This document shows positions 1 through 34,442 of a stretch of 34,442 bases of DNA, one piece after another. The DNA is from Dietzia sp. SLG310A2-38A2 (GTDB lineage: Bacteria > Actinomycetota > Actinomycetes > Mycobacteriales > Mycobacteriaceae), in the NCBI RefSeq assembly GCF_014145095.1, contig NZ_JAALDX010000056.1, positions 7,811 to 42,252 on the forward strand. The letters run 5' to 3'. The translations under genes and the position numbers were made by a program. A model generated the notes under the pieces. The model did no database searches. It had not been told where the DNA came from and saw nothing but the letters and a program-made list of their open reading frames with translations. Each line of letters opens with the position of its first letter. Within the stretch, counting starts at the first letter, position 1.

Positions 1-2663
1 TGGCCCCCGCTCCCGGTCTCGACGACGACCTGCGCCGCCGGATGTGTGACGACGCGGTGCGATTCGCCCGCCACATCGGGTACACCGGCGCCGGCACAGT
101 GGAGTTCCTCCTCGACCGACAGGGTCGGCACGTGTTCATCGAGATGAACCCCCGCATCCAGGTCGAGCACACCGTCACCGAGGAGATCACCGACGTCGAC
201 CTCGTCGCGGCGCAGCTGCGTCTCGCAGCGGGCGAGTCGTTGGCCGACATCGGCCTGACCCAGGAGTCCGTCAGGATCCGGGGCGCCGCGGTGCAGTGCC
301 GCATCACCACCGAAGACCCCACCGACGGGTTCCGGCCCGACACCGGTCGGATCACCGCGTACCGGACCCCGGGCGGGTCCGGTGTGCGCCTCGACGGCAG
401 CGTGGGGATCGGATCGGAGATCAGTCCACACTTCGACTCCATGCTCGTGAAGCTCACGTGCCGGGGCCGCGACCTACTCACCGCCCGCACCCGCGCCCGA
501 CGCGCGATCGCGGAGTTCCGCGTGCGTGGCGTGACGACCAACATCCCGTTCCTGCAGGCGGTACTGGAGAGCCCGGACTTCGCCGACTGGAACGTCACGA
601 CCGGGTTCATCGAAGCCCATCCCGAGTTGCTCGATCGTCACACGTCCGCGGACCGCGGGACCCGCATCCTCCGGTACCTCGCGGATGTCACGGTGAACCG
701 GCCGCACGGGGAGCGGCCGTCCACCGTGTACGCGGTCGACAAACTCCCACCGCTCGACCTGGCCGCGACACCCCCCGCCGGCTCGCGGGACCGGTTGCAG
801 CGGATGGGCCCCGAGGGGTTCGCCGCCGCCCTCCGTCGCTCCGAGGAACTGGCGGTCACCGACACCACCTTCCGTGACGCGCACCAGTCGCTGCTCGCGA
901 CCCGCGTCCGAACCCGGGACCTGGTGGCGGTCGCGCCCCACGTGGCCCGCATGACGCCTGAGCTGCTGTCGGTCGAGGCCTGGGGTGGAGCCACGTTCGA
1001 TGTCGCTCTGCGCTTCCTCAACGAGGATCCGTGGGACCGCCTCGCGCAGCTCCGCGAGGCCATGCCCAACCTGTGCATCCAGATGTTGCTGCGCGGACGC
1101 AACACAGTGGGCTATACCCCGTACCCGGAGGAGGTGACCGACGCGTTCGTGCGCGAGGCCGCGTCGACCGGGGTCGACATCTTCAGGATCTTCGACGCCC
1201 TCAACAACGTGGAGGCGATGCGGCCGGCCATCGACGCGGTCGCGGGCACCGGCCACGCCGTCGCCGAGGTGGCGATGTCCTACACCGGCGATCTCTCGGA
1301 TCCCGGAGAACAGCTCTATACGCTCGACTACTACCTGCGGTTGGCGGAGCAGATCGTCGAGGCCGGCGCCCACGTCCTGGCGATCAAGGACATGGCCGGT
1401 CTTCTCCGTCCCCCCGCCGCGGCCACTCTGGTGCGCGCACTACGGTCTCGTTTCGACCTCCCGGTGCACCTGCACACCCACGACACGCCGGGTGGGCAAC
1501 TCGCGACCTACCTCGCGGCATGGGAGGCCGGGGTCGACGCGGTCGACGGCGCGAGCGCAGCGCTCGCGGGGACGACCAGCCAACCGGCGATCTCCGCGAT
1601 CGTCGCCGCGGTGCAACACACGCCGCGGGACACCGGGTTGGATCTGCAGTCCGTCTGTGACCTCGAGCCATACTGGGCGGCGGTGAGATCGAACTACGCG
1701 CCGTTCGAGTCCGGTCTCCCCGCCCCGACCGGGAGGGTGTACACCCACGAGATCCCGGGCGGGCAGCTGTCCAACCTCCGCCAGCAGGCGGTCGCCCTCG
1801 GACTCGCGGACCGATTCGAGGACGTGGAGAGGGCCTACGCCGACGCCGATCGCGTACTCGGGCGTCCGACCAAGGTCACCCCGTCGTCGAAGGTGGTCGG
1901 CGACCTGGCACTCGCTCTGGTCGGTGCCGGACTCAGCGCCGACGACTTCGCCGAGAGCCCGGCCGAGTTCGACATTCCGTCCTCGGTGATCGAGTTCCTC
2001 CACGGGGACCTCGGCGAACCCGCCGGCGGGTGGCCCGAACCGCTGCGGTCGCGCGCCCTCGAGGGACGCGCGGCACCACGGGGTGTCACGCCCCTGACTG
2101 CGGAGCAGTGCGAGGCCCTGCACGGGAACCCGGCCGGGCGACGGGAGGTGCTGAACAGCCTGTTGTTCCCCGCCCCCGCCCGGGATTTCGCCGATCACCG
2201 TGCGCGCCACGGCGACACCTCACGACTGTCCACGAATCAGTACTTCTACGGACTGCGGCAGGGCGAGGAGCACCGGGTGGAGCTGGAGAAAGGGGTGACG
2301 CTGCTGATCGGTCTTGAGGCGATCTCCGAACCCGATGAGGCGGGGATGCGCAACGTCCTGTGCATCCTCAATGGTCAGCTGCGCCCCGTGCGGGTTCGTG
2401 ACCGCGGGGTGACCGACTCCACCCCGCGGGCGGAGCAGGCCGACGCGAGCATCCCCGGGCATGTGCCGGCACCGTTCTCGGGCGTCGTCACGCTCGCCGT
2501 GCAGGCCGGCGACGTCGTGGAACGTGGTGATGTGGTGGCCACGATCGAGGCCATGAAGATGGAGGCCTCGATCACCGCCACCCACGAGGGACTGGTGACC
2601 CGGACACTCTTCGACCACCCGACCGACGTCGCCGGGGGCGACCTGCTGATGGTCGTCGAGTAA
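1..2663 (+). CDS. pyc: Pyruvate carboxylase, C-terminal part (5' end outside window)
   Basis: Biotin-dependent enzyme that carboxylates pyruvate to oxaloacetate (anaplerosis, cytoplasmic). The reading frame is open from the first bases, so the gene is cut by the window edge. About 887 residues are visible of a family length near 1130. Domains in order: the end of the biotin carboxylase domain, with the ATP-grasp hallmark RIQVEHTVTEE near base 155-190; the HMGL-like carboxyltransferase domain, starting at TDTTFRDAHQS near base 860-890, with QMLLRGRNTVGYTPYP and later IKDMAGLL and HTHDT, which carry the metal-binding Lys and His residues; the conserved PYC linker; and a C-terminal biotinyl domain with EAMKMEA, whose biotinylated Lys codon lies at about 2555. 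The order BC-CT-BCCP on one chain separates it from acetyl/propionyl-CoA carboxylases. It ends just before a strong terminator and is unrelated to the catabolic cluster that follows. Confidence 0.95.
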   Translation, partial: APAPGLDDDLRRRMCDDAVRFARHIGYTGAGTVEFLLDRQGRHVFIEMNPRIQVEHTVTEEITDVDLVAAQLRLAAGESLADIGLTQESVRIRGAAVQCRITTEDPTDGFRPDTGRITAYRTPGGSGVRLDGSVGIGSEISPHFDSMLVKLTCRGRDLLTARTRARRAIAEFRVRGVTTNIPFLQAVLESPDFADWNVTTGFIEAHPELLDRHTSADRGTRILRYLADVTVNRPHGERPSTVYAVDKLPPLDLAATPPAGSRDRLQRMGPEGFAAALRRSEELAVTDTTFRDAHQSLLATRVRTRDLVAVAPHVARMTPELLSVEAWGGATFDVALRFLNEDPWDRLAQLREAMPNLCIQMLLRGRNTVGYTPYPEEVTDAFVREAASTGVDIFRIFDALNNVEAMRPAIDAVAGTGHAVAEVAMSYTGDLSDPGEQLYTLDYYLRLAEQIVEAGAHVLAIKDMAGLLRPPAAATLVRALRSRFDLPVHLHTHDTPGGQLATYLAAWEAGVDAVDGASAALAGTTSQPAISAIVAAVQHTPRDTGLDLQSVCDLEPYWAAVRSNYAPFESGLPAPTGRVYTHEIPGGQLSNLRQQAVALGLADRFEDVERAYADADRVLGRPTKVTPSSKVVGDLALALVGAGLSADDFAESPAEFDIPSSVIEFLHGDLGEPAGGWPEPLRSRALEGRAAPRGVTPLTAEQCEALHGNPAGRREVLNSLLFPAPARDFADHRARHGDTSRLSTNQYFYGLRQGEEHRVELEKGVTLLIGLEAISEPDEAGMRNVLCILNGQLRPVRVRDRGVTDSTPRAEQADASIPGHVPAPFSGVVTLAVQAGDVVERGDVVATIEAMKMEASITATHEGLVTRTLFDHPTDVAGGDLLMVVE

Positions 2664-2667
2664 CCGG

Positions 2668-2706
2668 CGCGGAGAGGCCGCCTCCACCGGAGGCGGCCTC
2701 TCCGCG
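2668..2706. terminator. Bidirectional intrinsic terminator between convergent pyc and acyl-CoA dehydrogenase genes
   Basis: A perfect 18-bp inverted repeat (2668-2685 and 2689-2706) with a 3-nt loop, starting 5 nt after the pyc stop. The second convergent gene stops at 2708. There is no clear T tract, which is usual for GC-rich actinobacterial terminators. Confidence 0.85.
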
Positions 2707-2707
2707 G

Positions 2708-3766
2708 TCAGCTCCGCTCGATGAGCGCGGCGGCAACCGTCTCGGCATGGACGGGGACGTCACCGAGGATCAACTGATCGGTCTTGGCCCGCCGGAAGTA
2801 GTGGTGCAGCGGGTGTTCCCAGGTGAAACCGATCCCGCCGTGGACCTGGATGGACTCCTCGGCGGCGAACACCGCGGCCCGGGAAGCGAGGACCTGTGCC
2901 GTCGCCGCCGCGACCGCGAGCTCGCCGGTGGGCAGGTCGTCGGAGCCCGCGGCGTCGAGCACCGCGGCCTCGGCGAGTTCCACGGCGACGTACATGTCGA
3001 CCAGGCGGTGCTTGATGGCCTGGAACGACCCGATCACACGGCCGAACTGCTCGCGGGACGAACAATGGTCGACGGACAGTTCCAGACACCGGCGGGCCGC
3101 TCCCACCTCCTCGGCCGCGAGAGCGGTGAGGCAGAGCGCCTCCACGCGCTCCAGCGCCTCGCGCACCCCGGGGCCCCCGACGGCAGATGTCTGTGCGCCG
3201 TCGAAGACGACGGTCGTCAACGACCGTGTGAGGTCCAGGCTCTCGCGTGGGTGGAGCGCGACCCCATCGGCGTCCGTGCCGATGACTGCGAGTTCCGGGC
3301 CGTCTGCCGTCGACGCGACCACCACGAGCAGATCGCACCTCTCGGCCCCGATCACCGCCGGTTGGCTGCCGCGCAGGGTGAGGGTGTCGCCGGTGCGCAC
3401 CGCAGTGACGCCGGAGTCAGTGAATCGGGGTCCGGTGACGAGTGCGGCCAGGGAGGTGCCCGCGGCGATCCCGGGCAGATACCGCGCGCAGCTGTCCGGG
3501 GAGCCCGCGAGGGAGAGGGCCCAGCCGGCCCGGACGGCGGACGGGAGGAACGGGGCCCGCCCGAGGGTCCGACCGAGCTCCCCCATCACCACGGCGACGT
3601 CCTTGAGACCGCATCCGGCTCCACCGTACTGCTCGGGGATCGGGATCTCGAAGAGACCCATTTGATCGATCAGGGCCGTGACGTCGTCGCCTGGGCCGGT
3701 GCCCGAGAGCGCGCGCCGCAGTGCGTCGCGCAGGTCGGACTGCTCCACGGTGAGTTCGAGTGCCAT
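2708..3766 (-). CDS. Acyl-CoA dehydrogenase family protein (FadE-like, 352 aa)
   Basis: Flavoprotein of the acyl-CoA dehydrogenase fold, expected to introduce an alpha,beta double bond in an acyl-CoA or to serve as the partner subunit of such an enzyme. Visible signatures are the N-terminal helical domain ending in IPIPEQYGGAGCGLKD (about residue 41-55), REQFGRVIGSFQAIKHRL in the C-terminal helical domain, and IQVHGGIGFTWEHP at 306-319 with Glu317. The start at 3766 has an AGGAG box. A much longer frame continues upstream, but it overlaps the next acyl-CoA dehydrogenase and is a shadow. At 352 aa it is shorter than usual, and it sits 19 bp downstream of a second acyl-CoA dehydrogenase on the same strand. 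In actinobacteria such adjacent pairs (for example FadE28-FadE29 in steroid side-chain degradation) form heterotetramers. That pairing is inferred here. Confidence 0.9.
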   Translation of the reverse strand: MALELTVEQSDLRDALRRALSGTGPGDDVTALIDQMGLFEIPIPEQYGGAGCGLKDVAVVMGELGRTLGRAPFLPSAVRAGWALSLAGSPDSCARYLPGIAAGTSLAALVTGPRFTDSGVTAVRTGDTLTLRGSQPAVIGAERCDLLVVVASTADGPELAVIGTDADGVALHPRESLDLTRSLTTVVFDGAQTSAVGGPGVREALERVEALCLTALAAEEVGAARRCLELSVDHCSSREQFGRVIGSFQAIKHRLVDMYVAVELAEAAVLDAAGSDDLPTGELAVAAATAQVLASRAAVFAAEESIQVHGGIGFTWEHPLHHYFRRAKTDQLILGDVPVHAETVAAALIERS

Positions 3767-3785
3767 GTCGCTCCTGAGGTATCCG

Positions 3786-4997
3786 CTAGTGGGGTTCGCG
3801 TGGCAGGCCCAGGCCACGTTCGCCGATGATGTTCCGCTGGATCTCGTCCGATCCGCCCGCGATCCGGTAGCCGGGCGCGCCCAGAAGGTGCTCGGTCCAT
3901 GCGAACGTGTCCGCGACACCGGTGTCCGAGATGATGGCGTGGCCCAGGAACGATGCGGCCGCATCTCCGACCCGCTTGAGGTTCTGCGTCCACACCAGCT
4001 TGCCGACCGACCCCTCCACCCCGGGCACCGCGCCGGACTGCACGCGTTCCGCGTAGCGCGACACCATGAGTGCCGAGGCACGCTCGTAGATCGCAGCCTC
4101 CGCGAGCCGTTGGCGGACCAGCGGGTCACGGGCGATTCCGAGGCTCGTGGCCAGGCGGACGAGGTCCGCGGAGTTGCCGCCCGCGCTGACGATGCCGGCG
4201 CTCGAGTTGCGCTCGAAGCCCAGCGTCGTGAGAGCGACCTTCCATCCTTCTCCCTCGGCTCCGATCCGCCACTCGTCGGCGATGGTGACATCGCTGAGAA
4301 AGACCTCGTTGAAGGTGGAACCTCCCGACATCTGCCGGATCGGGCGCGTCTCGATGCCCGGAGCGTCCATGGGCACCATGAACGCCGTCATCCCCTTGTG
4401 CTTGGGCGCCGTGGTATCCGATCGTGCGATGAGCAGGCCCCAGTCCGAGAACTGGGCGCCGGATGTCCAAACCTTCTGCCCGTTGACCTTCCAGGTCTCA
4501 CCGTTGCGGACCGCCCTGGTGGACAGGGACGCGAGGTCGGAACCGGCTCCGGGTTCGGAGAAGAGCTGGCAACAGAGTTCGTCGGCACGAAGGAACGGGA
4601 CGATGAACCGGTCGCGTTGCGCGTCGGTGCCGAGCGCCAGGATCGTGGGTGCGACCAGTTCCACCGTCACGAGGACGTTCTCGTGCCGGTCGGGGGTCGA
4701 GTATTCGCGCTCGAGGGCCGTGTATACGCGCTCGTGAGAGGCGGAGAGGCCCGATCCGCCCCACTTCGTGTCCCACGTGATCGCGCCGAATCCGGCGTCC
4801 ATCCGCGTGGCCTGCCACGCGCGCGCCTCATCGATGAGCGCGCGTTCCTCGTCGTGTCCGTAGTTGTGGAAGATGGCGTACGTCGGTTGGACGTCGGAAG
4901 TCGTCCTCCGTGCCAGGTTCGCGTCCAGCCACTCGCGCGCGACGACGGCGAAGTCCTCGCGATCGAGGTCGGAGAACGGCGGCGGGATCCGCGTCAT
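3786..4997 (-). CDS. Acyl-CoA dehydrogenase (FadE-like, 403 aa)
   Basis: Likely the catalytic partner of the neighbouring acyl-CoA dehydrogenase, oxidising an acyl-CoA to the 2-enoyl-CoA with FAD. The family signature QLFSEPGAGSDLA is at 144-156 and WKVNGQKVWTSGA at 169-181. The C terminus carries GGSDEIQRNIIGERGLGLP, the FAD/dimer contact motif. GFERNSSAG at 260-268 places Glu262 where isovaleryl-CoA-dehydrogenase-like members carry the catalytic base. The start codon at 4997 overlaps the stop of the enoyl-CoA hydratase gene by 4 nt (ATGA), so translation is coupled. The longer open frame upstream is antisense or overlapping noise. It is the second gene of an echA-fadE-fadE operon transcribed away from a GntR regulator. 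Acyl-chain specificity cannot be told from sequence. Confidence 0.93.
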   Translation of the reverse strand: MTRIPPPFSDLDREDFAVVAREWLDANLARRTTSDVQPTYAIFHNYGHDEERALIDEARAWQATRMDAGFGAITWDTKWGGSGLSASHERVYTALEREYSTPDRHENVLVTVELVAPTILALGTDAQRDRFIVPFLRADELCCQLFSEPGAGSDLASLSTRAVRNGETWKVNGQKVWTSGAQFSDWGLLIARSDTTAPKHKGMTAFMVPMDAPGIETRPIRQMSGGSTFNEVFLSDVTIADEWRIGAEGEGWKVALTTLGFERNSSAGIVSAGGNSADLVRLATSLGIARDPLVRQRLAEAAIYERASALMVSRYAERVQSGAVPGVEGSVGKLVWTQNLKRVGDAAASFLGHAIISDTGVADTFAWTEHLLGAPGYRIAGGSDEIQRNIIGERGLGLPREPH

Positions 4998-5785
4998 CGG
5001 TTCTCTCCGGAGAGTTCGGCCATCCGGGAGGCCAGCGCCGCCTTGGAATCGGGGTGTTCGGAGAGCCGTACCGTGAACGACTGCTCCAGCTCGTAGCCAG
5101 TGCGCAGATCGAGGTTCTCGCATCCGTTCAGCGACTGCTTGGCCAGCACCAGCGCATGCCGGCTCTTCGCGGCGATCACCCGGGCCTGCGCCAGTGCGGT
5201 CTCCAGCAGAGCATCGTGCGCAACGACCTCGACGGGCGCGCCCCACCGGCGAAAGGTGTCCGCGTCGACGGGCTCCGCGGTGAAGAACATCCGTCGCATC
5301 GCCTGCTCGGGCAGCATGCGCGCCGTGAATTTGCCACCCCCGAGGACTCCCACGTTCATCTCGGGCAGACCGAACGACGCGCGTTCGGAGGCGACCACGA
5401 GATCGCACAGAGCGGCCATTCCGAAACCGCTTCCGAGCGCGGGCCCGTTGATCGCGGCGATCACCGGGATAGCGCATTCGCGAACGCCCAACAGCGCTCG
5501 CCGCGCGGCGCGCATCTCGGTGTCACCGCTGGCGGCGTCCATCGCCTCGAACGCCTTGAGGTCGTTGCCCGCGCAGAAGATTCGTCCCCGACCCGTCAGG
5601 ATGACGACCCGCGCGGACGCGTCGTCGGATAGCGCCTCGAAGGTGTCGGCGATCTCGCCGTACATGTCGCGGTCGATCGCGTTGACCTTGCCCCGGGCCA
5701 GTTCCACGACGACGATGCCGGGCTCCGGCCGTGAGACCACAAGATGGCGCGGGTGAGGGGACGCTGACTTCCCGGTCTCGGGCAT
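4994..5785 (-). CDS. Enoyl-CoA hydratase/isomerase family protein (crotonase fold, 263 aa)
   Basis: First gene of the beta-oxidation operon. The crotonase fold is clear from CAGNDLKAF (oxyanion-hole region, about 71-79), NGPALGSGFGMAALCDLV (113-130) and ASFGLPEMNVGVLGGG (137-151). Glu142 matches the second catalytic glutamate of enoyl-CoA hydratases (rat Glu164). The first one (rat Glu144) is replaced: the aligned position in GSGFGMAA is Gly122. One-glutamate crotonases are often isomerases, decarboxylases or hydrolases, so the hydratase label is only a family label. The start at 5785 has an AGGAG box at good spacing. A longer frame upstream runs into the divergent promoter region and is not supported. 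The next gene begins within its stop codon. Confidence 0.88.
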   Translation of the reverse strand: MPETGKSASPHPRHLVVSRPEPGIVVVELARGKVNAIDRDMYGEIADTFEALSDDASARVVILTGRGRIFCAGNDLKAFEAMDAASGDTEMRAARRALLGVRECAIPVIAAINGPALGSGFGMAALCDLVVASERASFGLPEMNVGVLGGGKFTARMLPEQAMRRMFFTAEPVDADTFRRWGAPVEVVAHDALLETALAQARVIAAKSRHALVLAKQSLNGCENLDLRTGYELEQSFTVRLSEHPDSKAALASRMAELSGENR

Positions 5786-5862
5786 TGAGGTCTCCTGATT
5801 CTGGTGCGCAGAGCCGCATCCGGGCGGGTTCCCCGTGAGCGTCCACGGAGCTTTCCTGACAG

Positions 5863-5885
5863 TGACTACAGTATCGAAACCGGTT
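5863..5885. promoter_or_regulatory. Divergent control region: shared TGACTACAGTANCGA element next to an AACCGGTT palindrome
   Basis: Between echA (starts 5785, minus) and the GntR gene (plus). TGACTACAGTATCGA at 5863-5877 matches 14 of 15 bases at 15758-15772, upstream of the second SDR gene. It abuts an 8-bp perfect palindrome, AACCGGTT, at 5878-5885. Read on the minus strand, TACTGT could also be a -10 hexamer for echA, so promoter and operator roles cannot be separated. For the GntR gene, TACAGT at 5927-5932 is a -10 candidate. Confidence 0.45.
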
Positions 5886-5941
5886 AAATATGTACAGAGT
5901 TTGAGGGACTTGGGACCGTAGCTGGGTACAGTGATCGCCAA

Positions 5942-6718
5942 ATGTCGCCTAGTGCTGGGGGAATCCCCGTTGTGACCACCGAGTCAGGCCCGTCGCCGAA
6001 GCCACGGGAGCCCAAGATGTCCGCGCGCGTCGCCAACCTCATCGCCGACGAGATCCTGGGTGGGGCCGTGGGGGTCGGGGAGCGGCTGCCGACAGAGAAG
6101 GAGATGGTCGCGGAGTTCGGCGTCGCGCGCACCACGGTCCGCGAAGCCCTCCGCCTCCTGGAGAGTCGCGACCTCGTGACCATCAAGGCAGGAATCGGCG
6201 GCGGCCCGGTCGCCACTCGTCCGGAGCTGACCTCCCTGGGCAACATCATGAAGCTCTTCCTCCAGATCAACGGCGCCACCATCAGTGACGTGATCGACGT
6301 CCGGCTGATGCTGGAGCCGACGGTGGCCCGGGAGGCGGCTCGTCACGTGAGCGACACCCAGCTCGAGAGCATGCAGCACGCACTCGACCGGATGCGAGAG
6401 GACCCGGGCGATTACGCGAGCTTCCAGCTCGGCAACGCAGAATTCCAACGCGGGGTGTACGAGGCGACGGGCAACCCGGCCCTCCGCATCGTGATGGAGA
6501 CGCTCTGGCTACTGGTACGCGACGCCGAGCCGGACGAACACCCGATGGCGACCCGCCTGGCAGCGGTGGAGATGCAGCAGGACGTGCTCGACGCATTACG
6601 GTCGCGACATCCGGATGAAGCAGCCGCGGCGATGGACGCCTTCAACAAGGAGTCGGCACGCTACTACCGTCGGCACCTCGCCGCCGTCATCGCCCAGCCG
6701 GTCCGATGGCAATTGTGA
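5942..6718 (+). CDS. GntR-family transcriptional regulator, FadR/FCD type
   Basis: DNA-binding regulator with an N-terminal winged helix (RVANLIADEILGGAVGVGERLPTEKEMVAEFGVARTTVREALRLLE split over about 29-75, including the recognition segment ARTTVREALRLLE) and an all-helical FCD ligand domain (DVRLMLEPTVAREAA, then the late helix with DEAAAAMDAF). FCD domains usually sense carboxylic acids or acyl-CoAs. Its divergence from the echA-fadE-fadE operon suggests it controls that operon. Start choice is open. ATG 5942 would be nearly leaderless behind a TACAGT -10 element ending at 5932. An in-frame GTG at 5972 follows GGGGGAA and would shorten the protein by 10 residues. No function was assumed beyond the family. 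Confidence 0.88.
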   Translation: MSPSAGGIPVVTTESGPSPKPREPKMSARVANLIADEILGGAVGVGERLPTEKEMVAEFGVARTTVREALRLLESRDLVTIKAGIGGGPVATRPELTSLGNIMKLFLQINGATISDVIDVRLMLEPTVAREAARHVSDTQLESMQHALDRMREDPGDYASFQLGNAEFQRGVYEATGNPALRIVMETLWLLVRDAEPDEHPMATRLAAVEMQQDVLDALRSRHPDEAAAAMDAFNKESARYYRRHLAAVIAQPVRWQL

Positions 6719-6763
6719 GTCCGCACCGGAACGCCCCACGCCGGACCCGCCAACCGCACCAGG

Positions 6764-8158
6764 TCAGTCGACCTCTTCTCCGACCCACTTGGCGAGCAAG
6801 TGGTGCATGTGGCGGATCTTGATCTCCTGGTACCGGGCCATCGGCAGTAGCTTTCGGGTCGTCGTCTTCAACCCGCGATGAACCTTCGGCATGTTGTACG
6901 CGTCCTGGTCGAACACCCGCGCCGAACTACCGAGGACCGTGGCGTCGATCCACGTCTGCTCCGGGGTGAGCCATTCGACCTTGGCGGCGGGAGGCCGCGC
7001 ACCCGAGAACGGCGCGAGCAGGTAGACGTCCATGATGGAGGTCTCGTGATCGTCGCCGTTGGGCCGGAAGCGGTAGACGATGCGCTGGTAGGCGCCCCAG
7101 GGATGGAAGTTGGGGAAGACCGTGTAGTAGATGCTGTCGAGCGATTCGGCGTCCGACATGTTGTCCGCCTTGAAGTCTCCGATCACCTCGCGCAGACCCT
7201 CGCGGGCGAGCATGCCGGACATCTCTCGCGCGGTGACCCCGTCGGGCAACGTGACCAGTGGATCCTCGTCGATCCGCGCGTCCACCATCGAATCGAACAT
7301 CTCCTGCTCGGTCGGCGTGAACCTGATATGCGGGCTGGGCACACCATTGGCGGTGATGCCGCGATTGAAGTTCCCCCAGGTGTCGTACTGACTGTTGGAG
7401 TCACCGGTCCCCACGACGCGCTGGGGGTGAGTGGTGACCACGTGGAACGCCTCGGAGAACGCCTCCTGGGCGATCTTCCAGTTGGCGTCGATCACCTTGG
7501 CGACATGGGCCTGGATGTAGCGGTCCTCCAGTGGCCATCCCTCGAAGTGCTTGTCGAGATCACCGAGGAAACTCGCCAGCGACTCCGAGTCCGGGTCCAT
7601 GTTGATGAAGACGAAGCCGCCCCACGTGTCCACCTTGACCTGGGGAAGATCCATCTCCCCCTTGTCCACGTGGGGGAAGTCCCACTCAGAGGTCATGGAT
7701 TTGAGGGATCCGTCGAGGTTCCAGCAGAACCCGTGGAACGGGCAGCGGAGGTCGTGGCCGGCGGGGCCGCTCTCCTCCCGTAGTGTGCGTCCGCGGTGCA
7801 GGCAGGAGTTATAGAAGGCACGGATCGACATGTCCTTGCCGCGGACGACCAGGATGGACTTCTCGCATATCTCGTAGACGTGCGTGTCGCCGGGCTCGGG
7901 GATCTCCTCCTCGCGACACGCCATCTGCCAGACCTTGTACCACATGCGGTCTCGCTCGAGTTCGTGGTATTCGCGGCGGATGTACCGCGAGACCGGGATG
8001 AAACTCTGATCCTCGTAGAGCTCGTGGGTCTCTTCCCTCAGCACCGGCGGTACGGGGTGGGTGTCGGTATCCAGCAGACGCTGGTAGCCGGCGGAGTACT
8101 CGCCGTGCTCGTCGTCTGATGCGGATCGATCTGTGGCGCGGGCGTCGATGTCGGTCAC
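6764..8158 (-). CDS. Rieske non-heme iron oxygenase, alpha subunit (ring-hydroxylating type)
   Basis: Oxygenase component expected to hydroxylate an aromatic or other cyclic substrate with electrons from a separate reductase. The Rieske 2Fe-2S ligands are Cys119-x-His121 and Cys139-x2-His142 with exactly 17 residues between, inside SCLHRGRTL and RCPFHGFCW. The mononuclear iron site shows NWKIAQEAFSEAFHVVTTHP with His239 and His244. The Asp ligand is probably Asp417 or Asp419 in VFDQDAY. Length 464 aa fits the family. The GTG start at 8158 overlaps the stop of the preceding 101-aa gene by 4 nt (GTGA), so the two are translated together. No beta subunit, ferredoxin or reductase gene lies nearby, so it is probably an alpha-only (homotrimeric) type using a remote reductase. 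The substrate is unknown. Confidence 0.93.
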   Translation of the reverse strand: MTDIDARATDRSASDDEHGEYSAGYQRLLDTDTHPVPPVLREETHELYEDQSFIPVSRYIRREYHELERDRMWYKVWQMACREEEIPEPGDTHVYEICEKSILVVRGKDMSIRAFYNSCLHRGRTLREESGPAGHDLRCPFHGFCWNLDGSLKSMTSEWDFPHVDKGEMDLPQVKVDTWGGFVFINMDPDSESLASFLGDLDKHFEGWPLEDRYIQAHVAKVIDANWKIAQEAFSEAFHVVTTHPQRVVGTGDSNSQYDTWGNFNRGITANGVPSPHIRFTPTEQEMFDSMVDARIDEDPLVTLPDGVTAREMSGMLAREGLREVIGDFKADNMSDAESLDSIYYTVFPNFHPWGAYQRIVYRFRPNGDDHETSIMDVYLLAPFSGARPPAAKVEWLTPEQTWIDATVLGSSARVFDQDAYNMPKVHRGLKTTTRKLLPMARYQEIKIRHMHHLLAKWVGEEVD

Positions 8159-8460
8159 AGTGTGCCCCCTTCGGCGGCGTGCGAGGAGCGGGCTTCCTCG
8201 GCGAGTCGGTCGGCCTGCATCCTCTCGAGGAGCTTTGCAGCGCCCATGAATCGGCGGTTCTGGGTGATGGGCACCGGTTCGCGGGGACCGAGCCCCACCC
8301 ATCGGGCCATCTCCGGGTCCACCGATCTGACTTCACCGTGCAAGTAACGACCCTCGGGGTCGAAGGTGCCGGTCTTTCCGTCCTTGGTGGTGACGAGGAC
8401 GTTGTAGTCCTGGTCGAACTCGTAGATGGCACGACTCATCGGATGGCGAATCTGACGCAT
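8155..8460 (-). CDS. Small conserved-looking companion of the Rieske oxygenase (101 aa, unknown function)
   Basis: Not assigned to a named domain. The protein is hydrophilic, has no signal peptide or membrane segment, and begins MRQIRHPMSRAIYEFD. It then has alternating short strands (NVLVTTKDGKTGTFDPEG) and a charged helical C terminus. The start at 8460 follows GAGGAG at ideal spacing. Its stop overlaps the Rieske oxygenase start, which implies fixed stoichiometry or a shared complex. I recall similar short proteins next to Rieske oxygenase genes elsewhere, but cannot name a family. A role as an accessory or assembly partner of the oxygenase is inference from context only. Confidence 0.8.
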   Translation of the reverse strand: MRQIRHPMSRAIYEFDQDYNVLVTTKDGKTGTFDPEGRYLHGEVRSVDPEMARWVGLGPREPVPITQNRRFMGAAKLLERMQADRLAEEARSSHAAEGGTL

Positions 8461-8503
8461 CGGTATCTCCTCGGTGGGACGAACCCCTTACTTGGCAATG
8501 TAT

Positions 8504-8529
8504 TCACTAACGGTAACACCAGATAGTGA
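8504..8529. promoter_or_regulatory. Inverted repeat in the leader of the Rieske operon
   Basis: TCACTA (8504-8509) and TAGTGA (8524-8529) face each other with a 14-bp spacer, 44-69 bp upstream of the 101-aa gene start. A consensus TTGACA on the minus strand lies just further upstream (8558-8563). The 111-bp gap from the upstream ThuA-like gene therefore probably carries an operon promoter with an operator. Confidence 0.4.
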
Positions 8530-8571
8530 GAAGCGACACAGGAATAACTGGATACGTTGTCAATTAACGAG

Positions 8572-9318
8572 TCACTCGAGGTGCCCGGCCCACCGCAGCG
8601 CGTTTGCGACGAGCGCCCGGTAGTGGGGAGAGGCCAGGGTGGAGGCCCCGTCGCCCGGCTGGAGATAGACGAGGCGACTCCTGCCGTGCGAACGGCACCA
8701 TCCGACGAGCGACGTCCCCGGTTCGTGTCGCCAGCCCTCGCGCTCGTCCCGGCGACCGGCCATGGCCAGCGCTGTCGAGAAGTGCACGTCATCGGTCATC
8801 GGCGCGTCTGTGCGCAGAAGGGGAACGACCGAGTCCTCGAAGATCTCGCAGAGGTAGGTCTCGTCGATAAGATCGAACCGCGGAGGGACCCCCGCGACCA
8901 CGGGATGCGCACCGTTCTCGACCGTGATCTGTTGACGAACCGCATGGCGGTACCCGGAGTCCGGACGAGGGGCGCCCCGCACCGTCCCGGGCCTGTAGAG
9001 ATATCGCCCCCCGACAAACTCCGACCACTCGTCCCAGTTGGCCCAGGAAGCGATGGCGTGGTGGAGCACCACGAACCCGTGACCGGTTCGGGGCGCCGCC
9101 CGCAGCCTCTCGCGCAGCGAGTGCGGAGGCTCGGACGGTTCGGGCAGGGTGCCGGGCATGTCGTAGTGGAGCGACACGTCGAACTCGGCGATCTCGTCGG
9201 CATCGATGTCCGCGTCGGGGTGCTCCCGCCACGTGATGTCGCCCGGCAGGGCGTCGAGGAAATCGCTGAACGCGCGCCGATCGAACGAGTGACCGCCGGT
9301 GATGGCGAGGATGCGCAT
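8572..9318 (-). CDS. ThuA-like domain protein (248 aa, first of two)
   Basis: Member of the ThuA family, a class I glutamine amidotransferase-like (flavodoxin-like) fold named after a trehalose-utilisation gene; the biochemical role is largely unsettled. Visible features are MRILAITGGHSFDRRAF at the N terminus, GFVVLHHAIASWANWDEW in the middle (the typical LHxAxxxW segment) and GRSRLVYLQPGDG near the C terminus. The start at 9318 follows GGGAG. It lies on the same strand as the Rieske operon 111 bp downstream. A second family member lies 5 kb away in the same cluster. Function in this pathway, for example hydrolysis or isomerisation of an intermediate, is guesswork. Confidence 0.82.
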   Translation of the reverse strand: MRILAITGGHSFDRRAFSDFLDALPGDITWREHPDADIDADEIAEFDVSLHYDMPGTLPEPSEPPHSLRERLRAAPRTGHGFVVLHHAIASWANWDEWSEFVGGRYLYRPGTVRGAPRPDSGYRHAVRQQITVENGAHPVVAGVPPRFDLIDETYLCEIFEDSVVPLLRTDAPMTDDVHFSTALAMAGRRDEREGWRHEPGTSLVGWCRSHGRSRLVYLQPGDGASTLASPHYRALVANALRWAGHLE

Positions 9319-9339
9319 GGCCGAACTCCCACAGGATCG

Positions 9340-9366
9340 AGTAACTGTTCTCAACTTCAAGTTACT
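9340..9366. promoter_or_regulatory. Inverted repeat upstream of the first ThuA-like gene
   Basis: AGTAACT (9340-9346) and AGTTACT (9360-9366) form 7-bp arms. The right part also contains the smaller palindrome AACTTCAAGTT (9353-9363). It sits 22-48 bp upstream of the ThuA-like start and downstream of a TetR gene, in the position of an operator or promoter. Confidence 0.42.
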
Positions 9367-9400
9367 TCACCGCTGTGCTGCTCGCGGCCACGAATGACGT

Positions 9401-10285
9401 TCAGCGGCCGACGATCATCCTCGTGCAGACATCCCCCGTGGCGGTGCGGAGCTGCTCTTCCGGCACGTCGGACAGGGGCCCGCCCTCGATCCGGAGCGGC
9501 TGGATGGCGATGGTCGTCGCGATCACGGTCCGCACCCGGAGGGACCGGGCGGCGTGTTGCGTCGTCGCGGCGCGGCGGTTGGGCTGATCGTCGCTGACAG
9601 GGAAATAGTCGAACGCGCGGCGGATATGGCGCTCTTCGTACTCCCTGGTCAGCAGCCTGGTGCCCGGCGTCGCACCTCCGGCCATCTGGAGGAACAACAT
9701 CCGGGCCGAGTTCGGGTGCTCAGCCGTCCAGTCCCAGACCGCTCCCAGGACGTCCCGGAAGGACTCGGGGCCCGCGGAGACATCGTCGGGCCGCGCCGTC
9801 TGGGCGGCGGCGGAACTCGCGTCCATCGCGTAGCCCAGGGCACTCTCGAAAAGCTCCTCCTTGCTCGCGAAGTGATAGTAGACCGCCGTGGGCACCATTC
9901 CGGCCTCCTGCGCGATCTCCTGGATGGCCGCTTCCGCGAAGCCCTTCCTGGAGAAGACCCGGACAGCGGCCTGCACGATGAGGTGGCGACGCGACGGGCG
10001 GTGGGCCCCCGAACCGTTGCGCGGTTCGGAGGACTCGCGCGACCGGGTTTTCGCCCCCCTCGGCGGGGTCGAGTCTCCGGTCAGCACCTCCTCGGGGCCC
10101 GTGTGATCGACAGCGTCCTGGTTGTCGACAGCACCCGGGTAGTCGTCTGGGCCCGGGTAGTCGTCGGGACCGAGGCCGGCGGGCGGGAGATCGTCGGCCG
10201 CCGGTGTCGAGTCCCAGCCCAGCCACTCCGGATCGGGCCGGGACGCCGAGTCGGCGCCCTCGGATGATTTCGCGGACCGCGCCAT
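9401..10285 (-). CDS. TetR-family regulator with long acidic N-terminal extension (294 aa)
   Basis: Repressor-type regulator. The TetR helix-turn-helix spans about residues 97-143 (LIVQAAVRVFSRKGF through GMVPTAVYYHFASKEELF). A helical ligand domain follows (VWDWTAEHPNSARMLFLQMAGG). Unusually, about 90 residues precede the HTH. They are acidic and Pro/Gly-rich, with the near-duplicate GPDDYPGPDDYPGAVD encoded by a short tandem DNA repeat at about 10136-10172. The start at 10285 has a GGGGAG box; a longer frame exists but lacks such support. It is divergent from a second TetR gene across 121 bp. Targets are probably the flanking Rieske/ThuA and SDR operons (inference). Confidence 0.87.
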   Translation of the reverse strand: MARSAKSSEGADSASRPDPEWLGWDSTPAADDLPPAGLGPDDYPGPDDYPGAVDNQDAVDHTGPEEVLTGDSTPPRGAKTRSRESSEPRNGSGAHRPSRRHLIVQAAVRVFSRKGFAEAAIQEIAQEAGMVPTAVYYHFASKEELFESALGYAMDASSAAAQTARPDDVSAGPESFRDVLGAVWDWTAEHPNSARMLFLQMAGGATPGTRLLTREYEERHIRRAFDYFPVSDDQPNRRAATTQHAARSLRVRTVIATTIAIQPLRIEGGPLSDVPEEQLRTATGDVCTRMIVGR

Positions 10286-10406
10286 GCGTGCTCCCCTCGG
10301 AGGTCGGAGGCCGCGACCGGTGACGATGGTGCCCGTCGGGCAGGGATCGCGGCGTGGTAACAGGATGGCACAGGCGTTCACGTGGGGTTGCTGTCATGCT
10401 TGAGCC

Positions 10407-11069
10407 ATGGTGGCCAAAAAAGCTACGGAGCGTGCCGGCGCCAAACGGTCGAACGGCGCCTCCGGTTCAGGTTCTGACAACGGAGGGCGCCGTGCAGCCC
10501 ATCGCCCTTCTCGGCGGGACGTCGTCGTCGAGGCCGCGATGCACCTCTATTCCATGCGATCGATCGAGGACGTCACGGTGGCCGACATTGCTGCCGAGGC
10601 GCAGATGAGCTCGGCAGCGGTCTACTACCACTTCTCATCTAAAGAGGAGGTTCTCCTCGGAGGACTGCGGATCTTCACCGAACGGATGCTGGAGTACCTC
10701 CGTGCGCGGATCGATGACGACCCCGAGGCGTCGCTGGGCGAGTTGATCGTGGCGGTGCTCGAGTGGTCCGACGCCCATCGAGCAGCGTCGCTGGTGTACT
10801 TCGTGCGTTCTCCGGGATGGAGCCTCTCGATCGAGGCGCTGCGCCGCGAGGTCCGGCTGGAGCTGCTGTCGATCTTCACCGGCGAGCTCAGAGTGCGCGA
10901 CCGGATCACCTCCACCGCTACGCAGGGCGCGGCGGCGACCGCCCTCTCGAGCCTGCTCGAGGTGTCGGCGGCATCGTGGTTGACCGAGGACGCAGTGCTC
11001 GCGAATCTCGGCCGCCGTCGCTTCTCCGACGAGGTGCGCGAACTCGCCACTGACATCGTCAGCGTGTGA
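10407..11069 (+). CDS. TetR-family regulator (220 aa)
   Basis: The HTH is recognisable in VVVEAAMHLYSMRSIEDV and AQMSSAAVYYHFSSKEEVLL (about 38-84), preceded by a basic, low-complexity N terminus (AKKATERAGAKRSN). The C-terminal helical domain is family-typical in length. Its HTH resembles that of the divergent neighbour (TAVYYHFASKEELF versus AAVYYHFSSKEEVL), and both sit after a HRPSRR motif, suggesting an old duplication. The ATG at 10407 has no clear Shine-Dalgarno. It is followed by a hairpin and the histidine phosphatase gene. The ligand is unknown. Confidence 0.88.
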   Translation: MVAKKATERAGAKRSNGASGSGSDNGGRRAAHRPSRRDVVVEAAMHLYSMRSIEDVTVADIAAEAQMSSAAVYYHFSSKEEVLLGGLRIFTERMLEYLRARIDDDPEASLGELIVAVLEWSDAHRAASLVYFVRSPGWSLSIEALRREVRLELLSIFTGELRVRDRITSTATQGAAATALSSLLEVSAASWLTEDAVLANLGRRRFSDEVRELATDIVSV

Positions 11070-11075
11070 CCTGGA

Positions 11076-11097
11076 CCGAAACGGAGTCAAGTTTCGG
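11076..11097 (+). terminator. Hairpin after the TetR gene
   Basis: CCGAAAC and GTTTCGG form a perfect 7-bp stem with an 8-nt loop, 7 nt after the TetR stop. It is moderately stable and not followed by a T tract, so it is a likely but not certain terminator. Confidence 0.4.
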
Positions 11098-11173
11098 CCG
11101 ACTCACGATGCGATTACCAGGCTTTTCTCCGTAGTATCTTTATAGTGTCCCTAGTCTGTGGTTCACTAAACCC

Positions 11174-11881
11174 GTGCTCAACCAGACCCGTGCGCGAACC
11201 ATCGATCTCGACAACCCGTTTGCACCGCTGACCGGGCTGTGCGAGTTGATCCTGGTCCGCCACGGTGAGCAGGTGCTGACCCGGGAACTGAGCGCGTCCG
11301 AGACCGTGGATCCCCCACTGTCCGAACTGGGCCGGCGCCAGGTGGCGGCGGTGGCCGAACGGACGAGGTCCAGGCAGATCGACGCGGTCTACTCGTCGCC
11401 GCTGCGCCGCGCGCTCGACACGGGCCGTGCGATCGCCGGTCACCACGGCCTAGAGCCCACCATCCGCGAGGCCCTCACCGAGTACGAGCCCTGGCAGGAC
11501 TTCCCCGCCGATCAGTCTCCGTTCGAGACGCTGCCGCACGACGAGCTCTCGCGGATTTTCCGGGAGCACGCCCGCACGCGGAGCTACCAGGCCTTCCCCT
11601 ACGCAGAAGACCCGGTCGCGTTCCGCGACCGGGTGCTCGGCGAGGTGGCCGCGATCGTGGACTCCAATCCGGGCCGTCGCGTCGTGGTCACCTGTCACAG
11701 CGGCGTGATCAACGCGATCCTCGCCGACGCGCTCGGCAGCGGGTTCGACATGCCCGTCCGGGTCCACCACACGTCACTGAGCGTCGTGCGCGCCGCGGAC
11801 ACGCGACGCGCGGTCCAGTCGATCAACGACTTCACCCACGTCCTGTCGTTCCAGACCGAAGTCGGAGCGATGAACCTGTAA
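11174..11881 (+). CDS. Histidine phosphatase superfamily (phosphoglycerate mutase-like) protein
   Basis: Phosphoryl-transfer enzyme with the phosphohistidine motif LVRHGEQV (about 27-34), the second conserved Arg in SSPLRRALDTG, and the C-terminal His in VVTCHSGVINAI. Length (235 aa) and motif order fit phosphatases of the PGM/CobC branch, acting on a small phosphorylated molecule. The GTG start at 11174 has no clear ribosome-binding site and may be close to the transcript start; candidate -10 hexamers are TATAGT (11141-11146) and TAGTCT (11152-11157). It precedes the SDR operon by 51 bp. In the same cluster is a PEP-utilising phosphotransferase-like protein, so a phosphorylated pathway intermediate is conceivable (inference). 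Confidence 0.87.
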   Translation: MLNQTRARTIDLDNPFAPLTGLCELILVRHGEQVLTRELSASETVDPPLSELGRRQVAAVAERTRSRQIDAVYSSPLRRALDTGRAIAGHHGLEPTIREALTEYEPWQDFPADQSPFETLPHDELSRIFREHARTRSYQAFPYAEDPVAFRDRVLGEVAAIVDSNPGRRVVVTCHSGVINAILADALGSGFDMPVRVHHTSLSVVRAADTRRAVQSINDFTHVLSFQTEVGAMNL

Positions 11882-11932
11882 CCCCTCCGGATCGTCCACC
11901 CGACGATCCCGACCGACACGAAGGAATCCCCC

Positions 11933-12694
11933 ATGGATCTGAACCTCAAGGGCAAGAGGGCCCTCATCAGCGGCGCGAGCAAGGGCATCGGCCTGGCCAT
12001 CGCGCGGACCCTGATCGCCGAAGGCGCCTCCGTGGGCATCTGTGCGCGCGGCGAGGACCAGTTGAACTCGGCCGCAGCCGAGCTGGCGGAGTCCGGAACG
12101 GTCTTCCACAAGTCCGTCGATGTCGGCGACCCGGACGCGGTCGCCGCCTTCGTCGATGCCGCCGCAGACGCGCTCGGGGGTGTCGACATCGTCATCGTCA
12201 ACGCCTCGGCCATGACGGGCAAGGGTCGCGAGGCATGGGAGAACAGCTTCAACGTGGACCTGATGAGCCTCGTCAGCTTCATCGAGTCCTCGACGCCCCA
12301 CCTGGAGAAGAGCACGGCCGCCTCGGTGGTCACCATCAGCACGACCTCGGCCATCGAAGCCGGCCCGATCACCACCGCCAACAGCTATGGAGCGCTCAAG
12401 GCAGCCGTACTCCAGCACTCCTCGGCGCAGGCACGCGTGCTGGGCGGCAAGGGCATCCGCGTCAACGCCGTCTCGCCGGGCCCGGTCTACTTCGAGGGTG
12501 GCCCGTGGGACACGATCAAGGAGAAGAGGCCAGAGCTCTACGACGCTGCCCTGTCCGCGGCGGCGCTCGGCAAGCTCGCCGATGCACAGGACGTCGCCAA
12601 CGCGGTCACCTTCCTGGCCTCACCGGCGGCGGGCCATATCACCGGCACCAACCTCGTCGTCGACGGTGGCTTCACCAACCGCTTCGACTTCTGA
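11933..12694 (+). CDS. Short-chain dehydrogenase/reductase (SDR, 253 aa)
   Basis: NAD(P)-dependent oxidoreductase of the classical SDR type. The cofactor loop is SGASKGIGLAIA (about 14-25). The usual NNAG strand is VNASA. The catalytic Ser is in TISTTSA and the YxxxK pair is SYGALK. The C terminus has GTNLVVDGGFTNRFDF, typical of the enoyl-ACP-reductase-like/FabG-like branch. The ATG at 11933 follows GAAGGAATC. It overlaps the dihydrolipoyl dehydrogenase-like gene by one base (TGATG), so both are in one operon with the following ThuA-like gene. A plausible job is oxidation of a diol or hydroxyl produced by the Rieske oxygenase. Confidence 0.92.
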   Translation: MDLNLKGKRALISGASKGIGLAIARTLIAEGASVGICARGEDQLNSAAAELAESGTVFHKSVDVGDPDAVAAFVDAAADALGGVDIVIVNASAMTGKGREAWENSFNVDLMSLVSFIESSTPHLEKSTAASVVTISTTSAIEAGPITTANSYGALKAAVLQHSSAQARVLGGKGIRVNAVSPGPVYFEGGPWDTIKEKRPELYDAALSAAALGKLADAQDVANAVTFLASPAAGHITGTNLVVDGGFTNRFDF

Positions 12695-14088
12695 TGACAA
12701 CACGCGACGTCGAGACCGCCGACCTGGTCGTACTCGGTGGCGGCTCGGGCGGATACGCCTGCGCGTTGCGGGCCGCGCAGCTGGGCTTGTCAGTCATCCT
12801 CGTCGAGGCCGGCAAGCTGGGCGGCACCTGTCTCCACAACGGCTGCATCCCGACCAAGGCGTTGCTGCACGCCGCGGAGGTGGCCGACACGATCCGCCAC
12901 GCCGCCGACTTCGGGATCGAGGCGACGCTCGGCGGAGTCGACCTCAGTGCCATGCACGGCTACAAGCAGCAGGTCGTCGATGGTCTCCACCGTGGCCTGG
13001 AGGGACTGATCGCCTCCAGGAAGATCCGGGTGCTCGGGGGTCGTGGTCGTCTGCTCGGGGGCACCACCGTCGAGGTCGATCTCGGCGCCGGGGGCAGCGT
13101 CCGATGCCGGGGGGAGGCGTTGGTGCTCGCCACGGGGTCGCAGTCCCGGACATTGCCGGGCGTCGAGATCGGCGGACCCATACTCACCAGCGACGGGGCG
13201 CTCGAACTGGAATCCCTGCCCGCGACGGCGATCGTCCTGGGTGGTGGCGTGATCGGCTGCGAGTTCGCCAGTCTCTGGGCCTCGTTGGGGGTGGAGGTCA
13301 CGATCGTGGAGGCCGCCCCGCGAGTGCTGCCGACCGAGGACGAATGGTCGTCCGCACAGCTCGCACGGGCGTTTCGCGCACGGGGCATCACCCTTCGCAC
13401 CGGCACCCCGCTCTCGGGCGCGACCGCCACCGACGAGGGTGTCACCGTCGACCTCGGCGGTGAGACCGTCACCGCGGACCTTATGCTGGTCGCGGTCGGT
13501 CGTGGCCCACGGACCAGCGATCTGGGACTTCAGGACGCGGGGATCGAGACTGATCGCGGCTTCGTCGTGGTCGACCAGTGGTTGCAGACCGCGGTCCCGG
13601 GCGTCTTCGCCGTCGGAGACGTCGTCGCGGGACCCCAGTTGGCGCACCGTGGATTCGCCAACGGGATCTTCGTGGCCGATCAACTCGCGGGGGTCGACTG
13701 CGCGCCGGGGGACGACTACGGCATCCCCCGCGTCACCTACTCGAACCCCGAGGTGGCTTCGGTGGGGCTGAGCGAGGCACAGGCTGCCGAGAAGTACGGT
13801 GACATCTCGACCTCCGTCTACGACCTCGGCGGCAACGGCAAGAGCCGGATCCTGCGCACCGCCGGCGGTGTGAAACTCGTCAGGTCCGGTTCCGACGGTC
13901 CGGTCGTCGGCATCCACCTGGTGGGGGCCCGGGTCGGCGAGATGATCGGCGAAGCGCAGCTCATCTACAACTGGGAGGCCACCGCCGACGACGTCGCCGG
14001 GATGATGCACCCGCATCCGACCCAGTCGGAGGCGCTCGGTGAAGCGCACCTGGCGCTGGCCGGACGAGCACTGCACGCGCACGCCTGA
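12694..14088 (+). CDS. Dihydrolipoyl dehydrogenase-like flavoprotein (464 aa)
   Basis: Pyridine nucleotide-disulfide oxidoreductase. It has the FAD-binding GGGSGGYACALRA (about 15-27), a redox disulfide in GGTCLHNGCIPTK with Cys46 and Cys51, a central NAD-binding GGGVIGCEFAS, the second FAD motif VPGVFAVGDV, and the C-terminal HPHPTQSEA with His441 and Glu446. All active-site parts of a true lipoamide dehydrogenase (E3) are present. The start overlaps the SDR stop. No E1, E2, lipoyl-domain or glycine-cleavage genes are nearby, so this is a second, pathway-specific E3 or an enzyme using another disulfide or electron acceptor. It might also serve as an electron-transfer flavoprotein for the Rieske oxygenase (speculative). 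Confidence 0.9.
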   Translation: MTTRDVETADLVVLGGGSGGYACALRAAQLGLSVILVEAGKLGGTCLHNGCIPTKALLHAAEVADTIRHAADFGIEATLGGVDLSAMHGYKQQVVDGLHRGLEGLIASRKIRVLGGRGRLLGGTTVEVDLGAGGSVRCRGEALVLATGSQSRTLPGVEIGGPILTSDGALELESLPATAIVLGGGVIGCEFASLWASLGVEVTIVEAAPRVLPTEDEWSSAQLARAFRARGITLRTGTPLSGATATDEGVTVDLGGETVTADLMLVAVGRGPRTSDLGLQDAGIETDRGFVVVDQWLQTAVPGVFAVGDVVAGPQLAHRGFANGIFVADQLAGVDCAPGDDYGIPRVTYSNPEVASVGLSEAQAAEKYGDISTSVYDLGGNGKSRILRTAGGVKLVRSGSDGPVVGIHLVGARVGEMIGEAQLIYNWEATADDVAGMMHPHPTQSEALGEAHLALAGRALHAHA

Positions 14089-14109
14089 ACACGTCACGGA
14101 GGTAGCCAG

Positions 14110-14877
14110 ATGCCCGGACCCGCCGGCCGGCTCGACGCGGTGGTGATCTGCGGTGGACAGTGGCACGACTTCGATCACGCCAGGCTGCAGATCCTCGCAC
14201 TGCTGGCGGAACATGAGTCCGTGCGGACACGCGTGTTCGAAGACTACGACTGCGTGGCGGCCATCGACAGGGCTGACCTGCTCATCACCTATACCTGCAA
14301 CCGCGTCGCCGGGGAGGAGGCCCAGGACGCACTGACCCGCTTCCTGGACCGTGGGGGGCGGTGGCTCGCGTTGCACGGCACCAACTCCGCGATCGTCCGG
14401 ACCGACGACGGGTCACCGACCAAGTACGTCACCCCACGCACCATGGGTGTGCTGCCCGGGCTTCTGGGTAGCCAGTTCCTCGGCCACCCACCGATCGCCC
14501 CGTTCCTGGTGACCATCAGCGCTCCCGAGCACCCGCTCGTCGCGGGAGTCTCGGACTTCGAGGCCAACGACGAGCTCTACATCAGTGAGTTGCACGAGCC
14601 GATCGAGGTCCTCGCGTACACGCGATATGTCGGCGAGTCGACGGGCTTCGAGGAGGGTCACACGGTCCGCGACGAACCCCGGCCGGTCCTCTACCTCAAG
14701 CACCACGAACCCGGAACGGTCTGCTACTTCACGCTGGGACACTGCCGCGGCAGATTCGACGTACAGGACCTGGGGATAGCCGACCTCGGCCGCGTGGATC
14801 GCGGCAGTTGGGACGTCCCCGAGTTCCGCGAGATTCTGCACAGATGCATCAGATGGGCGGCCACCGGGGGGTTCTGA
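14110..14877 (+). CDS. ThuA-like domain protein (255 aa, second of two)
   Basis: Third gene of the SDR operon, 21 bp after the flavoprotein, with an ACGGAGG-type box before ATG 14110. The ThuA family is recognised from AVVICGGQWHDFDHARL (N-terminal strand and loop), FLDRGGRWLALHGTNSAI (the LHG/LHH segment), FLGHPP and the late segment PVLYLKHHEPGTVCYFTLGHCRG. It is only distantly similar to the ThuA-like protein encoded at 8572-9318. The family fold resembles class I amidotransferases, but no catalytic Cys-His-Glu triad is evident. Having two copies in one catabolic cluster suggests two related steps or a heteromer, which is not shown by sequence. Confidence 0.82.
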   Translation: MPGPAGRLDAVVICGGQWHDFDHARLQILALLAEHESVRTRVFEDYDCVAAIDRADLLITYTCNRVAGEEAQDALTRFLDRGGRWLALHGTNSAIVRTDDGSPTKYVTPRTMGVLPGLLGSQFLGHPPIAPFLVTISAPEHPLVAGVSDFEANDELYISELHEPIEVLAYTRYVGESTGFEEGHTVRDEPRPVLYLKHHEPGTVCYFTLGHCRGRFDVQDLGIADLGRVDRGSWDVPEFREILHRCIRWAATGGF

Positions 14878-14880
14878 CGG

Positions 14881-14923
14881 CGACGGTGCCCCTCCGGCCG
14901 GAACGTCCGGAGGGGCACCGTCG
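14881..14923. terminator. Bidirectional intrinsic terminator between convergent ThuA-like and SDR genes
   Basis: A perfect 17-bp inverted repeat (14881-14897 and 14907-14923) with a 9-nt loop. The left gene ends at 14877 and the convergent gene stops at 14929. Confidence 0.85.
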
Positions 14924-14928
14924 CAGCC

Positions 14929-15705
14929 TCAGTAGGACGCGGTGCCGCCATCCACGCTGAGGAGCGCGCCGGTGATTCCGGCCCCGGCATCGGACGCGAG
15001 CAGCATGGCCATCGCGGCCACCTCCTCGACGGTGTTCGGGCGCTTGATGGACGACTCCTGCGAAAACAGCGCGACCATCTCGTCGAAGGACATCCCCATC
15101 GCCTCGGCGGTCGCCGGGCCGTTCTCCTTGATGATGTCGGTGATCACCAGACCGGGACAGATGGCGTTGACGGTGATGCCCTCAGTACCGACCTCGCGGG
15201 CGATCGACTTGGTCATGCCGTTGATCGCGTGCTTGGCCGCGACATACGCGGTGAAGACCGGTTTGCCCTGCTTGCCCTCCACAGACGAGATATTGATGAT
15301 CCGTCCCGACTTGTTCGGCAGCATGTGTTGCAGCGCTCGCCGGGTCGCCCAGAAGTTCGAGTTCAGATTCCAGTTCATGACGAGGTTCCATTCCTCATCG
15401 GTCAGTTGGGCGGCCGGCTGCAGATCCTTGGCACCACCCGCGTTGTTGACCAACACGTCGATCCGCCCGAACGTCGCCACGGTGTGTTCGATGAACTGCT
15501 CGACCTCGTCCTGGCGGCACACGTCGCCGGCGAAGAACGCCGCCCGGTCCCCCGCGTCGAACTCTGCCAGAGCACCGTCTCCCTTCTGCTGGGACCGACC
15601 GTTCAGCATCACCTTGGCCCCCTCCGCGAGCGCGGCCTCGGCGATCCCTCGGCCGATCCCCTGGGTTCCTCCGGTGATGGCGAAAACCTTGTCCTGCAAC
15701 GTCAT
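14929..15705 (-). CDS. Short-chain dehydrogenase/reductase (SDR, 258 aa)
   Basis: Classical NAD(P)-dependent SDR. The cofactor loop is TGGTQGIGRGIA (about 11-22), with VNNAGG, catalytic Ser in NISSVEG, and YVAAKHA carrying the YxxxK pair. The C terminus is GALLSVDGGTASY. ATG 15705 has a strong GAGGAGGAA box; the longer frame upstream crosses the promoter palindrome and is rejected. It is transcribed alone, divergent from the PEP-utilising gene over 158 bp. The reaction is probably alcohol/ketone interconversion in the catabolic cluster. The substrate is unknown. Confidence 0.92.
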   Translation of the reverse strand: MTLQDKVFAITGGTQGIGRGIAEAALAEGAKVMLNGRSQQKGDGALAEFDAGDRAAFFAGDVCRQDEVEQFIEHTVATFGRIDVLVNNAGGAKDLQPAAQLTDEEWNLVMNWNLNSNFWATRRALQHMLPNKSGRIINISSVEGKQGKPVFTAYVAAKHAINGMTKSIAREVGTEGITVNAICPGLVITDIIKENGPATAEAMGMSFDEMVALFSQESSIKRPNTVEEVAAMAMLLASDAGAGITGALLSVDGGTASY

Positions 15706-15757
15706 GCGAGTTCCTCCTCGATGGACAACGTGACTGTGGAGCCGACTAACTTGCCAT

Positions 15758-15778
15758 TGACTACAGTAGCGACTGTAG
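15758..15778. promoter_or_regulatory. Palindromic operator candidate CTACAGT-AGCG-ACTGTAG between divergent genes
   Basis: Arms CTACAGT (15761-15767) and ACTGTAG (15772-15778) are perfect complements around 4 bp, lying 53 bp from the SDR start and 86 bp from the PEP-utilising gene start. The left half with flank (TGACTACAGTAGCGA, 15758-15772) recurs at 5863-5877. A TetR- or GntR-type regulator from the cluster is the likely binder (inference). Confidence 0.6.
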
Positions 15779-15863
15779 GGTGTCATACATCACAGTTACT
15801 TGTACCCGCTCTACAGAAACTCGACCGATCTGACTATCCGGTCCCGGCAGAGACGAGAAAGAC

Positions 15864-17588
15864 ATGACCGAAGAACGCTGGCTGGTCGACACCGATCCGA
15901 GTGCACGCCTGCCCATCTACACGAGACTCAACGCCAGTGATGTGCTGTCCGATCCGATCACCCCGCTCGGCGCGGACCTGGGGTGGATCCAGAACATCCT
16001 CCCCGGATGGAACTACGGCTACGCCTTCCACGGCAGCTACTCGCTCACCGAACAACCGGATGTCGCGGCCTCGTCAGGCATCTTCTACGGACACCTGTAC
16101 ATCAATCTGTCGATGTCGCGGTTGGTCGGAATCCGCGGTGGACTCTCGGTTGAGCTGGTCGATCAGCTCTTCTACGGGGGCGACCCGGACATCCCGGAGT
16201 ACGTCGGCCATCCCGGTGACGAGAACGCCGACGCCAGCGCGCGGCTGGCCGAGCGGAACGCCTGGATCATGTCCACCGAGTCGTTCCCTGAACTCGAGGA
16301 GGATCGGGTCCTCGCCGATCGTCTGCGGACCGAGCGACCCGATGTCTCGACGATGACCCCGGCGGCGCTGGTGGCACGGGCCCGATCGGTCATGCCACTC
16401 GAGCGCGCCGCGTGGCGCGGAGAGGTTGTGGCCACCAACGGTGCGGCGGTCGGACCGTCGGTTCTCGGTCAGCTCCTCGGACCCGATAACCAGGACCTCG
16501 TCGTCCGACTGGTCGGGTCCGCCGGTGATGTCGACTCCGCCCTGCCGTCCTACGCTCTCTGGGCGCTCGGTCGGATGGTGCGAGCCAATGGGCAGCTGAC
16601 GGCAGCGTTCGACGAAGGGCTGGCGGACATCACGTCGCGGGTTCGGGGAATCGACCCCGACTTCGATGCCGCGTTCGCCCGATTCATCGCCGACTTCGGC
16701 TATCGCGGTCCCAACGAATGGGATCTGGGATCGGTCTCGTGGGAGACAAACCCGGAACTGGTGATCTCGCTGGTGGACCGACTCCGGCTCCAGGAGGACA
16801 CCGCCTCGCCGACCGCGCGCTTGGCCGAGCATTCGCAGGAGACCGGCGAGGCGCTCGCGCAGGCAAGAGCGATCGTCGGGGACGACTCCGAGGCACAGGC
16901 CACCCTGGCAGCAGCGCTCGCCTCCGCTCGTCGTTTCGCTGCCTGGCGAGAGCGGGCCAAGTCGAACTGCATCAAGGTGCTTCACGAGGCCCGAGTCCCG
17001 TTGATGGAGCTCGGTAGGCGTCTGCACGAGAGCGGAGATCTGGACGCGCCCGAGTTGGTGTTCATGGCCGTGGACGACGAACTGGACCTGCTCGCGAGCG
17101 AGCCCCGGGCTCTCAAGGGTGTTCTCGCCGATCGCCACCGCGCATGGAAGGACCTGTTCGGCCTCGAACTGCCGACTTTCCTGGACACCCGCCAGCCGAT
17201 TCCGCCGCTGGAGAGCCTGCGACGCAAAGGCGACAGCGCGGTCGTCCTCGCCGAGACCGGGGAGGTGCTCCACGGCTCCGGCGCCTCACCGGGAGTGGCG
17301 CGAGGCCGCACCCGCACCATCACGTCGATGGACGACCTCCGGAGTTTCGAGGTCGGGGAGATCCTCGTCGCGCCGCAGACCGACCCCTCCTGGACACCGT
17401 TGTTCATGGTGTCCGCGGCGGCCATCACCGATGTCGGAGCGATGGGTTCGCACGCCATGATCGTGAGTCGTGAGCTCGGGATCCCGTGCACGGCGGGTGT
17501 GCCCGGTGCCACCCGCCGCATTCCCGAGGGCACGCTGGTCGAGGTCGATGGAGCCAAGGGCACGGTCACGATTCTGGAGCTGCCGTGA
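15864..17588 (+). CDS. PEP-utilising enzyme family protein with C-terminal phosphohistidine swivel domain, no ATP-grasp domain (574 aa)
   Basis: The C-terminal 90 residues are a PEP-utilising-enzyme mobile domain: GSGASPGVARGRTR, then ILVAPQTDPSWTPLF, then GSHAMIVSRELGIPC with the phosphorylatable His530. The N-terminal 450 residues have no ATP-grasp (PPDK N-terminal) signature and no TIM-barrel PEP domain. They have an aromatic-rich start (GWIQNILPGWNYGYAFHGSY) and long helices, resembling the middle domain of rifampin phosphotransferases or the alpha subunit of phenylphosphate synthase. It would thus need an ATP-grasp partner to phosphorylate His530, and could then transfer phosphate to a hydroxylated substrate. 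That reaction is inferred. The start at 15864 has a weak AGAAAG box. The stop overlaps the next gene by 4 nt. Confidence 0.8.
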   Translation: MTEERWLVDTDPSARLPIYTRLNASDVLSDPITPLGADLGWIQNILPGWNYGYAFHGSYSLTEQPDVAASSGIFYGHLYINLSMSRLVGIRGGLSVELVDQLFYGGDPDIPEYVGHPGDENADASARLAERNAWIMSTESFPELEEDRVLADRLRTERPDVSTMTPAALVARARSVMPLERAAWRGEVVATNGAAVGPSVLGQLLGPDNQDLVVRLVGSAGDVDSALPSYALWALGRMVRANGQLTAAFDEGLADITSRVRGIDPDFDAAFARFIADFGYRGPNEWDLGSVSWETNPELVISLVDRLRLQEDTASPTARLAEHSQETGEALAQARAIVGDDSEAQATLAAALASARRFAAWRERAKSNCIKVLHEARVPLMELGRRLHESGDLDAPELVFMAVDDELDLLASEPRALKGVLADRHRAWKDLFGLELPTFLDTRQPIPPLESLRRKGDSAVVLAETGEVLHGSGASPGVARGRTRTITSMDDLRSFEVGEILVAPQTDPSWTPLFMVSAAAITDVGAMGSHAMIVSRELGIPCTAGVPGATRRIPEGTLVEVDGAKGTVTILELP

Positions 17589-18601
17589 CGGCCCCAGCGG
17601 GCACGCGGACCCGAGCCGTCGTCCTTCGTCGACGCCCCTCGGACGGTCAGCCCCACCCGGAGAACTTCGAGGTGCGCGAGTTGGATCTCGCCGCACCGGG
17701 AAAGGACCAGCTGGTCGTCGAGAATCGGTTCATGTCAGTGGACCCGTCGATGAAGGGCCGGCTGGGTACCTCGGAGATGCACTACACCACCAACTTCCGG
17801 GAGGGACAGCCCCTCGACGGCTCCGCTATCGGCATCGTGGTCCACGGAAACGCGGACATCCCCGAGGGCTCGTTCGTGCGGCATCGGCTCGGCTGGCGAG
17901 AGCACGCGGTCGTGGACGCCGCGGCCGCCACGGTGATCGACCCACGTGGGGTGGAACTGCACCACTGGCTCGGTGTTCTCGGCCAACCGGGCTTCACCGC
18001 CTACGCGGGGTTACTGCGTGCGGGGGGCCTGCAGCCCGGTGACGACGTGTTCGTCTCCGCGGCTGCCGGTGCAGTGGGGAGCGCCGCCGGCCAGTTCGCG
18101 AAGCTGCTCGGTGCGGGGAGGGTCATCGGGAGCGCTGGCGGCCAGGCCAAGGCGTCGTTGCTGACCGATCGTTTCGGCTACGACTCGTCGATTGACTACC
18201 GCTCGGAGCCCGTCTCCGAGGGACTCCGACGATGTGCCGAGGACGGCATCGACCTCTACTTCGACAACGTCGGCGGTGACCATCTGGTGGCCGCCCTGCA
18301 GAGTCTGCGGATCAACGGCCGCGTAGCACTGTGCGGCATGATCTCCAACGGCGGCGCGGATCGACCACCGGTGGACCATCTCATGCAGGCGATACTCAAG
18401 AGGATCACGTTGCGAGGGTTCATCGTCCGAGATCACGAGGACCTACGCGCGGAGTTCGAAGATCGCACCGTCGGCTGGATCTCACGCGGAGAGTTGACGG
18501 CCGAGGCCACCATTCATCGCGGAATCGACAACGCGGTCGATGCCTTCCTGGCGATGCTCGACGGCGGCAACGTCGGCAAGATGCTGGTCGAACTCGCCTG
18601 A
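17585..18601 (+). CDS. Zinc-independent medium-chain NADP-dependent oxidoreductase (CurA/prostaglandin reductase-like)
   Basis: MDR-superfamily reductase of the leukotriene B4 dehydrogenase/CurA branch: N-terminal VLRRRPSDGQPHPENFEVRE split by the expected strands, FMSVDPSMKGRL, then the nucleotide-binding AAAGAVGSAAGQFAKLLGA, and DLYFDNVGGDHL. No structural or catalytic zinc cysteines are present. Such enzymes reduce the double bond of enones or 2-enals with NADPH. The GTG start at 17585 overlaps the stop of the PEP-utilising gene (GTGA) and is preceded by GGAG, so the two proteins are co-translated. The longer frame upstream is a shadow. Terminal gene of its operon, 30 bp from the convergent erm stop. 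Confidence 0.9.
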   Translation: MTAPAGTRTRAVVLRRRPSDGQPHPENFEVRELDLAAPGKDQLVVENRFMSVDPSMKGRLGTSEMHYTTNFREGQPLDGSAIGIVVHGNADIPEGSFVRHRLGWREHAVVDAAAATVIDPRGVELHHWLGVLGQPGFTAYAGLLRAGGLQPGDDVFVSAAAGAVGSAAGQFAKLLGAGRVIGSAGGQAKASLLTDRFGYDSSIDYRSEPVSEGLRRCAEDGIDLYFDNVGGDHLVAALQSLRINGRVALCGMISNGGADRPPVDHLMQAILKRITLRGFIVRDHEDLRAEFEDRTVGWISRGELTAEATIHRGIDNAVDAFLAMLDGGNVGKMLVELA

Positions 18602-18631
18602 AGCCCGGCCGGGTCGACATTCCCGGGTGTG

Positions 18632-19411
18632 CTACCGGACCACCTGCCCCAGTGCCGCATACAGCGCAACCCAGTGATGCGCGGTGAGATCCTTGGGCAG
18701 GGCATTCGGTGCCACGCCCGCCCGGGCGATGACTCCCCGGACAGCTGATCTGCGCCGCGGGTGCACGACCGAGGCCAGGATCGCAGCGATGCCTCGGCCA
18801 CGGCCGGTGAAGACGTCGTGAACGAAACGTCGGTATGCACTCCTCTCGTTTTCAGCGAGAAGAGGACGAGGCCTCCGGGACAGGACGAGCAACGCTCCGT
18901 CGACGGTCGGCTCCGGCCGGAAGGCCCGGCGGGTCACCCGGCGATGCAGCGTGAACTCGATCCACGGCCACCACTGCGCGGTCATCATGGTTGCGCCCCC
19001 GACGCCTGCTCGGCGTCGCGCGACCTCCCACTGGACCACCAGGACGGCCGTCGTCGTGGACGAGGAGTGGAGTAGTTTGCGCAGAATCGAGGTGGTGAGG
19101 TGGAACGGGAGGTTGCCCACGACCACATGGGGAGTCGTCGGCAACGGCCACCGCACGAAGTCCGCGTGCACCAGATTTACGTCTGTAGCGAGTGAACCCT
19201 GTAGGTGCTCGACCGTTCGGGCGTCGATCTCCACCGCGGTGAGTGGGCGACCCAGTGTCTGCAACGGGGTGGTCAGTGCACCCCGGCCGGGCCCGATCTC
19301 GATGATCGGCCCGGAGGTGTCGTCGACGATGTCGATGATCTCGTCGACGACGGTGGTGTCGGTGAGGAAGTTCTGGCCGTGCTCGTGTCGGCCGCCCCGG
19401 TAGGTGGGCAT
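18632..19411 (-). CDS. erm: 23S rRNA (adenine) N6-methyltransferase, Erm family
   Basis: SAM-dependent methylase expected to modify A2058 of 23S rRNA, giving macrolide-lincosamide-streptogramin B resistance. Conserved motifs are GQNFLTD (12-18), EIGPGRGALTTPL (motif I, 38-50), the acidic Glu61 in VEIDA, HADF with Asp84, and the catalytic NLPF at 100-103 (Phe instead of the more common Tyr). Length 259 aa is normal, with a basic C-terminal region. The RsmA/KsgA family is the alternative, but the short N terminus and the leader peptide upstream favour Erm. The start at 19411 has a GGAG box that can be paired away (see the leader region). Expression is therefore probably inducible. Confidence 0.87.
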   Translation of the reverse strand: MPTYRGGRHEHGQNFLTDTTVVDEIIDIVDDTSGPIIEIGPGRGALTTPLQTLGRPLTAVEIDARTVEHLQGSLATDVNLVHADFVRWPLPTTPHVVVGNLPFHLTTSILRKLLHSSSTTTAVLVVQWEVARRRAGVGGATMMTAQWWPWIEFTLHRRVTRRAFRPEPTVDGALLVLSRRPRPLLAENERSAYRRFVHDVFTGRGRGIAAILASVVHPRRRSAVRGVIARAGVAPNALPKDLTAHHWVALYAALGQVVR

Positions 19412-19416
19412 GTGAA

Positions 19417-19514
19417 GACGCTCCGAATGAAGAGAGTGCGCCCGGGCATGCAGAAGCGCCGCCCGGCTGGACCGCGGAGCGGCGGAAGCGTCCTACAGGA
19501 GGGAATCCGCCGCT
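19417..19514 (-). promoter_or_regulatory. Candidate erm translational/transcriptional attenuator (competing helices)
   Basis: Immediately after the leader peptide, AGCGGCGGA (covering 19506-19514, overlapping the leader stop) can pair perfectly over 9 bp with TCCGCCGCT (19478-19486). The overlapping stretch 19483-19492 can instead pair with 19417-19425, which contains the GGAG ribosome-binding site of erm: 6 perfect pairs, then 3 more after a one-base bulge. The two pairings exclude each other, as in known erm attenuators. Structures were found by eye, without energy calculation. Confidence 0.6.
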
Positions 19515-19554
19515 AGAAGCGACGGTCCCGAATCAGGGTCTGGAAGCAAGCCAT
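19513..19554 (-). CDS. Erm leader peptide (13 aa)
   Basis: A short frame 101 nt upstream of erm encodes MACFQTLIRDRRF and a TAG stop. The Arg-Asp-Arg run fits the (+)x(+) class of macrolide-dependent ribosome-arrest motifs known from other erm leaders such as ErmDL. A -10-like TACACT lies just upstream on the same strand (19562-19567), so its transcript could start at or next to the ATG (leaderless). It is followed directly by the inverted repeats described for the attenuator. Confidence 0.62.
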   Translation of the reverse strand: MACFQTLIRDRRF

Positions 19555-19595
19555 GACGGGGAGTGTATCGGACTCTCCGGGCGTAGTTCCCGCGA

Positions 19596-20153
19596 TCACT
19601 CCCGGTGGAGCGGTCCCAGGACGGGCGCCATCCACCCGGAGATGAACGCGCGCAGCTCGTCGTCGGGACGGGAGGCAGGGTCGTCCAGGCAGAGCACCGA
19701 CCAGCCGACGTGCACGGCGATGTCAGCCAGGTTATCCACCCTGCCCTCGAGCTCAGGGAAGCGCTCGACGGCGGGAGAGAGCAGTGCCACCGCGTAGTCA
19801 CGCGCGCGGCGGGCCGCTCCCGGGTCGAAGATCGGGTTGGCCGTTCCGGACAGCGTGAGCCCCCGGAGCAACGGATCGCCGAGGACGTGGTGACGCGCCT
19901 GGATCATCATCTCGACGAACATTTCCAATGGCGACCCGGTCGACTCCATCAATTCGGCGAATGCCCCGGTCAGCGAGGTCAGCCGGTCGGAGACGGCCTG
20001 GGACACCAACTCTTCCCGGGTCCCGAAGATCGAATGGACGGTCTGCCGACTCACTCCCGCACGCCTGGCCACTCCGGCGACGCTCACGGCAGTGAAGCCC
20101 GACTCCCCGATCACGGCTCGGGTGGCCTCGAGGATGATCTCCCGGGATCGCAC
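19596..20153 (-). CDS. TetR-family regulator (185 aa)
   Basis: The N-terminal HTH is clear: REIILEATRAVIGESGFTAV followed by GVSRQTVHSIFGTREELV. The C-terminal helical domain has a typical length. The start is GTG at 20153, the only usable in-frame start, with no strong Shine-Dalgarno, 66 bp after the stop of the GMC oxidoreductase on the same strand. Co-transcription with that gene is likely, and it may regulate it. It also lies immediately upstream of the erm leader, so read-through into erm is possible. Confidence 0.85.
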   Translation of the reverse strand: MRSREIILEATRAVIGESGFTAVSVAGVARRAGVSRQTVHSIFGTREELVSQAVSDRLTSLTGAFAELMESTGSPLEMFVEMMIQARHHVLGDPLLRGLTLSGTANPIFDPGAARRARDYAVALLSPAVERFPELEGRVDNLADIAVHVGWSVLCLDDPASRPDDELRAFISGWMAPVLGPLHRE

Positions 20154-20219
20154 CCGTCCACTATCCGCCAGCGCCGGGCCGCGTGTCGACGCATGGGGAT
20201 CCTGCGCTCGGGTTGGTGC

Positions 20220-21830
20220 TTAGAAGACCTGGCCGACGTCGTGTCTGACGATCCTGTCGAGAGCGCGTTCGGCGATAGCGGCGATGGTGAGCGACGGGTT
20301 GCAGGCGGCGGTGGTGCCGGGGATGAGGGCTCCGTCGATCACGTACAGACCGCGTTGGCCCATGACGCGTCCTTCCAGGTCACAGACCCGGTCCATGGCG
20401 GCCCCGCCGAGGGGATGCCAGGTGGAGTTGAGTAGTTCATTGGTGTCGGTCAGGTGGCCGGACTCTCCGACGATCGTCCGCGCCGTACGCGAGATGTGCT
20501 GGTGAATGATGTGACCGTCACCGTGGGCGGGCCACTCGATGACTCCGCGGTCTTGGACGGGGTCGTACACGATCCGACCGCGGTCCGCGCTCACGCCGTA
20601 ACCCACGAGCACAGTGCTGTGGATCGGCACCCCGACGGAGGGCAGCGAGGCCTGGATCACGGTGTGAGCCGAGGTCGGGTCCTTCCAGTTGAGGCTGCCG
20701 TAGACCACAGGGCCTCCCTGCTCGGCGGGGAACCCAGCCGTGGGATCGGTCCAGATGTAGATCCGATCGGCGTTGGTGCCCCACCCTTCGCCGATCGCAT
20801 CGGGCAGGTCGGTCACCGCGCCGTTCGCGTCAGCACGGCCGAGGAGGGTCGAGGTGTTGACCGATCCTGCGGCCAGGATCAGCGCCGATGCGCGCAGGGT
20901 GAGCGTCCTCAAGAGGTTCCCGCCGAGGTCGAGCACATGCACGTCGAGTTCCCAGGAACCGTCCGGTGCGCGGCGCATCGCACGCACATCGTGGAGCGGC
21001 CGCACATCGACCAGTCCGGTCGCCTCCGCCTGGGCGAGGTAGGTGACGTCAACAGAGTTCTTACCTCCGTTGTTGACCCCCAGAGAGCTGTCGCCATTGG
21101 TGAACGACGGCCTCATCTCACCCCGCAGCTCGGCAAGGGCATACTCCCAGTCGATCGGCATGGGGATCTTGCTGACCGGCAGACCGGAGTCCCGGGCCCG
21201 CTGGGCGAAATGCCGGGAGGCCGCGTACTGGGGCGACTCGATGAGGTCGTCGGGAGCCTCGGCGAGCCGGAGCATCCGGGCCACACGCGGGAAGTACTCC
21301 CGGTCCATCTCGGGCCAGTCGATCGCGCCGGGAAACCACTCGGAGAAGAGCTCCTCGGTGGGCTGGAGTGACATGCCCTGATATATCAGTGATCCGCCTC
21401 CCACTCCCGTGGGCAGGACCGCCGTCATGTTGTCGCCCACCGACGCCTCGAGCAAGCCGGTGTAGCGGGGCAGGTCGACCGGGCGACCGAACACCTCGGC
21501 GGCGCCACCGAACCAGAGCGCGCGCTCATCGGGGGAGGTCGCACTGGGGAACGTGTCGGAGTTCGGACCGGCCGGCCAACGCCTTCCACGTTCGAGGACC
21601 ACGACGGGCACCCCTGCCTGGGCCAGTCGCAGAGCGGAGACGCCGCCACCGAACCCGCTGCCCACCACCAGGACACGGTGCTCCTCCACCTCATGGGGAA
21701 TCCGTCCAGTGGCAGACACCGGGACGGAGTGGTCACCCGCCCGAGCTGCCGCGGAGTGCGCGGTGGCGGCCGCCGCGATGCCGGCCGCGGCCACCGAACC
21801 CAGGAAGCCCCGACGGGAGAGTAAGTGCAT
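20220..21830 (-). CDS. Tat-exported GMC-family flavin oxidoreductase (cholesterol oxidase-like, 536 aa)
   Basis: FAD enzyme related to class I cholesterol oxidases. A twin-arginine signal (SRRGFLGSVAAAG, 5-17, then Ala-rich) predicts folded export. The dinucleotide motif VVGSGFGGGVSALRLAQAG is at about 55-73, followed by PDERALWFGG, and LILAAGSVNTSTLLGRA. The C terminus holds NSTWHPLGGA, where His corresponds to the catalytic His of cholesterol oxidase, and ACNPSLTIAAIAERA, with the catalytic Asn. The segment VIQASLP appears to align with the one carrying Glu361 of Streptomyces cholesterol oxidase, and shows no Glu there, so steroid isomerase activity may be absent. It follows a near-consensus promoter. 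The substrate is probably a sterol or other secondary alcohol, unproven. Confidence 0.87.
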   Translation of the reverse strand: MHLLSRRGFLGSVAAAGIAAAATAHSAAARAGDHSVPVSATGRIPHEVEEHRVLVVGSGFGGGVSALRLAQAGVPVVVLERGRRWPAGPNSDTFPSATSPDERALWFGGAAEVFGRPVDLPRYTGLLEASVGDNMTAVLPTGVGGGSLIYQGMSLQPTEELFSEWFPGAIDWPEMDREYFPRVARMLRLAEAPDDLIESPQYAASRHFAQRARDSGLPVSKIPMPIDWEYALAELRGEMRPSFTNGDSSLGVNNGGKNSVDVTYLAQAEATGLVDVRPLHDVRAMRRAPDGSWELDVHVLDLGGNLLRTLTLRASALILAAGSVNTSTLLGRADANGAVTDLPDAIGEGWGTNADRIYIWTDPTAGFPAEQGGPVVYGSLNWKDPTSAHTVIQASLPSVGVPIHSTVLVGYGVSADRGRIVYDPVQDRGVIEWPAHGDGHIIHQHISRTARTIVGESGHLTDTNELLNSTWHPLGGAAMDRVCDLEGRVMGQRGLYVIDGALIPGTTAACNPSLTIAAIAERALDRIVRHDVGQVF

Positions 21831-21879
21831 TGGTTCCTCGAGTTCTCATCGGAAGTGACGGGCGCCACTCACCCCGGGA

Positions 21880-21908
21880 AAACTAGACACTTGCTCTCAA
21901 CCTGTCAA
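21880..21908 (-). promoter_or_regulatory. Sigma-70-type promoter of the GMC oxidoreductase
   Basis: On the minus strand: perfect -35 TTGACA (21903-21908), 17-bp spacer, -10 TAGTTT (21880-21885). This is about 50 bp upstream of the ATG, a very strong match for an actinobacterial housekeeping promoter. Confidence 0.7.
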
Positions 21909-21966
21909 GATCTTCGATTGGCCCAGAGACTGCCGGGCTATCGGGCGGACGGAATCGTCGTCGTCG

Positions 21967-22854
21967 TCACCGGGCCGCGGTGAGACGTGGCAGCAACGCC
22001 TGGAGTTCGGCTATCGGGGCATCGGCGAGCGGACGCACGGGACGGCGCACCGCGACCGTGTCCGTCAGGCCGAGGAGGAACGCGAGTTGGGCGGCCACCC
22101 GGTAGCTGCCGTACCGGGCGAACAGTCCCCACAACGGAGCGAGCTGAGCCGCGATCGCGTCGGCTTCCGCCCTGTCACCGCGCTGGGCCGCACGCGTCAG
22201 AGCCACCGCGGGCCCAGGAAGCGTGCCGCCGACGACGGAATACCAGACGTCAGCGCCACCGAGGAGCGCGTCTCGGGCGAACGCGTCACCGCTGACTCCC
22301 AGCGTCACGTCTTCGGGCACTGCCTGCCGGAGGACGCCCAACCGATCGGTGAACGCCGGCACCGGGGCGCCGGGCAGCTTGATCGATCGCACCTGCGGGA
22401 GCGCAGCGACATGCTCGTGCATTGAATCGGTGAACGTGACGTGCGTCGTGCCGGGGTTGTCGTACACGCAGATCGGCACCGAAGACCGCGCGGCGACGTC
22501 CTCGAAGAACCCGACCACCTCCTCGTCCGTCAGCGGTTGATAGGTCATCGCCGAGACCAACAGGCCGGACGCGCCCGCCGCCTGCGCGGCATCGACGTTG
22601 CGGAACACGTCGGACAACGTCAGTGCCCCGACTCCGATGATCACCGGCACGTCGCCCGCGGCCGACACAACCGCCCGCGCTGCTTGCGCCCGTTCTGCCG
22701 TGGAGAGATACGGGTACGACCCGGTAGAACCGAGCGCCCCTATCGAATCGACGCCCGCGCCCACCAGCCCCTCAACGATTCTGGACAGCCTGCCGGAGTC
22801 CACACCACTATCGCTCAGAGGAGTAACCGGGAACGCGCTCAAGCCAGTGAACAT
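21967..22854 (-). CDS. Dihydrodipicolinate synthase/N-acetylneuraminate lyase family aldolase (DapA-like)
   Basis: Class I (Schiff-base) aldolase with the TIM-barrel signature LGSTGSYPYLSTAER (41-55, where DapA has GTTGE). Tyr131 is in CVYDNPGTT and the Schiff-base lysine Lys159 is in SIKLPG. Length 295 aa is normal. The GSTGSYPYL variant of the substrate loop indicates that it is probably not the lysine-biosynthetic DapA but a catabolic pyruvate aldolase or lyase. The start at 22854 precedes FTGLSAFPVTP, the usual N terminus. The gene lies 9 bp downstream of the HxlR gene on the same strand, so the two may be co-transcribed. Confidence 0.88.
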   Translation of the reverse strand: MFTGLSAFPVTPLSDSGVDSGRLSRIVEGLVGAGVDSIGALGSTGSYPYLSTAERAQAARAVVSAAGDVPVIIGVGALTLSDVFRNVDAAQAAGASGLLVSAMTYQPLTDEEVVGFFEDVAARSSVPICVYDNPGTTHVTFTDSMHEHVAALPQVRSIKLPGAPVPAFTDRLGVLRQAVPEDVTLGVSGDAFARDALLGGADVWYSVVGGTLPGPAVALTRAAQRGDRAEADAIAAQLAPLWGLFARYGSYRVAAQLAFLLGLTDTVAVRRPVRPLADAPIAELQALLPRLTAAR

Positions 22855-22863
22855 GGCTCCACG

Positions 22864-23256
22864 CTAATCAGCGACGCGAGTAACGGCGGACGCCGAACCG
22901 AGTTCTCTGTTCGAGACGAAGATCATCAGGGCCAGGAGCCGCTCGGTGAGCTCCACACCGTCCGGAGTCAGCGAGTACTCGACATGCGGCGGCACAACCG
23001 GCCTGGCATCTCGGTGGACGTATCCGTCTGCCTCGAGGTTGCGGAGGGTCTGGGACAGCATCTTGTCCGTGATGCCGGAGGCCCGGTGGCGCAGCTCATT
23101 CCAGCGCAGCGGCTCGCCGTCGGAGAGCGCCGCCAGCAGCAACGGCGCCCACCTGCTGGTGACCCGGCTCAGTGCCTCACGGGTCGGGCAATTCTGGGTG
23201 TAGACGCCCTCGCCGAAGGCGGCAGCCAGCTGGAGCGAGCTTTCACTAACTTTCAT
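22864..23256 (-). CDS. HxlR/DUF24-family redox-type regulator (QorR-like)
   Basis: Winged-helix regulator of 130 aa. Cys23 in TQNCPTREALSRV occupies the N-terminal position of the redox-sensing cysteine in YodB, HypR and QorR. HTH and wing segments are LRHRASGITDKMLSQTLRNL and VPPHVEYSLTPDG. It is divergent from a QorB-like reductase gene, the same arrangement as qorR-qor2 in Corynebacterium glutamicum, where the regulator loses DNA binding on thiol oxidation. By analogy it represses itself and the reductase in response to quinones or disulfide stress (inference from context). Confidence 0.87.
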   Translation of the reverse strand: MKVSESSLQLAAAFGEGVYTQNCPTREALSRVTSRWAPLLLAALSDGEPLRWNELRHRASGITDKMLSQTLRNLEADGYVHRDARPVVPPHVEYSLTPDGVELTERLLALMIFVSNRELGSASAVTRVAD

Positions 23257-23260
23257 ACCA

Positions 23261-23283
23261 GTACCTTACTTAAAGGTGGGTAC
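23261..23283. promoter_or_regulatory. Operator candidate for the HxlR regulator
   Basis: Nested inverted repeats GTACC...GGTAC (23261-23265 and 23279-23283) and ACCTT-ACTTA-AAGGT (23263-23277) lie 4 bp upstream of the regulator's ATG. DUF24-family regulators bind such short dyads over their own promoters. Confidence 0.55.
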
Positions 23284-23380
23284 AGGTGATCGGAAACAGT
23301 TTGCGACAACTGGTGGTTAGTAGTCGCGTCAGACAGTTGACGTCCATCGGTCGACAGACCCAGTACCCAGGAGAAACATC

Positions 23381-24235
23381 GTGACCTACCTCGTGACCGG
23401 CGCCGCCGGCAATCTCGGAGCCCTCGCCGTCGAAGCGCTGCTCGACCGGGGCGTCGCTCCCGGCGACATCGTCGCCACCGCCCGCGAGACCGACCGACTG
23501 AGTGGCGTCGCGGCACGTGGCGTGGTGACCCGCCGCCTCGACTACGACGACGCTCCCTCCGTGAACGCCGCGCTGGACGGTGTCGACCGGCTGCTGCTGG
23601 TCTCGTCCAGCGAGATCGGCCAGCGGGCTGCTCAGCATCGCACCGTAATCGAGGCCGCGGCCCGGCACAGTGTCGAGCTGGTCGCCTACACGAGCGTCCT
23701 CCGTGCCGACTCCACCTCGTTGGGTCTCGCCACCGAGCACGTGCAGACGGAGCAGACCCTCGCAGAGGTGGGGATCCCGCATGTCCTGCTGCGCAACGGT
23801 TGGTACCTCGAGAACTACACCGAACAGATCCCCACCCACCTGGCGCACGGCGTGCTCGGTGCGGCCGGATCGGGCCAGATCAGCGGCGCCACCCGCGCCG
23901 ACTACGCCGAGGCCGCCGCGGCCGCTCTGCTCGCCGACGACAGTGCCGGCAAGATATCTGAGCTGGCCGGCGACACGAGCTTCACGATGGCCGAGTACGC
24001 CGCGACACTGTCAGAGCTGGCCGGCCAGCCCGTGGCCTACACCGACCTGCCCCAGTCCGAGTACGCCGCAGCTCTGGCCGAAGCCGGCCTGCCGGCCCCC
24101 GTCGTCGAGACGCTCGCCGACATCGACCGGGCCGTCGCCGCCGGTGAGCTCCACGACGACTCCCGCTCCTTGAGCGCCCTCATCGGCCGTCCCACGACGA
24201 CACTCTCCGAGGCTGTCAAGGCCGCGCTGGCCTGA
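23381..24235 (+). CDS. NAD(P)-binding NmrA-like quinone reductase (QorB/Qor2-like)
   Basis: Atypical SDR of the NmrA/HSCARG branch related to E. coli QorB (YtfG). The N-terminal cofactor loop is TGAAGNLGALAVEALL (about 6-21), then LLVSSSEIGQR, VAYTSVLRAD (no catalytic YxxxK) and RNGWYLENY. Length 284 aa matches QorB. The GTG at 23381 follows CAGGAG. It is expected to reduce quinones with NADPH and protect against electrophiles. It is controlled by the divergent HxlR regulator and ends before a hairpin. Confidence 0.88.
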   Translation: MTYLVTGAAGNLGALAVEALLDRGVAPGDIVATARETDRLSGVAARGVVTRRLDYDDAPSVNAALDGVDRLLLVSSSEIGQRAAQHRTVIEAAARHSVELVAYTSVLRADSTSLGLATEHVQTEQTLAEVGIPHVLLRNGWYLENYTEQIPTHLAHGVLGAAGSGQISGATRADYAEAAAAALLADDSAGKISELAGDTSFTMAEYAATLSELAGQPVAYTDLPQSEYAAALAEAGLPAPVVETLADIDRAVAAGELHDDSRSLSALIGRPTTTLSEAVKAALA

Positions 24236-24250
24236 CTCGCCACCCTCCGC

Positions 24251-24285
24251 GGCCCGGGCCATCTGACCCCCAGCTGGTCCGGGCC
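24251..24285 (+). terminator. Intrinsic terminator after the quinone reductase gene
   Basis: An 11-bp stem (24251-24261 with 24275-24285, one G-T wobble) with a 13-nt loop, 15 nt after the stop. GC-rich, no T tract. Confidence 0.55.
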
Positions 24286-24331
24286 CCGGCGACGAACGAG
24301 GAGTGCTGTCTCCGAACGGTTATGCCGATTG

Positions 24332-24460
24332 TCACCCGCCGCCCGCCGCACGCGCGTCCGGCGCGATGGTGGCGGCCATCTGGTGCAGGCTTTCGCGAAG
24401 CGCCGGTGCTCCCGCGGCGACCATCATCTGCCCGAGCACGTACGTTGAACCCACCAGCCA
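24332..24460 (-). pseudogene. C-terminal fragment of a lost gene
   Basis: On the minus strand about 42 residues (WLVGSTYVLGQMMVAAGAP, continuing ALRESLHQMAATIAP) end at a stop at 24332. They read like a natural helical protein C terminus. Upstream the frame turns into low-quality translation antisense to the next gene, and no start codon fits. This looks like the tail of a gene cut off by a recombination or insertion event. The parent family was not recognised (a TetR-type C-terminal domain is one possibility). The 24236-24477 gap holds nothing else apart from the terminator. Confidence 0.4.
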
Positions 24461-24477
24461 GTGCGTTGAGGGGGAAC

Positions 24478-26094
24478 GTGGAGGAACACCTGGAGTCCAG
24501 CTACGGGTCGGGCGGTTATAGGCGGGTGATCCGATTCTTTCCCGATTATGGCCGCGACCACCCTCTGTGGGAGAGCGGGACCGACAAATACGCGATGGAC
24601 CCAGAGGACTACGGGTTATCGGAATCGCTTGCACGACGATTGGCCGAGTGGATGAAACACTGGGAGTCCAATGTCGTCCCGGAGACCGGGTGGAGATCCG
24701 CTGAGGCGGCCGAAGAATCCGAACGAATCGCGGACGCACTGGTCGCTGATCTGCGCGTCGAAGTGTCCGCCTTCGCTGAGGTACGCGACGAGCGGAAACG
24801 AGCGGTTCACTCCCCTGACTCCACACCTCACCGCAGCACCCGGGACCACACGATCTCGATGTTCGTCTCCAGCGCGGTATTCATGGACGGTTCACTACCG
24901 CAGCTCTACGTGGGTGGCGTCATCAGCGTCTCTCTCCTCTTTGATACAGACGTCGACCAGGCAACCGCCGGCGTTGATACCTTCCACGTCACAGTGCGCC
25001 CCGATTACGGGAAGACGCCGCTTCTCGACCAGGAGGGATCGTTGCAGTGGCCGTTCGTGGTCGTCGGTGACGGTTGGACCGCCCGGTGGCTCCACCACGC
25101 GCCGTTCTCCGGCCGAGTCCGGTTGCCCGGGCGACTGTCCCCTGACTTTGTCCACGCCATCCCCGGACACCCACAAACCACGACCGGCAGGGTTCGGCGC
25201 CTACAACTGGTCGAAGAACAGTACGAGAGCACAGCTAGCGGGCGGCAACGCGTCCCGGGCACAGAGCGGGTCAGCGACCTGGACACCGAGTCCGACCACC
25301 ATTGGCCCGAGTGGCGAATTCTCCCTGTCGACGAACCCTTCCATCCCACCGGGATGATCGTGGACCTCGATCTCGATGACGTCCCGGAAGCGACCGGCAG
25401 CTTCAATGCCGGGGCGATAGGCGTCCGCGGGACCGACGTGTGGGTCATGGACAAATCAAACCCCGTCCTCATCCATATCGACTCCGCTGATACGCCGCCA
25501 CGAGTCACCGAGTATCTCCTGCCGCTGACAATCGAACCTCCCACCACTCTGTGGACGCGCAGGGTCCACGCCGTCCGCGACGGATGCTGGATCGCCGCTC
25601 AGGACGAGATTGTTCGCTGCACCCGAAATGGTCTGGCCGAGCTGGCCTTGCGACGCGTCTCGACCGATGGCGGTGACGACACCGTCGAGCTCGACAGTCG
25701 TCTCTTCGTCCTCACTTATCCAGGATTGTTGACCCAGATGTCCGAGCGATACGGCGTACTGCGTGGGAGCCCCGACCCCTTCTCAGTTCGTGAAGTGATA
25801 GACGATGAGCTGCTTTCGGTCACCGACGAACCCACTATCACCCGAGTACGAGCACGCGCCCACGACGAGCGAGCCGACATCGCTACTACTCCAGAGGGCA
25901 CTCAATGGACGGCCGCCGGACGCGTCACCGTCAAACCTGCCAGCGGGATGAGTCACACGGTGGACCTGCACCCGCGGTCTCGGGGCCGAGTGGACTGGAT
26001 TCGCCCCGACGCACATTCCGGACAAGGTGTCGATGAGATCGCCATCGGATCCTTTGCTCCTCTTTCGGGAAGGTCATCCAACAGGAGCTCTTAG
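24478..26094 (+). CDS. Unknown protein, 538 aa
   Basis: Not recognised. The GTG start at 24478 has GAGGGGG just upstream; the open frame extends 52 residues further but only through low-complexity shadow. The N terminus is VEEHLESSYGSGGYRR, followed by VIRFFPDYGRDHPLW and an acidic, Trp-rich helical stretch (about 1-100), which looks like a small separate domain. The rest is beta-rich with repeated D/W/V patterns (TDVWVMDKSN, RDGCWIAAQDEIVRC, GTQWTAAGRV) at intervals that resemble blades of a beta-propeller. There is no signal peptide or membrane segment, so it is probably cytoplasmic. Base composition is visibly less GC-rich than in the catabolic cluster, and it starts directly after a gene fragment, so it was probably acquired. 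Confidence 0.75.
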   Translation: MEEHLESSYGSGGYRRVIRFFPDYGRDHPLWESGTDKYAMDPEDYGLSESLARRLAEWMKHWESNVVPETGWRSAEAAEESERIADALVADLRVEVSAFAEVRDERKRAVHSPDSTPHRSTRDHTISMFVSSAVFMDGSLPQLYVGGVISVSLLFDTDVDQATAGVDTFHVTVRPDYGKTPLLDQEGSLQWPFVVVGDGWTARWLHHAPFSGRVRLPGRLSPDFVHAIPGHPQTTTGRVRRLQLVEEQYESTASGRQRVPGTERVSDLDTESDHHWPEWRILPVDEPFHPTGMIVDLDLDDVPEATGSFNAGAIGVRGTDVWVMDKSNPVLIHIDSADTPPRVTEYLLPLTIEPPTTLWTRRVHAVRDGCWIAAQDEIVRCTRNGLAELALRRVSTDGGDDTVELDSRLFVLTYPGLLTQMSERYGVLRGSPDPFSVREVIDDELLSVTDEPTITRVRARAHDERADIATTPEGTQWTAAGRVTVKPASGMSHTVDLHPRSRGRVDWIRPDAHSGQGVDEIAIGSFAPLSGRSSNRSS

Positions 26095-26335
26095 AGCGCG
26101 GCTGGCAAAGAACTTGTCTACCCATAGGGCGGTTTCGTCAATCTGGTCTGTACAGCGATAGTCCGTGCTTCCCGGGGGAGACACGACTGGACCGGCCGGT
26201 CAGCGGGGCACACCCGTGGTGGCGGGTGACAGTTGCAATGCGGGCGGGAGGGGCCTCCTGCCGCGATGTGCAGCCTTGGACGCCAGGTTCACCTGGTCGA
26301 CTAGTGGCGTGGGCCGGAGAATGTGCGTCGCATCG
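26095..26335. other. 241-bp gap between convergent genes
   Basis: No gene seen. It contains an imperfect GC hairpin around 26240-26264 (GGGAGG/CCTCC core, tiny loop) that may end transcription from either side. Confidence 0.35.
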
Positions 26336-27271
26336 TCAGCTTTGGTAGACGCTCAGACTACGCAGACGGCTGACGGTTCTAGCGACATCTAGCGGTGGGA
26401 ACGCCGAGGCGGCCAGGTGGTCGGGTACTCCCGGGGAATGGATCGTCAATGGGGCATCGAGGTCGTACGCGACGTCAACGAGATTGGCCAGGCGCTGTCC
26501 GGGTTCGCGACTAATACACGCAGGATGTGGAACGTCGTGGATGACGAGAGGTCCCCCGTCAGCGAGAAGGTTCAGGTAGTCGCTGGTCGACCACGGGCGC
26601 TCACATAGCGCGACGAAGGTCGTCACTATCGCCCGCGTTCCCATCGGCTGTGGGAGGACAGGCAGGCTTCGGTTCCCCAGCCTGAATGAGGCGGTCGCTG
26701 CCTCGTGCGACATGGGCGGTAGCCATCTCCCCGCGGTGAAGCCATGCTCGCTGACGGTGGCGACGGTGCGATGATCGACGCCCTCATCGAGATCAATCAC
26801 CGCGAACCTGGACCGGATGAGATCTATGACAGGTTCGGCCGCAGCATGTAGGAGAGGATTAGGTAGTAGCTCGTCGGGCACATAGTTCGACGTAGCTACC
26901 ACTCGAACCCGATGGGAACACCACCAGGTCAGCGCACGATGTAGGTAGATCGCATCCGCGACATCGTGAACGTGAAACTCGTCGAAAAACACAGCACTAG
27001 CCCGACCTGTCAGCGCTCGTACCGTTGTGTCCAGGTCGCGCCCGTGTCTGGGCAGCTCAGCATGGACTGCGCGGAAGAACTCTGCACAGTGCCACCGCAC
27101 CGACTTAGGCACGCTCCTATGGACTGCGTCGAGCACTGTCGTCTTCCCACTGCCAGGGGGCCCGTAGACATACACGTCGCCGCGGCCGCCCATCGAATCC
27201 ATCACCGCGCACTGGCGTGCGGTGAGCCTGATAGCGCCAGCCGACCGGGCCTTCGCCGAAGCTGTCCACAT
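26336..27271 (-). CDS. AFG1/ZapE-like AAA+ ATPase (311 aa)
   Basis: P-loop ATPase of the AFG1/ZapE family: Walker A YGPPGSGKTT (about 36-45), Walker B with the family-specific FFDEFHVHDVADA (about 94-106), and the sensor-like VVATSNYVPDELLPNPLL (about 125-142). E. coli ZapE acts in division and AFG1 in mitochondrial quality control. Here the protein is shorter than ZapE (about 375 aa) and stands alone, convergent with the 538-aa gene and divergent from a TetR gene over 46 bp. Starting at ATG 27271 is reasonable, although no strong Shine-Dalgarno is seen. Its role in this organism is unknown. Confidence 0.82.
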   Translation of the reverse strand: MWTASAKARSAGAIRLTARQCAVMDSMGGRGDVYVYGPPGSGKTTVLDAVHRSVPKSVRWHCAEFFRAVHAELPRHGRDLDTTVRALTGRASAVFFDEFHVHDVADAIYLHRALTWWCSHRVRVVATSNYVPDELLPNPLLHAAAEPVIDLIRSRFAVIDLDEGVDHRTVATVSEHGFTAGRWLPPMSHEAATASFRLGNRSLPVLPQPMGTRAIVTTFVALCERPWSTSDYLNLLADGGPLVIHDVPHPACISREPGQRLANLVDVAYDLDAPLTIHSPGVPDHLAASAFPPLDVARTVSRLRSLSVYQS

Positions 27272-27317
27272 AGCCGAAACTCTAGCTTCCTAGAGGCTCC
27301 GGCGGTAGGCTGGACTC

Positions 27318-27821
27318 GTGCCCGAGCGACCATCCCGACGAGACCAGATCTGTCGTGCAGCTATCGCGCTAGCTGCACGGGGTGGAAGTCATGCCCTCAC
27401 CCACCAAGCAATTGACGCAGAGCTCGGCATAGCCAAAGGATCGACCTCGTACTACTACCGCACCCGCGCCGTCCTCATCGCGGGCGTTTCCGATTTCCTC
27501 GCTGCGCAGTCGCGAGCGGTGTTCCACCACCTCGTTGCCCGACACGCAGGAGAGAGCCCGGACACCGTGATCGACGCCTACCTTGCCGACCTTGCCGCCA
27601 CTCGGCGCGACCACGTTCGCGCACGCCTCGCCCTGATCCTGGACGCCGATTGCGGAGTCGAACAACGCACCGGGCTCGCTGAGTGCCTCTTCTCACTCGA
27701 AGAAGCAGTGACCCTTCTGCGCTCGCAAGCGCACCCGCAACCTGAAGTCGGCGCATCCGATCTACTTGACCGCCTCGAAGGCCACATTCTGCGCAACCTG
27801 ATACTCGCTGGCCCCGCATGA
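27318..27821 (+). CDS. TetR-family regulator (167 aa)
   Basis: The N-terminal HTH is recognisable (ICRAAIALAARGGSHALTHQ and LGIAKGSTSYYYRTRAVLI); YYYRTRAVL replaces the common YYHFxxKexL. The C-terminal domain is short. GTG 27318 is the first in-frame start after the divergent ATPase gene. Its stop overlaps the ATG of the methyltransferase gene (ATGA), so both are one operon. It may repress that operon and the divergent ATPase gene. Confidence 0.83.
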   Translation: MPERPSRRDQICRAAIALAARGGSHALTHQAIDAELGIAKGSTSYYYRTRAVLIAGVSDFLAAQSRAVFHHLVARHAGESPDTVIDAYLADLAATRRDHVRARLALILDADCGVEQRTGLAECLFSLEEAVTLLRSQAHPQPEVGASDLLDRLEGHILRNLILAGPA

Positions 27822-28441
27822 ACACGCAGTCACGCACACCACGCAACGCGGACACGGTGCACTCCGCCTACTCCGCCCGCGCACACGAGTACATCGACCT
27901 ACTCGGCAACATCGACACGACGGCACCCCAGGACCGGGCGCTGGTCACCCGCTGGGCTCGCGGCTGCACAGGTCGCGTAGTCGACGTCGGTTGCGGTCCC
28001 GGCCACTGGACTGCTTACCTCACCGACGCTGGCGTCACAGCCGAAGGAATCGACCCAGTTCCAGAGTTCGTAGACCACGCACAGCGCACCTACCCGCAGG
28101 TGCGGTTCCGTCAGGGAACTCTTGACGATCTGGGCGACCTGCCGGACCCCTTGGGCGGAGTCTTCTCCTGGTACTCACTGATCCATCTCGCCCCCGGAGA
28201 CGTGCCCGAGGCACTGGCGACGGTGCGCGCGTCACTAGCACCGGGAGGTCGCCTACTCCTTGCGTTCTTCGACGGTGACACAATCGAGGAGTTTCCCCAT
28301 GCTGTGGCGCCCGCCTACTTCTGGCCCCTGACCACGATGATCGACACCGTTCACCGTGCAGGGTTCACAGTCACCCATCGGGAGCATCGACACGATCCCG
28401 GTCATCGGCCCCACGCCGCGCTACTCGCCTACCGAGACTAG
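27818..28441 (+). CDS. Class I SAM-dependent methyltransferase (207 aa)
   Basis: Rossmann-fold methyltransferase: motif I VVDVGCGPGHWTAYL (about 54-68), the acidic residue in GIDPVPEFV, motif post-III LAPGGRLLLAFF. N-terminal helix SAYSARAHEYIDLLG is typical of small-molecule methylases of the Methyltransf_11/25 type. Translationally coupled to the TetR gene by a 4-nt overlap. The substrate is unknown; a resistance or detoxification role is often seen with coupled TetR genes, but cannot be shown here. Confidence 0.87.
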   Translation: MNTQSRTPRNADTVHSAYSARAHEYIDLLGNIDTTAPQDRALVTRWARGCTGRVVDVGCGPGHWTAYLTDAGVTAEGIDPVPEFVDHAQRTYPQVRFRQGTLDDLGDLPDPLGGVFSWYSLIHLAPGDVPEALATVRASLAPGGRLLLAFFDGDTIEEFPHAVAPAYFWPLTTMIDTVHRAGFTVTHREHRHDPGHRPHAALLAYRD

Positions 28442-28535
28442 GAGCCCAACGGTGTGCCGGGACTCGCCGTCGCCCTTGCGGATGAGAGTCGTGATGTGGT
28501 GGCCGTCATGGCGACCGAGGTGGAAAGCTGGACTC

Positions 28536-28970
28536 GTGGCTTCCGAGGACAGCTGCTACGCTCGCATGTTCCGGCGGCACGCTCATCCGGTAAGTGCATG
28601 GTCGAGACTATTGAGCGCACCGCTTCTGCTGATACCCCTGTGGACTCGCCTCTGGTGGTTGTACGTGCCGATCGGCGCGTGGTTTGCCATCAACCCCGTG
28701 ATGACGCCGCCGGCTCACAACATGTCGTCGTTTGCGACACGGGCAATCCTGGGCGAAGAGTCCTGGTCTCGGGACCCCAGGTCCGAACCGATGGTCCTGG
28801 CCCTGACTGGCATGGCCAGTACATCGCTCGTGTGCGCCATGGTGGCCAGCTATAAGCGCAGGAAGACCGGTGCGGTCGCCTGCACCGGGGTCTTCGTGAC
28901 GCTCACGTTGTGGCAATGGAGGCTGTGGGCGGACCGATTCTCGCGCGACACACGCCGGACTGACCACTGA
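28536..28970 (+). CDS. Small membrane protein, resembles the DUF6653 family (144 aa)
   Basis: Four hydrophobic stretches are visible: SAPLLLIPLWTRLWWLYVPI, IGAWFAINPVM, MVLALTGMASTSLVCAMVA and ACTGVFVTLTLWQW. These are preceded by a polar RHAHPVSAWSRL motif and followed by a basic tail. The order RHAxPxSxWxRL, Pro-rich loop, then ATRAILGE matches what I recall of DUF6653. The start is uncertain: GTG 28536 (VASEDSCYARMFRRH) is preferred because the VASEDSCYAR stretch reads as real protein. ATG 28566 is the alternative. The 94-bp gap to the methyltransferase gene shows no terminator. Function unknown. Confidence 0.65.
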   Translation: MASEDSCYARMFRRHAHPVSAWSRLLSAPLLLIPLWTRLWWLYVPIGAWFAINPVMTPPAHNMSSFATRAILGEESWSRDPRSEPMVLALTGMASTSLVCAMVASYKRRKTGAVACTGVFVTLTLWQWRLWADRFSRDTRRTDH

Positions 28971-29078
28971 TCCCCGTCGCTGTCCGGGTGGTGGCGCCGC
29001 GCCGCACGCCGGCCGGCCCGTGCGCTTGCCCAGCCATCCGGGGTCGCAGCCCTCCGCGGGCGCTATCGCTGCCGCGGC

Positions 29079-29408
29079 CTACCTCGGCACGTGCTGATTT
29101 GTTCGGGCGAGCACCTTGGCGAAACCTGCCAGGTACTCCCTGCTGCATCGCGCGGCCTGCTGTTCCACGAGCTCGTCGGCAAGCACCTTCGGCACCGAAG
29201 ATGAGTCGACGGCGAGGTGTTCGAGCGCCACAGCCGCGGCGACGGCCTGCCCTTCGTAGAAAGCCAGGTCGGGGAGGACCACCTCGAGGGCTCGCGACAG
29301 GTCGCCAGCAGCGCGCTCTTCGAGCATCGTGGTCACGGACGCCCGATACTGCTCGAAACGGTCCTGTGCCTCTTCGAGATCCCGTCGCAGGACAGATGGG
29401 TCAAGCAT
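29079..29408 (-). CDS. Hypothetical helical protein (109 aa)
   Basis: Not recognised. The protein is soluble and almost wholly alpha-helical, with heptad-like leucines (LRRDLEEAQDRFEQYRASV, then LEERAAGDLSRALEVVLPDL), suggesting a small coiled-coil or helical bundle. No signal or membrane segment. ATG 29408 overlaps by 8 nt a possible 26-codon frame upstream, which could couple translation. The gene stands alone. Confidence 0.6.
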   Translation of the reverse strand: MLDPSVLRRDLEEAQDRFEQYRASVTTMLEERAAGDLSRALEVVLPDLAFYEGQAVAAAVALEHLAVDSSSVPKVLADELVEQQAARCSREYLAGFAKVLARTNQHVPR

Positions 29409-29481
29409 CGGCGCGAGGGTCGGTGCCGGCAGTATTCACGAGCGCTCCGGTCGGGTGGTTGACGACCAACTCCAGGTTCAC
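29401..29481 (-). CDS. Possible 26-aa small ORF coupled to the 109-aa gene
   Basis: GTG 29481 to TGA 29401 encodes VNLELVVNHPTGALV and 11 more residues. Its end overlaps the start of the 109-aa gene by 8 nt. No strong ribosome-binding site is seen. It may be a leader ORF, or the original N terminus now out of frame. Confidence 0.3.
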   Translation of the reverse strand: MNLELVVNHPTGALVNTAGTDPRADA

Positions 29482-29484
29482 ACT

Positions 29485-29509
29485 GTCACTCTAAGCCCCC
29501 TTGAGTGAC
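29485..29509. promoter_or_regulatory. Inverted repeat GTCACTC/GAGTGAC upstream of the small ORF
   Basis: Perfect 7-bp arms (29485-29491, 29503-29509) around an 11-bp C-rich spacer, directly upstream of the 26-codon frame. Possible operator or 5' hairpin. Confidence 0.35.
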
Positions 29510-29833
29510 GATGTTCGGGCCACCATCGCACTCATACTGCGTCAGACGAACCCGACCCGACGGGCGCTCCCTCGCCGTCGCTCACGTCGGTCTGTGCGGA
29601 ACTCTCGCGCGCGAGGACGTAGGCAATCAGCCCGCGGCAGTTCTCAACGGTGTCTCAACACGTCGAGGAGCAGGAGTTCCTGAGATCCGGTGTTAGCGAG
29701 CTAACACTCCATCTCGCCGGGCCCAGGGAACCGACTGGAGCTTTCCGCCAAGCTCCTCCAGGAAGGCGGTGCTCCGCCCTCTATCGAGGACTCAGCCCTA
29801 TCGAGCGATTCGTCGTCGAGTTCTCAGCGCCGG
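29510..29833. other. 324-bp non-coding stretch
   Basis: No convincing gene. Short frames here have no ribosome-binding site or protein-like composition. It contains the perfect palindrome at 29690-29707 and a nested GAGC-CCGCC...GGCGG-GCTC dyad at about 29740-29775. Confidence 0.5.
29690..29707. promoter_or_regulatory. Perfect palindrome GTGTTAGC-GA-GCTAACAC
   Basis: 8-bp perfect arms around a GA centre, in non-coding DNA 127 bp from the end of the CAP-domain gene. It looks like a regulator operator, but no gene start is close to it. Confidence 0.5.
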
Positions 29834-30391
29834 CTACCTCTCCGCCATCGGAGTAGCAAAGTGCTGGACGTAAAGATGAGCCTCGGGGAGGCCCTGGTAC
29901 GCAGCCGTCCGCAGGCAGACGCCCACCCGGGCGAATTCCGGGTTCAGGATGTTCTCCCTGTGGCCGGGACTCTGCATCCAGTTGGCGACCGGATCGGGTC
30001 CGCCCGTGCTTGAGTAAAATAGGTTCTCTGCAGCTGTGGAGTAATTGACACCGGCCTCACGGATGAATACGAACGGGTCGCCGGTGCCATCAGGCGCGTG
30101 GTGCCCCCAGTAGTCCCTCGCGATCATGTCGTCTGCTTTCGCGCAGGCACTGTCTCGGAGCTTCTCGCTGGCGTCCAGAGTCGGAATACCGTTCTCGCTC
30201 CGTTGCACGTTCGTCTGCTCTTCTACCGGCGACGGATCTGCCGGGGGTTCGACCTCAGCCTGGCGCCCCGAGTCAACCGACGGGAGTCCCCGATTCACCG
30301 CGGCATCCCACTCTGCGCAGCCGCTCACCACCATCGAGGCAACCAGAAGTAGCGGAGCTGCCGCGACCTTTACGACTGTCCCATTCTTCAT
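29834..30391 (-). CDS. CAP-domain (SCP/PR-1-like) lipoprotein (185 aa)
   Basis: Exported lipoprotein: MKNGTVVKVAAAPLLLVASM then VVSGCAEW, with the lipobox cysteine at about residue 25. A Pro/Glu-rich linker (ADPSPVEEQ) leads to a C-terminal CAP domain, recognised by ASEKLRDSACAKADDMIARD, GVNYSTAAENLFY and WMQSPGHRENILNPEFARVGV, which holds the His and Glu of the CAP cavity. Bacterial CAP proteins act outside the cell, with largely unknown roles. ATG 30391 gives a clean signal peptide; the longer frame adds a polar N terminus that would bury it. Single gene downstream of two dyads. Confidence 0.88.
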   Translation of the reverse strand: MKNGTVVKVAAAPLLLVASMVVSGCAEWDAAVNRGLPSVDSGRQAEVEPPADPSPVEEQTNVQRSENGIPTLDASEKLRDSACAKADDMIARDYWGHHAPDGTGDPFVFIREAGVNYSTAAENLFYSSTGGPDPVANWMQSPGHRENILNPEFARVGVCLRTAAYQGLPEAHLYVQHFATPMAER

Positions 30392-30432
30392 CCTTATCAC
30401 CCGATCTGAATGTACCGAAGCGTATCGAGAGA

Positions 30433-30464
30433 GCGGTCCATGACCGCGTTGCACGACTCGTGCA
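30433..30464. promoter_or_regulatory. Two adjacent perfect dyads upstream of the CAP lipoprotein gene
   Basis: GCGGTC-CAT-GACCGC (30433-30447) and TGCACGA-C-TCGTGCA (30450-30464) stand 2 bp apart, 42 bp upstream of the lipoprotein start and 43 bp after the upstream gene's stop. They may be tandem operators or a terminator plus an operator. Confidence 0.45.
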
Positions 30465-30506
30465 GGTACCGCGCTTCGTTCTCGCTCGTGGGTCAGCCCT
30501 CCGCTG

Positions 30507-31307
30507 TCAGATGAAGGTGCCGGCCACCCAGGGAACGCCGATCAGGTGCGGCGCCCAGACCACGCAGTAGGCCAGAACCACCGTGACGGCGGTAAAGGCA
30601 ACGGCCAACAGTTTGTCGATGCCAGCGCCTGCGCGGATTCGCAGCGGCCCCGGCAGGCGGAAGTTCCACCATCGCTTGCCTCCGATACTGACGACGCCGC
30701 CGAGTAGAGGCACGCCCCGCTTGGTGAGCATGTCGCCGAGGATGTGCACCAGCACGCCCGTTGTGACGGCTGCGCCGAGCGCTGCGCTGCCAGCCGAGGC
30801 TGGCAGCGCGAACCACACTGCTACCGCAAGCGCCAGCGAGAGTCCGGTGACGTAGACCCAATCCTGCTTCTTGGCCCAGTTCGGTGCCAGGCCGCGGATG
30901 GCCAGGCCGAGCATGAAGAACAGCACCCCGATAGCGCTGTTCTTGCCGTACGCCGAGACGAGGGCAGCGGTGCCGGCACCCGCAAGAAGCGCGAACCACA
31001 GCGTGTGGGTCGCGGTGCGGTGCCCGTTGTTGATCCGGGCGTCCTTGCGAGTCATCGTCAGGTCGTAGATGGTCTTTGAGACGCTCTCAGTGATGTGAGC
31101 GAGGGCCTTCGAGGCCAGCCCGAAGCTGCGAGCGAGCGTGCTCTGCGGCGTATCGAGGTCCGGGAGAAGCGCCGCTCCGGCGGTGACCCCGGCGAACACG
31201 AACACCTCGGTCGCCGAGGTGGCCCCGCCCCATTCCACGGGGAGAAATGCCCCGATAGCCAGCCCCGCGCCGGCGCCGCTCATCGCGTGCGTAGGTCCCA
31301 TCACCAT
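30507..31307 (-). CDS. YdjM-like membrane-bound metal-dependent hydrolase (DUF457 family)
   Basis: Integral membrane protein of 266 aa. Family motifs: GPTHAMSGAGAGLAIG at the N terminus, LLPDLDTPQST with the conserved Asp pair, NGHRTATHT with metal-binding His residues, and LGDMLTKRGVPLLGG. Several hydrophobic helices alternate with these motifs (VLFFMLGLAIRGLAP, LALAVAVWFALPA, LLAVAFTAVTVVLAY). E. coli YdjM is LexA-controlled; no SOS box is seen here. ATG 31307 lies behind AAGG; a GTG at 31316 and an ATG at 31301 are alternatives. The biochemical substrate of the family is not established. Confidence 0.86.
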   Translation of the reverse strand: MVMGPTHAMSGAGAGLAIGAFLPVEWGGATSATEVFVFAGVTAGAALLPDLDTPQSTLARSFGLASKALAHITESVSKTIYDLTMTRKDARINNGHRTATHTLWFALLAGAGTAALVSAYGKNSAIGVLFFMLGLAIRGLAPNWAKKQDWVYVTGLSLALAVAVWFALPASAGSAALGAAVTTGVLVHILGDMLTKRGVPLLGGVVSIGGKRWWNFRLPGPLRIRAGAGIDKLLAVAFTAVTVVLAYCVVWAPHLIGVPWVAGTFI

Positions 31308-31316
31308 GTGCAGCAC

Positions 31317-31895
31317 ACCTTACTGTCCCCTAACACTCGCCTCCGGATCCGGAAGAGAATTCCCAGACCAGAGCGCTTACGCCGACGATGGAATCGGTCT
31401 CCACTCGACCCGGGCACCGGTGAGGCGAACACTGACTGATCTCACGACGCCACCTGACTGGTTTCCTGGCCAGCCGTGCACTGGCAACCAAGCGGCATTC
31501 ACTGACACCGAAGTGGCGGAACGACAGTCTGTACGCTCCAGGCCCACCAGCCCATTGCCACCAGTCTGTCAGTCGCCGAGTGCCACGGGTTTGGCAGGAT
31601 CCGAGCCACTGACAGCAGGTGGCCACGATCTATGCGAGCCTCACCAACGCTCTCGCTGGGAAAGCGGGTCCTGATTCTGAGCCCCATTTTTGGGACGGCG
31701 ATTGCCGCTCGGTACCCGATCGTTGCTGATGCGACTTCGAACGTTCCACTACCAAGGAACGGGGACGGTCGGTCGAGCGCGCGAGCCGCTCTGTCGATCA
31801 GCGGAGTGGGCGGAGTTCCAGGTCGACACGCTGCGGCGGCAAGGTTACCGGTGACAACATCTGCTCATGGTTCACGAAACGGGGATGGGGTAGCG
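31317..31895. other. About 580 bp without a supported gene
   Basis: Open frames here are short or mutually antisense and lack ribosome-binding sites. The stretch is less GC-rich. It contains a perfect 12-bp palindrome TCCGGATCCGGA (31342-31353), just upstream of the membrane hydrolase gene, and may be decayed DNA. Confidence 0.45.
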
Positions 31896-32348
31896 ATGCT
31901 CAGGCGGTATGCCGTAGGCGTTGGCGCTTGCACTGTAGGAGTTGCACTCTTGGCAGGGTGTGGCAGCGACGGTACGTCCGGCCCAGTGCCGACCGAGGCG
32001 CCACCGGTCGAGAGCACTTTCTCCTCAACGGCCCAGGCACTCGCGATCCCTGAGGAGGTGATCGTTTGTCAGCCAGGGATGGTCGACACCGCCCTCACTG
32101 TCGCCGATGTGCCTGAGTGGCCGGGCCCTGCGCCATCCGAGTTTGTGGAGCCGAATTATCCGTCGGGCCTATGCGGAACACTCACTGGACCAGAAGCGAA
32201 GGACGTATACGAGGCGGCACTCGAGCACCCGACTGCACTGCTGGAAGAAGGCCAGTTGGAAGAAGGCGAGATCCTGAGCGGTAACCCCGACGCATTGTGG
32301 GCGTCGAAGGGCATAGTCGTGTGGCTCGTCGTCGAACCCCAATGGTGA
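31896..32348 (+). CDS. Putative lipoprotein (150 aa)
   Basis: Signal peptide MLRRYAVGVGACTVGVALLAGCGS with lipobox LAGC (Cys22), then a Pro/Thr/Ser linker (GPVPTEAPPVESTFSS) and a small folded part with two further cysteines (VIVCQPGM and GLCGTL), which may form a disulfide outside the cell. No domain recognised. A longer frame extends upstream, but ATG 31896 gives the perfect lipoprotein N terminus behind a G-rich stretch. Acidic repeat LLEEGQLEEGEIL near the C terminus. Stands alone. Confidence 0.75.
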   Translation: MLRRYAVGVGACTVGVALLAGCGSDGTSGPVPTEAPPVESTFSSTAQALAIPEEVIVCQPGMVDTALTVADVPEWPGPAPSEFVEPNYPSGLCGTLTGPEAKDVYEAALEHPTALLEEGQLEEGEILSGNPDALWASKGIVVWLVVEPQW

Positions 32349-32452
32349 GACTCGATTCCTCCGCGAGCCGCTTGCGCGCTGAATCTCCACGGCGGTCTCG
32401 TGCCGGTTCCCGTCGCTAATTATCCGAAGCCCGGGCGGGATACTCTGAGTTG

Positions 32453-33475
32453 ATGCGAGTTTCGCCGGATGGGACCTTCCATGGGCTGCGTGCGTCGCAC
32501 CTATGCCGCGCGGCGTGCCGGGTTCCCGCGGACCCGGGCCCGTTAGATCGCCACTTTGTCGCGCTCCACCCGGTCATCGATTATCGGCCCTACATCTCCG
32601 CATCCCCTGACGTGTTCCCTCCCGGTCATCCGGGATACAACCAGGGCGTGGCGGCGGACCTGCAGATCCCGCAGGCTCTGCGGGACGAGGTCGAGGTTTG
32701 GATCAGCCAGTTCAAAGCTCATTTCGGTCACCTCGGTGACCGCCCTGTTGATCAGCCTGTGTGGTCGGACGGGTTCGACGAGATGGCCTGGCTCGACCGC
32801 GGCCACGCATTGGCGGAGCGCCTCGGTGAGCAGTATCCGGAGCACTTCGTGTTCTGCTGCGCGGAGAAGTACGTGGTGTGCGAGTTGGCGGCTGATCAGC
32901 TGGGTTACGTGTGCGCCCTGACCGGACAGATCACGCGTGAGGATGGCTGGCGGATGCCCGGCAATGAGCCCGATCCGGATGTGCCGGGGGAGCTGAAACT
33001 CATGCCGGAGTACGGGGTCGAGTGGGGCTTATGGGACGGGTGGCTGCCGTACCACCAGCCCCCTCGGCTCCGAGCCGGTCCGGGTCGCGGGGTTTTTCCG
33101 ACCCCGCGCAGCCTCGGGCTCACCTCGCAGCTCGAGGAGCGACTCCGGCAGTGGAACGAGGACTGGCACCGCAGCTTCCTCGCCTACGGGCTAGATGACC
33201 ATGGGACTAGCGCCGATCTCGGCCTGCCGAATGGAGATCTCGCCTTGCCGGAATGGGCCGACGATGTAGACCCGGCGGCCTGGTATCGCGAGGGCCACGC
33301 GATCGCCGCAAGCCTTGCCGATCAGCTCCCTGGGGTCACGGTGCGACTCAGGGCGATCCGATATGTGTGTGCCCCGCGCTTGCTCGACCTCACGCAGGTC
33401 TTCGGCGACGACGAATTCTTCACGCCGCTAGCGAGACGGTTTTCCGAGACACCAGAGGACGCTACCGGCCCATGA
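32453..33475 (+). CDS. Unknown protein with internal duplication (340 aa)
   Basis: Not recognised. Two copies of a module of about 80 residues are visible: LRDEVEVWISQFKAHFGHL through WLDRGHALAERLGEQYPEH, ending AEKYVV (about residues 76-145), and LEERLRQWNEDWHRSFLAY through WYREGHAIAASLADQLPGV, ending AIRYVC (about 225-305). Both share the pattern L-x3-V/L-x2-W, F, W-D, GHA-x-A-x2-L-x3-P, YV. Cytoplasmic, no membrane segment. TACTCT (32441-32446) lies 6 bp before ATG 32453, which fits a leaderless transcript. The first 60 residues are less protein-like, so a downstream start is possible. Such small duplicated proteins sometimes act as immunity proteins, but there is no toxin gene here. Confidence 0.65.
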   Translation: MRVSPDGTFHGLRASHLCRAACRVPADPGPLDRHFVALHPVIDYRPYISASPDVFPPGHPGYNQGVAADLQIPQALRDEVEVWISQFKAHFGHLGDRPVDQPVWSDGFDEMAWLDRGHALAERLGEQYPEHFVFCCAEKYVVCELAADQLGYVCALTGQITREDGWRMPGNEPDPDVPGELKLMPEYGVEWGLWDGWLPYHQPPRLRAGPGRGVFPTPRSLGLTSQLEERLRQWNEDWHRSFLAYGLDDHGTSADLGLPNGDLALPEWADDVDPAAWYREGHAIAASLADQLPGVTVRLRAIRYVCAPRLLDLTQVFGDDEFFTPLARRFSETPEDATGP

Positions 33476-33505
33476 AGTGGACGTGCGCCAGGGCCAGCAT
33501 CGAGA

Positions 33506-33533
33506 GTCTCACAAAACTGTAGTTTCTCGAGAC
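33506..33533 (+). terminator. Imperfect dyad after the duplicated-module gene
   Basis: Arms GTCTC-N3-AAACT and AGTTT-N3-GAGAC around GT, 30 bp after the stop. It could be a weak terminator or an operator. Confidence 0.3.
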
Positions 33534-33714
33534 GCACCCCATGGAATCGGACGACTGGAGATGTCCTGTGAACACGACACCGGATAATGTGAGCTCTACA
33601 GCCTCGATCCCGTCGGGGGTGAGGATCGCATCGTCTCCGGCTTGATCGCCACCGAGTACGGAGCGCGCCCGGTGAACGGCGATGACACTTCACTTGGGGA
33701 GCTACCGTCGGGCA

Positions 33715-34056
33715 ATGGAGAAAGAGTCGGATCGGAACGTCTTGATCAGTGCAGGGTTCGCGGTAGTGGCGGCCCCGGTAGCGGCGGGCGTGATGGCTCT
33801 GGCGTGGAAGTTCCCGATCATCATGGTTGGCGTCAGCGGAGGCACGGTCGGGGATGCAATTGCAGCGGCTTTCTCGATGTTCGTTTTCATGACGCTATTC
33901 TCGTTTTTCATCGGGATCGCCGTGATCGGCATAGCAGGGGCCGGAGCGGGCATTCTAGTGAGACGTGGTCCCGCATTGGACGCCGTATTTACGGGTGTCG
34001 CAGTGGGTATTTTGGCTGCAATGGTGGTCGGGTTCGCAGGGGTACTCGGCAAGTGA
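33715..34056 (+). CDS. Small integral membrane protein (113 aa)
   Basis: Three to four hydrophobic helices fill most of the protein (LISAGFAVVAAPVAAGVMAL, SMFVFMTLFSFFIGIAVIGI, DAVFTGVAVGILAAMVVGFA), with a charged N terminus MEKESDRN. No family recognised. The start is uncertain: ATG 33715 fits the polar N terminus, with GGGGAG 13 bp upstream; ATG 33682 is in frame and 11 codons longer. Separated by only about 40 bp from the IS3 end, so it may be disturbed at its 3' side. Confidence 0.55.
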   Translation: MEKESDRNVLISAGFAVVAAPVAAGVMALAWKFPIIMVGVSGGTVGDAIAAAFSMFVFMTLFSFFIGIAVIGIAGAGAGILVRRGPALDAVFTGVAVGILAAMVVGFAGVLGK

Positions 34057-34094
34057 GGGCAGACGTACCGGTTGAGCGCGCCAAGATGTCGCGA

Positions 34095-34442
34095 TGAACC
34101 GCCCCAGGCTTCCCGCCGCTCCCTGAGTGGGCTGCAACTCTCGGTTGAGAGCGGCGTAGTAGCTCTGCTCGAACTCGACGGGCGAGACGTAGCCCAAGCT
34201 CGGGTGGAGCCGGTCATTGTTGTACCACTCGGCCTTGTACAGCCCGTTGGCCGTCTCCATGAGCGCGTTGTCGTACGCGTCACCGACATTCCCGATCGAC
34301 GGGTCGATGCCCTCCAGCGCCAGGCGTTCGGCGAACGCTACAGATGTATATAGACCGCCTGCGTTCGAGTGGCTGATCAGCGACCTCGGCTCGACCGGGT
34401 GCCCCTACCGGTCACGTTGCCACAGCGCCGTCCGCAGCGGCG
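34095..34442 (-). mobile_element. Degenerate IS3-family insertion sequence, one end (continues outside window)
   Basis: TGAACCGCCCC at 34095-34105 matches what I recall of the terminal inverted repeat of actinobacterial IS3 elements, and the rest codes for the transposase C terminus on the minus strand. The other end lies beyond the window. Confidence 0.65.
34095..34442 (-). pseudogene. IS3-family transposase OrfB, decayed fragment
   Basis: Minus-strand translation gives LRTALWQRDR, an in-frame TAG (34405-34407), GHPVEPRSLISHS, NAGGLYTS, GIDPSIGNVGDAYDNALMET and finally WYNNDRLHPSLGYVSPVEFE, the rve integrase core of IS3 OrfB. Three defects are visible. The TAG stop replaces a sense codon. 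The second catalytic Asp of the DDE triad (usual HSDAGSQYTS) is Asn. The stretch of about 25-30 residues normally between GLYKTE and WYN..RLH is missing. The frame also runs past the expected end of the element. The transposase cannot be active. Confidence 0.8.

Follow-up and report, generated by a model that had tools for sequence, protein, structure and literature searches.

The erm gene of Dietzia sp. SLG310A2-38A2 raises the question of how its expression is controlled, given the very short reading frame and the potential RNA helices that precede it, and whether such an arrangement extends beyond this genus. The window, by which is meant the whole stretch of 34,442 nucleotides that was analysed, comes from a draft genome that is 85% complete. 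Its erm reading frame is intact (259 residues), and the product scores above the cut-off of the broad NCBIfam Erm profile (NF000499.2, 284.8 bits against a cut-off of 212). For the subfamilies Erm(46), Erm(38) and Erm(55) it scores 331.6, 316.7 and 315.6 bits, which is below the subfamily cut-offs of 503, 800 and 525, respectively. Erm matches at E 1e-40 or better were found in 10 of 23 Dietzia genomes, the genome of the window included, and the Erm of Dietzia cercidiphylli is 91% identical to that of the window. Elsewhere in the window, the plus strand encodes a 574-residue protein (15864-17588) with a PEP-utilising mobile domain at its C terminus, which resembles PEP synthases, rifampicin phosphotransferases and prodigiosin ligases, all below cut-offs, and a 590-residue open reading frame (24322-26094), possibly spurious or an orphan, for which Pfam and NCBIfam matches were looked for at 0.001 and none found. 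The features of the erm locus, in the direction of transcription, are as follows.

19562..19567, minus strand: -10-like hexamer TACACT, 7 nt before the leader ATG (sequence; TANNNT spacing in relatives)
19513..19554, minus strand: leader reading frame MACFQTLIRDRRF with its stop, 13 residues, probably translated leaderless (sequence, translation)
19522..19530, minus strand: codons of Arg9-Asp10-Arg11, the putative macrolide arrest motif (+X+), with Asp in the P site and Arg11 in the A site
19518..19524, minus strand: region a (segment 1), CGTCGCT, predicted to pair with b in the no-drug state (folding, swap test)
19506..19514, minus strand: region b (segment 2), AGCGGCGGA, which can pair with a or c (sequence, swap test, alignment columns)
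19483..19493, minus strand: region c (segment 3), anti-Shine-Dalgarno part, GGACGCTTCCG, overlapping the b-pairing part (folding, swap test)
19478..19486, minus strand: region c, b-pairing part, TCCGCCGCT (sequence, swap test, alignment columns)
19461..19466, minus strand: region d, CCGGGC, 5' arm of a constant hairpin between segments 3 and 4 (swap test, alignment columns)
19442..19447, minus strand: region e, GCCCGG, 3' arm of the constant hairpin (swap test, alignment columns)
19417..19425, minus strand: region f (segment 4), CGGAGCGTC, with the erm Shine-Dalgarno sequence GGAG at 19421-19424 (sequence, swap test)
18632..19411, minus strand: erm, encoding a 23S rRNA adenine-N6 methyltransferase of 259 residues, ATG start (NCBIfam profile)

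A sequence-only reading of this DNA had described a 13-residue frame upstream of erm, a 9-bp helix beginning at the leader stop, an overlapping stretch able to cover the erm ribosome-binding site, and a -10-like hexamer that would place the RNA start near the leader ATG. All of these elements were found as described: the frame is present, regions b and c form a perfect 9-bp helix from the A of the TAG stop, the overlapping part of c can pair with region f and does so in the minimum-energy fold, and TACACT stands 7 nt before the ATG, a spacing that points to an RNA start close to it. No Rfam family matched the window at its gathering score.

Conservation of the leader was examined in 143 related erm loci, reduced at 90% protein identity to 88 representatives, by searching upstream for an ATG or GTG reading frame of 6 to 40 codons ending in R-x-R plus 0 to 4 residues. 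Such a leader precedes 80 of the 88 genes. The tail after the motif is two residues long in 64 of the 80, one in 11 and three in 5, and is never absent or four residues long. In a chance test on a common 260-nt upstream stretch of 87 representatives (L036, whose upstream stretch is too short because a contig ends there, was left out), leaders were found at 79 loci. Dinucleotide shuffling (20 rounds) gave 9.25 on average and 16 at most, and the reverse strand gave 21. Leaders that also have TANNNT 6 or 7 nt before the start codon number 68 of 87, compared with a shuffle mean of 0.1. Thus Arg-X-Arg near the stop, the -10 spacing and, as described below, the alternative helices are kept far beyond Dietzia, which answers the question of conservation in relatives that the sequence-only reading had left to be checked.

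The Dietzia leader ends in IRDRRF and so conforms to the R/K-X-R/K pattern of +X+ arrest peptides. Macrolides and ketolides are known to arrest ribosomes at Arg-X-Arg motifs when X occupies the P site, as at RLR in ErmDL (PMC8298421) and at RYR in TlrB (PMC6851288), and the placement of the P and A sites at Arg9-Asp10-Arg11 follows the stalling rule given in these two sources. According to the same sources, RLR of ErmDL is needed with telithromycin and dispensable with erythromycin (PMC8298421), and the TlrB leader is described as responding to tylosin and not to erythromycin (PMC6851288); the motif therefore cannot tell which macrolide would induce the Dietzia gene.

Because leaders were searched for by the two arginines of the motif, the constancy of these residues carries no information; the information lies in how they are encoded and what surrounds them. 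The arginine codons might have been kept only because CGN builds helix a:b, the peptide being inert. CGC is indeed the second arginine codon in 68 of the 80 leaders and the codon after it in 46, a:b co-evolves (see below), and the minimum-energy hairpin of the window extends into the first arginine codon. Against this, the first arginine is written as CGG (30), CGC (20), AGG (19), CGT (10) or CGA (1) while X is any of 12 amino acids (Leu 32, Ile 14, Asp 10, Pro 8, Gly 7, Thr 3 and six singles), and in every leader the motif is separated from the stop by one to three residues, so that we hold a purely RNA-level role to be very unlikely. A quick maximum-likelihood tree built from the 88 Erm proteins implies no fewer than 28 replacements of X. 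A further possibility, to which we give hardly any weight, is that the ribosome stalls on arginine codons for want of charged tRNA-Arg, as in the leaders of amino-acid biosynthesis operons. Arginine does occupy three of the last five codons of the Dietzia leader and follows the motif in 46 of the 80 leaders, but the residue after the motif is another in the other 34, the target is a 23S rRNA methyltransferase gene rather than one of arginine metabolism, and the module also precedes ABC-F and exporter genes.

Presence or absence of the leader accounts for seven changes, scattered over the 88-protein tree. Eight representatives lack a leader by the R-x-R criterion (L036, L006, L068, L102, L143, L033, L048 and L069). 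In L036 the leader is cut by the contig end; in L006/L032, from a Dietzia metagenome assembly, the leader frame is not intact and the RNA element is kept (73.8 bits); and L102, as read by eye, has a frame ending in RLR that lacks an ATG or GTG start. The leader of L068, also read by eye, is MLISGSVFMRPLTSR, which has RPL where L105 and L107 have RLR and contains no Arg-X-Arg. A covariance model of b:c plus d:e (R1) matches L036, L006, L068, L102 and L143 at 46.9 bits or more; matches are weak in L033 (27.2 bits) and L048 (19.8 bits), and none was found on the plus strand upstream in L069.

The spacing between promoter and leader is nearly fixed. Among 73 leaders that start with ATG, 62 have TANNNT at a gap of 6 or 7 nt, whereas any other gap up to 39 nt is represented at most three times. 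TANNNT is treated as the mycobacterial -10 motif (PMC4128351), and this spacing makes it most likely that the 5' end of the leader mRNA coincides with, or directly adjoins, the start codon. Transcription would accordingly start at or beside the A of the leader ATG, and the leader is probably leaderless, that is, translated from the very 5' end of the RNA. A sigma-70 -35/-10 consensus pair was searched for in 19300-19800 and none was found.

In the 50 nt before TANNNT, the 68 relatives with this hexamer at a gap of 6 to 7 nt have an A+T-rich block at -31 to -28, followed in many rows by GGTTG-like letters. This is the arrangement of WhiB7-type promoters. Four A/T in a row at the block occur in 44 of the 68 loci (shuffle mean 4.9, maximum 10, in 200 shuffles), and a stricter WhiB7-type pattern in 23 (shuffle mean 3.3, maximum 9). 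These counts, which lie above the shuffles, would favour control chiefly through WhiB7 with the leader secondary, as in mycobacterial erm(37) and erm(41). For Dietzia we consider this exceedingly improbable. The window promoter fits neither pattern, and in 23 Dietzia genomes no WhiB7 orthologue was detected, the best match having an E value of 1.7e-8, while in eight of eight other genomes of the same order with such an erm the same query, as a positive control, found WhiB7 at 62-65% identity and E 5.3e-30 or better. The AT-hook is absent from the six WhiB loci of the genome of the window (five by pattern, the sixth by eye) and from the six of another Dietzia genome that is a single contig and rated 100% complete. 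With no WhiB7 orthologue detected, no AT-hook in the WhiB loci of these two genomes and no promoter signature, Dietzia seems to run its erm without WhiB7. Its gene resembles erm(37) and erm(41) in being an actinobacterial erm, those genes being described as induced by ribosome-targeting drugs (PMC4128351, PMC10727445), and differs from these WhiB7-controlled genes in that no WhiB7 was detected in Dietzia and the promoter is without the signature.

Mutually exclusive helices, one of which covers the erm binding site, are supported by folding, the swap test and the alignment columns, the last being weak for the off state. Sixty loci with the leader stop at the usual distance were used for alignment, for the swap test and for ensemble folding. 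RNAalifold on a MAFFT alignment of these loci returned four base pairs only, in our opinion because three helices compete and lengths vary, and the swap test, which compares the duplex energy of each region with its own partner and with permuted partners (2000 permutations), was therefore used in its place. Over the 35 divergent loci, z was -7.6 for b:c (0 of 2000 permutations as low), -3.3 for c:f (2), -3.0 for a:b (3) and -2.7 for d:e (10); these pairings had been picked after inspection of the sequences, and nine other region pairs served as controls, with z from -1.8 to 0.5, the strongest being a:f (-2.0 over all 60 loci, -1.8 over the 35). Thus a:b, b:c, c:f and d:e co-evolve, and the nine other pairs do not clearly do so.

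Alignment columns were compared in 59 rows, L073 being left out for a long insertion. For b:c plus d:e, 89.7% of cells are paired as against 35.8-50.6% when the pairing is slid, and seven pairs are changed on both sides, compared with 3.4 after shuffling (0 of 500 shuffles) and with 4 to 8 in slid versions. The off-state columns are weak: 74.9% of cells are paired versus 73.6% (1 of 500), and seven pairs are changed on both sides versus 6.4 (221 of 500).

The co-evolution of c with the binding-site region f also bears on the possibility that the leader chooses between a terminator and an antiterminator, as in whiB7 or, in part, tlrB of Bacillus subtilis. Transcriptional attenuation of this kind is described in PMC12421871 and PMC10727445 for the leaders of actinobacterial ABC-F genes and whiB7, and d:e, the constant hairpin, combines a high G+C content with strong conservation. 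Yet no intrinsic terminator-like site was found in 19300-19800, no run of U follows d:e, and a pure terminator would not need c to co-evolve with f. We therefore judge transcriptional attenuation unlikely.

By far the most probable reading is that the Dietzia erm leader is a macrolide-inducible translational attenuator. With transcription starting at or beside the leader ATG, the leader would be translated from the extreme 5' end of the RNA. When no drug is present, the ribosome would complete the 13 codons and leave, a:b and c:f would form around d:e, and the erm binding site would be shut by c:f. If a macrolide or ketolide occupies the exit tunnel, the ribosome would halt with Asp10 in the P site because Arg11 cannot be added. 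The stalled ribosome would then cover a and break a:b, leaving b free to pair with c; b:c would release f, which holds the binding site, from c, so that erm would be translated and ribosomes protected. The sequence-only reading had also arrived at a drug-inducible attenuator. Its structural basis stands, in the form of the conserved leader and the alternative helices, while drug-dependent stalling at Arg-Asp-Arg and the ensuing induction are what we infer from them.

Folding models are in partial agreement with this scheme. The free window RNA has a:b, c:f and d:e in its minimum-energy fold, so that the binding site is shut, and its pairing probability with c in the free state is 0.80 (0.70-0.82 over four RNA lengths); the site is thus not open in all states, the outcome that would have spoken against an attenuator. 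When the mask on the leader reaches nt 38-41, b:c appears in the minimum-energy fold in place of these pairings; when it reaches nt 44-50, that fold has c paired to the d region. When the ribosome edge is expressed as the distance from the first base of the P-site codon, site-to-c pairing in the window ensemble goes from 0.80 in the free state to 0.06 with the edge at 12 nt, 0.29 at 14 nt and 0.89 at 16 nt, and b:c pairing rises from 0.07 to about 1 with the edge at 12 nt. Site-to-c pairing is broken at edge 12 for all four RNA lengths (0.01-0.21) and at edge 16 for one of the four, and with c gone the unpaired probability of the site rises only from 0.13-0.16 to 0.26-0.30. In view of these dependences on length and edge, the model supports a helix exchange and not a fully open site, and release as modelled needs the ribosome edge near the mRNA entry, not at the toeprint position.

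In 69 of the 80 loci, those with the leader stop at the usual distance, the free binding site is less accessible with the native spacer (0.15) than with shuffled ones (0.20, p 0.0009), and the gain in site opening on stalling does not differ from that with shuffled spacers (p 0.145); of this comparison we count only the burial in the free state as support. Among the 60 loci of the ensemble analysis, site-to-c pairing exceeds 0.3 in the free state in only 18; with the edge at 12 nt, 11 loci lose more than 0.2 of this pairing and 5 gain more than 0.2. In the 60 loci masking raises the unpaired fraction of the site, a figure uncontrolled by shuffles, from 0.17 to 0.26 with the edge at 12 nt (p 1e-5) and to 0.23 with the edge at 16 nt (p 0.01). 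The total folding energy of the window leader is ordinary (z -1.31; 21 of 200 shuffles as stable). Co-evolution is better evidence for the switch than folding energetics.

The working principle is a known one. In the ermC/ermCL attenuator, pairing of segments 1:2 and 3:4 is swapped for 2:3 when the ribosome stalls. That scheme, outlined in PMC10219788, is matched by the exchange of 1:2 and 3:4 for 2:3 modelled in Dietzia, which differs in its unrelated leader sequence and in the extra constant hairpin d:e between segments 3 and 4. The leader is unlike those of ErmC and ErmB, as had been noted from the sequence, and is of the Arg-X-Arg type that ErmDL and TlrB represent. With ErmDL-ermD it shares the arrest motif (Arg-Leu-Arg in ErmDL), a short leader, a putatively inducible erm and the predicted stall before the second arginine (PMC8298421); unlike ErmDL, the Dietzia leader is probably leaderless, has Asp as X and places two residues between the motif and the stop. 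The tlrB (yxjB) leader of B. subtilis, MIIQFIRYR, is likewise very short, has a C-terminal Arg-X-Arg, and precedes a 23S rRNA methyltransferase gene, whose binding site is described as exposed by the stalled ribosome (PMC6851288). According to the same source, tlrB has a terminator, NusG-dependent pausing and a leader Shine-Dalgarno sequence, whereas no terminator was found in Dietzia and the -10 hexamer lies too close to the leader start for a 5' UTR.

Loci L068, L105 and L107, presumably erm(X) of the Corynebacterium type, share the Dietzia RNA element. R1 matches L068 at 59 bits, and the leaders of L105 and L107 have RLR; L068, which represents a large near-identical set from Corynebacterium and other genera, differs from Dietzia in having no Arg-X-Arg. 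An RLR leader class with actinobacterial members is reportedly defined by Ramu 2009. A leader peptide gene of Corynebacterium erm(X) is mentioned in PMC3350403, and leaders of other ABC-F genes are described in PMC12421871 and PMC10201436. A 2024 survey of erm upstream regions reports that leader reading frames are not universally conserved, and proposes independent origins (PMC11264731). In the present sample, one leader architecture is found on all sides of the actinobacterial Erm tree. Searches of the open-licence literature brought up no account of an Arg-X-Arg attenuator that is leaderless and common to erm, ABC-F and exporter genes of Actinobacteria. What is distinct is the anatomy: a probably leaderless sensor, Arg-X-Arg beside the stop, and a constant spacer hairpin.

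The use of this attenuator is unexpectedly wide. R1 scores the window element at 88.9 bits (the element was part of the model), and the next-best match in the window has an E value of 0.36. In 150 genomes of the order, R1 found 17 places, namely 9 erm genes (that of the window included), 7 ABC-F genes and 1 MFS gene; about 1.5 chance places are expected at E 0.01 per genome. In 296 genomes of the class it found 32 places, with about 3 expected by chance: 12 before erm (again including that of the window), 4 before ABC-F and 12 before MFS genes, 1 before a nucleotidyltransferase-like gene, and 3 without a gene assignment (L237, L238 and G686:C11). One MFS locus (L214) is counted in both scans, and the stricter filters of these scans may have missed other places. 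NCBIfam profiles, below their curated cut-offs, identify L206, L220 and L222 as ribosomal-protection and TlrC/CarA-type ABC-F and L214, L228 and L234 as LmrA-type exporters; the gene classes of loci outside these six were assigned by eye from sequence, and for L223, L226, L229, L230, L231 and L239 an NCBIfam match was sought at 1e-55 and none found.

The non-erm loci share the promoter spacing and vary in the end of the peptide. TANNNT stands 6-7 nt before the leader start in 20 of 24 such loci, a raw count in which the leader of L229 was missed by the stop pattern although it has TACCCT at a gap of 7 nt. The 11 ABC-F loci (L205, L206, L209-L213, L220-L222 and L224) include seven with R-x-R in the leader, and KPW or RPW occurs in four (L210, L212 as read by eye, L213 and L224). 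All seven leaders of LmrA-like MFS genes (L214, L228, L234, L235, L240, L241 and L242) end in AAVTR(T/A)xR and are perhaps lincosamide sensors. In five further MFS genes the leader ends in DRLRRx or VRTRRR or is acidic.

On balance we lean, by a narrow degree, towards an ancient and portable actinobacterial module in which a leaderless sensor peptide is fused to a fixed RNA switch (b, c, d:e and the binding site) and the peptide end is swapped according to drug class: Arg-X-Arg for erm and seven of the 11 ABC-F genes, Lys/Arg-Pro-Trp for four ABC-F genes, and Ala-Val-Thr-Arg-(Thr/Ala)-X-Arg for seven LmrA-like genes. The genes served would thus be erm, TlrC/CarA-like ABC-F, and LmrA-like and other MFS genes, with the attenuator layered on a WhiB7-type promoter in many lineages and acting alone in Dietzia. 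The loci assembled here provide a natural collection of putative Arg-X-Arg arrest peptides, in which 12 different residues occupy X, and a set of probably leaderless regulatory reading frames. They also offer a route to predicting which actinobacterial resistance genes, Mycolicibacterium records included, answer which ribosome-targeting drugs, and through the sensor-swap pattern context-specific rules of stalling with other drug classes could be tested on sequence data. Two MFS-like genes carry the element with acidic leaders, MPESDDAAA in L230 and MPLTEEQAAL in L239, both of them, to our knowledge, unlike any known arrest motif.
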